Both the position numbers and the translations under genes were made by a program. Source: Calothrix sp. C42_A2020_038 (GTDB lineage: Bacteria; Cyanobacteriota; Cyanobacteriia; Cyanobacteriales; Nostocaceae). Taken from it: 64,000 bases of DNA. How positions within the stretch are numbered: position 1 is the stretch's first letter; each line of letters opens with the position of its first letter. The notes under the pieces are model-generated. The model was not told the DNA's origin, ran no database searches, and saw nothing but the letters and a program-made list of their open reading frames with translations. The DNA is taken from the NCBI GenBank assembly GCA_015272395.1, contig JACYLQ010000008.1, positions 62,001-126,000 of the forward strand, read 5' to 3'. Shown here in pieces: positions 1 to 64,000 of the stretch.

Positions 1-1
1 T

Positions 2-250
2 GGAACTGTAGATGTAATAACATTTGCGAGTTCAAAAACTGTACAATTTTTCTGTGAATTAGCAACGCAGGTATTTGCCGACAACTCAATCAAAAATTGT
101 TTAGAGGGTGTATGTATTGCCTCGATTGGTCCGCAGACCTCAAAAACCTGTTATGAACTGCTTGGGCGCGTTGATGTGGAAGCTGTAGAATACACTTTAC
201 CTGGATTAAAACAAGCATTGGTCGAATGGGGAAAACTCCTAACTAAATGA
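2..250 (+). CDS. hemD: Uroporphyrinogen-III synthase, C-terminal part (partial)
   Basis: An open frame enters from the left edge and ends in TGA at 248-250, giving the last 82 residues. The protein makes uroporphyrinogen III from hydroxymethylbilane in tetrapyrrole (chlorophyll, haem, bilin) synthesis. The segments ITFASSKTV and ASIGPQTSKTCYELL match the conserved C-terminal lobe of HemD proteins. The stop overlaps the coaE start (ATGA), so the two genes are probably translationally coupled. The N-terminal half lies outside the window. Confidence 0.85.
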   Translation, partial: GTVDVITFASSKTVQFFCELATQVFADNSIKNCLEGVCIASIGPQTSKTCYELLGRVDVEAVEYTLPGLKQALVEWGKLLTK

Positions 251-828
251 AACGTATTATTGGATTAACTGGTGGTATCGCCACAGGCAAAAGCACTGTG
301 GCGAATTATTTAGCAAATACTTATAAATTACCAATATTAGATGCAGATATTTACGCACGCGATGCTGTTGCAGTTGGTTCAAGAATATTAGATGAAATTG
401 TACAGCGTTATGGTAAAGATATCCTATTATCAAATGCAGAATTAGACCGGGCAAAGTTAGGCGAAATTATTTTTCAAAATCAAGCTGAACGTGTTTGGTT
501 GGAAAGCTTAATTCATCCCTACGTCAGAGAAAGATTTAATCAAGAAATATCTATATCATCTAGTAATATAATAGTACTAGAAATTCCTTTGTTGTTTGAA
601 GTTGGAATGACAGATTTAACAACAGAAATTTGGGTAGTGAGTTGTTCGGAATCGCAGCAGTTAGAGCGATTAATGCAACGCAACAAATTAACTTTAGAGC
701 AAGCGCAAGCCAGAATTAAAAGTCAAATGCCACTAGCTGAAAAAATAGTGCGCGCGGATGTAGTACTAGATAATTCGCTTTCATTAGAAACGCTTTTGAA
801 ACAAGTGGATTTGGCAATTCAAATATAG
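247..828 (+). CDS. coaE: Dephospho-CoA kinase
   Basis: This cytoplasmic enzyme phosphorylates the 3'-hydroxyl of dephospho-CoA, the last step of coenzyme A synthesis. The 193-residue length is normal for CoaE. It starts with MKRIIGLTGGIATGKST, whose P-loop covers about residues 9-17 with Lys15. The family segment LDADIYARDAV follows at about residues 31-41, and VLEIPLLFEVG lies in the middle. The ATG overlaps the stop of the upstream hemD, so the start is well supported. No gene follows closely and transcription probably ends in the 370-bp gap downstream. Confidence 0.95.
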   Translation: MKRIIGLTGGIATGKSTVANYLANTYKLPILDADIYARDAVAVGSRILDEIVQRYGKDILLSNAELDRAKLGEIIFQNQAERVWLESLIHPYVRERFNQEISISSSNIIVLEIPLLFEVGMTDLTTEIWVVSCSESQQLERLMQRNKLTLEQAQARIKSQMPLAEKIVRADVVLDNSLSLETLLKQVDLAIQI

Positions 829-894
829 ATCAAGTAAAGTTTAAGTAAATATTTATACAATTTTTCTTGATATCCTTGACAGGGTTTCTTTGCT

Positions 895-1006
895 CCTAGT
901 GGTTCATGTCATTAATTTTGGGTTGCTGTGGAACAGGTGTTCCCGACTATGAATTTAGCAAGCAATAATACGTACTATACAATATATTATTTATACTACA
1001 AAAACT
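895..1006 (+). repeat. Dispersed repeat family A, copy 1
   Basis: In the 829-1196 gap. The left end reads CCTAGTGGTTCATGTCATTA, then a core near TTGCTGTGGAACAGG, and the right end reads ATTATTTATACTACAAAAACT. Reverse-complement copies lie at 48674-48760 and 62753-62853, with a left-end fragment at 12961-12992. The core tends to form a hairpin (GGAACAGG...). It encodes nothing obvious. The rest of this gap shows no gene and presumably holds the htrA promoter. Confidence 0.75.
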
Positions 1007-1196
1007 AAGAGCATGAATCAGTAGAAGGTTTGACTCGTTTCAAATAGTGAAACAGAATGCTATTGATGCGAAAAATGACCTATTTTGGATGCGAAGAATG
1101 TTATGAGTAGTTCAGACATTCTTAACGTCCGTGCAACAAAAACTCTACAACGGATATCTAAATTGAAAGTAATTCTAAAAATATCGCTTACAGCAA

Positions 1197-2441
1197 ATGT
1201 TAAACAAAGAACCACGCGACCAATATAATAGTGAATCTAATTTAGAGATTGCAAACCCCCAAAACCGTAAGTCAAGACTTTGGGGGCGAGCAGTGTTTAA
1301 CTTATCACTGGTATTATTAGGATCTGGGATGACTCTTGCTGGCGGTTACATAGCTGGACAGCAGCAAAAGGACACATCTAATTTAGTTGTAGGTTCAGTT
1401 AATGCTGCTCCTGCACTTGGCGATAATAATTTTGTTATAAATGTCGTTAATCGGGTTGGACCAGCAGTTGTACGAATTGATTCTTCGCGTACTGTCAGAG
1501 CTTCATTGCCTGATGAATTGAGCGACCCGTTCTTCCGTCGCTTTTTTGGCGCCGAAGGTGCTATTCCACAACAAAAGCGGGTAGAGCGTGGTACTGGTTC
1601 AGGATTTATTCTGAGTAAAGATGGTCTGATTTTAACTAATGCCCACGTGATTGATGGTGCAGATACTGTAAAGGTAACGCTAAAAGACGGGCGTAGCTTC
1701 CAAGGTAAAGTTCTTGGTAAAGACGAGTTGACTGATGTTGCGGTTGTCAAGATTCAAGCAAATAATTTACCGACAGTAACGCTTGGAAATTCCGATCAAT
1801 TGCAACCGGGTGAATCTGCTATTGCAATTGGCAACCCACTCGGTTTAGACAATACCGTTACTACTGGTGTTATTAGTGCAACTGGGCGTAGTAGTAACCT
1901 TATCGGCGCCCAAGATAAGCGTGTTAGTTATATTCAAACTGACACTGCAATTAATCCAGGTAACTCTGGTGGTCCTTTGCTTAACTCTAGGGGTGAAGTT
2001 ATTGGTATAAATACTGCCATCATTCAAGGGGCACAAGGCTTAGGATTTGCAATTCCAATTAATACAGCACAACGTATCTCGAACCAATTGATTTCAACTG
2101 GTAAAGCCCAGCATCCTTACTTAGGTATTCAAATGCAGGCCTTAACCCCAGAGTTAAAGGAAAATATTAACTCTGACCCCAACAGTGGTTTGACTGTTGA
2201 CAGCGACAAAGGTGTCTTAATTCGCAGGGTAGTTCCCAATTCTCCCGCAGCACAAGCAGGAGTGCGTGCAGGTGATATTATCGAAAAACTTAACGGTCAA
2301 CCAGTCAAAAATGCAGACAGCGTTCAAAAAGTTGTTGAAGATAGCAAGATTGGCGCTGACTTACGTATGGACTTACGCCGCAATGGTCAGAATATCACTA
2401 TTTCAGTTCGCCCCGGAGCTTTCCCTACTCAACCACAATAA
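1197..2441 (+). CDS. htrA: HtrA/Deg-family serine endoprotease with PDZ domain
   Basis: An ATP-independent protease/chaperone that degrades damaged envelope or lumenal proteins. Residues 1-27 are polar. A hydrophobic segment at about 33-53 (FNLSLVLLGSGMTLAGGYIAG) acts as signal or anchor. The trypsin-like domain runs from about residue 80 to 300 and carries His150 (NAHVID), Asp180 (ELTDVAVV) and Ser257 (NPGNSGGPLL), so the triad is intact. One PDZ domain occupies about residues 315-405 (YLGIQ... GVLIRRVVPNSPAAQAG). The 414-residue length matches cyanobacterial HtrA/HhoA/HhoB proteins; which of the three it is cannot be settled by eye. It stands alone between two long gaps. Confidence 0.93.
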   Translation: MLNKEPRDQYNSESNLEIANPQNRKSRLWGRAVFNLSLVLLGSGMTLAGGYIAGQQQKDTSNLVVGSVNAAPALGDNNFVINVVNRVGPAVVRIDSSRTVRASLPDELSDPFFRRFFGAEGAIPQQKRVERGTGSGFILSKDGLILTNAHVIDGADTVKVTLKDGRSFQGKVLGKDELTDVAVVKIQANNLPTVTLGNSDQLQPGESAIAIGNPLGLDNTVTTGVISATGRSSNLIGAQDKRVSYIQTDTAINPGNSGGPLLNSRGEVIGINTAIIQGAQGLGFAIPINTAQRISNQLISTGKAQHPYLGIQMQALTPELKENINSDPNSGLTVDSDKGVLIRRVVPNSPAAQAGVRAGDIIEKLNGQPVKNADSVQKVVEDSKIGADLRMDLRRNGQNITISVRPGAFPTQPQ

Positions 2442-2575
2442 ATCATCACCCTTGGGCATAGGGCAGGAGGCGGCAGGCACTTATGAAAGAATTATTTTAT
2501 ACAAAACCTTTTTGCCGTATGCCCAATTGGGACGGCAAGTTTGCGGGGGAAGCTTCCCCACAAAGCTGCCTTTTG

Positions 2576-2683
2576 ACAGCAAATTTCAAGTTGGTTAAAT
2601 ACAGCCGAGTGGGCAGAGAGTGCCCACTCCACAAAAGTTTGATTTGAATCTATGTACAAGAGCGCAACCTCAAAACTGCTGTA
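2576..2683 (+). repeat. Dispersed repeat family B, copy 1
   Basis: A ~108-bp unit in the 2442-2857 gap. It opens with ACAGCAAATTTCAAGTTGG and ends with AAAACTGCTGTA, so its ends are imperfect inverted repeats (ACAGCA/TGCTGT). Inside is a hairpin, GTGGGCAGAGAGTGCCCAC. Near-identical copies lie at 3613-3696 and 42208-42314, and diverged ones at 24642-24717 and 55603-55691. A separate perfect 14-bp palindrome GGGGAAGCTTCCCC sits at 2546-2559. No gene is seen in this gap. Confidence 0.8.
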
Positions 2684-2857
2684 AAACCCCACCGTCACAT
2701 GGAGCTTCTTGGTTCAGTTTTGATAGAAACTCCATCTCTCACGCTCCCGTGTTATTTTAATAGGTTAAAATTTTGACATTATCGAGAAAAATATTTTATT
2801 TATCTATATTTTTTTGTAAAAGCACAGAAAAAATTAATTAAATTTTGAAATTGCAAA

Positions 2858-3136
2858 TCAGTTTAGATACAGTGATAGGCTGAGTGCCAGAATAGCACCT
2901 ATGACAGGAACAGCAGTGGTGAACTTCAATTTACGCTTTTTGGCTATTTCAACCAAAGACATTGGAATGATTAAAGGCCATAAAACAGTTGTGATACAAC
3001 ACATTACAAAAGATAAAAAAGTATCTTCAACAGAAGAACTAGGGTGACGCACAGCAAACATTAGCCAATTTAATAAAAAGCAGCAAGTCACCACAATGTA
3101 GCTAATAACCATTACCAATTCAGTTTTGTTCGCCAT
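2858..3136 (-). CDS. Small multi-pass membrane protein of unknown function
   Basis: 92 residues with three probable membrane segments: about 7-28 (VMVISYIVVTCCFLLNWLMF), 39-60 (FLSFVMCCITTVLWPLIIPMSL) and 72-90 (AVPVIGAILALSLSLYL). A Lys/Arg cluster (AKKRKLK) lies between the second and third. A strong ribosome-binding site (AAGGAG) lies 7-8 bases before the ATG, which is the best evidence that it is real. I do not recognise the family. It is monocistronic, flanked by gaps that carry family B repeats on both sides. Confidence 0.7.
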   Translation of the reverse strand: MANKTELVMVISYIVVTCCFLLNWLMFAVRHPSSSVEDTFLSFVMCCITTVLWPLIIPMSLVEIAKKRKLKFTTAVPVIGAILALSLSLYLN

Positions 3137-4221
3137 AGAATCTCCTTAAGTTAACATTCGTAGCCGAAACGAGGCTGAATAAATTAGACACCTTTACTGT
3201 GACTATTTGTCAATATTTCGAGTCTAATTAAGCGGTATGCATCATATTGATTAGATGTTAGTAGAATTATTGAGACGAATAAATCAGTACATACACTCAT
3301 TTTGCTATCAGCACAGCTTAACTTATAATTATACTCATTGAATTAATCTAACTTTACCTACTTTTGATTTAAAATTTACCACTATAAATTTGAATTATAG
3401 ACTGTATATAGTTTTCATAAAATACATCAAGCTAATATATAGGAAGATTTCGATTCAAAAAGCTGATTAATCATAGGTTATTCAATACATAAAATTCTAG
3501 GTATAATTTATTTTATTTTTTCGGAGAAACTTTAGTAATAATATTTACTTTATCAGTATTATCTTCGCCACTATTGCAACTAAACCGGACAAAATAACGA
3601 GATAATTGTATTTACAGCAAATTTCAAGTTGGTTGAATATAAGCGAGCAAGCACTCTCTGCCCACTCCACAAGAGTACAACCTAAAAACTGCTGTAAATA
3701 AGAGATTACAGATATATTTTTATTTGAACGCACCCCAACTAATTGCAAGCAATATAGTTGAGGATTCTTTCGCCAAATAAATAGCGTAGCCCTTGAAAGT
3801 TAGCGTCCTTAACGTTTCGTAGATACTTTTGTCTACGACAACCTCAGCTAAAAAAATTGGTCGTGTCTCCAGGTTTATTACCTTTTACCGTACCAATGTT
3901 ATTTTACCGTAAACTCGGCGTTTCGCTTACCCTACCTAAACTGCGTTATAGGTAGGGACTGCGCTCAACATTTTTGTTCAAAATAAATATTATAAATACT
4001 TATGTCACACCTCCTACACCAACAGCAAACTGTATGGTGTAAGCTTCTCAGAGACTTCTGAAGAAAGCATAGGACGTTAATCAAGCTAACCTGCACAGAT
4101 AAGCTTCATTTCGATGATTATGTAGAAATGTTGCAGAAATTTAAAGATTTTAAGTGTTTTATAGGATTCTTACAAAGTAGCGGTTAGTTTGGAAAAAAGG
4201 AATTTTGCTAACTCACACGCC
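3137..4221. other. Long intergenic region without a recognised gene
   Basis: A gap of nearly 1.1 kb. It holds family B repeat copy 2 and AT-rich sequence. A short imperfect palindrome (CTACCTAA...TTATAGGTAGG) lies near 3930-3957. Small open frames here, such as one running through the repeat, have no ribosome-binding site or recognisable protein. The last ~200 bases presumably contain the promoter of the small zinc-ribbon gene at 4222. Confidence 0.5.
3613..3696 (+). repeat. Dispersed repeat family B, copy 2
   Basis: Begins TACAGCAAATTTCAAGTTGG and ends AAAACTGCTGTA. It is about 25 bases shorter than copies 1 and 3 because the segment equivalent to TTTGATTTGAATCTATG is missing. The CTCTGCCCACTCCACAAGAG core is kept. 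Confidence 0.78.
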
Positions 4222-4368
4222 ATGAATTACTGTCCCTGCTGTTCTGACCGACTTTTGCGCCACGTGCGAAAAACTGAAGTTTATTGGTTTTGCGGCAACT
4301 GTCGGCAGACAATGCCTATACTAGTCTGGAAAAAACATGCGGTATCGTTATCAGCTAAAAGTAATTAA
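4222..4368 (+). CDS. Very small zinc-ribbon protein (48 aa)
   Basis: The frame ATG-TAA encodes a 48-residue protein starting MNYCPCCSDRLLRHVRKTEV. It has a CPCC knuckle at residues 4-7 and a second pair, CGNC, at about 24-27, spaced as in a zinc ribbon. It is clearly related to the 62-residue protein encoded at 36681-36869: both share CPCC-x-LLRHVR-x-VYW/VFW-x-C-x-x-CRQ. Conservation between two separate loci supports a real gene although there is only a weak, distant purine-rich stretch (AAAAAAGGAA) upstream. The function is unknown; nucleic-acid or protein binding is a reasonable guess for the fold. It stops 18 bases before the end of the convergent ppk2. Confidence 0.62.
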   Translation: MNYCPCCSDRLLRHVRKTEVYWFCGNCRQTMPILVWKKHAVSLSAKSN

Positions 4369-4386
4369 TATAATTAAATTCGTAAT

Positions 4387-5256
4387 TTAATTTTCTTCAT
4401 TTTCTAAAACTGCTTTGGCTTGAAGCAGTTGTTGGCGGTGTTCGTCGCTAACAATAGGGTAGTGCAGATCAAGTTGCTTAAGTTTGTTACAAATAATATC
4501 GGCAACAGCCAGTCGCGCAAACCATTTGTGATTACTTGGGATAATGTACCACGGCGCCCAGTTTGTACTGGTGTGATTGAAGGTATCCTCATAAGCTTTC
4601 ATATATTCATCCCAGTGCGCACGCTCATCAACATCGCTCATTGAAAACTTCCAGTTTTTTTCTGGTAATTCAATTCGTCGTAAAAACCGCTTTTTCTGCT
4701 CAGACTTCGATATATTCAGAAAAAACTTCAATATAACAATACCGTTGTTTGTCAAGTATTTTTCATAATTATTAATATCCTCAAATCGCTGTTTCCATAT
4801 CTTTTTTCCTGGTGGAATGTGCGGTAACTGCTCTCGATGTAATATTTCTGGATGAACACGAGCAATTAATACTTCTTCATAGTAAGAACGATTAAAAATA
4901 CCTATCCTACCGCGTTCAGGTAGAGCTTTTGTACTACGCCACAAATAATCATGGTCTAATTCTTCTGAGCTTGGAGATTTAAAACTATAAACTTGGCATC
5001 CTTGAGGATTGATCCCTGACATAACGTGTTTAATCGTGCTGTCTTTGCCTGCTGCATCCATCGCTTGAAATATAATTAGCAGGGCATGTCTATCATGAGC
5101 ATACAGAATGTCTTGATATTTCCCGATTTGTTCGATACCTACTCGTAATTTTTCTGAAACATCGGTGCTATCAACATACTGGCCTGTGTATCCTGGGTCA
5201 TAGTCTTTAAGGGAAACTTTGGCACCTGGTTTGACAATAAAATTATCATGTTTCAT
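4387..5256 (-). CDS. ppk2: Polyphosphate kinase 2 family protein
   Basis: Members transfer phosphate between polyphosphate and nucleotides (AMP, ADP or GDP, depending on class). The 289-residue single-domain protein has the Walker A motif MDAAGKDST near residues 66-74. The lid/Walker B region includes RGRIGIFNRSYYEEV, followed by the conserved block RFEDINNYEKYL and the C-terminal TNWAPWYIIPSNHKWFARLA. Length and motifs fit single-domain PPK2; the substrate class cannot be read from the sequence. The start ATG is 7 bases downstream of the stop of the phosphoribosyltransferase gene, so the pair forms an operon, perhaps linking nucleotide salvage to polyphosphate-driven phosphorylation (inference). 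Confidence 0.9.
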   Translation of the reverse strand: MKHDNFIVKPGAKVSLKDYDPGYTGQYVDSTDVSEKLRVGIEQIGKYQDILYAHDRHALLIIFQAMDAAGKDSTIKHVMSGINPQGCQVYSFKSPSSEELDHDYLWRSTKALPERGRIGIFNRSYYEEVLIARVHPEILHREQLPHIPPGKKIWKQRFEDINNYEKYLTNNGIVILKFFLNISKSEQKKRFLRRIELPEKNWKFSMSDVDERAHWDEYMKAYEDTFNHTSTNWAPWYIIPSNHKWFARLAVADIICNKLKQLDLHYPIVSDEHRQQLLQAKAVLENEEN

Positions 5257-5263
5257 GTCAAGA

Positions 5264-5791
5264 TTACGTAAAATTCGCGACTGTTACGTATTTAGCAGCT
5301 AAATCTGCTGGATTTATCATTTCATACGGTTCAAATGGTTGATGAATCCAAGGGTTATCAGCCAAGTAGTCTACATAGTAATCTGGTTTAATTATAGAGC
5401 AAGCTTTATACCACAGTACAGCAGTACGAATTTCTTCGATTGGTGTTGCGCTATACTGTTTGAGCCAAGGAATAGTTTCTTTGAGGGTAACACCAGAGTC
5501 AACCAAGTCATCAACTAGTAGAATCTGCGAACCAAGGGTATCGGTTGTCATTGCTAAATGTTGAGAAAAAATCAAGTTTCCCCTTTCTTGCTTACCCGCA
5601 CCGCTGTAAGATGATGTAGCGAAAATTGCTAGTGGTTGTTCGTAGATACGGGAGAGGATATCCCCAACTCGTAATCCTCCGCGCGCAAGACAGACAATTT
5701 GGTTAAATTCCCAGCCAGACTGATAAATCTTAGCCGCGAGTTGTTCGATTTTTTGGTGATAATCTGACCAAGAAACGTAAAGGTCTGGCAT
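5264..5791 (-). CDS. Phosphoribosyltransferase (hypoxanthine/guanine type)
   Basis: A type I PRTase fold protein of 175 residues. The PRPP-binding loop is ILLVDDLVDSGVTL in the centre of the protein, preceded by CLARGGLRVGDILSR, which is typical of the hypoxanthine/guanine/xanthine group and of cyanobacterial paralogues annotated only as phosphoribosyltransferase. The frame is open to a TTG at 5797, but the ATG at 5791 has an AGG seven bases upstream and is preferred. It is first in an operon with ppk2. The likely role is purine-base salvage using PRPP; the exact base is not determinable here. Confidence 0.85.
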   Translation of the reverse strand: MPDLYVSWSDYHQKIEQLAAKIYQSGWEFNQIVCLARGGLRVGDILSRIYEQPLAIFATSSYSGAGKQERGNLIFSQHLAMTTDTLGSQILLVDDLVDSGVTLKETIPWLKQYSATPIEEIRTAVLWYKACSIIKPDYYVDYLADNPWIHQPFEPYEMINPADLAAKYVTVANFT

Positions 5792-5861
5792 AAACAACCT
5801 GATAATGGCTAATACAACTTAATAGAAAGCTGAATCTATCTTATTATGAGTGTGAATATAT

Positions 5862-7304
5862 ATGAATGATTCTGAGTCAGATTATTCAGTCCGCAAGGGC
5901 AGCGAAAAACTGAGTTTGAGTACCAAGTTAGCTTATGGTGCTGGGGATTTAGGACCCGCAATTACTGCGAATATCTCGATATTTTTCCTTCTGGTTTTCT
6001 TTACCAACGTCGCGGGTATCCCAGCGGGGATGGCAGGTAGTATTTTGATGATAGGAAAGATTTGGGATGCTATCAACGACCCTTTTGTAGGTTATTTGAC
6101 CGACAAAACAAAATCTCAGCGGTGGGGGCGCCGTTTACCTTGGTTAGTTTACGGCGCAATTCCTTTTGGAATATTTTTCTTTCTACAGTGGATAGTACCA
6201 CGATTTGGTGGCGACAATAATGTTTGGGGTTTGTTTTGGTACTACGTAGTAATTGGAATGATTTCACAAGCTTTTTACACGATTGTGAACTTGCCATATA
6301 CAGCGATGACACCCGAACTAACCCAAGATTATGACGAACGCACAAGTTTAAATAGCTTTCGATTTACTTTTTCGATTGGTGGCAGTATTTTTTCCTTGAT
6401 ATTGGCAAGAATCATTTTTGGCGCCATTCCAGAGCGTCAACAGCAATATGTCGTCCTAGCTGCTGTATGCGGGATAATTTCAATTTTATCTTTGTATTGG
6501 TGCGTATTTGGGACACGTAAGCGAGTTCTGGCATTTGAACGAGAGCGAACCCAAACCAAGGAAGTTGTAGAAATTCCAATCAAAGAGCAGCTAAAAATAG
6601 TTTTTAGCAATATTCCTTTTTTGTTTGTAATTGGTATTTATCTTTTCTCTTGGCTAGCAGTACAAATCACCGCTAGTATTATTCCTTACTTCGTTGTTAA
6701 CTATATGGGTTTGAAAGACTCAGATGTACCAACGGTAATGATAGGTGTTCAGGGTACAGCTTTATTGATGTTATTCGTTTGGAGTGCTTTGAGTAAGCGC
6801 GTAGGGAAAAAAATCGTTTACTTTATGGGCATGGTTTTGTGGATATTAGCAGCAGCAGGGTTATATTTTTTGAAACCAGGTCAAATTGGCTTAATGTACG
6901 TTCTTGCTGTCATGGCAGGGTTTGGTGTTTCAACAGCATATCTTGTTCCTTGGTCAATGATACCCGACGTAATTGAACTTGACGAACTCCAAACGGGACA
7001 GCGGCGCGAGGGCATTTTTTATGGTTTCATGGTTTTACTGCAAAAATTCGGTTTAGCGCTAGGTTTATTTATTGTAGGTTTAGCACTTGAAGCATCTGGT
7101 TTTAAAGAGGTAACAGCTGGAAGTGGAGTTTTGCCAGTTCAACCAGAGTCAGCACTACAGGCAATACGCATCACTGTTGGACCTTTACCACTTGTTTCAT
7201 TGATTTTAGGTTTAGTTTTGACTTATTTTTACCCGATTACGCGCGAAATGCACGCTGAAATATTGTTGAAGTTGAAACAGCGTCAAGAAGGGCAAAGTTC
7301 TTAA
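5862..7304 (+). CDS. MFS transporter of the glycoside-pentoside-hexuronide (GPH) cation symporter family
   Basis: A 480-residue inner-membrane protein with about 12 hydrophobic helices. The N-terminal signature KLAYGAGDLGPAITANIS and the loop DPFVGYLTDKTKSQRWGRRLPW are the hallmark of MelB-like GPH symporters, with conserved Asp residues in GKIWDAINDP. The second half has the matching VPWSMIPDVIELDELQTGQRREG block. Members bring in sugars or glycosides with Na+ or H+, but the cyanobacterial substrates are mostly unknown. The gene is divergent from the PRTase/ppk2 operon and 34 bases ahead of the methyltransferase gene, with which it may be co-transcribed. Confidence 0.87.
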   Translation: MNDSESDYSVRKGSEKLSLSTKLAYGAGDLGPAITANISIFFLLVFFTNVAGIPAGMAGSILMIGKIWDAINDPFVGYLTDKTKSQRWGRRLPWLVYGAIPFGIFFFLQWIVPRFGGDNNVWGLFWYYVVIGMISQAFYTIVNLPYTAMTPELTQDYDERTSLNSFRFTFSIGGSIFSLILARIIFGAIPERQQQYVVLAAVCGIISILSLYWCVFGTRKRVLAFERERTQTKEVVEIPIKEQLKIVFSNIPFLFVIGIYLFSWLAVQITASIIPYFVVNYMGLKDSDVPTVMIGVQGTALLMLFVWSALSKRVGKKIVYFMGMVLWILAAAGLYFLKPGQIGLMYVLAVMAGFGVSTAYLVPWSMIPDVIELDELQTGQRREGIFYGFMVLLQKFGLALGLFIVGLALEASGFKEVTAGSGVLPVQPESALQAIRITVGPLPLVSLILGLVLTYFYPITREMHAEILLKLKQRQEGQSS

Positions 7305-7338
7305 TTTTTATATCATTCAAATTGATATAATTCAAAAT

Positions 7339-7950
7339 ATGCTAAATCAAGACTATTGGGAACAAAAATATCAAGAAAAGAGTACTCCTTGGGACATTAG
7401 ACAAGCGGCGCCACCGTTTGTTAGCCTATTATCTTCAGCAGATGCACCTATACCAGGTCGTATAGCAGTACTAGGATGTGGTCGTGGGTATGACGCAGTG
7501 CTGTTTGCTCAAAAAGGTTTTGAAGTGATTGGGTTTGATTTTGCCACTTCCGCAATTGCAGAAGCTACCGAGATTGCGAAGTTAGCTGGCTTTGATATTA
7601 AGTTTTTGCAACGCGATATTTTTGATTTACCCGCTGAATTTCCAAACTACTTCGATTACATTCTTGAACATACCTGTTTTTGTGCGATTGACCCAACACG
7701 CCGCCAAGACTACGTTCAAGTCGCTAAGTCCATACTTAGATACCAAGGTCGATTAATTGGGTTATTTTTTACACATAATCGTTCGGGTGGTCCTCCATTC
7801 GGCGCCACACCAAAAGAAATTCAGGAATATTTTCAAGCTGATTTTGAAATTGATTTTCTGATTCCGGCAGTTAACTCAGTTGTTTCGCGTCAGGGAGAGG
7901 AACACCTAGGAGTGTTTAAAGTGCGTAAGATCGGCACTGCTGTGCAGTGA
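7339..7950 (+). CDS. SAM-dependent methyltransferase, TPMT-like
   Basis: A 203-residue class I methyltransferase. The N-terminus NQDYWEQKYQEKSTPWDI is characteristic of the thiopurine S-methyltransferase-like group. Motif I is VLGCGRGYDAVLFA at about residues 44-57, followed by the acidic end of strand 2 in VIGFDFA. The segment DYILEHTCFCAIDP is typical of bacterial TPMT-like proteins thought to methylate small sulfur, selenium or halide compounds. It is close behind the GPH transporter. The substrate cannot be inferred. Confidence 0.85.
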   Translation: MLNQDYWEQKYQEKSTPWDIRQAAPPFVSLLSSADAPIPGRIAVLGCGRGYDAVLFAQKGFEVIGFDFATSAIAEATEIAKLAGFDIKFLQRDIFDLPAEFPNYFDYILEHTCFCAIDPTRRQDYVQVAKSILRYQGRLIGLFFTHNRSGGPPFGATPKEIQEYFQADFEIDFLIPAVNSVVSRQGEEHLGVFKVRKIGTAVQ

Positions 7951-8069
7951 GGTAATTTCTCTACAAATGGTGCAAAAATACACCTTTGCTGACATCAGAC
8001 AAATTGCAATAATACTTAATATCCTAAAATACTAGAATAAATAGTAGCAAAAGCGCTGTAAATAATTAG

Positions 8070-8750
8070 ATGGCTACTCCCAGCTTAGAAGAATTATCTG
8101 CCCAGTTAGAAAGTCCGAGTCTGCGTGACCGCATGGTTGCCCTTGCGAATTTGCGCGATGTTTCTGCTGAAGATGCAGTACCGTTGATTAAAAAGGTGTT
8201 AAACGATGAATCGCTGCAAATCCGAGCGATGGCTGTTTTTGCGCTTGGTATCAAGCAAACTGCCGAATCCTACCCGATTTTAGTCAATATTGTTGAAAAC
8301 GACCCTGATTACAGTATCCGTGCTGACGCAGCAGGTGCCTTGGGATATTTGGAAGACAAACGGGCATTTGAAGTATTAGTGCGGGTGTTTTATGAAGAAA
8401 CTAATTGGTTAGTACGGTTTAGTGCAGCAGTTGCACTTGGAAATTTAAAAGACCCACGCGCGCGTGAAGCCTTAATTAGCGCACTTGATGGGCCTGAAGT
8501 AGTACTGCAACAAGCGGCAATTGCTGCTCTTGGCGAAATCAAAGATGTCACAGCAGTAGATCAAATTCTTCGTTTTGCCCAAGCTGAAGATTGGTTAGTA
8601 CGTCAACGACTTGCAGAAGCTTTGGGAAATCTTCCAACTCCAAAAAGTGTATCAGCATTGAAGTATCTTGAAAAAGATAGTCATCATCACGTTTCTGAGT
8701 CTGCTAGGATTTCTCTAAAGCGGTTAGAAGAAGCAGGTTATCAAATTTAG
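8070..8750 (+). CDS. HEAT-repeat protein, NblB-like
   Basis: 226 residues made almost entirely of HEAT/PBS-lyase repeats of about 31 residues, e.g. VPLIKKVLNDESLQIRAMAV, VRFSAAVALGNL and VRQRLAEALGNL. Length and repeat pattern fit the cyanobacterial NblB/CpcE-F-related family, which acts in phycobilisome degradation or bilin handling. It lies 28 bases before a CpcS/CpeS-type bilin lyase gene on the same strand, which supports a job in phycobiliprotein metabolism. Generic HEAT scaffolding remains possible because HEAT repeats diverge freely. Confidence 0.83.
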   Translation: MATPSLEELSAQLESPSLRDRMVALANLRDVSAEDAVPLIKKVLNDESLQIRAMAVFALGIKQTAESYPILVNIVENDPDYSIRADAAGALGYLEDKRAFEVLVRVFYEETNWLVRFSAAVALGNLKDPRAREALISALDGPEVVLQQAAIAALGEIKDVTAVDQILRFAQAEDWLVRQRLAEALGNLPTPKSVSALKYLEKDSHHHVSESARISLKRLEEAGYQI

Positions 8751-8778
8751 TAGTCAATACAAAAATACTGGTTAATAG

Positions 8779-9327
8779 ATGAATATTCAAGAATTTTTTG
8801 AACTAAGTGCTGGAAAATGGTTTGCCCATCGTACTATTCAGGATTTAGCTTCAAATCAATCAAAAGAAGCAAAATCGGAGATTTTAATCGAGAAATTGCC
8901 AACCACACATCCTGATGTTGTGAATTTGTGCCAAGTTTTTCAGGTAAATAACCCTTCTCTTATAGCTGCTAAAATCAATTGGAACGATACTACTAAACTA
9001 AATCAAAAGAATGTTGGTTCAACAGTTTTAGTTTTAGTTCCTGACCAAAATGCAGAAGCTGGTCAGTTGTTACGTCAAGTTAGTAATGAAGATAAACCAT
9101 CACTAGGTTACTATAAATTAAGCAGTGACGAATCACTATTGCTGAGTGTGGAATCTGGAAAAGTCTCTTTTGAGGAGCGTTTGTGGTTTGCAAGCAACAA
9201 CCTGAGAATGCGAGTTAATGTAATGAAGCACGCAGGTGGTATCAGCACTACTTCTTTTACTTCGGAGATTCGTATGGGAGTTAGCTCTGCTCAACCAACC
9301 TCTACTGCTAGTTCTGCATCAAGTTAA
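8779..9327 (+). CDS. CpcS/CpeS-type phycobiliprotein lyase
   Basis: A 182-residue soluble lipocalin-fold enzyme of the family that attaches phycocyanobilin to Cys84-type sites of phycobiliproteins. The N-terminus FFELSAGKWFAHRTIQDL is the family signature, and EERLWFASNNLRMRVNVM followed by TSFTSEIRMG is the conserved C-terminal block. The tail is Ser/Thr/Ala-rich and probably disordered. It forms a likely operon with the upstream NblB-like gene. Whether it is CpcS, CpcU or a CpeS-like member cannot be decided by eye. Confidence 0.85.
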   Translation: MNIQEFFELSAGKWFAHRTIQDLASNQSKEAKSEILIEKLPTTHPDVVNLCQVFQVNNPSLIAAKINWNDTTKLNQKNVGSTVLVLVPDQNAEAGQLLRQVSNEDKPSLGYYKLSSDESLLLSVESGKVSFEERLWFASNNLRMRVNVMKHAGGISTTSFTSEIRMGVSSAQPTSTASSASS

Positions 9328-9337
9328 CTATGATTGG

Positions 9338-9366
9338 ATTCCCGACTTCGTTTCAAAAAGTCGGGA
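9338..9366 (+). repeat. Palindrome family C, copy 1 (3' end hairpin)
   Basis: ATTCCCGACTT-loop-AAGTCGGGAG just after the lyase stop. It has no clear T-run, so it is only a possible terminator. Related palindromes are at 10636-10668, 42174-42206, 45084-45116, 46806-46834 and 48609-48637. Confidence 0.7.
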
Positions 9367-9477
9367 GAACAAGCTAGTACACAAGTTAGTACGGCCTTGG
9401 TGACGTACTGCCTGCGAGCTTCTGCCTTCTTGCACTAGTACTCGTAACTGCGGCACTTTCCTGTGGGAAGATTATGA

Positions 9478-10629
9478 ATGGGTAGCACCCAGTTCAAAAT
9501 AATTAATTTAATGCCGCGTTTGAGTAATTCCATGTACGAATTCAAAACCAGACTGAAGAACAGCCTGATTTTACTGCTGTCGCTAACTCTATTTATAGGT
9601 ATTACTACAGCTGGGTGGACTCCCCCTAGTTATGCTGCACTACCAGCAGGAAATGCCATTACCGACGGTAAAGCATTGTTACGCTATGCACTTCCAATAG
9701 ACAACAAACCCGTGCGTGAATTGCAGAAGAGTATAGAAGACATCTCTAATCAGCTACGTGCAAACAAGCGCTGGAGTGCAGTTAATAATGATTTGAAAAA
9801 AGCATCGCGTATTCTTGATAAACCAGATAAAATTCTTGCTAGCGTTCCTGCTGAACGTCAGGTTGAAGCACAACAGTTAATAGCACAAATTAAAACCAAA
9901 GTTGATTCACTCCGTGAACTGGCAGAAGCGAAGGATAAAGAGAAAGTACGCTCAGAACGTGCGCAGGTTCTAGATTTAGTAGGGGATTTAGAACAAGCTA
10001 TGGTTAAAGGGTTCCCCTATGAAGTACCAAGCGAGTATAGTAATTTACCTCAACTCAAAGGACGTGCGACAATAGCAATTAAAACCAACAAAGGTGACTT
10101 AACGGTGGAAGTTGATGGTTACAGCGCACCTGTTACTGCTGGTAATTTTGTTGACTTAGTTGAACGTGGTTTTTACGATGGTTTAGAATTTACCCGTTCG
10201 GAAGAATCATACGTTTTACAAACTGGTAAACCCAAAGGTGCTGATGGTTTTATTGACCCTAAAACTAATAAATACCGTGCGATTCCATTTGAAGTATTAG
10301 TAGAAGGTGATAAAATACCTAGTTATGGGGTTACTTTAGAAGAAGCTGGTCGCTACACAGATATGCCAGTACTGCCTTTCTCTTCATTTGGCGCCTTAGC
10401 ATTGGCACGTCCTGAGCGTGATGTCAATGGTGGTTCTTCGCAAATTTTCTTTTTCTTATTTGAACCGGAATTAACACCTGCTGGACGCAATTTGTTAGAT
10501 GGACGTTACGCTATTTTTGGATACGTCACTGAAGGCAAAGAAGTTTTAGACCAACTCAAAGCTGGTGACAAAATTGAGTCAGCAAAAGTTGTTAACGGTT
10601 TAGAAAATTTAGTAGAACCAACAGCTTGA
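9478..10629 (+). CDS. Cyclophilin-type peptidyl-prolyl isomerase, lumenal TLP40/CYP38-like
   Basis: A 383-residue exported isomerase. Residues 1-45 form a signal region: positive stretch, then LILLLSLTLFIGITTAG, then a PSYAA cleavage-like site. The middle (about 60-180) is a helical domain (LQKSIEDISNQLRANKRW...), and the C-terminal cyclophilin domain covers about 195-375 (TNKGDLTVEVDGYSAPVTAG, NFVDLVERGFYDGLEF, SQIFFFLFEP). This order matches plant TLP40/CYP38 and its cyanobacterial homologues, which help photosystem II assembly in the thylakoid lumen. Starts at 9478, 9511 or 9532 are all possible; the first has GGGAAG nine bases upstream. Confidence 0.87.
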   Translation: MGSTQFKIINLMPRLSNSMYEFKTRLKNSLILLLSLTLFIGITTAGWTPPSYAALPAGNAITDGKALLRYALPIDNKPVRELQKSIEDISNQLRANKRWSAVNNDLKKASRILDKPDKILASVPAERQVEAQQLIAQIKTKVDSLRELAEAKDKEKVRSERAQVLDLVGDLEQAMVKGFPYEVPSEYSNLPQLKGRATIAIKTNKGDLTVEVDGYSAPVTAGNFVDLVERGFYDGLEFTRSEESYVLQTGKPKGADGFIDPKTNKYRAIPFEVLVEGDKIPSYGVTLEEAGRYTDMPVLPFSSFGALALARPERDVNGGSSQIFFFLFEPELTPAGRNLLDGRYAIFGYVTEGKEVLDQLKAGDKIESAKVVNGLENLVEPTA

Positions 10630-10635
10630 AAATTT

Positions 10636-10668
10636 AGATTCCCGACTGATTTGAAAAGTCGGGAATCT
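10636..10668 (+). repeat. Palindrome family C, copy 2
   Basis: AGATTCCCGACT-loop-AGTCGGGAATCT lies between the cyclophilin stop and the thiL start, 11 bases before the thiL ATG. It could end the first transcript or affect thiL translation. The 3' flank is not a T-run. Confidence 0.72.
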
Positions 10669-10679
10669 TGGTAAATATA

Positions 10680-11684
10680 ATGAAAGTTAAAGATATTGGT
10701 GAACAAGGTCTTTTAAGAATCTTACAGCAATTTTGCCCATCGGATATTATTGGTGATGATGCAGCTATATTAACAACAGAGCCTGAAAAATCTCTAGTAG
10801 TTACAACTGATGTATTAGTTGAGAATGTCCATTTCAGTGAAGTGACTACATCACCTGAAGACGTGGGTTGGCGTGCAGTAGCTGCAAATTTATCTGATTT
10901 AGCTGCAATGGGCGCCTCTCCGATGGCTATTACTGTGGGTCTAGGTTTGCCTGGCAATGTAGAAGTAAGTTGGGTAGAATACCTATACACAGGCATGACT
11001 CAGTGCTTAGGGAGTTTTAATACCTTAATTGTCGGAGGCGATCTAGTTAAGGCACCTGTCATAACCATTGCAATTACAGCATTTGGACAAGCTCATCCCC
11101 AAAATATTATCCGCCGAAATACTGCTAAAGTTGGAGATGCAATTATTGTCACAGGTATTCATGGCGCTTCACGCGCAGGTTTAGAATTATTGCTGCATCC
11201 AGAATTTGGGAAAAATCTTGACGAAACTGAAAAACAAACTTTGATCAAAGCTCATCAACGCCCTCAACCTCGTCTTGACATATTACCTATTCTACGGAGT
11301 ACCGTAGAGACACTAAATGTAACGCCTCTACAAATATCTGGAATGGATAGTAGTGACGGGTTAGCTGATGCAGTTTTACAAATTTGCCGAGCAAGTAATG
11401 TTGGTGCATGTTTAGAATGGCAAAAAATACCTACACCAAAAGTTTTTAAAAGCTGGTTATCGCCAATACAAGCTTTGGAATATACATTATACGGTGGTGA
11501 AGATTTTGAAGTGGTACTATGCGTACCTAGTGAATTTGCTGAGATATTAGTAGAAGAAATTGGCGGTAATGCAGCAATTATTGGAAAAATCACATCTAAC
11601 AAAGATGTACGACTATGTGACACACAAAAAGAAATACCCGAACAAGTTCTTAGACTTGACCGGGGATTTCAACACTTTAATTAA
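10680..11684 (+). CDS. thiL: Thiamine-monophosphate kinase
   Basis: Converts thiamine monophosphate to thiamine diphosphate with ATP, the last step of thiamine cofactor synthesis. 334 residues, of normal length. The N-terminal block MKVKDIGEQGLLRIL leads to IGDDAAIL (metal/ATP-binding Asp pair). It also has the LSDLAAMGASPMAITVGLGL segment, GGDLVKAP, SGMDSSDGLADA and YGGEDFEVVL, all standard ThiL motifs. The frame extends upstream to a TTG at 10668 inside the palindrome, but the ATG at 10680 begins the conserved sequence and is preferred. It is convergent with gap2. Confidence 0.95.
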   Translation: MKVKDIGEQGLLRILQQFCPSDIIGDDAAILTTEPEKSLVVTTDVLVENVHFSEVTTSPEDVGWRAVAANLSDLAAMGASPMAITVGLGLPGNVEVSWVEYLYTGMTQCLGSFNTLIVGGDLVKAPVITIAITAFGQAHPQNIIRRNTAKVGDAIIVTGIHGASRAGLELLLHPEFGKNLDETEKQTLIKAHQRPQPRLDILPILRSTVETLNVTPLQISGMDSSDGLADAVLQICRASNVGACLEWQKIPTPKVFKSWLSPIQALEYTLYGGEDFEVVLCVPSEFAEILVEEIGGNAAIIGKITSNKDVRLCDTQKEIPEQVLRLDRGFQHFN

Positions 11685-11762
11685 TTAGGAGTGATGAGTT
11701 TACAATAAAAGCTATAAATCAAAAGATTCTTCTCAACTCGGTGCCTCCTAACTCCTAAATAA

Positions 11763-12776
11763 TTATTGCCATTTGGAAGCAACTAACTCTGCTAAGTCAA
11801 GAACACGTTGGCTATAGCCCCACTCGTTATCGTACCAAGCCATGACTTTGACCATATCGCTACCCATAACCATTGTGAGACTTGAGTCAACGATTGAAGA
11901 TTCATCGGTACCTTGGTAGTCGGAAGATACTAAAGGTAATTCACTGTAAGCGAGAATACCTTTCAACTCGTTTTCAGAAGCTTGCTTAAGAGCTTCGTTA
12001 ACTTCTTCGGCAATAGTACGCTTTTCAACTTGAACTACAAAGTCAACCATTGAAACGTTTGGTGTTGGCACACGTAATGCTACACCATTTAATTTACCCT
12101 TCAGGTCTGGTAATACTAACGCTACTGCTTTTGCAGCGCCAGTCGAGGTTGGTACGATGTTCATAGCCGCAGCGCGCGCTCTTCTAACGTCGCGGTGCGA
12201 AGCATCTAATAACCTTTGGTCTCCAGTATAACTATGGGTAGTGGTCATGGTGCCTTTGATGATGTTGAACTTCTCATGCAACACCTTCGCAATTGGCGCC
12301 AGACAGTTGGTAGTGCAGCTAGCGTTACTAATAATGTGATGTTGGTTGTGGTCGTAATCATGATGATTAACACCCATTACAAACGTACCATCTTCATTTT
12401 TGCCAGGAGCAGTAATTAAAACCTTTTTTGCTCCAGCATTGACATGTTTCATCGCACCTTCTTTGGCGGTGAATACGCCAGTTGCTTCGATAATCAAGTC
12501 AATTCCCCATTCTTTCCAGGGCAAGTTTTCTGGGTTGCGGTCTGACACACATTTGACTGTCTTACCATTGATGATAATTGAGTTATCATCGGCGGAAATC
12601 TCAGCACCTTTCAACTTTCCAAGCATTGTGTCGTACTTGAGTAGGTGTGCGTTGGTTTTTGGGTCGGATGTGTCGTTAATCGCCACAAGGTCAATATTGC
12701 TATTTTCTCGACCCACCCAACAACGCGCAAAGTTACGCCCAATGCGACCGAAACCGTTGATTGCAACTCTAATCAC
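11763..12776 (-). CDS. gap2: Glyceraldehyde-3-phosphate dehydrogenase, photosynthetic Gap2 type
   Basis: Gap2 works in the Calvin cycle and gluconeogenesis with NADP(H) or NAD(H). The Rossmann start is [19 protein letters not shown]. The catalytic Cys154 sits in [32 protein letters not shown] is the phosphate-binding region, and the end is [20 protein letters not shown]. The open frame runs 18 codons further to an ATG at 12830. The family start, however, corresponds to a GTG at 12776 preceded by GAGGG about eight bases upstream, giving the typical 337 residues. Convergent with thiL across a ~78-bp spacer that holds repeat-like CTCCTAACTCCTAA. Confidence 0.95.
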
Positions 12777-13920
12777 AGCGTCTTGCCCTCTATATTTATG
12801 CCTAAAAATGCTACTTATGACCTCAATCATATCGCAAAGGGGAGAGTATTTATAACTATCAAGCGCTAAATCTGAAAAAAAACTAAATTTGTTGTTTTGA
12901 TGTCATGTGTTGGGTTACGCTGGACTATCCTTCGGGAAAGCTTAACCTACTTACTCACTAACACCCCAATATTAATGACATGAACTACTAGGTCTGGTGG
13001 AGAGTGAAGTTATTTGCGACTTGACAGCTTTCAAAATTTTTGTAATCGTCTATACTTGACGAAAATCTATCTAAAGGTATAAACATGAGGCTCAAGCACA
13101 TAGCAAATTAGATTCACTTATTTGTGTAGTTGTTGTCTTATTTGCTTGCGTATTGACTAGTTTCTAAGTTATATTCTCACCACTTGGAGTTTGAAATAAA
13201 TAAAAAGTGACTTTGAAAACTTATTCAAAGTTGCCAAAGTTGCCGAAAATTACTTCAGTTTATCCAAACTAAGGTTCTTGACGACCACAGAACATATAAT
13301 CCCCAAGCAGGAGGTGTAAATTTTTACAAAAACATAGAAATATAAGAAGCAAAAAATTATTTATGCTTATATACGAATGTAAGCAACAACGTATAGATAA
13401 TGCATTTTTACTAATCAGAAAGAGCATATATACATATGTAAAGCTGATCAAGAAATCTAAGTTATGGTCGTTCTAAAGGTTCTTCGGTTACGATTAATTG
13501 TCCATCCTAGAATTAGGAATTTTGGTGTAAGCTAACAATTCAGTATTTATGACTAAAATCTATCGATTAGCCTTTGAGGTGTGTACGAAAGCTAAGTACC
13601 CATTCAAAAGCACACATTGAACTACCATAGCAAATTATCAATGGCAAAATCATCTCAATGGAACGAAAATGCAATTACGCTGATATGTTTCCCGATAGTG
13701 TCGAAAATATCAGAATAAACATATTATTAATTCAGTTAGAGAAAAACACACTCTTGCAGGTACAATCATTCTCAACAACTTAGATGTTAAGGGAGATCGT
13801 ATTTCATGCACAAAGTTTTCAAAGTGGTACAGACATTATGTCGGTAACTTTGGAATACCTGTTATGATACCCGTGTTATTTGTAATTCTGGTGTGGTGTG
13901 GTGTTAGAGGAGTTCTATAA
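12777..13920. other. 1.1-kb intergenic region between gap2 and murC
   Basis: The left part should contain the gap2 promoter. A fragment of repeat family A lies at 12961-12992. The rest is AT-rich with no frame that has both a ribosome-binding site and recognisable protein features. GGAG at 13908-13911, nine bases before the murC ATG, is a good ribosome-binding site. A hidden small RNA cannot be excluded from sequence alone. Confidence 0.5.
12961..12992 (-). repeat. Repeat family A, partial copy
   Basis: On the minus strand it reads CCTAGTAGTTCATGTCATTA followed by ATATTGGGGTGT, matching the left end of copies at 895-1006 and 48674-48760. The right half of the element is absent. Confidence 0.65.
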
Positions 13921-15381
13921 ATGAAGAAAACAGTAGATTTTGGCGGTAGACCTTTTCATTTTATCGGAATTGGCGGGATCGGAATGTCTGCACTCGCTTA
14001 TGTGATTGCGAAACGTCAGTTACCTGTTTCAGGTTCGGACTTACGACCCAATCACATTACTCATAAATTGGAAACTATTGGTGCCCATATTTTTAGTAAG
14101 CAAGAGGCAAGCAATCTAGAGTTCTTCCAACTACAGAAAAATGAAAATTTAGAAGGTTCAAATAATCATGATTATTCAAATCAATCGAGCGCACAACTAC
14201 CGCAAGTAGTATGTTCTACAGCAATTAATACAAGTAACTTAGAGTATAGAGCTGCAATTGAGAATGGCTGCCCAATTTTTCATCGCTCAGATGTACTTGC
14301 TGCGTTAATTGCTGAGTATGAGAGTATTGCAGTTGCGGGAACTCACGGTAAAACTACAACAAGTAGCATGATTGGATACATGTTGCTTGAAGCAGGGCTA
14401 GATCCGACTATATTAGTCGGGGGTGAAGTCAAAGCTTGGGAAGGCAATGCTCGATTGGGAGAGAGTCCTTACTTAGTAGCAGAAGCTGATGAGTCTGATG
14501 GTTCGTTGGTAAAACATGCTCCATATATAGGTATTATTACTAATATAGAATTAGATCACCCTGACCACTACGATTCTTTAGAGCAAGTTATTGATATTTT
14601 CCAAACTTTTGCTCAAAACTGTAAGGTGTTAGTTGGCAGTATTGACTGTGAAACAGTGCGTGACCGTATTCAACCAAGCGTAACTTACAGTCTTTATCCT
14701 GATAAGGGGGCTGACTATTACGTAACAGACGTAGACTACCGTGCTGATGGTTCGAGAGCGTTGGTGTGGGAACGAGGCAAGGCTTTAGGTGTACTGAATT
14801 TGCGTCTATTATCTCGCCATAATCTAAGCAATGCCTTAGCTGCTGTAGCTGTGGGTCGAATCTTAGGTTTAGAATTTGGTGAAATTGCTAAAGGGCTAGC
14901 GACTTTTGAAGGTGCGCGGCGCCGATTTGAATTCCGAGGTGAAGTAGATGGAATTACTTTTATTGATGATTATGCTCATCACCCTAGCGAAATTCGGGCA
15001 ACTTTAGCAGCAGCACGCTTGCAAGCACGTCCTGGACAGAGAGTAGTGGCTATTTTCCAGCCGCATCGTTATAGTCGTACACTTGCCTTTTTAGATGAAT
15101 TCGCCCTTAGCTTTGCTCATGCTGACTTAACAGTAATTACAGATATATACAGTGCTGGAGAAGCTAATTTAGGGCAAATTAGCGGTGAAGATTTAGCTTC
15201 TGAAATTGGTAAATACCAAGAGAATGTTAAATATGAACCGACTTTATGTTCTGTATGCGAATATTTGCTCAAAACATTACGCCCTGGTGATTTAGCACTA
15301 TTTCTTGGAGCAGGAAACCTTAACCAAGTTATTCCAGAAATTATTGCTGCTATCCGCCAGCCAGCACAAGCAACATCATAA
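13921..15381 (+). CDS. murC: UDP-N-acetylmuramate--L-alanine ligase
   Basis: Cytoplasmic ATP-dependent ligase adding the first amino acid of the peptidoglycan stem. 486 residues. The N-terminal UDP-binding loop is FIGIGGIGMSALAYV. The Mur-ligase ATP loop is AGTHGKTTTSSM, followed by EADESDGSLV, ITNIELDHPDHY and the domain-3 block FIDDYAHHPSEIRATL. A low-complexity insert of about 25 residues (ENLEGSNNHDYSNQSS) after about residue 75 is longer than in many MurC proteins. A clear ribosome-binding site precedes the ATG. murB follows on the same strand, as usual in cyanobacteria. Confidence 0.97.
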   Translation: MKKTVDFGGRPFHFIGIGGIGMSALAYVIAKRQLPVSGSDLRPNHITHKLETIGAHIFSKQEASNLEFFQLQKNENLEGSNNHDYSNQSSAQLPQVVCSTAINTSNLEYRAAIENGCPIFHRSDVLAALIAEYESIAVAGTHGKTTTSSMIGYMLLEAGLDPTILVGGEVKAWEGNARLGESPYLVAEADESDGSLVKHAPYIGIITNIELDHPDHYDSLEQVIDIFQTFAQNCKVLVGSIDCETVRDRIQPSVTYSLYPDKGADYYVTDVDYRADGSRALVWERGKALGVLNLRLLSRHNLSNALAAVAVGRILGLEFGEIAKGLATFEGARRRFEFRGEVDGITFIDDYAHHPSEIRATLAAARLQARPGQRVVAIFQPHRYSRTLAFLDEFALSFAHADLTVITDIYSAGEANLGQISGEDLASEIGKYQENVKYEPTLCSVCEYLLKTLRPGDLALFLGAGNLNQVIPEIIAAIRQPAQATS

Positions 15382-15538
15382 GCTACTGGTTAGAGCCTGA
15401 CACAGCCAGTTTTAAGATTAGAAATTTTGTAGCACTGGCTTGTCATTTCTAACTGAAATAATGTTGTCAAAATCAGTTTCTTGTTACATCCGTATATTTA
15501 CGTTCCCCATCAGCTTAAACACATCTAAAAAGGTAAAT

Positions 15539-16531
15539 ATGACAATCTCTTCAGCGGATGCGTATGTCTGCAAAAATATAGAAATTTGTGATCGCGAAAA
15601 AAAAACAGTTGAGGTGGAAAGACAAGTGATTTATTTACCTGGAACTGATTGTGTAATCAGACCAGGAGTATCGTTAGCTGGATTTACTTCTTATCGCGTT
15701 GGTGGTCCAGCTGAATGGTATGTAGCCCCCCGTAATATTACTGCACTAGAAGCTAGTATAAAGTATGCTAAGTCACAAGGAATACAGATTACAGTTCTAG
15801 GTGCTGGTTCTAACTTATTAGTTAGCGATTGTGGTATTTCGGGTTTAGTAATTGGAACACGCCATTTACGTTATAGCAATTTAGACCCAGAAACGGGTTT
15901 GGTGACAGTAGCCGCAGGTGAATCGATTCCTAACTTAGCATGGGAAGCAGCAAAACTTGGCTTTGAAGGACTCGAATGGTCAGTTGGTATTCCTGGTACA
16001 GTTGGTGGTGCAGTTGTGATGAATGCAGGCGCCCACAATGGTTGTATCGCAGACATCTTGGTTAGCGCTGAGGTACTTCTATCTGACGGAACGCTCAAAA
16101 CCTTTACAGCCTCAGACTTAGGTTATGCCTACCGTACATCTAACCTTCAAGGCAGTAAACATATTGTTACCCAGGCAACCTTCCAACTGAAACCCGGCGC
16201 CGACCCAGCAGTTGTTTTAGCAACTACGAAACAACATAAAGAACATCGATTAACCACACAGCCTTATGATAAACCAAGTTGTGGTAGCGTTTTTCGCAAT
16301 CCTAAACCATATTCTGCTGGCTGGTTAATTGAGCAAGCTGGTCTAAAAGGTTACCAAATTGGTAAGGCTCAAGTCGCACCACGTCATGCTAACTTTATTG
16401 TCAACTGTGGTGGCGCCAGTGCTTGCGATATTTTTAACTTGATTCGTTACATCCAAAATAGTGTGCAAGAACATTGGTCAATTGCATTAGAACCAGAAGT
16501 AAAAATGCTTGGCCATTTTCAAATTGCCTAA
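15539..16531 (+). CDS. murB: UDP-N-acetylenolpyruvoylglucosamine reductase
   Basis: FAD enzyme that reduces the enolpyruvyl group to give UDP-N-acetylmuramate. The 330-residue protein shows [16 protein letters not shown] (N-terminal FAD domain), [40 protein letters not shown] with the catalytic Ser region, and [16 protein letters not shown], matching type IIa-like MurB. The frame is open back to a TTG at 15440, but the ATG at 15539, with AAGG seven to ten bases upstream, is the better start. It follows murC by about 160 bases and probably shares its transcript. Confidence 0.95.
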
Positions 16532-16545
16532 AAGTGATGATTATG

Positions 16546-16605
16546 AGTTAGGAGTTATGAATTTTTATTCCTAACTTCTAACTGTTAACTCCTAACTTTT
16601 TATTT
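16546..16605. terminator. Bidirectional stem-loop between murB and the response regulator gene
   Basis: AGTTAGGAGTTA at 16546-16557 pairs with TTAACTCCTAACT at 16585-16597, followed by TTTTTATTT. An inner CTAACTTCTAACT unit gives alternative pairing. It lies between convergent genes and is built from the TAGGAGT/ACTCCTA units also seen at 33166-33210 and near 11750. Confidence 0.7.
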
Positions 16606-16609
16606 CTAA

Positions 16610-17263
16610 CTATTCTACCAAACCATATTTAATTGCAAAACGCACAAGTTGGGCGCGGTTGCTAGTTGATGTTTTCCGGAACAGGCTGCTAACGTACTTT
16701 TCGATCGTACGTGGGCTAAGATGGAGTTTATCACCCATTTCTACATTAGAAAGCCCCTCACTTATAAGTTTAAGCACTTGTTGTTCTCGATTGCTCAAAG
16801 GCTCAAAAAACTCAGGCTTTTTTGTAGAAGTGTAGTTATTTTGCTGTTGTGAATCCTCGCTTTGCTGCATACGATACTCAGATTGAATAATTTGCGAACG
16901 CTCCAAAAGATTATGAATTGCAGCAGCTAGTTCTTCGAGTTCAAAAGGTTTTGGAAGGTATAAATCACATCCCGATTGATAACCCAAGATTCGTTCTTGA
17001 GTTCTAGTTCGTGCTGTGAGTAAAATTACGGGCAACAAACGAAATTTTGGCTGTTGACGTACTCGACGAACGAGTTCGTAGCCATTCATTCGTGGCATTA
17101 CAATATCAGTGACTATCAGGTCGGGTTGGTAGCGTTCTACCATTGCTAAAGCCTGTTCGCCATCATCCGCAGCAATTACTGAGTATCCAGATAGTTCCAG
17201 ATAATCACTGATTGATAAACGAGTGCCTAAATCATCATCCACAACAAGAATTGTCAAGGGCAT
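16610..17263 (-). CDS. NarL/LuxR-type response regulator, Ycf29/Rre1-like
   Basis: A 217-residue two-domain regulator. The receiver domain (about 1-120) has the acidic pocket Asp9-Asp11, the phosphorylation site Asp53 (VTDIVMPRMNG) and Lys in LPKPFE. After a Gln/Asn-rich linker comes the LuxR helix-turn-helix (about 155-215): LSNREQQVLKLISEGLSN, LHLSPRTIEKYVSSLFRKT, NRAQLVRFAIKYGLVE. The overall form, especially the C-terminus, is most like the plastid Ycf29/cyanobacterial Rre1 group linked to stress signalling and partnered with Hik2/Hik34. That assignment is from memory of the family and is moderate. No kinase gene lies nearby. Confidence 0.88.
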   Translation of the reverse strand: MPLTILVVDDDLGTRLSISDYLELSGYSVIAADDGEQALAMVERYQPDLIVTDIVMPRMNGYELVRRVRQQPKFRLLPVILLTARTRTQERILGYQSGCDLYLPKPFELEELAAAIHNLLERSQIIQSEYRMQQSEDSQQQNNYTSTKKPEFFEPLSNREQQVLKLISEGLSNVEMGDKLHLSPRTIEKYVSSLFRKTSTSNRAQLVRFAIKYGLVE

Positions 17264-17904
17264 GGATTTGTAAACCCCGACTTACAAATTCAATATCATA
17301 AGCGCTATGAGTTACCACAGGCAGGAAAATTAACTATCCTATGTTTCATACTATGACACTATTACCGATTGATAACTCTCTGTAAGCATATTTATAAAGA
17401 AAATCTTAAATAGACAGGTTATATTTAAACAATATACACTAGTACTATATAACAAATCTATAGTAAGATATAAAATACTGGTAACTAGAAATCTTCAGAA
17501 AAGAATTATCTGTCACCTAAAATCCTTGTAGAGACTGGTAAAACCGAAGCATCTCTACATATACACCTAATTATCAACGCCGGGGTAGCCCCTAAATTTT
17601 ATTTATGGGGGTAAGCCGTTGACGATTTTAATCGCAGTCCTGATGGTAAGATTGAAATTAGCAATATTTGTTGCATAAAGTTTCGACTGAGACTGTTGGT
17701 TGAAAGTACTACAAAATCAGTCAAAGTTTCTACTCATTAATTGAGTAGAAAATATTCCGAATCAACTTTATCAAGCAGCTAAATCGTATGAACCGGATTC
17801 GAGAATAGTTATCATAACTAACTAGTAAAATCCGGCTGATGCCAAAACTCTAGGTAAGCGCTCAAGCTGAGGTTCTGGTCTATGTGGTGCAATATTGCTC
17901 GAAA
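17264..17904. other. Intergenic region with two stem-loops
   Basis: 640 bases without a coding frame I would defend. At 17574-17622 an imperfect long hairpin (TCAACGCCGGGGTAG... TAAGCCGTTGA) surrounds an AT loop. At 17727-17751 a clean hairpin TTTCTACTCA-TTAAT-TGAGTAGAAA lies downstream of the phosphatase gene and may act as its terminator, though the T-run is weak. The larger hairpin could belong to a small RNA. Confidence 0.5.
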
Positions 17905-18384
17905 TTATACTTGTTGGGCAGTTATGTGATTTAATAAACCTTCGCACGCATCGACAAGTAGCTCAATCACCTGGTTAAACCCTTCGGCGCCACCATAATA
18001 AGGGTCGGGGACTTCTTTAAGAGTATGACGCGAACAGAAATCACACATCAGCTTAACTTTATGATGGTATTTTGAAGAGGTATCGAGAGCCAGAATATCG
18101 GCGTAGTTATCTTTATCCATAGCAAGAATTAAATCAAATTCTTGTAAATCTGACTTTTGAAACTGCCTAGCTCGACCTTGAAGTTGAATACCAAGTTTTT
18201 GTGCGGCAGCAGCACTCATCCTACGGTCAGGAGGACTACCAATATGATAGCTAGAAGTACCTGCTGAGTCACAAACGATGCTGCCACTTAAACCATTTTC
18301 CTTGCTAAGGTGGTTCATAATATTTTCAGCGGCAGGAGAGCGACAGATATTACCAAGGCAGACGAATAAAAGCTTGTATGTCAT
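17905..18384 (-). CDS. Low-molecular-weight protein-tyrosine phosphatase
   Basis: 159 residues, standard family length. The N-terminal P-loop is FVCLGNICRSPAAE, with catalytic Cys9 and Arg15 (C-x5-R). The general-acid loop is VPDPYYGGAEGFNQV near the C-terminus. Such enzymes dephosphorylate tyrosine on proteins, often kinases in exopolysaccharide export. No tyrosine kinase or polysaccharide gene is adjacent, so its target is open. It lies downstream of the YbaB gene on the same strand with a ~135-bp spacer made of degenerate ATTAACCATTAAC-like units. Confidence 0.92.
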   Translation of the reverse strand: MTYKLLFVCLGNICRSPAAENIMNHLSKENGLSGSIVCDSAGTSSYHIGSPPDRRMSAAAAQKLGIQLQGRARQFQKSDLQEFDLILAMDKDNYADILALDTSSKYHHKVKLMCDFCSRHTLKEVPDPYYGGAEGFNQVIELLVDACEGLLNHITAQQV

Positions 18385-18519
18385 GGCTTTTTCAAGATTA
18401 ATAACTAGTTACCAAGAGCAGATGACTAATTGTTAATGGTTAATAATTAATGTCAAATAGCTAGTCGATTAATAACAATTGCTTTTATGAACGATTAAAG
18501 ATTAACCATTAACTGTTAA

Positions 18520-18867
18520 CTAAAATCCTGGCAGTTCCAGACCGCTAGTCAAATCTTCCATCCGCTCGCGCATTGTCGCTGTAGACTTGTCGTAAGCATC
18601 TTTCATTGCGGCAGTAACGAGGTCAGAAAGTACATCTGCTCCTTCATTTAAAGCATCAGGAGAAATTTCTACCCTTTTAGGTTCTTGGTTGCCACTGACA
18701 ATAACCTTAACTAAACCACCACCAGCTTCGCCTTGGATTTCCATTACCTCCAGTTCTTCTTGGAGTTTCTTGGCGCCTTCTTGAACTTGCTGGGCTTTTT
18801 TGAAGGCATCAGCAAGTTCTCTCATTTTACCCAAACCGAAGCCAAATCCCTGTCCTTTACCTGTCAT
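18520..18867 (-). CDS. YbaB/EbfC nucleoid-associated protein
   Basis: 115 residues from the preferred ATG at 18867, which starts the cyanobacterial consensus [15 protein letters not shown]. An ATG-type extension to 18900 adds 11 unconserved residues. The family forms small DNA-binding dimers. The sequence has the [19 protein letters not shown] helix, the [18 protein letters not shown] beta segment and the C-terminal helix with [12 protein letters not shown]. It usually neighbours recombination or DNA metabolism genes in other bacteria, but here it stands between omp85 and a phosphatase gene. Confidence 0.9.
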
Positions 18868-18951
18868 AGTTGCGCGCTCCGCATACTTTCTTAAAAACAA
18901 ATCTATTTAATTATAGATGCGGTAGGTAAATTGACCATTTTTTATACGTCT

Positions 18952-21216
18952 CTAAAATCTTTGTCCAATTCCAAAATGTAGGCGACTTTCACCTTGGTCA
19001 TTAAACCCGTAGTCTGCACGCAATAAGCCTAAAGGTGAGTCAAAGCGAACACCAGCACCGTAACCAAATCCACTTCCTGGTTTACCGCGCACTCCGGCTG
19101 GATTACCAACAATAGTATCACCAGAACCCAAATCAGAAGCATAATCGGCAAATACTACCCCACCTAACGCTTGGATAATAGGAAAACGGTATTCGGCAGA
19201 AGCAAGCACGTAGCTACGACCACTACCAACGTTACCAGCATCGTAACCACGCACGGAAGTTGGGCCACCCAATTTAAATGCCTCATAGGGAGGTAAGTCA
19301 CCTAAAACTGTACCTGCTTGGAGATTAAAGGCAAAAACTTGAGGTTGCTTACTATTGTAAATTTGAACAGGAACATACTGGCTGTAATTAGCTTGAAGTC
19401 GGTTCATCGAAATATGACCGTTACCAAGGGGAACTGATTGTTCAGTACTGAGTTTGAGGATAGAACCATTGGTCGGGTTGATCGGGTTGTCGCGACGGTC
19501 TTTTGTGGCTGTCAGCGAAACAGTTGCCAAGTCATCAATGCCTGTTGGACTCAAAGTTAAAGGATTTCCTAGTTCGTCGTTGGGAGTGACTTTACCATCG
19601 CGGTCACGTATGCTTACACGCTCGTAGTTAAATCCTAATGAAGCATTCCAATCATCAAGTGGACGTTGGAAGCTAACACTGCCACCAACTTTGCTTTCTC
19701 GAATTTTGTCACCGTTTGCTAACTTAATATCACCATTGAGGACATCTGAAAGTCCACGATTACGGAAAGCATTGATGGTGTATCCAATACGGTTAGGGTC
19801 TGTGTCGCGGTAGGGACTTCTGAAAGTGCTATCAAACAGTAAATCGCGGCGCCCAACTTGAAGATTTGCACTTAAGGTATCGTTGGTACCACCAACGTTT
19901 CGGTCTTGGTAATTGAGGGTTCCCAAGATACCTTGGTCAGCGTTATAGCTACCTCCGACATTAACCGAACGGGCGCCTGTTTCTTTAACCAAATAAACGA
20001 CATCGGTTTTGTTCGCATCACCATCAAGGGTGACATTTACACTTTCAAATAAACCCAAACCATATAAGCGCATCAGATCTTGACGCACAACGTCATCTTT
20101 AAATACATCACCTGGCTTTAACTTTAATTGTTTAGCAATAAAATCTGTTTTAGTACGTCCGACTACAGGTTTCCCTTTGCTATCAATAGTTTCACCTTCA
20201 TCGTTCACAAACCGAAACTTGATATCATTCACTATCCCTTCGGCAACATTTACAGTTAGAATGCCAAGCTGATTGGGTTGAATAGAGATGACACGCGCGA
20301 GACTATAACCGTTGTCTTTATACCACTTATTAATTTTCTCTACTGTTTGCTTTAAACTTGATGGACTAATAGCTTGGTTAAGTTGTCCTTGAAATTGTTC
20401 GAGAGCGACTTTAGATGTTAATGCTTTGGCACCAGATAACTGTAAAGACCTTACAATCAAAGGCTGTACCTGATACACAACTTTTAACCCATTGGGTGTA
20501 TTGGTGCTATTTACACGGGCACTACTAAATAATTGTGTATTTAATATTGCTGTTACATCTTGCTGGAGTTGAGCAAGACTAGTGTCTCCTCCAACTTTAG
20601 TTTTAATAGTTTGACGAATAATATCTTGTAATTCTTGACTGGCACCAACTATTTGTATATCAACCGCAGGTACAACAAGGTTGGGGTCTTCCTGAGTAGG
20701 TAGTTGAATAGTAGGGGCTGGTAAAGGCGCAGGCTTATTATTATTTGTAGAAACGGGTTTTGAGGTAGTTTTTGTCTGAGTCGTTTTTGCAGCAGGAACA
20801 GGAATTAAGACAGGTGATTTTGTTTGTCCTTGTACAGCAGGAACAGGAATTGGTACAGGTTGTTTGGATTGCGCTACTTGTATAGAAGGAACAGGTATCG
20901 GCACAGGTGGTCTTTCCACATTATTATTTGTTGTGGCAACTGATTGATTTACTGCCTGAGTCTTTATAACTAAAGCTGATTTGTTATTAATATGACTTTG
21001 CCCACTCGCAGTATTCTGGGAGAATTGTGGTGAATCAGCAGTTTCTGGTTGAACCATAGCATCAACTCGTGCCAAAGTACTTTCAATTACTGGCACTACC
21101 ACACTATCCTTGTTCACAACGGGCGCCGTAACATTGGGAACAGCAATTGCTTGTTTAGAAAAATTGCCAGCAGTAACACTGGCGAGTGTTAAAATTGCAG
21201 CCGATGAAACTCGCAT
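18952..21216 (-). CDS. Omp85/BamA-family outer membrane assembly protein
   Basis: An outer-membrane beta-barrel that inserts other barrels, related to Toc75. From the first ATG (21216) the protein has 754 residues. It opens with the signal peptide MRVSSAAILTLASVTAG...AIA. A low-complexity proline-rich linker follows (about residues 90-170) with repeated PVPIPVP units. The POTRA domains cover about 180-420 (VVDIQIVGASQELQDIIRQ; SLQLSGAKALTSKV; VNDIKFRFVND). The barrel includes SVNVGGSYNADQGILGTLNY and the L6 motif GGPTSVRGYDAGNVG, and it ends in an aromatic residue (HFGIGQRF). The open frame reaches a TTG at 21264, which I consider unused. Confidence 0.93.
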   Translation of the reverse strand: MRVSSAAILTLASVTAGNFSKQAIAVPNVTAPVVNKDSVVVPVIESTLARVDAMVQPETADSPQFSQNTASGQSHINNKSALVIKTQAVNQSVATTNNNVERPPVPIPVPSIQVAQSKQPVPIPVPAVQGQTKSPVLIPVPAAKTTQTKTTSKPVSTNNNKPAPLPAPTIQLPTQEDPNLVVPAVDIQIVGASQELQDIIRQTIKTKVGGDTSLAQLQQDVTAILNTQLFSSARVNSTNTPNGLKVVYQVQPLIVRSLQLSGAKALTSKVALEQFQGQLNQAISPSSLKQTVEKINKWYKDNGYSLARVISIQPNQLGILTVNVAEGIVNDIKFRFVNDEGETIDSKGKPVVGRTKTDFIAKQLKLKPGDVFKDDVVRQDLMRLYGLGLFESVNVTLDGDANKTDVVYLVKETGARSVNVGGSYNADQGILGTLNYQDRNVGGTNDTLSANLQVGRRDLLFDSTFRSPYRDTDPNRIGYTINAFRNRGLSDVLNGDIKLANGDKIRESKVGGSVSFQRPLDDWNASLGFNYERVSIRDRDGKVTPNDELGNPLTLSPTGIDDLATVSLTATKDRRDNPINPTNGSILKLSTEQSVPLGNGHISMNRLQANYSQYVPVQIYNSKQPQVFAFNLQAGTVLGDLPPYEAFKLGGPTSVRGYDAGNVGSGRSYVLASAEYRFPIIQALGGVVFADYASDLGSGDTIVGNPAGVRGKPGSGFGYGAGVRFDSPLGLLRADYGFNDQGESRLHFGIGQRF

Positions 21217-21406
21217 AAAATTTGCCTGATTTAACTGGGAGTTAGTTGTAGCGAGGTAAAGCAATGGGGATAATACTAACTTCCAGCACCAAGAAATGCT
21301 TACTTCCCCATTTCTCCTCTTTATTCAACTAGACAGTTAACTAGTTATTTTTGTTCCAACTAATACAGCACCATACACTCCCTATTTCTTAAGTGATTCT
21401 TACAAT

Positions 21407-22732
21407 ATGACTTCACAGCTACAATTACTGGTAATTAGCAACGGTCACGGCGAAGATTTAATCGCGAGTCGGATTTTAAAACAACTTCTACAGTTAAAAA
21501 ATCCACCGCAAATTTTTGCGCTACCGTTGGTGGGGGAGGGGCATTTTTATCATAATCTTGATATACCCGTTATTGGTTCTGTGCAAACAATGCCTAGTGG
21601 CGGCTTTGTATATATGGACTCTAAGCAGTTAATGCGTGATGTTAAGGGAGGTTTGATCCAACTCACTCTTAATCAGATCAAAGCCACTAAACAATGGGTC
21701 AAGGCACAAAGCCAAGCAGGGAAAAAAAACGTTGTCTTAGCAGTAGGTGATATTGTGCCACTTTTGTTCGGTTTTTTGAGCGGCACCAACTATACATTTA
21801 TCGGAACCGCAAAATCTGAGTATTATGTGCGCGATGAAGTTGGATTATTAAAAAGAACCAATAAAGGAGCTTATTGGGAAAACTTTTCGGGTTCTATTTA
21901 CCATCCGTGGGAACGTTGGTTAATGACTCGGCGCCGTTGTAAAGCTGTGTTTCCCAGAGATTCGCTAACTACAGAAATTCTACAAAAGATGGGTGTAAGA
22001 GCATTTGACCTGGGCAACCCAATGATGGATGGACTAGAACCATCGTTTCCTACGTACCGTTCTTACAGCATTGATGCTGAATATAAAGAAATAGTTCGTC
22101 CTTTGGTGGTGACTTTGTTACCTGGTTCGCGCACTCCTGAAGCATATGCCAACTGGGAACAAATCATGATTGGCATATCTTCACTACTAGAAATTATGCG
22201 CGAGAAGGATTCTGCTATGCATACTTCTAGAAGTATGGTGTTTTTAGGCGCCATTGCAAATGGTCTCGATTGTAGTATTCTTTCTGAATCTCTGGTGTCA
22301 CATGGTTGGCGCCCTAGTTCAGTCGAAGAATTACCCTTAAAATTTTCCGATCACAAAGCTTTGGCTTTTAAACAAAAAAACGACTATTTTGTTTTAACGC
22401 AAAACGCTTATAACGATTGCTTGCACATGGGAGATATGGCAATAGCAATGGCAGGAACAGCAACGGAGCAATTTGTCGGATTAGGTAAACCAGCATTTAC
22501 AATACCGGGAAAAGGACCGCAATTTACCCCCGCATTCGCCGAAGCCCAAAGTCGTCTTTTAGGTGATTCAGTTATCTTAGTCGAACAAGCAGTGAACATG
22601 GGTAAGCAAGTTCAAAATCTCTTTGCTTACCCTGACAAGCTACACATAATTGCTAAGAATGGTCTACGAAGAATGGGACCGTCTGGCGCCGCAGAACGTA
22701 TCGCCCAATGCATTATGGATAAATTGGGTTAG
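21407..22732 (+). CDS. Lipid-A-disaccharide synthase-related protein
   Basis: 441 residues of a GT-B type protein typical of cyanobacteria and plants (lipid-A-disaccharide synthase-related, TIGR03492-like). The start LLVISNGHGEDLIASRIL is diagnostic, followed by LPLVGEGHFYHNLDIPVIG, DIVPLLFGFLSGTNYTFIGT and the donor-site block MAIAMAGTATEQFVGLGKPAF. True LpxB lies in lipid A synthesis, but the role of this relative is not established, so glycosyl transfer is an inference. It is divergent from omp85 across a ~190-bp shared promoter region. Confidence 0.85.
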   Translation: MTSQLQLLVISNGHGEDLIASRILKQLLQLKNPPQIFALPLVGEGHFYHNLDIPVIGSVQTMPSGGFVYMDSKQLMRDVKGGLIQLTLNQIKATKQWVKAQSQAGKKNVVLAVGDIVPLLFGFLSGTNYTFIGTAKSEYYVRDEVGLLKRTNKGAYWENFSGSIYHPWERWLMTRRRCKAVFPRDSLTTEILQKMGVRAFDLGNPMMDGLEPSFPTYRSYSIDAEYKEIVRPLVVTLLPGSRTPEAYANWEQIMIGISSLLEIMREKDSAMHTSRSMVFLGAIANGLDCSILSESLVSHGWRPSSVEELPLKFSDHKALAFKQKNDYFVLTQNAYNDCLHMGDMAIAMAGTATEQFVGLGKPAFTIPGKGPQFTPAFAEAQSRLLGDSVILVEQAVNMGKQVQNLFAYPDKLHIIAKNGLRRMGPSGAAERIAQCIMDKLG

Positions 22733-22890
22733 CTTCTAAACCGAACGATACCTCAAAAAATAATACCATTTCGGTTATCATTACCACTGTGTAACTACTG
22801 AATAATACTAATATCTTTGTTAAATACTTCAGGATTTACCCGGAAGCATTTTTCGGAAACATCATGATAACTTACACATTAGCGTTCCTC

Positions 22891-22936
22891 TGCTATTGAG
22901 GGCGGTTGCAGTCCGTCCTCCAGCAGTTTTTTTTTC
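22891..22936 (+). terminator. Rho-independent terminator
   Basis: A long stem CTGCTATTGAGGGCGG-loop-CCGTCCTCCAGCAG followed directly by nine Ts. It lies about 160 bases after the lipid-A-synthase-like gene and is the strongest terminator in the window. Confidence 0.85.
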
Positions 22937-23006
22937 CAGTTTAGCTCAGATTTTGTGAAACTGTGGTATTTTGGGCAAAATTATCAGAAAATATTGGTTT
23001 TAAAGG

Positions 23007-23027
23007 CTCTCCCCGTGTCGGGGAGAG
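23007..23027. repeat. Short perfect hairpin downstream of the carboxypeptidase gene
   Basis: CTCTCCCC-GTGTC-GGGGAGAG, eight perfect base pairs. No adjacent T-run on either strand. It sits between the convergent ends of the genes at 21407 and 23111 and may block readthrough. Confidence 0.6.
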
Positions 23028-23110
23028 GTTTATCAGAGGAATATTATGTATATTTTTATACTTTTCAAACATCCTCTTAGAAACGTCTCTACCTCTTTGC
23101 GATTATTTTG

Positions 23111-24463
23111 CTATTGATTACTGGTACCAGCTTGTTGTAAGCCGATTATTTCGTTACTGGATTTACCTTTACGCGCGGGACTTGGTGTTAATTCAGTTGG
23201 TAAAGTTGTAGCGACTCCCCATTCTGATGTTTTCTTGGAGAGAAATATGTCTTGCTCTTTGCGGTATTTAACTAAATCACCACTTTTGTTCATAATTGCA
23301 AACCATACTGTTCCATGATTTTGCGTAGGTAATGCTCCAGCTAAGGCACTAACTGTATCTAAACTTCCAGATTTAACTACCGCAAATTTAGGAATTTTTC
23401 GCTGTTCCAAAACTCCTTTATCTTGCCCTGCGATTGTAAATACATCCGCAACTGTCATATTGTATTGTTGGAGATGCTTTTCAATTGCTCGGAACATGCC
23501 AACTGCTGCGCGCGGAGATATTTTGTTTTCGTAAGTTAATCCTGAACCATTAATGAGATAAATTTCATTTTGCGGCACTTCTGCAGCTTCTGCAGCTTTT
23601 TGTGAAACAACTTGGGCGCCACCAATTGCTTCAGCAATCATATCCGCCATTGCATTGTTACTGTAATTGTTCATTTTCTTGAGCAACTCAGCTAGAGGAT
23701 AAGAGTTGTGACGAACCAATAATTTAAAATCAGAAGGAAGTGAGGGTAGGGTTTTAACTTTACCATTAATAATAACTTGAGGTTTTGGTGTACCAGAAGG
23801 TAACGTTGCGTATAACTTGTTTACTAAAGGTGTCCAAGCTTTGCTGTTTAAGCCAATTTGAAATAATCTTCCCACTGTGGCCGGACTACGATTGAAGTTC
23901 ATATAGAACTTGTCAACAATTACGAAATTACCAGTAACCCGTTTAATACCCATTTGATTAAGCGTATTACCTAAAGCAATAACTTCCTCCCATACAAAAA
24001 AGGGGTCTTGACCTCCTTGAACTATCAAGTCTCCCTTTAAAACTCCGTTTTCAATCGTCCCATTTGTACCAAATTGCGTTACGAATACATGGTCGGGTCC
24101 CAAAATCTTTAATGCTGCTAGCGTTGTGGCAACTTTAGATATTGAAGCAGCAGTAATTGGTACGGTACCTTGATGATTGGCTAATAGCTTATCACCCGAT
24201 TGCATCCAAACTCCATGCGTTTGTTGAGCAGAACCAAGTGGTGCTATCGATTTTAGATACTGCTCGACTTTGGCGTTTGTTGCTGGGTCAGGGTTTTCAG
24301 GTGCGACAATTAAAGGTAATGGCTTTTTGATTGGCGCCACTGCATTTACAGCACTGTTTAGCGCTGAAGACCCGTTTGATTGTGACGTGTTAGACGAACA
24401 TCCACTAAAAAGTGGGAGTAAGCTACAGGAAAGGGCGGTAGTAAAACAAAGGATTTTTTGCAT
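23111..24463 (-). CDS. D-alanyl-D-alanine carboxypeptidase / endopeptidase, DacB (S13) type
   Basis: A periplasmic low-molecular-weight penicillin-binding protein that trims peptidoglycan stems or cuts crosslinks. 450 residues. The N-terminus (to LFSGC, Cys22) resembles a lipoprotein signal, with a slightly non-standard lipobox. The active-site motifs are Ser107-x-x-Lys110 (AASISKVAT), Ser268-x-Asn270 (NNYSNNAMAD) and Lys364-Ser-Gly366 (VVKSGSLD), so the protein should be active. LKGDLIVQGGQDPFF is typical of S13. The last ~35 residues after TTLPTEL are low-complexity. It is upstream of rpmB only in position: the two are separate transcripts on the same strand. Confidence 0.9.
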   Translation of the reverse strand: MQKILCFTTALSCSLLPLFSGCSSNTSQSNGSSALNSAVNAVAPIKKPLPLIVAPENPDPATNAKVEQYLKSIAPLGSAQQTHGVWMQSGDKLLANHQGTVPITAASISKVATTLAALKILGPDHVFVTQFGTNGTIENGVLKGDLIVQGGQDPFFVWEEVIALGNTLNQMGIKRVTGNFVIVDKFYMNFNRSPATVGRLFQIGLNSKAWTPLVNKLYATLPSGTPKPQVIINGKVKTLPSLPSDFKLLVRHNSYPLAELLKKMNNYSNNAMADMIAEAIGGAQVVSQKAAEAAEVPQNEIYLINGSGLTYENKISPRAAVGMFRAIEKHLQQYNMTVADVFTIAGQDKGVLEQRKIPKFAVVKSGSLDTVSALAGALPTQNHGTVWFAIMNKSGDLVKYRKEQDIFLSKKTSEWGVATTLPTELTPSPARKGKSSNEIIGLQQAGTSNQ

Positions 24464-24566
24464 GATACTGAGATGGTTGACTTTGCCAATCTGAGGAATC
24501 GCAAAGTAAACAAAATGCTCTTATTAACTTTGCAGTCAAGGAAAAATCATACTCTGTATTGTCATT

Positions 24567-24614
24567 TTTTAGGAAATAAAAAATAATCAGGACACGAGAT
24601 ATCGTATCCTGATT
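24567..24614 (-). terminator. Terminator-like hairpin downstream of rpmB
   Basis: On the minus strand AATCAGGATACGA-loop-TCGTGTCCTGATT is followed by ATTTTTTATTT. It lies about 110 bases past the rpmB stop, with a family B repeat in between, and upstream of the carboxypeptidase gene. Confidence 0.72.
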
Positions 24615-24641
24615 AGATAAATATACATGAAGTACATAATA

Positions 24642-24717
24642 ACGGGCAGAGAGTGCCCGCTCCACAAGAGTTTTACTAACTTAATTTGTACCTCACTGGG
24701 TTGAAAAATGCTGTAAT
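24642..24717 (+). repeat. Dispersed repeat family B, diverged copy
   Basis: Keeps the hairpin ACGGGCAGAGAGTGCCCGCT and CCACAAGAGTTT and ends AAAAATGCTGTA, but the middle differs and the left end is missing. It stops 8 bases before the rpmB stop codon. Confidence 0.65.
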
Positions 24718-24725
24718 AAGCTTCT

Positions 24726-24962
24726 TTAGAAGTGGTTGAGGTTGATGCCAGCTTCTTTTGCCATTGCAGCTAGACCTTTGACTTCGATGGTTTTGAGAGC
24801 TTTGGTCGAAACCTTTAGCTTCACAAAACGGTTTCCTTCGGGCCACCAGATGCGCTTTGTTTGCAGGTTCGCTTGCTGTAAGCGTTTGGTACGACGGTGT
24901 GAGTGCGAAATTGCGTAACCGTTATTTGCTTTTTTACCTGTTAATTGACAACGACGAGACAT
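24726..24962 (-). CDS. rpmB: 50S ribosomal protein L28
   Basis: 78 residues, the usual length. It starts [20 protein letters not shown] and continues [19 protein letters not shown], the L28 signature, ending in the helical [14 protein letters not shown] typical of cyanobacterial/plastid forms. It is a basic protein of the large ribosomal subunit. It is monocistronic here. The ATG is supported by homology at the first residue. Confidence 0.97.
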
Positions 24963-25070
24963 TTATCTATTCTCCGAAATTTTGAGTCACAATCTCTTAT
25001 TCTACAAGTAGTTATTAAGTTGTGAGTCTTGTAGAGACGCGAGGAACCGGAGTATCCTACTAACTATTAA

Positions 25071-27026
25071 CTATTTTGTTACTTGTTCAGTCAACTTAGT
25101 TAGTACTTCGTTAGAGCGTTCAACAAAGGATTTCATTCCTTCTGCGTCAAAGCCTTTTTGCGACATTAGTGCCAAGTCATAGACATGTTGGCAAATCATA
25201 CTCGCCAGCTGTGCGGTTGGTGATTCTCCTCCAGCTTGGATAATACTGCCTTGGTTTAATGTTGCCAAGTTTTGAATCAAAGGATGTGCTGTGTTAACTA
25301 CTAAAACATGCTCTTCGGGAAATTCTACTGCTTGTTGCTGCATCATTGCATTCATCTCGCGTAGGCGCCGCAGTATTTCAGGCAGCAGTACCATTGCTGG
25401 AGGTGTACCTTGTGGGTTATCCGATTTTAAGGCTTCGGTACGGATGTTTAACTTGGGTTTATTAAGAGCTTTCTCAAATAATTCTTTAATAACTTCGCTC
25501 TTTGTTTTATTTGTAGTTGGATCTACAATTTCCGCTGGTTTTTCCTTATCAAGCAGCGTGTTATCAAGCTCTGAGTCTACGCGTGTAAATTTAACATCGT
25601 TGTATTCACGCTCCAAGAAGTTGATAAAGTGAGTGTCGATAAAAGAGTCCATGTACAGGACTTCTAAACCTTGGCTCTTATGTAATTCTACGTATGTAGC
25701 TTGTGATGCTTCATCAGTACAGTAGAATACACGGTTGTTATGACGCTCTTTATTGCGTTCGAGATACTCTTTAATATTTGTATAAGGTAATTTAGTGCCG
25801 GAGTTAACGTCTTGCCAAGCATCACCATCTTCAGTTTGTACTTGTACCGTTGGAGTATCTTGGTTTGGTTGGTAAGTAGTGCGGAAAATAATAATATCTT
25901 CGACTTGTTTCTTAAATTTCTCGTCGTTGAGGGCGCCGAATTTAACAAAGGTTCCCAAATCTTTCCATGCACCTACATACTGTTCACGGTTATCACGGTA
26001 AAGTTCTTTGAGTCTATCCCCAACCTTCTTGGCAATATAGTCACCTATTTTCTTAACGGTTCTATCACCTTGTAACGAGCTGCGTGATACGTTAAGTGGA
26101 ATATCAGTACTATCAACAACACCACGCATTGGCAACAGAAACTGTGGGATAATTTCCTCAACGTTATCGCTGACAAATACCTGGTTACAGAAAAGTTTGA
26201 TCTGTCCCTTGGTGACATCAACATCAGGACGCAGCTTTGGAAAATACAGAATCCCATTAATAATAAATGGATAATCGGTATTTAAATGAACCCAAAGCAA
26301 AGGTTCTTCTTGAAATGGATACAGGTATCGATAAAACTCTAGATAATCTTCCTTACTTAGATTATTCGACGACTCACGCCAAGGCGCCTTTTGTTTGTTA
26401 AGAACTTCACCATCAAGTTTGATGGCAACTGGCATAAAGTCACAGTATGTTTTAACCAGAGTCTTAACCCGTGCTGGTTCCAGATACTCCAGTTCTTCCT
26501 CCATCAAGTGCAGTGTAATAGTGGTACCGCGAGTAGTACGAGGTGAATCTTCGAGGGTAAAATTCGGCGAACCATCACAACTCCAATGTACTGCTTGGGC
26601 GCCGTCTCGATAAGACAAAGTATCAATTTCAACTTTGGAAGCGACCATAAACGAAGAGTAGAAGCCTAAACCAAAGTGACCGATAATCGGTTGGTCAGCA
26701 GTACCCTTATACTTTTGAATAAATTCTTCAGCACTAGAGAATGCTACCTGGTTTATATATTTCTTGATTTCATCAGCAGTCATCCCGATACCATTATCGG
26801 TAATCGAGAGTGTTTTTTTGTCTTTATCAATTGCAACAACTATTTCAGGTTCACCGATATCACCTGAGTACTCACCTGCGCGCGACACCATACTTAACTT
26901 TTGAATGGCATCAACCCCGTTCGACACAAGTTCCCGAAAGAAGATTTGATGGTCTGAGTAAAGCGACTTCTTAATAATCGGGAATATATTCTCGGTATGA
27001 ATACTGATAGTACCTTGCTCTAGCAT
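25071..27026 (-). CDS. htpG: Molecular chaperone HtpG (Hsp90)
   Basis: 651 residues. The ATP-binding domain has FFRELVSNGVDAIQKL, DNGIGMTADEI and the GHFGLGFYSSFMVA lid region. The middle domain has GVVDSTDIPLNVSRSSLQ. The C-terminal dimerisation domain ends the protein. Hsp90 in cyanobacteria protects against heat, light and oxidative stress and helps assemble phycobilisome or tetrapyrrole enzymes. No CIRCE-type inverted repeat was seen upstream. Transcription is divergent from menB across ~280 bases. Confidence 0.97.
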   Translation of the reverse strand: MLEQGTISIHTENIFPIIKKSLYSDHQIFFRELVSNGVDAIQKLSMVSRAGEYSGDIGEPEIVVAIDKDKKTLSITDNGIGMTADEIKKYINQVAFSSAEEFIQKYKGTADQPIIGHFGLGFYSSFMVASKVEIDTLSYRDGAQAVHWSCDGSPNFTLEDSPRTTRGTTITLHLMEEELEYLEPARVKTLVKTYCDFMPVAIKLDGEVLNKQKAPWRESSNNLSKEDYLEFYRYLYPFQEEPLLWVHLNTDYPFIINGILYFPKLRPDVDVTKGQIKLFCNQVFVSDNVEEIIPQFLLPMRGVVDSTDIPLNVSRSSLQGDRTVKKIGDYIAKKVGDRLKELYRDNREQYVGAWKDLGTFVKFGALNDEKFKKQVEDIIIFRTTYQPNQDTPTVQVQTEDGDAWQDVNSGTKLPYTNIKEYLERNKERHNNRVFYCTDEASQATYVELHKSQGLEVLYMDSFIDTHFINFLEREYNDVKFTRVDSELDNTLLDKEKPAEIVDPTTNKTKSEVIKELFEKALNKPKLNIRTEALKSDNPQGTPPAMVLLPEILRRLREMNAMMQQQAVEFPEEHVLVVNTAHPLIQNLATLNQGSIIQAGGESPTAQLASMICQHVYDLALMSQKGFDAEGMKSFVERSNEVLTKLTEQVTK

Positions 27027-27304
27027 AATTCCTGTGTGTGAAAAATTAATAAATTTTAATGCAAATTAGGTACCCCACGCACTTATTTTTATTCCCTACT
27101 CACAAGCGTGAAGGAGTAAGGGTGGGTTCCCATAATGGATTGTAAGCGCAAGCGTAGTCAGATGGCTCCTAACTAATAAGTACAGTTTGCCGACAACGTA
27201 AAATTCGGTTTTCACTACCAAACCCAGAGAAAGCAGCTTCAAAATTAAAATTCACACTGTGCTTGCGATAAAATTTTCTGGTTCGGCAATAATAAAAGCC
27301 TGTA

Positions 27305-28138
27305 ATGGAAACTAACTGGCAAACTGTCAAAAATTACGAAGATATTCTTTATCATAAGACTGATGGCATTGCAAAAATTACTATCAACCGTCCCCACAAA
27401 CGTAATGCTTTTCGCCCCAAAACTATTTTTGAACTTTACGATGCTTTTTGTGATGCTCGTGAAGATACGAATATAGGGGTTATATTATTTACTGGTTATG
27501 GACCACATACTGATGGAAAATTTGCTTTTTGTTCTGGTGGAGACCAAAGTGTAAGAGGAGAAGCTGGTTATATTGATGATCAAGGTATTCCACGATTAAA
27601 CGTGCTAGATTTGCAGCGTTTAATTAGGTCAATGCCTAAAGTTGTAATTGCCTTAGTTGCAGGATATGCAATTGGTGGTGGGCATGTTTTACATTTAATT
27701 TGCGACTTAACGATTGCTGCAGACAATGCTATCTTTGGTCAAACTGGACCAAAAGTGGGTAGTTTTGACGGTGGATTCGGCGCCAGTTATCTCGCGCGTA
27801 TCGTCGGGCAGAAAAAAGCTCGCGAAATTTGGTTTTTATGCCGTCAATACAACGCCCAACAAGCATTAGAGATGGGATTGGTAAATACAGTTGTTCCTGT
27901 CGAACAGCTTGAAGCAGAAGGTATACAGTGGGCAAAAGAGATTTTAGAAAAAAGTCCAATCGCTATTCGTTGTTTAAAAGCGGCGTTTAACGCTGACTGT
28001 GATGGACAAGCTGGTTTACAAGAACTTGCTGGTAATGCAACTCTACTTTATTACATGACCGAAGAAGGCGCCGAGGGCAAACAAGCTTTTTTAGAAAAAC
28101 GTCAGCCAAATTTCCGCTCGTTTCCCTGGCTACCTTAG
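27305..28138 (+). CDS. menB: 1,4-dihydroxy-2-naphthoyl-CoA synthase
   Basis: Crotonase-fold enzyme that closes the second ring in phylloquinone/menaquinone synthesis, supplying the photosystem I quinone. 277 residues. Key segments are [31 protein letters not shown] (oxyanion hole and disordered loop), [20 protein letters not shown] and [21 protein letters not shown], then the tail [16 protein letters not shown]. All are diagnostic of MenB and distinguish it from other enoyl-CoA hydratases. It is followed by a terminator at 28162-28197, so it is probably monocistronic. Confidence 0.96.
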
Positions 28139-28161
28139 CATAGTCAATTTTATTCATCCCT

Positions 28162-28197
28162 AAAAATCGCACCTTTTTATCCAGGGTGCGATTTTTT
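28162..28197 (+). terminator. Rho-independent terminator of menB
   Basis: AAATCGCACC-loop-GGTGCGATTT with a run of six Ts, 25 bases after the menB stop. A-rich on the other side, so it may also act on the minus strand. Confidence 0.88.
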
Positions 28198-28404
28198 GAC
28201 TTCACGCTCGAAAAATTTTCAACATTGAACCTACCAACTACGCTATCAGATTTTGATTTGCTCAGAAAAATCCTGGTGCTGGTGTTTTCATGATGTTTTG
28301 TTAATTAGAACTTAAATGATTTACTCAGAGTTTATTTAATAAACGTAATACATGAAATCTAGGTCTTGAATTGCTTTCTTTCAGCTTCTTTGTAGTCTCA
28401 ATAG

Positions 28405-28719
28405 CTAAACCGATACAGCTTTAACTACAGACTTTACTACAGATTCAGAATGTTGCATTGGTTTAACTTCCAGTGTGAGAGCATCTTGATTCAAATTAGA
28501 AGCTAAAGCTGGTGTAGCTTCTGGTAGACTCCAGGCATCTTCTAAACTTTCCCAAGATGGTGCAAACGCTGGTAAAGCTAGTGAACAAGCTTTCCAATGT
28601 CCTTGAACTGGCGCCCCTAGTTGTTGACAGTTTCCACCTCGACGACCTTCTGGATTGTAATGACGGCAATATCGGCAGGCAGAAGTTAAGAATTTAATGC
28701 TCTTCATGTTCAAAGCCAT
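28405..28719 (-). CDS. Small cysteine-motif protein, conserved type, unknown function
   Basis: 104 residues. The N-terminal half carries Cys15-x2-Cys18, Cys31 and Cys45 in the context ACRYCRHYNPEGRRGGNCQQ and GHWKAC, a spacing that could bind zinc or an iron-sulfur cluster. The C-terminal half is acidic and Ser/Ala-rich with little structure. I recall similar short proteins in filamentous cyanobacteria, without a proven role. Met5 (28707) is an alternative start. It stands alone between two AT-rich gaps. Confidence 0.7.
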   Translation of the reverse strand: MALNMKSIKFLTSACRYCRHYNPEGRRGGNCQQLGAPVQGHWKACSLALPAFAPSWESLEDAWSLPEATPALASNLNQDALTLEVKPMQHSESVVKSVVKAVSV

Positions 28720-29063
28720 TCAGGCATAGTTTTCATCAATCATTTTCCTTCTAGATACAAATACGGATTATTGCCTACAAAGCATTATTAGGTATATGTT
28801 TCCGCGATCCCCAAGCCAAATTTTGCTTTATGTTTTTTTTATCTTTGTGTTATATTTTTCAATCTTTTAGTTACAAATACGATACATAAGCATGAGAGGT
28901 CTCTTCGCAAATCAATATTAAATCAATTGGGATCAAAGTTAACGTTAGCCCAATAGATTTAAAAAAAATATTCTCATCACCCATAAGATAGAAAAATCTG
29001 ATCAATTTTTCTAGATGACTACATCTATTTAGCTATCATAATTTGCTTGTACTTAGAATTCGA
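28720..29063. other. AT-rich intergenic region
   Basis: About 340 bases with several A and T runs, presumably the promoter and leader of the cysteine-motif gene. No gene or clear hairpin was seen. Confidence 0.5.
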
Positions 29064-29600
29064 CTAAAACTTCTTTGCCGCGCATAATGCACAAACTTCC
29101 CAACGATGAATTTCGCCTTGAGGGGTAGGACATTGGCATTCGGGGCAAAGGGGTAAGTTATGCGAACTCATCTGCACTCTCTTTACCCAGTGTTCAAAAG
29201 TTGCATTAACATCAACTTGAGTATTTGTACTGACTGTGAACTTTATTTTTTCTTGGTGACAAGGATGGTCTTGATGTGAAGGACGTTGTGGTTTGATGGG
29301 CGTATTTATATTATTCCAACCAGCAGTTGAAAAATGAATGTCGGTTAGTGGCGCCGACAATTGTTGATTTACCTTTACAAGTAGAGTTTTACGCTCAAAT
29401 GTCAAAGTTTGCGCCCATGCAGCACTAGATGTTGCTACCCACAAAACATCACGATGAATTGAAACCGGGCGAGTTTTGAGTGCAACAGTATTACCTACTA
29501 TTTGATGCCAGGATTTAAGCAAGATTTGCAGAGGCGGGGTTTGCCAATGACCTCGCGCCTGTAAAATGTCAAGAATATCGCTGACGGATTCTAAAGCCAT
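29064..29600 (-). CDS. DUF721/DciA-like protein with C-terminal zinc ribbon
   Basis: 178 residues from the ATG at 29600; the frame extends to a TTG at 29627 without conserved residues. The first ~100 residues follow the DUF721/DciA pattern: SDILDILQARGHWQ, LLKSWHQIVGNTVALKTRPV, DVLWVATSSAAWAQTLTFER and LVKVNQQL. DciA proteins load the replicative helicase DnaB in bacteria that lack DnaC/DnaI. The last ~35 residues hold two Cys pairs (CPEC and CALC), a probable zinc ribbon added to the DciA core. A helicase-loading role is inference from family. No replication gene is adjacent. Confidence 0.77.
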   Translation of the reverse strand: MALESVSDILDILQARGHWQTPPLQILLKSWHQIVGNTVALKTRPVSIHRDVLWVATSSAAWAQTLTFERKTLLVKVNQQLSAPLTDIHFSTAGWNNINTPIKPQRPSHQDHPCHQEKIKFTVSTNTQVDVNATFEHWVKRVQMSSHNLPLCPECQCPTPQGEIHRWEVCALCAAKKF

Positions 29601-29802
29601 ACAAAAACACAAATTAGCGGGAAACAAGCCTTTTTCCCTACAAATAGGCTGCGGATGTACTAAAAATACAATTTGTTTATAGTTCTAATCTATTGTAATT
29701 TCGCTAAGATTGGCAATAAAGTATGGGAGCAACAATATAATATCTAAGCCAAAATAATCTTCTTAAGTTTATAGGGTTTTATCGCTTGAAGGTGAGTAGG
29801 TA

Positions 29803-31062
29803 ATGAGTCAAAATCCCTTAATGCATCCGGGTAGTCAATTTTCTAAAACTCCTAGCCTGAAACCGCCATTAGCAGCGGCATTAGCTAGTTTAGAAGTACA
29901 ACTTGACCGAGAGTTAGCACGATATCGACGTACACGAACTGGTGGATATCGGGCTTCTAATCAATCCTCAAAACCAGCTTCAATTGGAATAAAGTATTTG
30001 GCTCCGGTGGATAGCACCAGCTTGGAAGATAAAGCTTATTCTCCCCCAGAAGAAAAGCAAAGTGAAATATCTACAACTGAATCCTTACCCAAAACCAATA
30101 TCAATAGACCAGTAACTGATCACAACGAAGTTACCACAACACCCCCACCACCTCCACCACCGCCAAGCACCAAAGCCCCAGTTACAATTGACTCATCACC
30201 ACAGGCGCCTACTACATCTCAATCACAAAACAGTGGTAGTAGCATCGTGCCAGTTAATACAGTTGAAACCGAGTCGAGTCAAAATATTGCTTCCGAAAAT
30301 TCTAAAGACCAACCCGATGATTATTTGGAATCTTCAGAAGCTCTTTTGCGAAGTTTAACGGAAGAAGCTCCGAAAGAACAGAAAAAACCAACTACTAACG
30401 ATAGTCTGCTTTCCCCTCTAGGAATTGGTTCAATTTTACTATTACTAATGGCAAGTATCATTTTGGGATATGTAATCATAAATCCTAAAAGTTTGCCACA
30501 ATTTAGCGTTGCTAGTTTGTTTAAACGCAATTCAAACGCAACTAATACTGATAGTGGCGCCAAACCAAGCAGTAACAGCAACAGCCAAGTCGCGCAACCT
30601 CAATTAACACCGATACCAAGATATCCCAACCTTGCCAAAGATGAATTTCCAGAAGTTAATAGCCCTAATGATGTTGTTGGTTTAAAACCAAAGCCAAAAC
30701 CAACCCCAACTACTCCACCTGAAAATCCCTTGACTGTTGTGAGTCCTGTTCCATCAGCAGTTGTAGAAAATCCTGCACCAGCTACAAATACGCCAACATC
30801 ATCACCAATCGCTACACCTACACCCACAAAAGAAATACCGATTTCTGATCTCAAACCCTCAGCAGATGGCTTTTATCATATAGTTATAGACAATAGTAGT
30901 CAAAGCGCTTTAACTAACGCACGTAAACTTGTTCCAGATGCATATTTGTCGCCCGATGGCAAATTAATTTATCTTGGTGCAATTAAAAATAAAGAAAAAG
31001 CTCAAGCATTGCTTAACGAAATCAGAGCCAAAGGAATCAATGCTAGAATTCGACAACCGTGA
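29803..31062 (+). CDS. Proline-rich single-pass protein with C-terminal SPOR-like domain
   Basis: 419 residues. The N-terminal ~200 are disordered and rich in Pro, Ser, Thr and Gln, with a run of nine prolines near residue 115. One membrane helix at about 207-224 (GIGSILLLLMASIILGYVI) is followed by another Pro/Thr linker. The C-terminal ~65 residues (FYHIVIDNSSQSAL, LIYLGAIKNKEKAQALLNEI, GINARI) look like a SPOR domain, which binds denuded peptidoglycan. An envelope or cell-division role is plausible. It lies 17 bases upstream of the PspA-like gene and may share its transcript. Confidence 0.77.
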   Translation: MSQNPLMHPGSQFSKTPSLKPPLAAALASLEVQLDRELARYRRTRTGGYRASNQSSKPASIGIKYLAPVDSTSLEDKAYSPPEEKQSEISTTESLPKTNINRPVTDHNEVTTTPPPPPPPPSTKAPVTIDSSPQAPTTSQSQNSGSSIVPVNTVETESSQNIASENSKDQPDDYLESSEALLRSLTEEAPKEQKKPTTNDSLLSPLGIGSILLLLMASIILGYVIINPKSLPQFSVASLFKRNSNATNTDSGAKPSSNSNSQVAQPQLTPIPRYPNLAKDEFPEVNSPNDVVGLKPKPKPTPTTPPENPLTVVSPVPSAVVENPAPATNTPTSSPIATPTPTKEIPISDLKPSADGFYHIVIDNSSQSALTNARKLVPDAYLSPDGKLIYLGAIKNKEKAQALLNEIRAKGINARIRQP

Positions 31063-31079
31063 AATAACTGCTGAGTATT

Positions 31080-31787
31080 ATGGGATTTTTAGACAGGATT
31101 ACACGTGTAGTACGTGCGAACGTGAATAGTTGGGTAGCATCTTCGGAAGATCCAGAGAAAGTTTTGGAGCAGACCGTAATCGAAATGCAGGATAATTTAA
31201 TCCAGTTACGGCAGGCAGTAGCAAGTGCAATAGCCACCCAAAAGCGGACTGAACGTCAAGTTGCGAATGCTCAAGTAGCAGCAGACGAATGGTACAGACG
31301 CTCCAAACTTGCCCTTGGACAAGGTAATGAAACTCTTGCGCGCGAAGCACTGATTAAACGTAAGAGTTATCAGGAAACTTCAATTGCTCTGTCTGTCCAA
31401 ATTGAGCAGCAAAACAGTGTAGTTGCTACACTAAAAAAAGATATGCGAACGCTCGAACTAAAAATTGCCGAAATCAAAACTAAAAAAGATATGTATATTG
31501 CCCGTGCGCGTTCAGCACAGGCCTCACTACGACTTCAAGAACTTGTAGGTGAGCTTTCGGGTGGTGCAACAAGTATTTTTGAACGTGTTGAAGAGAAAAT
31601 ATTACAGATTGAAGCACAAAGAGAAGTAACTTATATTACTAGCGAAGAAAATTTAGAAAAGAAATTTTTAGCTCACCTTGAATCGAGCGATAATGATGTA
31701 GATACAGAACTTGCGGCAATGAAGGCTGAGATTTCAAATCCCATGATCAATAAACCAGAGTCACAAAGTATATCTGTATTGGAATAA
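31080..31787 (+). CDS. pspA: PspA/IM30-family membrane-remodelling protein (no C-terminal extension)
   Basis: 235 residues, almost wholly helical coiled coil. The amphipathic N-terminal helix MGFLDRITRVVRANVNSWV is followed by SEDPEKVLEQTVIEMQDNLI and the hairpin helices with KRTERQVANAQVA. ESCRT-III-like PspA proteins coat and repair membranes. It lacks the extra C-terminal helix of Vipp1, so I class it as the PspA-type paralogue. It lies 17 bases after the SPOR gene and 160 bases before vipp1. Confidence 0.88.
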   Translation: MGFLDRITRVVRANVNSWVASSEDPEKVLEQTVIEMQDNLIQLRQAVASAIATQKRTERQVANAQVAADEWYRRSKLALGQGNETLAREALIKRKSYQETSIALSVQIEQQNSVVATLKKDMRTLELKIAEIKTKKDMYIARARSAQASLRLQELVGELSGGATSIFERVEEKILQIEAQREVTYITSEENLEKKFLAHLESSDNDVDTELAAMKAEISNPMINKPESQSISVLE

Positions 31788-31947
31788 AATTTAACAGTGC
31801 TTACGGAGAATCGACCATATTTTAGGAAGAAAGATACTGGGGGGGCACAATCCAAAAAAGAAAGATTAAATTTAAATTAGGTAGTTAGTTAATAGTAAAA
31901 AACCAAACCGCTGAAGAAGTAGCGCGTAAATCTCAAAGGAAAAAGTT

Positions 31948-32730
31948 ATGGGTTTATTCGACAGAATTAGACGAGTGGTCAGTGCAAATCTCAACGACAT
32001 GGTGAGCAAAGCCGAAGATCCTGAAAAGATGCTTGAACAAGCCATCCTGGAAATGCAGGAAGACTTGGTTCAGTTACGTCAGGGTGTTGCTCAGGCAATT
32101 GCGGCACAAAAGCGTACTGAGAAACAATATAACGATGCACAAAACGAAATCAACAAGTGGCAGCGTAATGCACAACTCGCACTGCAAAAAGGTGATGAAA
32201 ATTTAGCTCGTCAAGCTCTAGAAAGGAAAAAAACTTTTACCGATTCTGGAAACGCGCTGAAAGCAAGTTTAGACCAGCAAACAACGCAAGTCGAAACTCT
32301 TAAACGCAACTTAATCCAGCTTGAGAGTAAAATTTCTGAGGCAAAAACCAAGAAAGAAATGCTCAAAGCTCGCATTACTGCGGCCAAAGCTCAAGAACAG
32401 CTTCAAGGTATGGTGCGCGGAATGAATACATCCAGCGCAATGGCAGCTTTTGAGCGGATGGAAGAAAAAGTTCTCATGCAAGAAGCGCGCGCTCAATCAG
32501 CAGCAGAGTTAGCAGGGGCCGATTTAGAAACTCAATTTGCGAAACTAGAAGCAGGTAGCGACATCGATGACGAGTTAGCTGCACTGAAACAGCAAATACT
32601 TAGTCCAGGGACTCCAACCAATCAACCTCAGTTACCCGCAGAAACTAGTGGACAGCCATCAACTTCAAAACCTGATGAAGTAGTTGATGCTGAGTTAGAA
32701 TCGCTCCGTAAGCAGCTCGACCAAATGTAA
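31948..32730 (+). CDS. vipp1: Vipp1/IM30, thylakoid membrane biogenesis protein
   Basis: 260 residues of the same family as the preceding gene. The segments NLNDMVSKAEDPEKMLEQA and SAMAAFERMEEKVL match Vipp1. After the PspA core (to about residue 215) a Pro/Thr/Ser-rich linker leads to a final helix, DAELESLRKQLDQM, the C-terminal extension that defines Vipp1. It maintains thylakoid and plasma membranes by forming rings and rods. AAAGGA seven bases before the ATG is a good ribosome-binding site. It ends in a terminator at 32772-32809. Confidence 0.93.
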   Translation: MGLFDRIRRVVSANLNDMVSKAEDPEKMLEQAILEMQEDLVQLRQGVAQAIAAQKRTEKQYNDAQNEINKWQRNAQLALQKGDENLARQALERKKTFTDSGNALKASLDQQTTQVETLKRNLIQLESKISEAKTKKEMLKARITAAKAQEQLQGMVRGMNTSSAMAAFERMEEKVLMQEARAQSAAELAGADLETQFAKLEAGSDIDDELAALKQQILSPGTPTNQPQLPAETSGQPSTSKPDEVVDAELESLRKQLDQM

Positions 32731-32771
32731 AAATATATATACTAATCGATATTTTTACGAATTTTTGCATT

Positions 32772-32809
32772 AATCCCACAAACAGGTATTTGTGGGATTT
32801 TGCTTTTTT
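32772..32809 (+). terminator. Rho-independent terminator of vipp1
   Basis: AATCCCACAAA-loop-TTTGTGGGATT followed by TTGCTTTTTT. Eleven perfect pairs, about 40 bases after the vipp1 stop. Confidence 0.88.
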
Positions 32810-32826
32810 GGGATAGTCTTAGAAAT

Positions 32827-33171
32827 ATGAATTACGACACCGCGCGCAAAGTTCTCATTGAACAGACGATTACAAACCAAGACAATCCCGATGCCCTGCT
32901 GATACGGATGCAGCAGGGCAAACCACCTATTCCTGGTCAAGTAACATCAATACTATTAGCTTTAAAAGTCACGTTTGAAGCCCTCAAGGAAGTAACAACG
33001 TTAGACCGTGAACTTGCGTATGCTTTGTATTTATTATCTATAAGAACACAACAGCTATTCGCAGTCGGTCGTAAAAACGGTATCGATTGGCCTCCCGTAT
33101 TCAAAGAAGATTTATTAAGAATTGCAGCAGCTTGCGAAAGCATTTTTTCTGGAACTTGGCGAAATAGTTAG
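32827..33171 (+). CDS. Conserved cyanobacterial protein, unknown function
   Basis: 114 residues starting MNYDTARKVLIEQTITNQD. A longer frame begins at 32800 inside the terminator and is unlikely. It is mostly helical, with the conserved-looking stretch ALLIRMQQGKPPIPGQVTSI, then LDRELAYALYLLSIRTQQLF and DWPPVFKEDLLRIAAACESI. I recall relatives across cyanobacteria that carry doubtful names such as dethiobiotin synthetase, but no P-loop is present, so that name is not supported. Its stop codon lies inside a hairpin repeat at 33166-33210. Confidence 0.77.
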   Translation: MNYDTARKVLIEQTITNQDNPDALLIRMQQGKPPIPGQVTSILLALKVTFEALKEVTTLDRELAYALYLLSIRTQQLFAVGRKNGIDWPPVFKEDLLRIAAACESIFSGTWRNS

Positions 33172-33210
33172 GAGTTATCACTCATAACTCCTAAGTCCTA
33201 ACTCCTAACT
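33166..33210. terminator. ACTCCTAA hairpin between convergent genes
   Basis: AGTTAGGAGTTAT (33166-33178) pairs with ATAACTCCTAA (33184-33194) or with TAACTCCTAACT (33199-33210). It includes the TAG stop of the upstream gene and nearly reaches the stop of the next. Same unit as at 16546-16605. Confidence 0.65.
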
Positions 33211-33213
33211 TTG

Positions 33214-33804
33214 TTACCGATTTCGCAATTCAGCTTCGAGTTTATCAAGGTCGGTTTTTAATAGCACAGTCATTTGGCCTGTGAAAGCTTTACCATTTTT
33301 AGGTTTGGCAATTTCCATCCAGTAAGCGTAGCGGTCTCCCATTCTTAATTCCCCACGTAATGCTTCGCGAATTGGGGTTCTTGCTAAACGTGCTGAGTTG
33401 ATCGCGCTTTGGTTTGGATAGTCGTAAATTACTTGCGCGCGCTTGAAATCTTGATATATATCTAAACCGTAAATTATCCGCAGTGATTCTTGCAGGCGTT
33501 CAAAGCTCATGCCGTTAATCGCATCGTACATCGCGATTTTTTCTGTCCGTATTTTACTGCGGTCTCTTAGAAAACCAATGCGACCTGGGGGTAATACCGA
33601 AGCTTGAAAGGTAAAGCGTTGCGCTGCTGTATCACTCTTTTGAATATAAAAACGCTCACCAATACGAGGTTTCAGCGTTGGATGTCCTTTTATCCACGCA
33701 CCAACTTCTTCGGTGGTTTGTCCGGGTAGTGCGTTTGCATGGTTTGTAAAAGTTAGGAGGGCAATAGGTAACAGCCAAAGACGGATGAGTTGCTTTTTTA
33801 GCAT
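33214..33804 (-). CDS. Exported protein of unknown function
   Basis: 196 residues with a classical signal peptide: basic start MLKKQLIR, hydrophobic core LWLLPIALLTFT, cleavage after ANA (about residue 25). The mature part is basic and charged, with GERFYIQKSDTAAQRFTFQA and the C-terminal QMTVLLKTDLDKLEAELRNR. No domain is recognised and there are no cysteines, so it is probably a periplasmic or lumenal protein. Convergent with the gene at 32827 and separated by only ~40 bases. Confidence 0.72.
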   Translation of the reverse strand: MLKKQLIRLWLLPIALLTFTNHANALPGQTTEEVGAWIKGHPTLKPRIGERFYIQKSDTAAQRFTFQASVLPPGRIGFLRDRSKIRTEKIAMYDAINGMSFERLQESLRIIYGLDIYQDFKRAQVIYDYPNQSAINSARLARTPIREALRGELRMGDRYAYWMEIAKPKNGKAFTGQMTVLLKTDLDKLEAELRNR

Positions 33805-34077
33805 TTTTCATTTAAGGGATTATACTGTGATTTCCCCGGTATAAAGATGGGGTAATATTAGTTTTCCCTTTTTTGGTAAGATTTACCTCACTTAGACTTG
33901 ACAATCAAAAGTTTTATCTTTCCCCCGCTTATAAATATCTGGACAAAACTACTCACAGATCGTCAAATCTAGACAACTACGTTTATGAGTTGTGAAAAAT
34001 TATATCCCCGTAGAGACGCAATTTAATCGCGTCTCTACAATATCGAATTTTACGAATGACGCGCGGACTGCTGTGTA

Positions 34078-35157
34078 TCAAAATCTGATGTAAACATCAA
34101 CATCATCAAACATTTCTTCAAAAAGCTCTTCCATCGTTTCCTTTTGTAAGGAGCGCAATACTTCGGGGCCGCGTAGAAACTCCTTAATACCTATTTTGTT
34201 TTGATGAAAATCTTGGACATAATCACGTATCTGAGAAATTATATAAATCTGATTTTCAAGTTGTTCGGTTATCTGATCTAGAGGGTCTACTCCTTGCTTT
34301 CTGAATTTTCGGAAGTCAGTTACCATTCCACCTTGAGGTGTCTTTTTTGCTTCACGAAGTTCAGCTTTCAAAGTTTCAAATTGTTTTTTAAGAACTTCAT
34401 TTTGTTGTTGGATACGCGCACATTTCCTACTTAAATCGTCTTCATTACTGCTATCAATTTTTTCTCCAACCTGATGCTGCTGCTCAATTTCTAGAAGTCG
34501 AGCTAAATCTCCTTCTTGATAAGCTCGATTTATCTCTTTCATAATTTCGGTGTTACGCTCCTGAATGTCGTTATCAGCAGCTTTATCAGGATGAAAAATT
34601 TCAGCTAAACGCAAAAATATATGACGAATCTTTTTTGAGGATTCACTGCGAATTGCTGAAGGAGATTCTATTTCTGAATCTGTATGATAATAATAATGTC
34701 TTGATTGATTTGAGTCGTTAAAATCTTCATCTTCTTCTGCTTGGTCAATTTCTATATCTTGCATTTCGACTGGTTTGGGACTAATAATTTCAGCGTATTG
34801 GAGACTATGATAAATTTCTTCAATCTTCTTTTTATTTTGCTTACTAAGTTTTTTATTTTTGATAATTTCTTCAAAGATAGTATGAATTTCTTGATCTATA
34901 ACTGCTATTTTCTGAAAATTTGGAGTTGCTCGACTAAATACCTCTGTTGCAATAGTACGCATTTGTTCAATAAATTTCTCTAGCTCTGTGCGTTTCTTCT
35001 TTATTTGCTGAAGTAATTTTTGGTGTTGAGTTTCCAGACCTTCTAACCGCAGATGAACTTCGCTTGGTGCTAGAGTTGCTGTACCCATTGCTGTACTCGT
35101 AGTTTTATTGCTAGTAGTGGTAGTACGCTGTTTTGCTGGTGAAGATTTGCGAGGCAT
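34078..35157 (-). CDS. Coiled-coil protein with an embedded J-domain-like segment
   Basis: 359 residues. The N-terminal ~30 are Lys/Thr/Ser-rich and disordered, followed by a long coiled coil (about 30-110, QHQKLLQQIKKKRTELEKF). At about 180-230 is a J-domain-like stretch: SKKIRHIFLRLAEIFHPDKA, with the HPD tripeptide, then EINRAYQEGDLARLLEIEQQ. A second coiled coil (ARIQQQNEVLKKQFETLKAE) and an acidic C-terminus follow. J domains stimulate DnaK ATPase. The unusual central placement suggests a dedicated co-chaperone or a structural protein. It is flanked by gaps, so context gives no clue. Confidence 0.75.
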   Translation of the reverse strand: MPRKSSPAKQRTTTTSNKTTSTAMGTATLAPSEVHLRLEGLETQHQKLLQQIKKKRTELEKFIEQMRTIATEVFSRATPNFQKIAVIDQEIHTIFEEIIKNKKLSKQNKKKIEEIYHSLQYAEIISPKPVEMQDIEIDQAEEDEDFNDSNQSRHYYYHTDSEIESPSAIRSESSKKIRHIFLRLAEIFHPDKAADNDIQERNTEIMKEINRAYQEGDLARLLEIEQQHQVGEKIDSSNEDDLSRKCARIQQQNEVLKKQFETLKAELREAKKTPQGGMVTDFRKFRKQGVDPLDQITEQLENQIYIISQIRDYVQDFHQNKIGIKEFLRGPEVLRSLQKETMEELFEEMFDDVDVYIRF

Positions 35158-35403
35158 GACGATAGAGTAAATTAAAGGGTGCTTACCGAATCATTTTGAA
35201 CTAGATTGACACGAAAATTCACAAAAGTTACTTTTCACAACAAAAAATTAATCCTGAGTACTCATATTATGTCCGGTCGCATACAATTAGGTGAAACAAT
35301 TCAAGTAGAAATTTTAAGTAATGGTGAGGAATTAATAAGATGACTAACTATAAACAATTAAGCGAACTCTAAGGAAAACAATGTATAAAATTTTATCTTT
35401 TGC

Positions 35404-36447
35404 TTAAGGTGAGTTACAATAAGGCTTGATAGCGACTTTAATTACTTTTCGCTGATGCATATCCTTAAATACCTGTTGCAAATCTTGCAGAGGACGGTGT
35501 TCGCTAATTAATAGCTCAAAAGGTATTTTACGACTAGCGATGAGTGAAAGCGCTTCACGAACAAAGTGGGGAGTATTATGGAATACACCTTTAAGAGTTA
35601 ATTCACTGTAATGTAATTCCTCTGTATTCACATTGATAGTTGTATTTTTTGGGCACCCACCAAATAAGTTAACAGTGGCGCCAGGGCGAGCGCAAGCAAT
35701 TGCTGTTTCCCAAACGCTGGGAACTCCTGTTGCTTCTATGACGATATCAGCACCTAAATTATTGGTTAGTTCTTTGACAAGAGTCACAATATCAGGATTT
35801 GTATGGTAATTAAAAGTTTTTGCTGCACCGAATTTAGTGGCTATTTCTAATCTTTGATCATTACCGCCAAACACAATTACTTCTACATCACAATCATGAG
35901 CTAGTTTAGCAACAAACATCAAGCCAATTGCACCATCACCTAGCAGTACAATTCTTGAACCTGGTTTAACATCAGAGCGAGCAATACCATGCAGTACACA
36001 TGCTAATGGTTCGGTCATTGCTGCAAGCTCAAAAGGTAAATTATCAGGAAGCAACAATAAATTATGCTCAACAATGGGTGCCGGAATCTTGAGATACTCT
36101 GCAAATGTACCGTTATTCCAAGTTAAATTTGGACATAGGGAATATTCTTGCTTTTGACAAAAAAAACAGTAACCGCATGGTGCAGAATTATTAGCAACAA
36201 CAGCATCGCCTATTTTCCATTTTGTCACACCTGAACCAACGGCAACAATTTTTCCAGCAGCTTCATGTCCAAACAAACTCGGAGGTTTAATCATTTTGGC
36301 GTGACCACCACGGCGCCAGACTTTCAAGTCAGTACCACAAGTTGTTGCAGCAACAACTTTGATTACAACTTCACCGTTACCGGGCAAGGGATCTGCTACA
36401 TGTTGAAGTTGTAATTCTTCTTGACCATAAAGCAAAGCAGCAAGCAA
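35404..36447 (-). CDS. Zinc-dependent alcohol/polyol dehydrogenase (MDR family)
   Basis: 347 residues. Catalytic zinc ligands are Cys37 (TTCGTD) and His61-Glu62 (FGHEAAGKI), and the structural zinc loop is PCGYCFFCQKQEYSLC. The nucleotide fold contains VLLGDGAIGLMFVAKLA, a variant of GxGxxG. The family pattern is nearest to sorbitol/threonine dehydrogenase-type MDR enzymes. The electron acceptor is probably NAD(H), but the substrate is not predictable. It is monocistronic. Confidence 0.9.
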   Translation of the reverse strand: MLAALLYGQEELQLQHVADPLPGNGEVVIKVVAATTCGTDLKVWRRGGHAKMIKPPSLFGHEAAGKIVAVGSGVTKWKIGDAVVANNSAPCGYCFFCQKQEYSLCPNLTWNNGTFAEYLKIPAPIVEHNLLLLPDNLPFELAAMTEPLACVLHGIARSDVKPGSRIVLLGDGAIGLMFVAKLAHDCDVEVIVFGGNDQRLEIATKFGAAKTFNYHTNPDIVTLVKELTNNLGADIVIEATGVPSVWETAIACARPGATVNLFGGCPKNTTINVNTEELHYSELTLKGVFHNTPHFVREALSLIASRKIPFELLISEHRPLQDLQQVFKDMHQRKVIKVAIKPYCNSP

Positions 36448-36680
36448 ACTTTACACCTCACAACAGATGAGCTTCATTTAATTTTATCAGGGTTGGTTTG
36501 CCAAAATGCAAACTAACCCTGATAAACATCAAACTGCTCTGGTTAGGGGTTGGGTTTTTAGTTAAGATTGAGACTTTTCAAACAACCTCTACAAATTGGG
36601 AAACTTTATTAAAACCAATTAGTTCAAGAAATCAAAAAAGAAATCAAAAAATTGGGAACTCACTGCTTTGAAGCTACGTC

Positions 36681-36869
36681 TCATGGGGAAACTGCTGTCT
36701 GCGATAATATTCCGATACTTCTAGTTTCTGCTGTAGGCACTCGGTTCACTGTTAGCAGAGAAACCTCTTGACGGCAAGATTGACATAGCCAGAAAACTTT
36801 ACCGTGGCGAACGTGACGCAACAGCATGGAACTACCACAACAGGGACAACTGTTGGCTCTCATACTCAT
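36681..36869 (-). CDS. Small zinc-ribbon protein (62 aa), paralogue of the 4222 gene
   Basis: 62 residues starting MSMRANSCPCCGSSMLLRHV. The CPCC pair (residues 8-11) and the CQSC pair near residue 30 form a zinc-ribbon pattern, followed by RQEVSLLTV and a variable tail. AAGGAGA lies nine bases before the ATG, a strong site. It shares the CPCC...LLRHVR...CRQ core with the 48-residue product of 4222-4368, so this is a small gene family. The neighbouring glycosyltransferase gene is upstream on the same strand, 69 bases away. Confidence 0.75.
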   Translation of the reverse strand: MSMRANSCPCCGSSMLLRHVRHGKVFWLCQSCRQEVSLLTVNRVPTAETRSIGILSQTAVSP

Positions 36870-36938
36870 ACTATTGTTCTCCTTTTAAAAAATGTGTTGA
36901 TCTGCGTTGATTAAACAACTACCCTATGTTGGATTTGG

Positions 36939-38093
36939 TTAAAATTGGATTTTGGCAGCGTGAATTCGTCCGTTCTGATTAATCCGGTCTTGAATGATTT
37001 TTTCGTATACCCTCTCGTAACCATCAACCATACGGGCTACGCTAAAGTTGTCTTCTACATGTTTGCGACATTGATAACGGCTAAGTTGCAATGCTACTGG
37101 AATCATTGCTGCCATTTCCTCATAGCTATTACATACCATCCCAGTTACACCGTGGGCAATAACCTCTGGTACAGCACCCATATTCATTGCAATCACTGGC
37201 GTACCAGTTGCCATTGACTCAATCATCACTAAACCAAAAGGTTCTCTCCATGTGATTGGAAAGAGTGCAATCGTAGCATTTCCTAAAAGTTCAACTTTCT
37301 CGGCATTATTCACTTCACCAAGATACTCGATTTGCTTACCGTCAATTTGCGGTGCAATTTCGCGCTCGAAGAACTCTACATCTACTAAATCAACTTTTCC
37401 AGCCATTTTCAGGCGCCATCCAGTTGCACGCGCAATTGCAATTGCATGATGCGGACCTTTTTCGGGTGAAAAGCGTCCTAAGAATGCTAAATAAGGTGTT
37501 TGTCCTTGTGGTTGATCAATGAATGGGTAATCACTTGGGTTAATACCGTTGTAAACTGTATCAACGTAGTTAAGGTTAATTTGACGTTGTGTGTTGCTAA
37601 TGCTAACGTATGCTTGCTTCTGATGATGAGTGTAAACGTTTATATTTTCACTGTTAAAACTGCCGTGCAAAGTATGCACCGTTGGTGTTGGCACAAAATT
37701 CGCCAAAGCTAAGGCTGATACTCCTACATGGGAATGAATAATGTCGAATTCCGCAGCTCGCTGGTAAACTTTGCTAAGTTCGAGCGTCTCGTACACCGAA
37801 TATTCCCTAAAATTAGGATCTAAACGTAATGCACGTGGACAAATTGCTTCTAGCTTTGCGTCGGTGTGTGAATCTCCAGATGCAAATAAAGTAACATCGT
37901 GACCTCGACGTACCAGTTCATCTGTAAGATGACTCACTACCAGTTCGATTCCTCCGTAAGTTGGAGGTGGAACTCGTTCCCATAAAGGAGCAACTTGAGC
38001 GATTTTCATAACTTGTTTTGGTTCAGCAGGTGAAAAAGCCCTGTACATCAGGACTTGTATCAGATTTTCGGTTGAGTATTTATACTCTTCCAT
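36939..38093 (-). CDS. Glycosyltransferase family 4 protein
   Basis: A GT-B retaining glycosyltransferase of up to 384 residues. The conserved part begins MKIAQVAPLWERVPPPTYGG, equivalent to an ATG at 38009, so the first 28 residues may not be translated; neither start has a clear ribosome-binding site. The acceptor domain has GGIELVVSHLTDELVRRGHD. The donor domain has FLGRFSPEKGPHHAIAIARA and the E-x7-E block EPFGLVMIESMATGTPVIA. It likely adds sugars in exopolysaccharide, glycolipid or sucrose-type chemistry. The sugar is unknown. Confidence 0.93.
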   Translation of the reverse strand: MEEYKYSTENLIQVLMYRAFSPAEPKQVMKIAQVAPLWERVPPPTYGGIELVVSHLTDELVRRGHDVTLFASGDSHTDAKLEAICPRALRLDPNFREYSVYETLELSKVYQRAAEFDIIHSHVGVSALALANFVPTPTVHTLHGSFNSENINVYTHHQKQAYVSISNTQRQINLNYVDTVYNGINPSDYPFIDQPQGQTPYLAFLGRFSPEKGPHHAIAIARATGWRLKMAGKVDLVDVEFFEREIAPQIDGKQIEYLGEVNNAEKVELLGNATIALFPITWREPFGLVMIESMATGTPVIAMNMGAVPEVIAHGVTGMVCNSYEEMAAMIPVALQLSRYQCRKHVEDNFSVARMVDGYERVYEKIIQDRINQNGRIHAAKIQF

Positions 38094-38703
38094 CTGAAGT
38101 TTACATTAATCAAGCTGGCAACTAGAAAGGTTGACTTTCCGGTAAACCGTACTTGACAAAAATATCTCAACCAACTTTAGCCAATCAGCCATTAGTCATT
38201 AGGTAACTACACCAATTAGATTACATTTAACTATATTGCCGCTTCATCTATCTTGGGGATCATTAGAACTTATAAGAGATTAAAGTCTAAACTGTACAGT
38301 TTTAATTCGGCGCCAATCATTTCCACATCCAAAGGTCGTAATTACCATTTAACGTCTACAATCAACAAAAAAAGCGACGAAAAACCGATTTAATCCTCTA
38401 AATAACATGTTGCCACTCTCTCAGATGTTTTCATATACAATATCTTACAATTGCTAATTACTACGCTCTCTAATATTTACTACTCGAAAGTTCGCAGCAA
38501 TTAAATATATTAAAAAAACATTAAAATTCAACAAACAAAATATATACAAATTTACAGTTTTAAATATGATTTTAGTAATTAACGATACAAAAATAAGTCA
38601 ATATTTTTTATGTATATTCATTTAATATTATTTTTACCAATAACTAAGCAACTTAAGTATAATAAAATGTAATATTAAAAAATATATAAATAAATAATTA
38701 ATT
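38094..38703. other. AT-rich intergenic region upstream of xth
   Basis: About 610 bases between divergent genes, very AT-rich from 38500 on, with runs of A and T. One GGCGCC lies at about 38309. Promoters for both neighbours must be here. No RNA gene or protein frame was recognised. Confidence 0.5.
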
Positions 38704-39486
38704 ATGAAAATAGCGACTTGGAACGTCAACTCGATTCGTACACGTTTGGAACATGTGGTCAATTGGTTGGAACAGAACCCAGTTGATGTGCTTTGTGTAC
38801 AAGAAACCAAAGTAGTTGATACAGACTTCCCGCGCGCAGCGTTTGAAGCATTGGAGTATTACACGTATATATCAGGACAAAAATCTTATAACGGAGTTGC
38901 GCTACTGAGTAAAAAAGAGCTTGAGCAAGTCAGTACTGGGTTTACAAGTTTATTGCCCGAACTAGAACCAATATGGGATGAACAGAAAAGAGTCATTACT
39001 GGTGTAATTGACGGTATGAGAATTTTAAATCTTTATGTGCCCAACGGTTCGGAAGTTGGTTGCGAAAAGTACGAATTTAAACTGCGTTGGTTGACTATAC
39101 TACGAAAATACTTACAAGTCATGCTATCAGAAAATCCTAATATTTGTATGTGTGGTGACTTTAATATTGCCCTCGAAGATAAAGATATCCATGAAAAAGC
39201 TGACATCAAAAACCACATCATGTCATCGGATGCTGAACGTACAGTTCTCAAGGAAGTTTTGGAACTAGGCTTCGCTGATGCTTTTCGTAAATTCACTACA
39301 GAACCAGGACACTATAGTTGGTGGGACTACCGCGCGATGGCATTTCGCCGTAACCTAGGGTGGCGTATTGACCATCATTATTTGACACCTGAGCTATACG
39401 AACGGGCGATAAGTTGCGTAATTGATAAGGCGCCAAGAAAATTAGAAAAACCCAGTGACCACGCCCCAGTTATAGTCGAACTTTGA
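38704..39486 (+). CDS. xth: Exodeoxyribonuclease III / AP endonuclease
   Basis: 260 residues of the EEP nuclease fold, acting in base excision repair at abasic sites. Motifs in order are IATWNVNSIRTRLE (Asn7), VLCVQETKV (metal Glu), LNLYVPNGSE, CGDFNIALEDKDIHE and the C-terminal WRIDHHYLTPEL with SDHAPVIVEL (catalytic His). Length is normal for ExoIII. It is followed ~120 bases later by the SDR gene on the same strand. Confidence 0.95.
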   Translation: MKIATWNVNSIRTRLEHVVNWLEQNPVDVLCVQETKVVDTDFPRAAFEALEYYTYISGQKSYNGVALLSKKELEQVSTGFTSLLPELEPIWDEQKRVITGVIDGMRILNLYVPNGSEVGCEKYEFKLRWLTILRKYLQVMLSENPNICMCGDFNIALEDKDIHEKADIKNHIMSSDAERTVLKEVLELGFADAFRKFTTEPGHYSWWDYRAMAFRRNLGWRIDHHYLTPELYERAISCVIDKAPRKLEKPSDHAPVIVEL

Positions 39487-39603
39487 CTACTCCCCTGCCT
39501 GAAAGCGAAATGATGCCTTGACTTGAGTTAATTCGCTGATTTTTCGTTCGCTTATTAAAATTGATTAAGACCCAAAACCCAAAATCGATAACCCAAAATC
39601 CTT

Positions 39604-40479
39604 ATGTTTTTGGTAACAGGAGCAACAGGTGGAATCGGGCGCCGAGTGGTGCGACTTTTACGTGAACAACATCAACAAGTACGGACGTTTGTTCGTTTAA
39701 GTTCGCGTTATAGTGAATTAGAGCATCGAGGCGCCGAAATATTTATCGGTGACTTGCGTTGTGAGCGCGACATTCAAAAAGCATGTCGAGGTGTTCGATA
39801 TATTATCAGTACTCACGGTTCTGATGGTGATGCGCTCGCACTAGACTACCGGGCGAATATAGAACTTATTGACCAAGCAAAAAGTAATGGAGTTGAATAT
39901 TTTGTTTTTATTTCCGTACTAGGTGCAGACAGAGGTTACGAAGATGCACCTGTGTTTAAAGCAAAACGGGAAGTAGAGCGTTATTTACAAGCTAGTGGCT
40001 TAAATTACACTATTTTACGTCCGGCTGGATTAGCATCTAATTTACTAGTACTTGCCGAACGTTTCCGCGAAACCGGAATGTATTTACTTATCGGCGACCC
40101 TAAAAACCGAACTTCGATAGTAAGTACAGACGACTTGGCAAAAATAGCTGTTGATTCAGTCAGTGTTATTGGCGCCCGTAATCAAATTTTATCTGTAGGG
40201 GGACCAGAAATATTAACTCGTGAGGATATACCACGGATATTCGGTCGTATTTTCAATAAAGAACCAACTATAATTAACCCACCATTATTTTTAATCGATG
40301 GGTTTCGGGGTTTACTGGGTATAGTTAATCCTCAAGCACAAAAGTCTTTAGGAACCTTTAGAACATTGCTAGCAAACGAGTTTTTCTGTAAAACTGAAGA
40401 AATTAATAATCTAGAAGCTATTTTTGCTTTTCACCTAGAACCTTTAGAAAGCTTCTTAAGGCGCTATTTAGCTGTATGA
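39604..40479 (+). CDS. NmrA/Ycf39-like atypical SDR protein
   Basis: 291 residues. The Rossmann motif FLVTGATGGIGRRVVRLLR binds NAD(P)H. SVLGADRG, then AKREVERYLQASGLNYTILRPAG, takes the place of the SDR active-site region and lacks a clear YxxxK, so it belongs to the atypical group with NmrA and Ycf39. These often act as assembly or regulatory factors rather than as dehydrogenases. Ycf39 itself helps insert pigments into photosystem II. The exact role here is unknown. Confidence 0.88.
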   Translation: MFLVTGATGGIGRRVVRLLREQHQQVRTFVRLSSRYSELEHRGAEIFIGDLRCERDIQKACRGVRYIISTHGSDGDALALDYRANIELIDQAKSNGVEYFVFISVLGADRGYEDAPVFKAKREVERYLQASGLNYTILRPAGLASNLLVLAERFRETGMYLLIGDPKNRTSIVSTDDLAKIAVDSVSVIGARNQILSVGGPEILTREDIPRIFGRIFNKEPTIINPPLFLIDGFRGLLGIVNPQAQKSLGTFRTLLANEFFCKTEEINNLEAIFAFHLEPLESFLRRYLAV

Positions 40480-40633
40480 CCCACCCCTCCCTCCCTCATA
40501 AGGGTAGGAAAAAAGGCACCTTGGGAATTGATTTTGAACTCAAGAACTGCACAAGAACAGTTCCCCGCTAACGATACTCTTAAGTTGTGTGTACACCAAC
40601 AAAGGGAGGGACTCCAAAATCCAAAATCCATTC

Positions 40634-42157
40634 ATGTCTCTTTTAGGGAAAACCCAAAATCCTATGCCTCCTTTAGCTGCAAACCCTGTACAAGCACGTC
40701 AAACCAAACAAGTATTTGCCCGACCAGAAGAACAATTATCTTTTGAATTAGGTAAAGCTGTACAAGAACTACCACCGCTATATACAAGATTACTAGCAGG
40801 AACAATTAGTGCTATAGTTTTCGGCACTATTGGGTGGGCACATTTTTCCAAAGTCGATGAAGTTGCAACAGCACCGGGAGAATTGATTGCATCAACTCAA
40901 GTACGTCCAGTAACATCAATTGGCAATGGTTCAATAACATCAGTGCGTGTTAAAGAAGGTCAACGTGTAGCTAAAGATGAAATTTTGGTCGAACGTGACC
41001 CAGAATTTCAAAAATTGGATGTTACACGGTTAGCTCAATCTGCTAAACTTATTCAACAAGATTTACGGCGCCTTGATGCCGAGCGAAGCGGCAACAAAAG
41101 TTCAGGAAGTCCGATTCAAGATGAACTTTTAGCCGCGCGTTTGCGTGACTTTGAAGCTAGGCAAGCTGCTGCTGAAGCTGAAGCGTCTAGGCAAGCTGCC
41201 TTAATTGATCAAGCAAAAGTTCGTCTTGTGCGTTTGCAAGAAAATTTAGCAAATGCTCAAACCAGCCTCAAAAATGCTCAAACAAACCTGGCTAATGCTC
41301 AAAACCTACGTGAAAAAGTTAATAACAACGTAGCACTAGCCAAACAACGCGAGCAAAGTATGCGGACTCTGATTGGTAATGGTGCTGTTCCTCGACTCGA
41401 CTACCTCGAAGCACAAGACCGACTTAACCGTGCGAATGCTGAAATTACGCGCGCTAATGATGAAATAACCAATAACCAAAATAAAATTACAGAAGCGCAA
41501 GATAAAGTCGCATCACTACAAAAAGATGCAGCAGCTCAGGTTCAAGAAATTCGCCAAGCAGAAGCCGCTTTTCTTGCTGCGAAAAATCAAGCCCAACGTC
41601 TTGCTTCCGAACGCCAAAGCGAGATTTTGACGCAAATAAATAAACGGCGCGAAGAATATACTGATATAACTGGTAAACTCGAGCAAGCACGTAAACAAAC
41701 TGAGTACGAGACTATCAAGTCACCAGTGGCAGGAACAGTTTATAAAGTCAAAGCTACCAAAGGTCCTGTACAAGCAGGTGAAGAGTTATTATCAATATTG
41801 CCTGATGGTGAAGAATTAATGCTCGAAGTCAAAGTTCTCAACCGCGACATCGGCTTTATTCGTCAAGGTATGAAAGCTAAAGTCAAAATGGCCACCTTCC
41901 CGTTCCAAGAGTTTGGTACTATCGAAGGCGAAGTCATGAAAGTAAGCCCTAACGCCATTGTAGATAAAGATTTAGGGCTAGTATTCCCGACGCGGATCAA
42001 GCTCAATAAACACTCAGTTATGGTACGTGGTGAAGAAGTTAAATTTACACCAGGTATGGCTGCTAATGGTGAAATAGTCACCCGTCAAAAATCAATTTTG
42101 ACCTTTATTATGGAGCCAATCACCCGTAGATTTAGTGAAGCTTTCTCTGTAAGATAA
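40634..42157 (+). CDS. HlyD-family periplasmic adaptor of a type I secretion system
   Basis: 507 residues from the ATG at 40634; a GTG at 40589 and an ATG at 40664 are possible. One inner-membrane helix (about residues 55-75, LLAGTISAIVFGTIGW) precedes the biotinyl-lipoyl half (TSVRVKEGQRVAKDEILVE). A long alpha-helical hairpin follows with heptad-like NAQ repeats (ANAQTSLKNAQTNLANAQNL). The second half-motif is TIKSPVAGTVYKV, and the beta-barrel/C-terminus contains GQMK/GMKAKVKMATFPF. It links an ABC exporter to a TolC-like channel. The ABC gene is 10.6 kb away, past four peptidase genes, so I read them as one system. Confidence 0.92.
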   Translation: MSLLGKTQNPMPPLAANPVQARQTKQVFARPEEQLSFELGKAVQELPPLYTRLLAGTISAIVFGTIGWAHFSKVDEVATAPGELIASTQVRPVTSIGNGSITSVRVKEGQRVAKDEILVERDPEFQKLDVTRLAQSAKLIQQDLRRLDAERSGNKSSGSPIQDELLAARLRDFEARQAAAEAEASRQAALIDQAKVRLVRLQENLANAQTSLKNAQTNLANAQNLREKVNNNVALAKQREQSMRTLIGNGAVPRLDYLEAQDRLNRANAEITRANDEITNNQNKITEAQDKVASLQKDAAAQVQEIRQAEAAFLAAKNQAQRLASERQSEILTQINKRREEYTDITGKLEQARKQTEYETIKSPVAGTVYKVKATKGPVQAGEELLSILPDGEELMLEVKVLNRDIGFIRQGMKAKVKMATFPFQEFGTIEGEVMKVSPNAIVDKDLGLVFPTRIKLNKHSVMVRGEEVKFTPGMAANGEIVTRQKSILTFIMEPITRRFSEAFSVR

Positions 42158-42173
42158 ATAAACTTGATTGTTT

Positions 42174-42206
42174 AGATTCCCGATTTCTTTAACAAATCGG
42201 GAATCT
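42174..42206. repeat. Palindrome family C, copy 3
   Basis: AGATTCCCGATTT-loop-AAATCGGGAATCT, between the convergent hlyD and first subtilase genes. It is a possible bidirectional terminator, without T-run. Confidence 0.72.
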
Positions 42207-42207
42207 C

Positions 42208-42314
42208 ACAGCAAATTTGAAGTTGATTAAATACAGCCGAGCGGGCAAGGATACCCACTCCACAACAGTTTGATTTTTCTCTATGTACAAGAGCGCAACC
42301 TAAAAACTGCTGTA
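42208..42314 (+). repeat. Dispersed repeat family B, copy 3
   Basis: A near full-length copy (ACAGCAAATTTGAAG... AAAACTGCTGTA) immediately after palindrome C copy 3. It ends 5 bases before the subtilase stop codon. Its sequence is closest to copy 1 at 2576-2683, including CTATGTACAAGAGCGCAACC. Confidence 0.8.
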
Positions 42315-42318
42315 CTAT

Positions 42319-44748
42319 TTAAGCGAATTGAAAGCGTCCAGAATAAAGGTTAGCAAGTTGAGAATTTTCCGAGATTGCGAACGCGCGACGTACAGCAGCA
42401 TCAGCGTTAACTAAGCCATTGCCAAAATCGCGATCTTGACCAGGTACTCCTAAATCAGTGGCAGTATCAATTAATATTTGTCGGATTTGTGCTGGAGTTA
42501 AATTTGGGTTAACACTCCAAACTAGTGAAGCAATTCCAGCCATGTTAGGGTTTGCGCTGGATGTACCACTAAAAGTATGCATTTGATTATAACTATCGAT
42601 TGCTGGAGAGTCAGTGGGTGCGAAGAGTGTTAAGTTTTTACCGTAGTTAGAATACCAAGCACGGTCAACAGAAGTGGCATTAGTTAGACCATTAACTGTT
42701 ATTGTGCCTGTATGAGTCAAGGCGCCAACAGCAATAACATTATTATGTGTAGTCTGTAATCGTGAAACGCCACTACTATATACAGCTACCGTTGTACCTG
42801 GGTAATTATTAAGGTCTTGTTGATAGATAAAAGTATCATCGATATCGCGAGAACCATTACCAGCAGCAACTGCAAAGATAGCAATATCAGAGTTTTCTTG
42901 AATTAGCTGTTCAAGTTGCGCTTGTGTTCCACCATTATTAAGCCAATACTCTCCTTGAATACCAGCTTGGAATACAACTCGCATATTATTTGTACGGGCG
43001 TAATTTATTGAGTCACGAATTGCTTGCTGAAAATTGACACCAGTATAAATGTTGTTCACGTAAACATTACTGTTCCAATTAATACCTGCTATCCCTAAAC
43101 CGTTATTTGGCGTTGAGGACATAATGCTAATTGAACTATGCCCATGTCCATAGTCATTAAAATGATCGTAACTAGTTAAATTGGTTATCAAACGATTGTT
43201 AAATACTTCGGTATTATTATTAGATATATTTGTAATACCAGTATCTAAAGAAACTAAAAGTACATTGCTTGAACCTTGAGTAAAGCGCCAAGCACTATTC
43301 ACATCAGTAAGATGTAAATTCCACTGTTGAGAATAATAAGTATCATTAGTACGAACTTGTAGTTCCAAGATTGAACCATCAGAGAAACTTAGACTTTCAA
43401 TTCCTTGGAAGTAAATCTCTCGACCATCAGCTAAAGTCAGATAGTCAAAAGCTGTTCCTCGAAAGATAGCTTGATTCTTTATTGAAGATAATGGGTTAAA
43501 GTTTGCAAGTTTAGTGCCATTGATGCTGGTTACACTAGAGCGGTCAATACCCAAATTCAATACATCAGTACCGCCGCGTCCAATGAATACACTGCCAGTT
43601 CCAAGCGGCGCCGAATAATCAAACTTGTCCGCAGTGTAGGAGCCGTAGATGGTATTTGCAGGTTGCCATGACAATATTTTTAGTGGCTGGGTTGTGGAGA
43701 AGAAATCTTCACCACTTGTTGTCCGAGCAACTGCACGAAATTGGTATTCACCACCTGTTAAGTTGATATCAGATAAGTCAATTAGTAGATTTGATAGGGA
43801 TAAATTAGCTTCATTCCAAGTCCCTATAGAAATAATATTGCCATCTTTTAAAGCTTCTAAGCGTATATTTGATAAAGATGTTGAGTCTTGTAAAGCATAG
43901 CTGAAGCGAATAGCACCACTTTGGAATACTGTGTCAGCAGTATTATCAGAGGAAGCATCGGAAATATTAAATGCGTCAAACTGTAATGAACTAGGAGGAG
44001 TATATTGTGTATAACTAAAACTACGTTCAGCAGCATCACTTGTGGCGCCTGCTTTGTCATATGCTGTTGCCCAAAGCTTATAATTACCTGATGTCAGATT
44101 TAAATTATTCAGAGCGAGTTTATAGTTAAATTCTGCCCAGTTCTGACTCCAGGTAGAGGAAGTAAAGTTGGTTGCATCTGGAATATCCACGAAACTACCA
44201 TCCGCGCGCTGAATACGAAAGTCCACGCGCGCAATATCACCTGCTCCGTCGTTGTCATAGACATAACCACCATTGATGTTCAGTGCATCATTTGTTTGCA
44301 GTGTAGTATTATCAAGGTTAAACTGTAACCAAGTCGGTGCTGAATTTTGGGTAATAGATTGACTGGAGATATGTAGCTGATAATTCGTACCATAAGAGAA
44401 TTGATTAAAACTAGCCGATGTCGGAAAATATACGCGAATGTAATAAGCACCTGGATTTAAAGTTGTTTGGATTGATTCATGTTGTGTTCCAGATGAATAA
44501 GAACCGATAATAACTTCACTCTTGCCATCAAAAATATTATTTGCGTTTAGATCTTGAACTAATTCGACATCTACATCTGCATATATACCTGTAAGAGAAA
44601 TACTTAAGCTGCTATGACTATTCAATTTCAAGCGATAGAAATCATCTACTTTGTAAGGGCCAACCCAATTTGTACATATCTGTACATTAGAGTTTAGATA
44701 TAAATTTTGAGCTGCATACAACGGACTACTATAATTATTAAGCTGCAT
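42319..44748 (-). CDS. Subtilisin-like serine protease with N-terminal PPC-like domain (809 aa)
   Basis: Residues ~15-130 form a beta-rich PPC-like domain (DDFYRLKLNSHSSLSISLTG, LNPGAYYIRVY) with an EF-hand-like stretch DLNANNIFDG. Residues ~135-370 hold Ig-like/fibronectin-like beta modules. A short domain FIGRGGTDVLNLGIDR precedes the catalytic part, which opens QQWNLHLTDVNSAWRFTQGS. The subtilase triad is Asp502 (VSLDTGI), His535 (YGHGH) and Ser730 (SGTSSANP), all present. There is no Sec signal peptide, so export by the neighbouring type I system is likely. AAGGAA lies nine bases before the ATG. It shares catalytic-domain phrases with the 48756-50603 protease (NNGLGIAG, NWNS), so they are paralogues. 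Confidence 0.92.
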   Translation of the reverse strand: MQLNNYSSPLYAAQNLYLNSNVQICTNWVGPYKVDDFYRLKLNSHSSLSISLTGIYADVDVELVQDLNANNIFDGKSEVIIGSYSSGTQHESIQTTLNPGAYYIRVYFPTSASFNQFSYGTNYQLHISSQSITQNSAPTWLQFNLDNTTLQTNDALNINGGYVYDNDGAGDIARVDFRIQRADGSFVDIPDATNFTSSTWSQNWAEFNYKLALNNLNLTSGNYKLWATAYDKAGATSDAAERSFSYTQYTPPSSLQFDAFNISDASSDNTADTVFQSGAIRFSYALQDSTSLSNIRLEALKDGNIISIGTWNEANLSLSNLLIDLSDINLTGGEYQFRAVARTTSGEDFFSTTQPLKILSWQPANTIYGSYTADKFDYSAPLGTGSVFIGRGGTDVLNLGIDRSSVTSINGTKLANFNPLSSIKNQAIFRGTAFDYLTLADGREIYFQGIESLSFSDGSILELQVRTNDTYYSQQWNLHLTDVNSAWRFTQGSSNVLLVSLDTGITNISNNNTEVFNNRLITNLTSYDHFNDYGHGHSSISIMSSTPNNGLGIAGINWNSNVYVNNIYTGVNFQQAIRDSINYARTNNMRVVFQAGIQGEYWLNNGGTQAQLEQLIQENSDIAIFAVAAGNGSRDIDDTFIYQQDLNNYPGTTVAVYSSGVSRLQTTHNNVIAVGALTHTGTITVNGLTNATSVDRAWYSNYGKNLTLFAPTDSPAIDSYNQMHTFSGTSSANPNMAGIASLVWSVNPNLTPAQIRQILIDTATDLGVPGQDRDFGNGLVNADAAVRRAFAISENSQLANLYSGRFQFA

Positions 44749-45083
44749 GAATGAAATTCCTTATAATCCCCGGTTATCTACGAATCAGATAATTGAATCA
44801 ATTCGACCTGTCTACCTATGGGAAACAAATATTTAGTGAAAATAAATACATTCAACGAATACTTTAAAAAAGATATCAATTTTTCCTAAAGTATTGGTGC
44901 TGTTACAATACAGTAATTCTCTAACAAAAATTTGCTGTTCTCTGTACTGAGTTGCAAATTGATAAACTAATTTTAACTTTTTATATTTAAAGTTACTTTG
45001 AGGATTCAGCGAAATTACGTAAAAACGAGATAAAGATAAATTAAATCAGGAATTTATTACTATTAAATATACTATAAATAGTA

Positions 45084-45116
45084 AGATTCCCTCTTTTTGA
45101 TATGAATCGGGAATCT
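45084..45116. repeat. Palindrome family C, degenerate copy 4
   Basis: AGATTCCCTC...GAATCGGGAATCT, 20 bases downstream of the second subtilase stop. The two arms match imperfectly. It lies in the 44749-45136 gap, which otherwise shows only AT-rich sequence and the promoter of the 809-aa protease. Confidence 0.6.
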
Positions 45117-45136
45117 CTGACTGATATTAAAACTTA

Positions 45137-46591
45137 TTATAGAGAAGGAAGTAAGCTCAAGTATTGTTCATATGGAGCTAGTATTATTTTCCCATAGCGC
45201 TCAAAAATATTTTGTGGATCTTGTGGGTCTTGCGGGGTAGTATTAGCCATAGTGAGGTAGCCGGATTTATTATCTGTAGATTGTTTTTCAGACCAGTATT
45301 CAGACATTTCAGAACTACTAAAAGCTCCGTGACTAACAAATTGAGTATTGTTACCCTTATTTGCGTCAAAAATAATATTTTCGGTTTTACTAAATTCACC
45401 AACATTATAATTAGTGGCAATATTACTGGAAAAAGGGTTGAAACCGGAAAATATGTCTCCAAAATCGAAGCTTGGAAATAGGTTGTTATTTTGTCCAGAA
45501 TTTTTCGATGTGTCTGCAAGAATTTGCCTAACTTGACTATCACTAAGACCACGGTTCGCACTTAACATCAGCGCAACTACACCTGCAACATGAGGAGTTG
45601 CCATTGATGTACCACTGTAGCTTTCGTAGCTGTTATTTGGAACTGTTGAATAAACACCGACTCCAGGCGCCGTCACGTAAGTAAGCTGTTTATTACCAGA
45701 ACGGTTGGAAAAGCTCGCTAAATCACCATTTCTATCAACTGCACCAACTGCGATGCCAGTATTTTCAGCATAACGCGCGGGGTAAATAGGTGATGCACCA
45801 CCGCTATTACCTGCTGCCATTACAACAATCACACCTTTTCCACTAGCATAATTGAGCGCATCTTGCATCGCTTTATTAGTGCCACCACCACCAAGACTTA
45901 AATTAATGACATTAGCTCCGTTATCTACAGCATAATAGATACCCTTAGTAATTGATTCATATGAACCAGAGCCAGTATCATCAAGTACTTTTACAGGCAT
46001 GATTTTGGCATCATAGGCAACTCCAGTCACGCCATAATCATTCTTTAGACCTGCTATTGTTCCAGAGATGTGAGTTCCATGTCCGTCTCTGTCCATCACA
46101 TCATTGTTGTTATCTACAAAGTTCCAACCGTTAATGTCACCAGCATAGCCATTACTTGCGTCATCGTTGGGATTTGTCCAAATATTATCTTTTAAGTCTA
46201 CATGGTTGATATCAACCCCTGTATCCAGAACTGCAACCACAACTCCTTTACCTGTGTATCCCTTTGACCAAGCTTCTGGAGCTTTGATCATATCAGCACC
46301 CCACTTATTGCCACCAGTGTCTGGAACATCAGGAAAAGTTGGTTGACCAATAGCTTTCGCAACTGCTGCGGATGCATTCACCAACCCATAACCGTTAATT
46401 GAGCTATATCCTTGAGAACTGAATGTATCGCTGCTATCAGTATAATTTCTAGAAGAACGACTACGGCGCCTTAATGTGTAAATGTCATCATTAATGAAGT
46501 TGTCAAAAGTATTTGATTTATTAAATGAACTAGGAGTAATATTTAGATTTTTTTGCAACGCTAAATCATTACTCGTGTAATCAATAAACAT
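45137..46591 (-). CDS. Subtilisin-like serine protease (484 aa)
   Basis: A canonical subtilase domain covers about residues 100-360, with Asp123 (AVLDTGVD), His171 (DGHGTHISG) and Ser329 (YSGTSMATP). Between His and Ser are NVINLSLGGGG and the oxyanion Asn in MAAGNSGG. The N-terminal ~100 residues lack a signal peptide and contain NGYGLVNASAAVAKAIGQ, a phrase normally found at the end of a subtilase domain. The C-terminal ~120 residues are Asn/Ser-rich without a recognised domain. GAGGA nine bases before the ATG supports the start. It is the most subtilisin-like of the three proteases and lacks the PPC domain. Confidence 0.94.
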   Translation of the reverse strand: MFIDYTSNDLALQKNLNITPSSFNKSNTFDNFINDDIYTLRRRSRSSRNYTDSSDTFSSQGYSSINGYGLVNASAAVAKAIGQPTFPDVPDTGGNKWGADMIKAPEAWSKGYTGKGVVVAVLDTGVDINHVDLKDNIWTNPNDDASNGYAGDINGWNFVDNNNDVMDRDGHGTHISGTIAGLKNDYGVTGVAYDAKIMPVKVLDDTGSGSYESITKGIYYAVDNGANVINLSLGGGGTNKAMQDALNYASGKGVIVVMAAGNSGGASPIYPARYAENTGIAVGAVDRNGDLASFSNRSGNKQLTYVTAPGVGVYSTVPNNSYESYSGTSMATPHVAGVVALMLSANRGLSDSQVRQILADTSKNSGQNNNLFPSFDFGDIFSGFNPFSSNIATNYNVGEFSKTENIIFDANKGNNTQFVSHGAFSSSEMSEYWSEKQSTDNKSGYLTMANTTPQDPQDPQNIFERYGKIILAPYEQYLSLLPSL

Positions 46592-46805
46592 GAGTACTTA
46601 TCCTCAAAAATTACTTCCTGTGGAGTTATCCAATATTTACTTAAGAAAATATATTGAAGTGAGAAGCTAATATTTCCTAGTCAATAATAACTAGAAAGTG
46701 ACAATTTAATTTGCAGCTACTTTTACAGAAATTTCAAATTATAAATGTTTTTATAGAAAAATTTATGATTAGTATCAAACATCAAGTTATTAACTATTTA
46801 ATTTA

Positions 46806-46834
46806 ATTCCCGACTAATTGAATAAGTCAGGAAT
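46806..46834. repeat. Palindrome family C, copy 5
   Basis: ATTCCCGACTA-loop-AAGTCAGGAAT, 91 bases after the calpain-gene stop, in the gap before the 484-aa subtilase. Two arm positions differ from the consensus. Confidence 0.65.
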
Positions 46835-46924
46835 ATGGGAACCAAGACTAGCAACTGATGATTGATTTGAAATAACTGGACTTTGTTTGTAAGTAACAAT
46901 TCATCCGTTACTTCGCACAGAACA

Positions 46925-48373
46925 CTAGGTATTAATTATCGTCGCATCCCAATAACTAAAATTAGATAGTATTTGATTCCAGCTAAGTTCCAATTTACCT
47001 GGTTTAGAGGATGACTCAATTCCCCACGGATTGAAGAGAGTAAATTTTTGAGTGGAGGAATCATAACTTACCAAAGCATAAGCATGACTTGGAATAATAT
47101 CCGGCACCACTCCGCTTGACTTTGACCCAAAGCCAATTAGTTGTCCTAACTTCATCGCATTTAAAAGTGACTCCAGATTTAAAACATTCGTTGAGATTCT
47201 GTTGCCTGTGATGTGTGAAAGAGCGTCACTAATATAACCACCTTTACCGATGCCGGAATACGAATTGGTATTATCTTGGTAAATCCATCCAGATTCGTTT
47301 AGTTGTGCATACGCTTTTTCTGCTAATGCTACCCACAACTCATTCGTAGGATTGTCATAGCTACTACCTTTACTTGCGTAAACAAACTTTCCAGACAAGT
47401 CTACTGGTAGATACCTATCAACAGTTACATAGTCTGCAACTTGATTCTTGAAGAAGCGAACAGTGAAAGTATTATCACCGTTATCGATAAACATATTTTG
47501 AATCGTAGTTGGTGAGTGAGTAGCTGTCACAGCTAGCCCAACCAGGAAGAAGCAGTCATTTATTTGACCTTGTTTAACGTCTTGATAGCTTACACCATTC
47601 TGAAATAAGGCGCCGCTAGCTTGTTTATACGTAAATCCAGTTGTCGGATAATCACGTCCTAGAAACCATTTATTAACTAGATTCTCCATTTGAGTACTAC
47701 TACTTCCAGGAGTCAGATTACCTAAATTAGTACCTTGGTATCTCTGATTTGCGACATCACCGTTGACTACTTTGCTCGCTAACACTCGCACGTATTCTGG
47801 TATTCCAAATATAGATGCATTATTTACCAAGTTCTTCAAGTCTTTGAATTCAGTTGCATCTACTACTCCATCATCTCCTGACGTGCGCAGAATCTTCATC
47901 ATCTCATTGCGGTCAATAACTCCATCGCTAAAAGCTGAGTTTATATGCATACGCATTTGTGCATCTTGGAATGTCATATCCAACCAAGAACCAGTACTTT
48001 GAGCTACTAATACTGGTGGTTCTGGAATCTCACTAGTACTGTATTTAAGGCTGTATTCACTATTCGAATTCCGAACTCGAAAGATTTTGATCCAATAATC
48101 ACCTGCTTCTAAGGTTAAACTTAATGATTCATTTCGGTTACGACGGTTATAAGAACCTCCTAGTTCTTGACCATTACGGTTCAAGACTTGCACATTCACA
48201 TTTCCATATAAGCCATCGACAGCGAGATTTAAACTACTGCGACCGCTAAAGCTGAAACTATAATAATCCTCTGTATTGCCTGCCCATATTGAACCTGATA
48301 AGACCTGCGTACTCTGATTAATAGTCAAATCTTTTTTGATACTTGTATTTTGCTCAAATATATTTAATGACAT
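46925..48373 (-). CDS. Calpain-like cysteine protease with N-terminal PPC-like domain
   Basis: 482 residues. The N-terminal ~115 form a PPC-like beta domain (EDYYSFSFSGRSSLNLAVDG, LTLEAGDYWIKIF). A linker with two EF-hand-like loops follows (SDGVIDRNEM and GDDGVVDATEF, about residues 145-175). The C2 calpain domain fills the C-terminal half: Cys274 (KQGQINDCFFLVGLA), His430 (PSHAYALVSY) and Asn448 (FNPWG), so the triad is intact. Bacterial calpains are uncommon, and the EF-hand-like loops suggest Ca2+ control (inference). No signal peptide. It lies within the row of protease genes on the same strand. Confidence 0.92.
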   Translation of the reverse strand: MSLNIFEQNTSIKKDLTINQSTQVLSGSIWAGNTEDYYSFSFSGRSSLNLAVDGLYGNVNVQVLNRNGQELGGSYNRRNRNESLSLTLEAGDYWIKIFRVRNSNSEYSLKYSTSEIPEPPVLVAQSTGSWLDMTFQDAQMRMHINSAFSDGVIDRNEMMKILRTSGDDGVVDATEFKDLKNLVNNASIFGIPEYVRVLASKVVNGDVANQRYQGTNLGNLTPGSSSTQMENLVNKWFLGRDYPTTGFTYKQASGALFQNGVSYQDVKQGQINDCFFLVGLAVTATHSPTTIQNMFIDNGDNTFTVRFFKNQVADYVTVDRYLPVDLSGKFVYASKGSSYDNPTNELWVALAEKAYAQLNESGWIYQDNTNSYSGIGKGGYISDALSHITGNRISTNVLNLESLLNAMKLGQLIGFGSKSSGVVPDIIPSHAYALVSYDSSTQKFTLFNPWGIESSSKPGKLELSWNQILSNFSYWDATIINT

Positions 48374-48608
48374 AGCTACTCTTGCTTTATTAAATCAATC
48401 GAATTCAGCACAAAGCACCCTGTGTCCCTTTGTAATCAAAGGAACCCGCTAGTCAGCCACTACAATCTTTATAAAATCGTTGAATTACTATATTGCTGTT
48501 TAAAGTTATTAAACTGCCACGTCAAATATACGTGATAAAATACACTAATACTTTCAGCATTTACCTGTGTAGAGAGAATAAGGTAAACACTATTTTATAC
48601 ACAATAAA

Positions 48609-48637
48609 ATTCCCGACTTCTGTAAGAAGTCGGGAAT
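48609..48637. repeat. Palindrome family C, copy 6
   Basis: ATTCCCGACTTCT-loop-AGAAGTCGGGAAT. On the minus strand it is followed by TTTTATTG, so of all family members this copy looks most like a terminator, for the 615-aa protease gene. Within the 48374-48755 gap. Confidence 0.72.
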
Positions 48638-48673
48638 CTGAACGCCCCGAACCAAAACTTGGTATGTGTCACT

Positions 48674-48760
48674 AGTTTTGGTAGTATAAATAATGTCTTG
48701 TAGGTCAGGTATACCTGCCTGTTCCACAACTCCCCACAACTTTTGATACGAACCACTAGG
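48674..48760 (-). repeat. Dispersed repeat family A, copy 2
   Basis: The minus strand reads CCTAGTGGTTCGTATC, then GTTGTGGAACAGGCAGG, then ATTATTTATACTACCAAAACT, matching 895-1006. Its left end overlaps the stop codon of the 615-aa protease gene: the TAG of CCTAGTGG is the stop. Confidence 0.78.
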
Positions 48761-50603
48761 CTCTAGTTGTAGCTAAAGCAGCACGAACGGCGGCATCGGC
48801 ATTAATAAAACCATGACCATAAAACCTGTCGTAACCAGATTCGCCTAAATCAACAGCAGTTTGTGTGAGAATGTTTCTAACTTGTGTTGCTGTTAAATTT
48901 GGGTTTATACTCCAAACAAGCGAAGCGGCGCCAGTTACTATTGGTGTAGATGCTGAAGTCCCAGTAAATTTATCGCTGTAATTGAAAGTAAATGTACTAC
49001 CGCTTTTGTCTGCGTTAGCTGCTGGATACTCAGCAGGCGCCATCAGTGTCAGCGTTGTAATAGTTTTATCGGCAGTATGATTAGAACCCCACCATTGATG
49101 GTAAGCGATTTGCGCTTGGGGAGTCAGTTCAGGATTGCGACTGCTGTAATCAATTCGCTGTCCAGGTGTTTTAGCAATACCGTAATAATCTGTATTTCCC
49201 CATGATGAACCAACAGAAATAACGTTGCCATAAGTCGCTGCCAAGGCACCAGGATTTGAAACAGTACTAACATTCTCATTACCAGCAGCAGCAACGAATA
49301 AGACATTATTGGAGTTGGCTGCAACTAAATCTATAAACGCCTGCGTAGTTCCACCCGATAAACTTAAGTTAACAACTAGCTTCTGGTTTTTCTGATTTGC
49401 CAGATTAATAAGAATTCTCGTTGCTTCTGCCAAATCTTTGTCTCCAGCATTTCCACCTAATACATCAATATGGGCAACATCCGAATTCCAATTTACACCT
49501 GCTATACCAATTCCATTGTTAGCAGCGCCTGCAATCACACTTTGAACTAGAGTTCCGTGAGAAAAAGTCTCCGATTCATCCTTATAGTTATCACCGACAA
49601 AAATCGTGCTTCGCAAATCAGGATGAGTTTGCCCACTGGTATTGACAGCAAGTCCAGAATCCACAACCCCTATTAGCACACCTGCAGAACCTGTGGTGAA
49701 GCGCCACGCATTATGAATTCCTGTAACATGTAAGTTCCACTGCTGCTTAAACTTCTCATCATTCGGAACAATAGTTGCTTTGGTTGCAGGGTCAAGACCT
49801 GGAGTGTTAACTGCTAAATCAAAGGTAATGTCTTGAAATTGAATTTGCTCAATACCTTCAAACAGAATTTGATAACCATTACTAATACCATCGTTGATTG
49901 TAATAGCATCAAAAATCCGTTCACCATTACCAGGATTAGCTTTTACACCACCACCTGCCAAAGTTGCCCAGTTGAAACTAACTTGTCCTGAATTAATACC
50001 AACAGCGCTTAGATCGAGTATGTCACGTTTACCAATTCCAAAATCAATATTTCCCCTTCCTGACACAAAGGTAGTTTGACTGTTTCGTTGATAAGTAAAA
50101 GTCTCTGCTCCCAATGGTGTTGATGATGGGGACGATGGTTGAAGAATTGAATATACAATGCCATTCAAAGAATTTGGCAAGGGGGTGCTGGAATCTATGT
50201 GGGAGGATACTGGTATGGATGGTATTGCATCACTCTCAGGTGTTGCCAACACTGACAAGTTATAAAAGCTGAAAGCGTTATCTTCTCCATAGACTCGAAT
50301 ATAGTAAGTACCCCTGTCTAAGTCAGCGCTAATCGACTCTCTGATTCTACCTGGTGAACTCGAAAAAGCAATTACCTCATCTGCTTGTGCAACCCCGTCA
50401 TTATTGACATCTTTGATCAGTTCAACATTCAAATCACCGCGAAAGCGATTTAGCGATAAGTAGAAACTACTACGTACCTGTAATCCGAATCGATAAAAAT
50501 TATCTGATTGTAAATCAGAGATTGTATCAGTGAATACTTCTATATTGCTCGAAACTTTTATGTCTAGTGCTGTACTTAATCTACCAGGAACATCGGCAGG
50601 CAT
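48756..50603 (-). CDS. Subtilisin-like serine protease with N-terminal PPC-like domain (615 aa)
   Basis: Residues ~10-125 form a PPC-like domain (SDNFYRFGLQVRSSFYLSLN, LDRGTYYIRVYGED) with a well-formed EF-hand loop DVNNDGVAQADE. A short domain at about 170-270 (GRGNIDFGIGKRDILDLSAV) precedes the catalytic part, which begins QQWNLHVTGIHNAWRFTTGS. The triad is Asp315 (GVVDSGLA), His349 (FSHGTLV) and Ser550 (TGTSASTP), with NLSLSGG and AAAGNEN between. No signal peptide. It is a paralogue of the 809-aa protease. The stop codon lies in repeat family A. The ribosome-binding site is weak. Confidence 0.92.
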   Translation of the reverse strand: MPADVPGRLSTALDIKVSSNIEVFTDTISDLQSDNFYRFGLQVRSSFYLSLNRFRGDLNVELIKDVNNDGVAQADEVIAFSSSPGRIRESISADLDRGTYYIRVYGEDNAFSFYNLSVLATPESDAIPSIPVSSHIDSSTPLPNSLNGIVYSILQPSSPSSTPLGAETFTYQRNSQTTFVSGRGNIDFGIGKRDILDLSAVGINSGQVSFNWATLAGGGVKANPGNGERIFDAITINDGISNGYQILFEGIEQIQFQDITFDLAVNTPGLDPATKATIVPNDEKFKQQWNLHVTGIHNAWRFTTGSAGVLIGVVDSGLAVNTSGQTHPDLRSTIFVGDNYKDESETFSHGTLVQSVIAGAANNGIGIAGVNWNSDVAHIDVLGGNAGDKDLAEATRILINLANQKNQKLVVNLSLSGGTTQAFIDLVAANSNNVLFVAAAGNENVSTVSNPGALAATYGNVISVGSSWGNTDYYGIAKTPGQRIDYSSRNPELTPQAQIAYHQWWGSNHTADKTITTLTLMAPAEYPAANADKSGSTFTFNYSDKFTGTSASTPIVTGAASLVWSINPNLTATQVRNILTQTAVDLGESGYDRFYGHGFINADAAVRAALATTRA

Positions 50604-50988
50604 ATGTTACTTTTTTTTCAAGGGGAATACAAATACTATCAAAATCGATATTCGCTTGCTTTGGCTAAAAAATAATCTTAAAGTGACTAAGTTAACAAAA
50701 AAAACATGCAATTTTTAAAGTACCTTTACGTAAAAGTTAAATTTACGCCTGCTGCAATCAATAAACCATTAACAAGCAACCTCTGTAATATTACCTAAAA
50801 AATATTCATATGCTTAAATATTTTTTAATATTTTGCGAAAATCTTCCAGACTTAAAACATTTGTATTATTTGGATTGAAAGTGATCACGTGCGATTGATG
50901 TTATGTGTAAATACATTCCGAGAACTTGCTAAACTAAGGGGTGCGCCTGTGATCATCGGATTTGTAACATTCTGAATTCAACAATCAG
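50604..50988. other. Divergent promoter region between protease and DUF92 genes
   Basis: About 385 AT-rich bases containing the promoters of both neighbours. No gene and no clear hairpin were recognised. It separates the minus-strand protease row from the plus-strand genes. Confidence 0.5.
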
Positions 50989-51765
50989 ATGCTTTCTTTA
51001 ATTAATGGTTTAAATCCTTGGGTTGTAGCGATTATCCTCAACACAGTTTTACTTGCTGTGGCATGGGTCGCAAAAAAGAAACTGCTGACCCCAGCAGGAT
51101 ATTTTCACGCTTGGATGCTGGGTATTTTAATTTGGGGAACGTTAGGTTTTCCAGGTTACTTGGTTGTGATGTTCTATTTTCTGGTTGGTTCGTTCGTTAC
51201 CAAAGTTGGCATGGCACAAAAAGAAGCCGAAGGTATCGCAGAAAAACGTTCGGGAGCAAGAGGCCCAGAAAATGTTTGGGGTTCAGCACTTACAGCTACA
51301 ATATGTGCGCTCTTGTCTGTCATCGCTACCTCCTATCCTGAATTTCCTATACCCAATTCTCTTTTACTTTTGGGCTACGTTGCCAGTTTCAGCACTAAAC
51401 TGTCGGATACCTGTGCTAGTGAAATTGGTAAAGCTTATGGACAACGCACTTTTTTGATTACTACACTTCAACCCGTAGCGCGTGGAACAGAGGGTGCTGT
51501 CAGTTTGGAAGGGACTTTAGCTGGAGTCGTTGCTTCTTTGGCACAAGCTTTAATTGGTTTAGGGGTTGGGTTGATTAATTTTTTGGATTTGGGCTGGTGT
51601 GTTCTGGCTGCGTTCATTGCTACTAATATTGAAAGTGTAATTGGCGCAACACTGCAATCGAGGTACACATGGCTGACAAATGAATTAGTAAATATTTTAA
51701 ATACATTGATCGGCGCCTTGACGGCAATGCTATTAGGCTGGCTCTGGCTATCTTTATCGCATTAA
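50989..51765 (+). CDS. DUF92 membrane protein, phytyl-phosphate kinase (VTE6)-like
   Basis: 258 residues with about six hydrophobic helices. The family signature is KKKLLTPAGYFHAWMLGILI and GFPGYLVVMFYFLVGSFVTK, then AEKRSGARGPENVWGSA, STKLSDTCASEIGKAYG and LEGTLAGVVASLAQALIG. DUF92 includes plant VTE6 and its cyanobacterial homologue, which phosphorylate phytyl-phosphate on the way to phytyl-diphosphate for tocopherol and phylloquinone. That activity is likely but not visible in residues I can name. It interrupts the protease/secretion island and seems unrelated to it. Confidence 0.88.
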   Translation: MLSLINGLNPWVVAIILNTVLLAVAWVAKKKLLTPAGYFHAWMLGILIWGTLGFPGYLVVMFYFLVGSFVTKVGMAQKEAEGIAEKRSGARGPENVWGSALTATICALLSVIATSYPEFPIPNSLLLLGYVASFSTKLSDTCASEIGKAYGQRTFLITTLQPVARGTEGAVSLEGTLAGVVASLAQALIGLGVGLINFLDLGWCVLAAFIATNIESVIGATLQSRYTWLTNELVNILNTLIGALTAMLLGWLWLSLSH

Positions 51766-52039
51766 AACGCTTTGGTAGAGTTATTTCAGGTGCAATATGG
51801 AGTTAGGTTTTTGGCAGTAGCCAGACATATCTACTATGTAGATATTACTTATATAGCTAGCAGTTCACTTGACTTTTAAATCAAATGGTGTTGCTGATTC
51901 GCTTGACTGGGGCTTAGGATTGCTATAGCTGTTCTATCTAAGAACTTCCCATTTGGGAAATGTAGACCGTTCATTCCCAACTTGACTCAGAAATAATAGT
52001 ATAATTCTTGAACGTATTTATTTATACGTATTTATTTGA

Positions 52040-52798
52040 ATGGAATCTCTATCATTTATAACCGTTGATGAGCAATCAATTTCCATAGTACAAGCAGTGA
52101 AATACCTGCAAGCGTCAGGGAAATTGGGACAGTTCATAGGTGAAATTCTCCGTCAGTACGTAATTGAACAGGAAACCTCAAATCGTGAGGATATTATTAT
52201 CAGTCCGGCATTGACAGAACAAGCTATTATTGATTTTCGTCTCAAAAATCAGCTTACAGACCCACAGCGTTTTAACGACTGGTTGAAAAGTAACGGCACC
52301 AACTACGATACTTTTCACTCTTCGGTTGCATCTAGCTTTAAATTGGAAAAACTTAAAGCTGTGATTTCAGAACCTAAACTTCAAGAATACTTTATTGAAC
52401 GTAAGATTTTTCTCGATAGAGTAGTTTTATCCAGAATCATCGTTGATAACCGGGAGCTTGCAGAAGAATTACACGCGCAAATTGACGAAGGCGCCAGTTT
52501 TGAGCAAATTGCCCGCGAGTACTCACTCGCTGATGACAAAGTTGTTAACGGGATGATGGGACCAGTTAGCCGAGGTACTTTACCAGATATACTAAGAGCG
52601 GCAGTGGATGTGTCAAGTCAAGGTACGTTAATTGGACCGTTGGAATTGGAAGGGCGCTTTGGTTTGTTTCGCGTGGAACAATTCCTTACTGCGTCTTTAG
52701 ATGATACTCAACTAAAGCAGACACTACAAAACGAGTTGTTTGAGAAATGGCTAGCAGAGAAGATTCAAAAGCTTACAGTCAGACTGCAAGTGGGTTAA
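52040..52798 (+). CDS. Parvulin-type peptidyl-prolyl isomerase (SurA/PpiC-like)
   Basis: 252 residues without signal peptide. The N-terminal ~120 residues are helical and SurA-like (SKLEKLKAVISEPKLQEYFI region), and the parvulin domain covers about 130-220 (RIIVDNRELAEELHAQIDEG, FEQIAREYSLADD, GPVSRGTLPDILRAAV, IGPLELEGRFGLFRVEQF). Its 3' end overlaps the start of the ABC exporter gene by 52 bases, so the two are translationally coupled. Pairing of this cytoplasmic isomerase with a type I exporter suggests it keeps cargo unfolded or export-competent (inference). Confidence 0.88.
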   Translation: MESLSFITVDEQSISIVQAVKYLQASGKLGQFIGEILRQYVIEQETSNREDIIISPALTEQAIIDFRLKNQLTDPQRFNDWLKSNGTNYDTFHSSVASSFKLEKLKAVISEPKLQEYFIERKIFLDRVVLSRIIVDNRELAEELHAQIDEGASFEQIAREYSLADDKVVNGMMGPVSRGTLPDILRAAVDVSSQGTLIGPLELEGRFGLFRVEQFLTASLDDTQLKQTLQNELFEKWLAEKIQKLTVRLQVG

Positions 52799-55539
52799 CT
52801 GCCGTTGATAGAGACCTACACAATGGAGTGTTAGAGTCTTTACCTTGGGCAGAAGCTCCTTTTTGCTGGTTGACCCCAGAAGAAAAAAATATATTGAGAA
52901 GTAGTGCAAAAATATCTCACTACGGATTAGGTGAGAAAATTTGGTCAAGAACTAACTGTGGCTTAAACTATTTTATTGTCTTAGGTAAGGTCAGGCTACG
53001 GGAAGAAGAAACCAGTAAGCCAGTGGCAACTTTAGAAGTTGGTGACTGGTTTGGTGACTTACTTTTGGGTGCGGTTGACTGTAAAGCTGTAGCTGCTAGC
53101 AAAGAAGTAACAGTAGTTAGCTGGGATGTTAACGTCTGGCTTCATGTATCAAATCCTCAAGTTCAAGCATTTTGGGAAGGGCCACCACCTGAACCAACAT
53201 CTCAAAGCATTAACGGGAATGGTAATGTATCAAAACTTAATCAATTAGATATTCAGCCTCCGAATGGAAACAACACTTCAATACCGATACGGCTGGATGA
53301 GTATAATTCACAACAAGATCAAGCTAGTACACACCAAGAAAATCAATCGACAAGAACGCAGCAGTCGCAGTTTCAACGCGAACTACTAGCAACTGCTTCA
53401 TCTCAAGCATCTTCTGGCTATCCGTTCGTAGCAAGTCATAATACTGGAGCTGCATGTTTGACAATGGCTGCTATTCAGTTAAATAACCCTGTGCAGCTTG
53501 AATGGGTGCAGCGTCAACTTCGAGGACAGCGAGCCAAAAACCTGGTTGAAACTGCTGAAAAATTAGGGTTTATTCTACGACGGTTACAGCTAACATGGTC
53601 AGAACTACGACAGTTGTCTTTTCCTGTGTTAATGCGCTGGAATGCAGGTCAGGGACAAGAACCAACCTGGGTTATTGCTTATGGGATGAAGGGAGACCGT
53701 CTTATTGTTGCCAACCCTTTAAACCAAGAAGGTAAATGCGAAAGTTTACCTCAGCAAATGGTTATTGAAGCTTGGGATGGCAAACTTTGGCAAGCTGAAG
53801 TTGTTCAAAAACAAGAAAAATTTAACTTAAGCTGGTTTCTTCCAGCTGTGATGCGATACCGAGGTTTATTAACCGAGGTGCTATTAGCTTCATTCACCCT
53901 ACAGTTACTGGGACTAACAACACCACTAATTACCCAAGTTGTTATAGATAAGGTGATGGTACAGGAGAGTTTACCGACTCTCGATGTTATGGCCATTGCT
54001 TTGCTTTCGGTCGCCTTGTTTGAAGCAATACTCGGTACACTACGATTATTTATTTTCACGCATACGGCTCGGCGCCTTGATTTGAGTTTATCAGCGCAGT
54101 TATTTCGCCACTTAATGCGCTTGCCTCTGGCGTATTTTGAATCTCGTCGGGTTGGAGATACTGTCGCCCGTGTTCAGGAACTCGAACAAATTCGTCAGTT
54201 TCTAACAGGAACAGCACTTACTGTTGTACTAGATAGTATTTTTGCTGTTGTCTATTTAGGATTGATGTTCTATTACAGCATTCCGTTGACTTTTGCTGGG
54301 TTAGCGGTGTTACCATTGTTTGCAACACTGACACTTGTTGCTACACCGATTCTCCGTAACTGGCTCAACGAAACCTTTAACCGTAGTGCAGACAGTCAAT
54401 CTTTCTTGGTAGAAACAGTTACAGGTATTCATTCAGTCAAAGCACATGCTGCTGAACCTGTAGCGCGCGACCGTTGGGAAGGTTTATTTGCCCGGTTTAT
54501 TCGGACTGGGTTTAAAGCTTCGACAACTCAAAACATCAGTAGCAACATAGGTGACTTTTTAACTCATTTGTCTAGCTTGTTAATTCTTTGGTTTGGCGCC
54601 AAGTTAGTTATCGAGCAAAAACTGACTATTGGTCAACTTGTCGCGTTTCAAATGCTTTCTGGACGTGTAACCGGACCACTGTTACGCTTAGTACAGCTTT
54701 GGCAAAACTTGCAGCAAGTACTATTATCAGTAGACCGCATCGGCGATATCCTCAATGTGGCGCCGGAAGCTGAACCAGGTACTGGTCTAGTATTACCACC
54801 TCTCAAAGGCGAAGTATCCTTCGAGCAAGTATTTTTCCGTTACAAAGAAGGCAACGAACCAGTGCTACGGGGAATTTCATTCGATGTGCGACCAGGAGAA
54901 TTTGTTGGTATAGTTGGGCGTAGTGGTTCTGGAAAGAGTACGCTTTCTAAATTGTTACAACGATTATATACAATCGAATCGGGTCGTATTTTAATCGATG
55001 GATTTGATATTAAAAGTGTGGACTTAGCATCATTGCGTCAGCAAATCGCTGTTGTTCTCCAAGAAGACTTTCTATTTAACGCTTCGATCTTGGAAAACAT
55101 CACTCTGGGAAACCCTGATATCAGCGCTGAACAAGTGGTGGAAGCTGCACGTCTCGCTGTTGCTCACGATTTTATCAGCCAAATGCCTCACGGTTACGAA
55201 ACAAATGTTGGCGAACGCGGAACTGCATTATCTGGAGGTCAGCGTCAGCGTATCGCTCTGGCAAGACTATTTTTATCACAGGCGCCAATATTAATTCTTG
55301 ATGAAGCAACTAGCGCACTCGATGCTGAAACTGAACAACAAGTGCTGCAAAACCTCCAAAAAGTCTCACAAAACCGTACCGTGTTTATTATCGCTCACCG
55401 CTTTGCTCCATTGAAACGCGCGAACCAAATATTAGTAATGGAGCGCGGAGTTATTGTTGAACGTGGCACACATGAAGGTTTAATACGCGATAAAGGACTA
55501 TATTGGTCGCTATATCAACGTCAGCAAGCTAATGTTTAA
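52747..55539 (+). CDS. Type I secretion ABC exporter with cNMP-like and peptidase-dead C39 domains
   Basis: 930 residues. About 20-150: a cyclic-nucleotide-binding-like beta roll (YGLGEKIWSR, VGDWFGDLLLG). About 210-345: a C39-like domain. In it the usual catalytic Cys position is Thr233 (NTGAACLTMA), the His position is Thr307 (PTWVIAYG) and the Asp is replaced by Asn (VANPLNQ), so it should not cleave leaders and resembles the HlyB C39-like domain. About 370-670: transmembrane domain. The ATPase has Walker A GRSGSGKST (724-732), LSGGQRQR (828-835) and ILILDEATSALD. The start ATG lies inside the isomerase gene. The order of domains is like HetC-type and Nostoc exporters. I infer it exports the linked proteases. 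Confidence 0.93.
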   Translation: MASREDSKAYSQTASGLTAVDRDLHNGVLESLPWAEAPFCWLTPEEKNILRSSAKISHYGLGEKIWSRTNCGLNYFIVLGKVRLREEETSKPVATLEVGDWFGDLLLGAVDCKAVAASKEVTVVSWDVNVWLHVSNPQVQAFWEGPPPEPTSQSINGNGNVSKLNQLDIQPPNGNNTSIPIRLDEYNSQQDQASTHQENQSTRTQQSQFQRELLATASSQASSGYPFVASHNTGAACLTMAAIQLNNPVQLEWVQRQLRGQRAKNLVETAEKLGFILRRLQLTWSELRQLSFPVLMRWNAGQGQEPTWVIAYGMKGDRLIVANPLNQEGKCESLPQQMVIEAWDGKLWQAEVVQKQEKFNLSWFLPAVMRYRGLLTEVLLASFTLQLLGLTTPLITQVVIDKVMVQESLPTLDVMAIALLSVALFEAILGTLRLFIFTHTARRLDLSLSAQLFRHLMRLPLAYFESRRVGDTVARVQELEQIRQFLTGTALTVVLDSIFAVVYLGLMFYYSIPLTFAGLAVLPLFATLTLVATPILRNWLNETFNRSADSQSFLVETVTGIHSVKAHAAEPVARDRWEGLFARFIRTGFKASTTQNISSNIGDFLTHLSSLLILWFGAKLVIEQKLTIGQLVAFQMLSGRVTGPLLRLVQLWQNLQQVLLSVDRIGDILNVAPEAEPGTGLVLPPLKGEVSFEQVFFRYKEGNEPVLRGISFDVRPGEFVGIVGRSGSGKSTLSKLLQRLYTIESGRILIDGFDIKSVDLASLRQQIAVVLQEDFLFNASILENITLGNPDISAEQVVEAARLAVAHDFISQMPHGYETNVGERGTALSGGQRQRIALARLFLSQAPILILDEATSALDAETEQQVLQNLQKVSQNRTVFIIAHRFAPLKRANQILVMERGVIVERGTHEGLIRDKGLYWSLYQRQQANV

Positions 55540-55602
55540 TCTCAAAACCTAACAACCCCTTTCCTACTAGGGAAGGGAAGACTTTACCCCACGGGAAAGG
55601 TT

Positions 55603-55691
55603 TAGCAGTTTCTAGGTTGGGGGAGGTACATAGATTAAAATCAAACTGTTGTGGAGTGGGCAGAGATTGCCCACTCGGCTGTAAGATACAA
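55603..55691 (-). repeat. Dispersed repeat family B, diverged copy (reverse)
   Basis: The plus strand reads TAGCAGTTTCTAGGTTGGGG, GTACATAGATTAAAATCAAA and TTGTGGAGTGGGCAGAG, then GCCCACTCGGCTGTA, the reverse complement of copies at 2576 and 42208. It marks the boundary between the exporter gene and the helicase gene. Confidence 0.72.
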
Positions 55692-55780
55692 CAAACTTCA
55701 GGTACATGAGGTACACAGGTAATATCCAAAATTTGTAACATTCTCGAGAAATTCTGCGCGCGTTGGGAATCTAAAAATAG

Positions 55781-58700
55781 TTATTTTGAAAGAATTAAAT
55801 TTAGCAAATTCAATTCGTGCGAAGATAATAAATACTTATCTGTAAAAATCTTTTGTCGAGTTTCTTTCAAACTATAGCTTCTAAACACAACGAAAGGAAA
55901 GTCTTGATAATCTAAGCCAATAGGTAAAATATTGCCCACTGAATAAGATGACCGAATATATCTAGCTAAAATTTCCCGGAAGCTTTTATCTTTGGGTTCT
56001 TCTGGTTGTTCAAAGTACGCACGCATTGCATCACCACAGATAAATGCAAATAGTGGGAATGCATAATATTGGTCGGGTTGTGATGCACGTAGTTCTAAGT
56101 GTTGTGTTTTTTCTGCTCCTGTACGTAGTTTTTTGATGAGTTCGATTGCATCTTTTATTGCCGCGCGTAAGTTTTCTGGGTATGATTTACTATGACTGAT
56201 TGTTTGCATGTTTCGCCAAAGTTCATCGTTGGCAATGTTGTGGATATCCGCTAATTTAATTAAATAGTTTTCTTCCAATGTTTGATTTTCCAATGCTACA
56301 ATCACCATACCACCACTGATATAAGCTGATTCAATGATGCTATTATCAAGCAGTTTATCGAGCGTATTATATGTTTGCAAAAATTTACTGTTGAAGTCTT
56401 CTCGTAATCTGAGATAATTGGATTCAGTGGCGCCTTGAATGACAAAATCAGCAGAACTTAATAATCTTTCCAGGCTAGTATATACATTTTCAATTAATTT
56501 GTTACCTGGATTACGATGGCTTTCTTGCTTTAACTGCAGTATCAAATTTGCTAATTGCATCGAAAATGTTTCACCAGCCCCAAAAACTGATTTACCACCA
56601 ATAGGTATAATAATAAAGTTATCGCGACCGATACGACCAGAACCACATATTCTAGTCATAATTGCAGCTTTCAAAAGTAATAAAATATTCAAAATGTCAA
56701 GCACACTTTCTTGAAGTGTGATTTGCCAGTCTGGTTCGTAATAATAATGCGAATTAACACCTAAATAAAACGTTAATTCTTTATCTTGATTGTCAATTAC
56801 TTCGTTACCACGTCCTCTATATATAACCTGGATGATTTCCATCAAGTTGTTTTCAATTTCGTATTTCGGAATTTCTACTAGGATATGCTTAACTTTTGGG
56901 AACGATAAACCACGACTTCCTGAAGAAGTCATAAATATAACTTTAACTTCATTTTGATATTGATGGATTTTTTGTTTCTCTTCTTCAGATATACTCGCGT
57001 GTATCTCTAAGTAATCAGTATACAAATCAAAATCTTGGTGCTTTTGAATCTTAGCGATTAATTCTGATAATTTTCTTTTGTGCTGGATGTAAACAATAAA
57101 TTGCTCAATATCAGGATTTCTCAACAGCGTTTGAATATCTTTTAAAATTTCAATTTGTAACTGATTTTCTGCATCATTCCTGCTTTCAATATTTATTTGC
57201 TCGTTCAACTTCTCTGATTGTATCAACAGTTTGTATGTAATCACTAAAGAGCTTGCAGGATAAGAGTTTGTATTAATTATCGTTGCAGGCAAGTTTTTAA
57301 AAACAAAGTGTTCTAATGATATCGGTTGATTGCTCTCTAACTGATTTGAACACCGAAAATATATCTTATCAGGTTCAGGCGCCGAATTTGACAAATGTTG
57401 CGTAATCACATTTTTGTCAACAATCGAAGCATCGGCAACTATAATTTTAGTATTAAAGCCAAATTCGGGATTCGTTAATTTATATCTACTAATTATCTCA
57501 TTTATTCGATTCAAAAATTCTGCTCCACCATCATCACCTGTAATTTCATCAATCATTACAAAGAAATGTTTAATACGGCTTGATATTTGCTGCATTCGGT
57601 CAGAAAAAATAGTACCTTCACGCTCGTTATAAGCATGTCTAAAAATTTTTTCAAAGTGTTTTAAAGTATCTTCACTTCCTGAAGTTTTTTTTAAAGCTTG
57701 AATTGAAGTTGTTGCAACAATTTGGTTGGACACATTATGTTCAATAACAGTTGAGATAGCTTCGCAAACACAATTTAAAACACCTTTGCTTTTTCTGCCG
57801 ACATCACGGATGGTATCATCGGTTTGGTTTTTGAGTCGATTAGTACGTTTGGATTGTAAATCGACTTTACTATCAATAAAATCAACACCTTGTTCAGAAA
57901 AATTATCCTGGCGCCGATTAGTAGTATACTGAACTGTACATCTTCCGTAATTATCGGCGATGAGGTTACTGTGGGAATTGATTGTAAACAATCTATCGTC
58001 ATATAGTTGTAATGTTTTATCCTTAAACTTTTCGATAATATCGAGGTTGACTTGTTTTCTGGGACTAACATAAAAAAACAGAAAACCCTCATCCAGGTGA
58101 TTTTTGAGAAAATCGACAATAGCTGTAGTTTTGCCAATACCAGGATTACCCGTTAAGAAGATAAAAGTATCCTGTGACAGTAAAGCTTTTTTGATTAGTG
58201 CTGCATGAGCATCTCGCAAGTTCAGCGTTCCAGTTAACCCTAATTGTCGCATCAAATCATCTGGAACACGCGCGACGGAGTTAAAAAAATTTGCAATTTT
58301 CTCAGTGTAGGATATGTAATTTAATTGACGTGGTGATATTGATAATATTGCGTCAACAAATTCTTTTCCTCGTTCAAAACTAACATAAGCGCTGCGCTTG
58401 ATTTTATTTAACACTCTTAAACGTGCAGATGAAATATCTTCAGTTTGATGATGCTTGTAGATTTCGTAACATGTCTTTAAAATATCAAGATTCTGAGGAG
58501 TAACGGATATCGCGTTAATATCCCTATCACTGTAACCAACTGCATTAAAAACCATTGGTACATTAGCTATAATCTTAGCTTCTTGCAGAAATTGGTAAAA
58601 GCTGTAAATATAACCACCAGCTTGAATTAATTTTGCGGTTTCTTTGTCTCGATATTTGAAAGCGTTAAAATAATGAATCAAATCGGGTGATATCTCAAAG

Positions 58701-59383
58701 TTCACAGACTCAGTATCAAGACGCAAACGTGAGAATACGCTTTTAGAGCGCAAATAGTTGATATCCTTTATGAGTAAGTTCCGGATAATCTCCACATAGT
58801 CAATATTCTGGATATCGTTTACAGAACGTATTCCAAATACCGTCAAATCTAAACACAGAATACGGTAGGATTTACCATATTTTAGTAATACTAAAGTATC
58901 AGCGTTAAAAAACTCACCCTTTTTCTGATATTTATCTATATATATAGGTAAGACACTGGGACTTAAAGAAAGCTGTGATAAAACACGACCATACCACTGC
59001 TGGTCATCTTCAGTCTGGTAAGTACCGAGACTGTTCTCACCACTAAACCGACAATGGTAATAAACGACTTCCACACGTTTGAGACGATATGGTTGAGTCC
59101 ATCCAACTGCACTGAGGTACTCACGAAAAAAATTCAAACCGCTTAAAAACCCTTTTTGCAGAAAAAAAGTACTCCAAGTTTCAACAATATCCCTATCTAA
59201 TGTACTGACTACTTCTGCAGCTATTCTCTGACGTATCTTGACAAAGTTGAGATTTTCTAGTTCCTCACGGTATAAACTTCCAAAGTAATGTTTAATTTTA
59301 TACTGATTTATCGCTGATAAAGTACCGATATTAAATCCTACCTCAAATAGGCGCCCTAAGTATTCGGCTATTTTTGATGACAT
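55781..59383 (-). CDS. Large SF2-like helicase with uncharacterised N-terminal domain (1200 aa)
   Basis: The Walker A motif is GNPGIGKTT (412-420, Lys418), motif II is DEIT (612-615), motif V is like SSGSRGLSFP (820-829) and motif VI is QVIYRGRG (852-859, Arg856 and Arg858). Together these indicate an SF2-type helicase/translocase. The N-terminal ~400 residues show no family I know. Asp162 and Asp179 in ADTLVLLKYG...RILCLDLTV are spaced as in a PD-(D/E)xK nuclease, but the Lys is Thr181, so this is only a weak possibility. The C-terminal ~300 residues are helical and unknown. It starts 21 bases after the stop of the 998-aa gene, so the two form an operon. Four GGCGCC sites show it has the local base style. 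Confidence 0.8.
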   Translation of the reverse strand: MSSKIAEYLGRLFEVGFNIGTLSAINQYKIKHYFGSLYREELENLNFVKIRQRIAAEVVSTLDRDIVETWSTFFLQKGFLSGLNFFREYLSAVGWTQPYRLKRVEVVYYHCRFSGENSLGTYQTEDDQQWYGRVLSQLSLSPSVLPIYIDKYQKKGEFFNADTLVLLKYGKSYRILCLDLTVFGIRSVNDIQNIDYVEIIRNLLIKDINYLRSKSVFSRLRLDTESVNFEISPDLIHYFNAFKYRDKETAKLIQAGGYIYSFYQFLQEAKIIANVPMVFNAVGYSDRDINAISVTPQNLDILKTCYEIYKHHQTEDISSARLRVLNKIKRSAYVSFERGKEFVDAILSISPRQLNYISYTEKIANFFNSVARVPDDLMRQLGLTGTLNLRDAHAALIKKALLSQDTFIFLTGNPGIGKTTAIVDFLKNHLDEGFLFFYVSPRKQVNLDIIEKFKDKTLQLYDDRLFTINSHSNLIADNYGRCTVQYTTNRRQDNFSEQGVDFIDSKVDLQSKRTNRLKNQTDDTIRDVGRKSKGVLNCVCEAISTVIEHNVSNQIVATTSIQALKKTSGSEDTLKHFEKIFRHAYNEREGTIFSDRMQQISSRIKHFFVMIDEITGDDGGAEFLNRINEIISRYKLTNPEFGFNTKIIVADASIVDKNVITQHLSNSAPEPDKIYFRCSNQLESNQPISLEHFVFKNLPATIINTNSYPASSLVITYKLLIQSEKLNEQINIESRNDAENQLQIEILKDIQTLLRNPDIEQFIVYIQHKRKLSELIAKIQKHQDFDLYTDYLEIHASISEEEKQKIHQYQNEVKVIFMTSSGSRGLSFPKVKHILVEIPKYEIENNLMEIIQVIYRGRGNEVIDNQDKELTFYLGVNSHYYYEPDWQITLQESVLDILNILLLLKAAIMTRICGSGRIGRDNFIIIPIGGKSVFGAGETFSMQLANLILQLKQESHRNPGNKLIENVYTSLERLLSSADFVIQGATESNYLRLREDFNSKFLQTYNTLDKLLDNSIIESAYISGGMVIVALENQTLEENYLIKLADIHNIANDELWRNMQTISHSKSYPENLRAAIKDAIELIKKLRTGAEKTQHLELRASQPDQYYAFPLFAFICGDAMRAYFEQPEEPKDKSFREILARYIRSSYSVGNILPIGLDYQDFPFVVFRSYSLKETRQKIFTDKYLLSSHELNLLNLILSK

Positions 59384-59404
59384 AATAATCCTAAGCTAAG
59401 ATAA

Positions 59405-62401
59405 CTATTGTTTTAGATTCAATACTTTTCTCACCAATGTTAAAAACGCAAGAGAGTTAAACTCTGTTTTTCCCTGCATATGAGGAAACGTTGCCAACTT
59501 TCCAACAGAGTTATCACCAATTAAATTATCGTATGGGTCAAGCTTGAGGTGAATTTCCTTCGCTTTTTGATAGCGTGAAAAGTGGAATAAAGTTAAATAC
59601 TGTAAAATATCGTTTTTCAAAGACCCTTCGTACATCAAACCCATGCGAATATCTTCATCGTCGAGTATCCCTTTATAGATATTCAACAGTGTTGCGTAAG
59701 AGATTACACCATTGTAATATTTATCGGCGCCGTTCAAATTGATGCCGTTGAATAGGTTAAAGAAAACTACTGACTGTTTACTGCTGTCTTTGACTAAATT
59801 AGCTAGTTCTACAGTGTCTTGTACATATAGAGAACTAGCTTTAATTTTTTCTGCTTTGATAGCATAGTATTTATCAAAGAACATTGGATAAATCTTAATA
59901 TCGTCATGGTCAGCTTTCAAAGCATCGATAACATTCCTCGACATGAAGAACAACCCATCGTCTTCTTCAGTTTGCGTCATATGCAAAGTACTTGTATAGG
60001 GTGCTTTAGCGATATAAGCAAAATGACGATATCCCTTTTCATAGAGCTTGGCAACGTTTTCAACAATAACAGCAGGGTGGGTAAATAGCTGTTGGTTGTG
60101 ATAGTTATCTGAGAAAGTGGTAAGTAACTGGACTCGTACTGAGTTATTTGTGAGTCGTAACCCAATAATTTCTCCCATCAAGTTCGATATTTTATCTTTC
60201 GCACCCCATTTCCTATCGCTTTCACGACTCGAAACTACGATAATTGCTAGTTTCTCTAATTGTGGTGTGTAGTTGGTATTGGTAAAAGTAAATTTTTTGG
60301 GAAGTATAGAATACAGCGAACTCATCACATTCGGTATTTTATACTGACATGAATGCTTGTAATCACGAATATCTATTCCCTGCGAGTTGGAACGATGGGT
60401 TTCGTTGAGTAGATGCGAGAGTACGTTTGACAAGGAAACGAGGAATTTTTCTGTTGGAGCGTTATCTTGCTTATTATTTAGATGTAGTCGCAGTATGGGA
60501 ACGAACAACATTTTTTGTTGCTGTAGTAATAAATGCAAACAAATGTACGCTAGTAAACTGTATGTAAATTGGTAAATAAATGTTCGGATTGAATCATAAT
60601 TGTTCGTTTCCTCGCTGTAGGGGAATACAATTAATTTACGCTTTGAAAATTCTTGCTCGTACAAACGCTTACAGCTAGAATTATTGATAGGCGCCATTAA
60701 AATTGGTAAAGCATTGATACCTCGCAGGTCATACTCCATCGTAAAAGTCTGCTTATCATCGGTGGCAAAAAAATGAATATCGCTGAAAGTTATCTTTCCT
60801 GGTAATGTGCATAACGCATTTACATTAGCTTGCGCTTCACCAAGTGCAATGTATTTGAGGTTTTCTTTAGGGTTTGCTCTTAAAACAGGTTTGAATAAAG
60901 TATTGTTTTTCAGACACGACTCGATATTATCTTCAACAATACCTTGCTTAATAGATAGATGTAAAGGGAATTCGCGCGTGCTGAAGTGAGTTTTGTTTTT
61001 GAGTTGGTTATGTAATAATACTTTGAGTGAGTTAATTTTGAGTTGTACTTTCAAGTCTTGGAAATACTTATATATATCTCGGAACAACTTTTGTTTTATA
61101 GGTTCATCACTAGCTTGAAGTTTGGTAAGTACGTGTTTATCAAAAGCTGCTACTGGGTCATATTCAAGTTCTTGGTGAAAATTATAATCTGGTTTGGTTG
61201 GGTTTTGACGTGAAGCGAAAACAAAGTAATATAAAAACGCGATTTTTAGAACTTTGCGAACAAAAGTTTCTTTTGTTGCTTCATTCGATAACCCTGCTTG
61301 ATGTTCCATACTATCAGGGTTGAGTAAGTTTAAATGATATTCAAATACATTTTTGCCACCGAGTGTTTGTACTTTGCCATCAAATTTTAACTTGATACCA
61401 AAAACAAAATCGATTTCTCCTTTCTCTTCGTCTTTATTTTCTCCTAAATATCCTTCAATGATGGGGATGATTGGTAGTATCTCATAAACCTCCGCGCGTG
61501 AAAACATGTCTCTGTAATTAATTGAGATACCAGCATAACTAACCAAATAATCTCCATCTGGTTTTGCACTGTTACCGATATATGCTTCAACTAACTTAAG
61601 TCTTCTGATTAAATCTTGTAAATAAACCGTAGCTTTTGCATTTTGAGTAGCTACACTGAGATTTTCCAACAGAAACTCTAAATAATAAATTTGCGCTTGT
61701 TTTTTCAGTTTTCCAAGGGTTTCTGTATCAACAATTTTTTGTAAACGATAGAAGTCAGAATTTACGTCTTTCTCCAAATCTTCTAAGATATATTTTAAAT
61801 CTTCACGTTCTGCCATAGTTGTATTTTGTTGATTTAAGTCAATATAGTGATTAATTCCTTGCTGTAAATGTCGATGAAAATCACAAGTCTTTTGTACAGA
61901 TATCGTCAACTTATGAAACTTGAGTAATAATTCCGGTTTCTGAGTAAAATTATTTGTGTTATTAAATGTCAAACGCTGTTTCTGAAGTCCTTGATATGAT
62001 GAAAAATTGTAAGCAAAATTCAAACTGGGTTGACCAGTCAAAGTTTGCAAAGAAGTAGTCATTGTAGCGACAAACTCCTCAACATCAGTGCTATCCAATA
62101 AATTAGATAGCTGTTGCCCAATAGAATAGTTTATTTTACTAATTAGTTCTTGAAAGCGCGCATCTGAACCTGGGCTAATATTAACAGTAGCAGAACGCGC
62201 GCTTCGTCCCAAGGCGCCTAAAGGGTTTTGCACGTGTTTTTCTGCAATACAGGTAGCAATTTTATCAATATTAATTTTTAAATGTAAGCCTTGCAAAGAT
62301 AGCTCAAATAATTGCTGATGATGAAGTGTATGTAAAATCTGAGTTAATATATCAGTATAATCTAAGTATACTAAATTAGTATCGGCTGAAATATTATTCA
62401 A
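59405..62401 (-). CDS. Large protein of unknown family, partner of the helicase (998 aa)
   Basis: Not recognised. No signal peptide or membrane helix. The first ~450 residues are largely helical with coiled-coil character. Later parts look alpha/beta, with hydrophobic strands such as LEKLAIIVVSSRESDR (Arg726-Glu727), RHFAYIAKAP and SVVFFNLFNGINL. The terminus is YLTLFHFSRYQKAKEI then LATFPHMQGK. Alternating strand and helix and the ending recall RNase H/PIWI-type folds, but I see no certain DEDx set, so this is speculation. It is first in a two-gene operon with the helicase and has three GGCGCC sites. Confidence 0.7.
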   Translation of the reverse strand: MNNISADTNLVYLDYTDILTQILHTLHHQQLFELSLQGLHLKINIDKIATCIAEKHVQNPLGALGRSARSATVNISPGSDARFQELISKINYSIGQQLSNLLDSTDVEEFVATMTTSLQTLTGQPSLNFAYNFSSYQGLQKQRLTFNNTNNFTQKPELLLKFHKLTISVQKTCDFHRHLQQGINHYIDLNQQNTTMAEREDLKYILEDLEKDVNSDFYRLQKIVDTETLGKLKKQAQIYYLEFLLENLSVATQNAKATVYLQDLIRRLKLVEAYIGNSAKPDGDYLVSYAGISINYRDMFSRAEVYEILPIIPIIEGYLGENKDEEKGEIDFVFGIKLKFDGKVQTLGGKNVFEYHLNLLNPDSMEHQAGLSNEATKETFVRKVLKIAFLYYFVFASRQNPTKPDYNFHQELEYDPVAAFDKHVLTKLQASDEPIKQKLFRDIYKYFQDLKVQLKINSLKVLLHNQLKNKTHFSTREFPLHLSIKQGIVEDNIESCLKNNTLFKPVLRANPKENLKYIALGEAQANVNALCTLPGKITFSDIHFFATDDKQTFTMEYDLRGINALPILMAPINNSSCKRLYEQEFSKRKLIVFPYSEETNNYDSIRTFIYQFTYSLLAYICLHLLLQQQKMLFVPILRLHLNNKQDNAPTEKFLVSLSNVLSHLLNETHRSNSQGIDIRDYKHSCQYKIPNVMSSLYSILPKKFTFTNTNYTPQLEKLAIIVVSSRESDRKWGAKDKISNLMGEIIGLRLTNNSVRVQLLTTFSDNYHNQQLFTHPAVIVENVAKLYEKGYRHFAYIAKAPYTSTLHMTQTEEDDGLFFMSRNVIDALKADHDDIKIYPMFFDKYYAIKAEKIKASSLYVQDTVELANLVKDSSKQSVVFFNLFNGINLNGADKYYNGVISYATLLNIYKGILDDEDIRMGLMYEGSLKNDILQYLTLFHFSRYQKAKEIHLKLDPYDNLIGDNSVGKLATFPHMQGKTEFNSLAFLTLVRKVLNLKQ

Positions 62402-62877
62402 CAGTATGACTCCCTAGTAGATATTAAACGTGAATTCTAATAAAAATTAGGAGTCTAGTTTGAACTGATAGAAGGGAAACGTATAACTATAACTGAACGT
62501 GCGTTCCTTCAAACTATCAAAACAAAGTGGACATCAATATGACTAGTTCACCGTATAAATGTTGATTATTATTGAGTCACATTATCTCAAGTCAATGCGA
62601 TACATACTATTTATAGTTAATTACAGTTAATGCGGCAAGGTAGTAATATAGTAATAATCTTTGTATATATCAGATGACCACCGCTATTGTACTTAAAATA
62701 ATTAGTAAAGAAAGTATTATTATTTTACGTACAATTACTAAAAATATGACTTAAGTTTTGGTATTATAAATAATATTTTGTGGGTCAGGCATCGCAAGCC
62801 TTGATTGATAGAACAGGCAAGGATGCCTGTTCCACAACACCTCAAAATTAATGGGGTACTACGTTCAGCATGAGAAT
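62402..62877. other. Intergenic region between the two-gene operon and purQ
   Basis: About 475 bases. It contains the likely promoter of the 998-aa gene on the minus strand and the family A repeat copy 3 at 62753-62853. The remainder is AT-rich with no recognised gene. Confidence 0.5.
62753..62853 (-). repeat. Dispersed repeat family A, copy 3
   Basis: The plus strand reads AGTTTTGGTATTATAAATAA, a hairpin-forming GGTCAGGCATCGCAAGCCT and GAACAGGCAAGGATGCCTG, then TTCCACAACACCTCAAAATT. It is the reverse complement of 895-1006 and lies 25 bases from the purQ stop. Confidence 0.78.
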
Positions 62878-63552
62878 CTAAACCATTGCGGCAACTTGTT
62901 CTAGTAATCCTGCGAACATCTTTAAACCGTCGGTATTACCAAGCATCGAATCAGCCGCGCGTTCTGGGTGAGGCATCATACCTACAATATTACCAGTAGA
63001 ATTGCAAATACCGGCAATATTGTTTAACGAACCATTTGGATTATCGTTTGCGTAGCGAAAAACGACTTGAGCGTTGTCTTCGATAGCTTTGAGTGTATCT
63101 TCATCCGCGTAAAATCTGCCTTCACCGTGGGCAATAGGTAAAGTAATTATTTCACCTTTACTATATTGTCGTGTCCAAACAAGACTGTTATTTTCGACTT
63201 TGAGTGGAACTCGATCGCAAATGAAATGTAAATCGCGATTCCGTGCTAATGCTCCTGGTAAAAGTTTAGCTTCGGTTAATACTTGAAAGCCATTACAAAT
63301 ACCAAGAACTAGCTTACCAGACTTTGCATGGGTAATCACCTGCTGCATTACAGGTGAGAACCGAGCAATGGCGCCACAACGTAAATAATCACCATAACTA
63401 AAACCACCGGGAATAATTACTACATCTAAATCGGAAATATCGGTATCTTGGTGCCAAACCATTCGTGTTGGCTGTTCTAAAATATCGCGCGTGACATAAG
63501 CAACATCTCTGTCGCAGTTAGAACCAGGAAAAACTACAACCCCAAATTTCAT
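62878..63552 (-). CDS. purQ: Phosphoribosylformylglycinamidine synthase subunit PurQ
   Basis: The glutamine amidotransferase subunit of FGAM synthase (purine synthesis step 4). 224 residues from the ATG at 63552, which has GGTGAG nine bases upstream; the frame also has an ATG at 63561. The class I amidotransferase nucleophile is in GICNGFQVL, with GDYLRCGAIA before it and the His-Glu pair in MMPHPERAAD. It works with PurS and PurL. PurS is directly upstream, and PurL is not in the window. Confidence 0.95.
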   Translation of the reverse strand: MKFGVVVFPGSNCDRDVAYVTRDILEQPTRMVWHQDTDISDLDVVIIPGGFSYGDYLRCGAIARFSPVMQQVITHAKSGKLVLGICNGFQVLTEAKLLPGALARNRDLHFICDRVPLKVENNSLVWTRQYSKGEIITLPIAHGEGRFYADEDTLKAIEDNAQVVFRYANDNPNGSLNNIAGICNSTGNIVGMMPHPERAADSMLGNTDGLKMFAGLLEQVAAMV

Positions 63553-63572
63553 AAAAATCATCTCACCCCTGT

Positions 63573-63848
63573 TTATACACCAACCTGAGATTCGACTTCG
63601 ATTAAGTCAAAGCGATAATTTTCAATCACAGGATTTGCTAGCATAGAATCACACATTTTTTCTAAATCTTGACGTGCAATCTTTTCGTCTGGAGAAGTAA
63701 GAGTTAGTTCAATATATTTACCAATCCGACAGGACTCAACATTGTTGTAGCCCAACTGAGCAAGTCCTGATTGTACCGCTGTCCCTGCTGGGTCTAAGAC
63801 TGATGGACGAAGCGTTACAAAAATTTTGGCTTTGTATTTTCTTTGCAC
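63573..63848 (-). CDS. purS: Phosphoribosylformylglycinamidine synthase subunit PurS
   Basis: 91 residues, the usual PurS size. The start MQRKYKAKIFVTLRPSVLDP is the PurS signature, followed by GTAVQSGLAQLGYNNVESCR, IGKYIELTL and a C-terminal VIENYRFDLIEVE. PurS bridges PurQ and PurL and helps ammonia transfer. Its stop is about 20 bases from the purQ start, so purS-purQ is an operon. The 63849-64000 end holds its promoter. Confidence 0.95.
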   Translation of the reverse strand: MQRKYKAKIFVTLRPSVLDPAGTAVQSGLAQLGYNNVESCRIGKYIELTLTSPDEKIARQDLEKMCDSMLANPVIENYRFDLIEVESQVGV

Positions 63849-64000
63849 TGGCTTTAGATGTAATAAGTCTTAAAACCTATACTACCTTTTTACGAGGTTT
63901 ATAGTTTGTATTGATTATAAGTATCAGTTAAGCTAAATCTTAGTCATTACTAACATCTAAATGATATCGGCACATAAAAAAACTGTCATGAAAGCTTCAC

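Follow-up and report, generated by a model that had tools for sequence, protein, structure and literature searches.

A cyanobacterial Argonaute-like protein encoded with an SF2 helicase: likely a new variant of Argonaute–helicase defence

Introduction

What two large neighbouring genes, one encoding a helicase and the other a protein that matches no family in the usual libraries, do for the cyanobacterium carrying them is the question raised by one stretch of the genome of Calothrix sp. C42_A2020_038 (here called the window, the whole 64,000 nucleotides that were analysed). The initial annotation described two adjacent same-strand genes for proteins of 998 and 1200 aa, 21 bases apart, and both ORFs are confirmed. 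The first gene of the pair, PAR, runs over positions 59405..62401 of the minus strand from a TTG start and encodes the 998 aa protein, predicted to be Argonaute-like; the second, HEL, runs over 55781..59383 of the same strand from an ATG start and encodes a 1200 aa SF2 helicase, and the ORF list places the two 21 bases apart. PAR–HEL is likely a new variant of Argonaute–helicase defence, in which the unit and the Argonaute-type fold are well supported and the function is what we infer.

The PAR–HEL locus

The TTG codon of PAR is preceded, 8 bases to its 5' side, by GGGAG (62410..62414, minus strand), likely its ribosome-binding site, and motif and start codon are both retained at equal spacing in genomes G001 and G002. 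Directly upstream in the window and on the same strand stands purQ, itself preceded by an ORF that by eye looks like purS, so that the initial description of the pair as isolated from housekeeping genes does not hold. At the other end, in convergent orientation to PAR–HEL, lies a gene for an ABC transporter of type I secretion type; window positions 52040-55539 contain this gene and one for a PpiC-type protein, which matches a peptide-maturation family below threshold, perhaps an export operon. The source genome (6.53 Mb, 50 contigs) contains a single PAR match and a single HEL match, and the closest named HEL relatives among the best 80 of 218 from a contig scan belong to Calothrix and Dulcicalothrix. 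Ka/Ks values against four congeners, computed with a Nei-Gojobori-type script of our own, are 0.10-0.13 for PAR and HEL and 0.09-0.11 for the adjoining PurQ. This is therefore no chance pair of ORFs, and both genes are under purifying selection.

PAR is predicted to adopt an Argonaute-like fold

Searches of Pfam, PADLOC and NCBIfam with PAR gave no match, and neither did PDB sequences; PHROGs returned one weak match to a function-unknown family (E 0.018), and library matches of PAR homologues were scattered and all below cut-offs. The AlphaFold2 model of PAR was built from 64 sequences (mean pLDDT 85.7, pTM 0.81). Among the best 50 of 294 rows of a Foldseek comparison with the PDB, rows 1-33 are Argonaute entries of bacterial, human and plant origin (row 24 being a complex entry that contains AGO2), with E from 8.4e-6 to 1.0e-3 and probability 0.98-1.00; 32 of them have E <= 0.001 and the 33rd stands at 1.0e-3. 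The row that follows is a hexokinase (E 0.053, probability 0.10), and the same 50 rows include weak RNase H1 and endonuclease V matches. TM-scores to the Argonautes, normalised by PAR length, are low (0.17-0.25), and the superposition therefore covers just part of the PAR chain. At the level of fold the model fits the Argonaute/PIWI superfamily better than other folds, and an Argonaute-like fold for PAR is very probable from this predicted structure.

Three regions can be delineated, all on the minus strand. The N-terminal half (residues 1-555, 60737..62401) consists of helices and long strands in the model. It is followed by a MID-like region (residues 556-706, 60284..60736), placed by eye from DSSP and alignments, in which G675 is found in 106/106 and Q674 in 104/106 rows, counts that, like those over the 108 HEL rows below, include repeated records and refer to rows, not species; inspection of the alignment by eye did not recognise the usual guide-5'-end Y..K residues in this region. 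Residues 717-998 (59408..60253) form a PIWI-like region of RNase H fold, as suggested by Foldseek and residue counts. Within it, two strands may have counterparts in Ago: KLAIIVVSSRESD would match the one bearing the first catalytic Asp, YIAKAP the one ending in RDG, a correspondence drawn by eye using Ago motifs and an alignment. On this mapping the DEDX aspartates would fall at position 723, which is V in 86, Y in 14 and I in 6 of the 106 rows, and at position 799, which is K in 59, Q in 31, H in 13, A in 2 and R in 1, with Asp in 0/106. With V723 and K799 apparently in place of the acids, PAR has probably lost nuclease activity, and we consider it quite likely that the protein is catalytically dead.

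The Pfam Piwi model PF02171 matched neither PAR nor the 8 homologues scanned; it matches in 25/292 cyanobacterial genomes, the source genome being without a match. Mutual exclusion between PAR–HEL and classical Argonautes was considered and dropped, as 4/42 genomes with the pair also match PF02171, which is about chance. Alignment of PAR with Argonaute profiles by hhalign reached 0.07-1.0%, giving no sequence link. This test has little power, because the relation of pPIWI-RE to Ago described in PMC3702460 fails as well with the same sets (0.2-1.1%). In the PDB, a profile of the C-terminal part of PAR met a single hydrolase (E 0.058), which we regard as a chance match.

HEL combines an SF2 core with a candidate nuclease region

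The initial annotation had called HEL an SF2-like helicase and named three of its motifs, and both points are borne out. Walker A (GNPGIGKT, residues 412-419 with K418; 58127..58150), motif II (DEIT, 612-615; 57539..57550) and motif VI (QVIYRGRG, 852-859; 56807..56830), all on the minus strand and conserved, lie where they had been placed, and Pfam Helicase_C matches residues 748-856 (E 7.3e-8). The top Foldseek rows for the AlphaFold2 model (pLDDT 82.8, pTM 0.80) are UvrB, BLM, HrpA and others. By its Walker A, motifs II and VI, Helicase_C match and helicase fold, HEL is an SF2 helicase.

The N-terminal part, residues 1-380 (58244..59383, minus strand), is a possible PD-(D/E)XK-like nuclease region, proposed from residue counts and the order of helices and strands. 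Seven positions (E14, D162, D/E179, K247, K251, Q254 and Y258) are invariant in 108/108 rows, proteobacterial ones included, and DSSP of the model reads as a helix, three strands, a second helix and a last strand, which suits the alpha-beta-beta-beta-alpha-beta core of PD-(D/E)XK nucleases. The residue set resembles theirs, and Q254 and Y258 form a Q-x3-Y like that of RecB/Cas4-type enzymes. Where the (D/E)xK motif usually has its Lys, 95/108 rows have Ser/Thr and 13/108 a gap; comparison with Cas4 profiles gave no sequence link, and the N-terminal profile met only chance matches to TDP-43 in the PDB. With profile searches negative and the residue pattern suggestive, we lean towards a PD-(D/E)XK-like nuclease.

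PAR and HEL form one unit

In a survey of 292 cyanobacterial genomes, with at most two candidates scored per genome, HEL was matched in 46 and PAR in 43; both were matched in 42, HEL alone in 4 and PAR alone in 1. The five single matches are slight, comprising about 120 C-terminal HEL residues in G007, the P-loop only in G113, G129 and G245 (E ~2e-4 to 5e-4), and a 60-residue PAR fragment with a stop in G172. At least 2 of the 42 two-gene genomes (G019 and G067) hold remnants only. The pair-less genome G007 encodes a free-standing 134-aa protein resembling the HEL C-terminus (36% identity over 55 residues; L040, 3338-3742). In a set of 41 related genomes, HEL occurs in 21, PAR in 18 and both in 17.

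The scan of genome contigs returned 218 HEL relatives, of which the best 80, all with cyanobacterial titles, were analysed and the other 138 set aside. Among these best 80 of 218, PAR lies upstream of HEL on the same strand at 72/80 loci, the distance being <=300 bases in 58/72 and the genes overlapping in 25. At the other eight no PAR is seen: HEL is truncated by the stretch boundary in five, begins 179 bases inside that boundary in one, and is interior in L080 and L124, L124 being apparently the same record as G030, which has PAR on another contig. Exceptions to the layout among the 41 related genomes are G002 and G024, where 9-11 kb separate PAR from HEL, and G026, where HEL is the first gene. 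The 9 kb insertion that splits the genes in G002 (L043) contains two brief remnants of the N-terminal HEL region; in L187 (G215) a 1054-aa gene and smaller genes stand between PAR and HEL (12679-15843); and tandem PAR-HEL-PAR arrangements occur in L079, L082 and L122, L079 having a further HEL start.

The two proteins also diverge together. The correlation between their pairwise distances is 0.985 for 83 pairs and 0.94 for the 63 canonical ones, for which the maximum of 1000 permutations is 0.13, and of the well-supported splits, 63 in the HEL tree and 56 in the PAR tree, 37 are common to both. Inspection by eye of the 22 largest neighbour clusters around these loci (again the best 80 of 218) found no third gene that stands out as an effector. 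PAR and HEL almost certainly form one two-gene unit, and it is inherited and exchanged as one. Whether the pair stays together had been left as a matter to check, and its homologues are neither scattered nor always separate, nor did they fall into a known housekeeping family.

Two alleles and decay beside purQ

At the purQ locus the unit exists in two forms, one in G001, G003 and the window, the other in G004 and G006. The G004/G006 allele is about 70% identical to that of G001/G003, with Ks 1.4-1.9, and at the flanks the Fur-like, PurS and PurQ genes, some of them named by eye, are only Ks 0.08-0.31 apart between the allele groups; the FAD-type gene on the far side gives Ks 0.09 between G001 and G004. 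DNA identity between these two genomes is 93.6% to just beyond purQ, 72% over both genes, and 96% from 0.5 kb after HEL. Within groups, the PAR alleles of G004 and G006 agree (Ks 0.16), and G001 and G003 show Ks 0.46-0.49 for the pair and lower values, 0.03-0.23, at the flanks; the window is more distant from the other congeners at the flanks (PurQ Ks 0.52-0.64). Decay is seen as well: G005 retains PAR pieces only, and in G006 HEL is down to 86 codons and PAR contains a stop. Exchange of just these two genes, with decay in relatives, would make a pattern typical of immune loci; slow sorting of old alleles may also have produced the allele pattern.

Plasmids, proteobacteria and the chromosomal site

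The unit is also carried by plasmids. PAR and HEL lie side by side on 6 cyanobacterial plasmids, 6/6 of them typed as conjugative, and HEL alone matches five more records: a Stanieria fragment, with a transposase gene near, and four proteobacterial plasmids, from Acinetobacter (two), Cupriavidus and Acetobacter. In 4/4 of the latter, the PAR profile picks out the gene that precedes the HEL homologue (E 3.5e-25 to 1.2e-106, small local set), so that these plasmids carry distant PAR–HEL pairs. In Acetobacter the HEL homologue reads as two ORFs, one of the Acinetobacter loci has an HNH gene next to the pair, and a match to DrmD of DISARM lies three genes beyond HEL on Trichormus variabilis plasmid C. 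A subfamily of longer proteins (L178-L185 and L192; HEL 1273-1338 aa, PAR 1055-1070 aa) forms a group of its own (support 0.997 and 1.0) and shares a branch with the pairs from proteobacteria (support 1.0).

A viral origin was considered and rejected: no relatives turned up in viral contigs, BFVD gave no match at E <= 0.001, and phage records searched with HEL contained no relatives.

Many chromosomal copies occupy a settled place. PurQ is kept in the stretch at at least 21/80 loci (best 80 of 218), and this PurQ-side position is a stable, old chromosomal housekeeping site, at odds with the variable or defence-rich surroundings that the initial annotation had anticipated. It counts, together with the low Ka/Ks, against a defence reading in that both also fit another role, such as housekeeping or regulation in filamentous cyanobacteria, for example DNA-RNA hybrid processing or gene control. 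The failure to find viral or phage copies (the phage records by HEL query) would suit such a role too, which is nevertheless unlikely in view of the patchy spread (42/292 genomes), the remnants inside one genus, allele divergence confined to the two genes, and carriage by conjugative plasmids and proteobacteria. The conjugative type of all six cyanobacterial carrier plasmids would instead suit a tool of mobile elements, serving in plasmid-plasmid competition and retained on chromosomes after capture; the old position beside PurQ speaks against this, and we hold it to be quite unlikely.

Proposed function

The reading we favour, with moderate confidence, is an Argonaute–helicase(–nuclease) two-component system against foreign DNA with a catalytically dead PAR, and that PAR–HEL serves defence in some form is probable. 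PAR would probably recognise the nucleic acid of an invader, possibly by means of a guide, and would then recruit HEL, the ATP-driven SF2 helicase that would unwind the target or move along it; the target would probably be cut by the PD-(D/E)XK-like domain at the HEL N-terminus. Use of a guide is evenly poised, and plasmids as the main target are a tentative proposal, a shade below that. The defence or nucleic-acid role suggested at the outset fits the Argonaute fold, carriage on plasmids that are conjugative, the single DISARM-type neighbour and, at one locus, alleles that were exchanged or decayed, the role itself, whether anti-plasmid or anti-phage, being what we infer. To our knowledge, no activity is known for any member of the PAR–HEL family.

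If the proposal is true, about 1/7 of sampled cyanobacterial genomes (42/292, at least 2 with remnants only) carry traces of an unannotated Argonaute-type system, with possible consequences for how filamentous cyanobacteria take up plasmids and are transformed and for our view of helicase recruitment by inactive Argonautes. The two alleles at one locus would offer a natural experiment in which targets can be compared.

Comparison with known systems

A description of the PAR–HEL pair was not found among the open-licence papers listed. In DdmDE the helicase gene comes first, whereas PAR precedes HEL, and in HEL, as a further difference, the candidate nuclease is N-terminal. Searches of PDB sequences with PAR and HEL returned no match named DdmD or DdmE, in a PDB copy that may not hold those entries, and the PADLOC library used has no family named DdmE. 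The likeness to this plasmid defence of Vibrio cholerae lies in the pairing of a guide-using Argonaute-type sensor with a plasmid-destroying helicase-nuclease (PMC12904381, where one sentence swaps the names DdmD and DdmE). Both DdmDE and ApsAB combine an Argonaute-like protein with a helicase-nuclease and clear plasmids, as described in PMC11096173 and PMC12904381.

ApsAB, the antiplasmid system of E. coli ST38, shares with the present pair a helicase-nuclease and an Argonaute-like protein. The ApsB motif is printed as Y[X]3K...QG...K (PMC11096173), and the QG of this MID-like motif has a conserved counterpart in Q674-G675 of PAR, in whose alignment Y-x3-K was not recognised by eye before QG. 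In other respects the systems differ. The helicase gene comes first in ApsAB and HEL is second at 72/80 loci (best 80 of 218); ApsA has a C-terminal nuclease motif at 1420-1435, whereas the only nuclease-like set found in HEL is N-terminal; about 290 residues separate DELH from SAT in ApsA and about 40 separate DEIT 612 from DAS 651, our equivalent of SAT, in HEL; and ApsB is reported to be without typical PIWI and PAZ domains, whereas the PAR model matches Argonaute entries (ApsAB features from PMC11096173). ApsAB-like systems are present in some cyanobacteria according to the same source, and an overlap with PAR–HEL is possible, yet disfavoured because gene order, nuclease position and motif spacing differ. 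PAR–HEL as a diverged member of the DdmDE/ApsAB family, which the like components, these cyanobacterial systems and the shared QG would allow, is improbable given the opposite gene order, the nuclease position, the DEIT-DAS spacing, the Argonaute match of PAR and the PDB searches without a DdmD or DdmE match.

The pPIWI-RE systems likewise join a PIWI-type protein to an SF2 helicase in a single operon, and sizes are similar (cyanobacterial triads ~980-1050 aa and, where complete, 1070-1210 aa). Their definition (PMC3702460) is a triad in which a REase gene is followed by those for a DinG helicase and the PIWI protein; neither the helicase of DinG type, nor a separate gene for a restriction-fold nuclease, nor a PF13032 match, as described there, was found for PAR–HEL. 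PF13032 (RNaseH_pPIWI_RE) matches 6/194 cyanobacterial genomes, and neither PAR, the 8 homologues nor the source genome; G030 carries PAR–HEL and pPIWI-RE on different contigs. When five PF13032 loci (one, L151, cut by a contig end) were compared by HMM and hhalign, nothing beyond chance linked triad proteins to PAR or HEL profiles among the matches listed (best E ~0.1, to other genes), and HEL met the triad helicases at 6% by hhalign, on the P-loop alone. Membership was rejected because PF13032 was not matched, gene order and third gene differ, and no relation beyond the P-loop was found, hhalign being weak here; a two-gene form of pPIWI-RE is thus very unlikely.

Long-B and other inactive prokaryotic Argonautes have a MID-PIWI fold with catalytic residues replaced (PMC6299218), as predicted for PAR, which differs in its lack of a PF02171 match and of a recognised YK guide motif and in its dedicated helicase partner. 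PAR–HEL probably acts like DdmDE or ApsAB and is probably a separate family, distinct from pPIWI-RE. We tentatively propose, at somewhat less than even confidence, a third, as yet unnamed lineage of guide-dependent Argonaute–helicase–nuclease immunity apart from DdmDE/ApsAB and pPIWI-RE, with a nuclease fused N-terminally to the helicase and exchangeable recognition alleles at a fixed chromosomal site, which would span cyanobacteria and proteobacteria and whose PAR component has no model in Pfam, NCBIfam or PADLOC.
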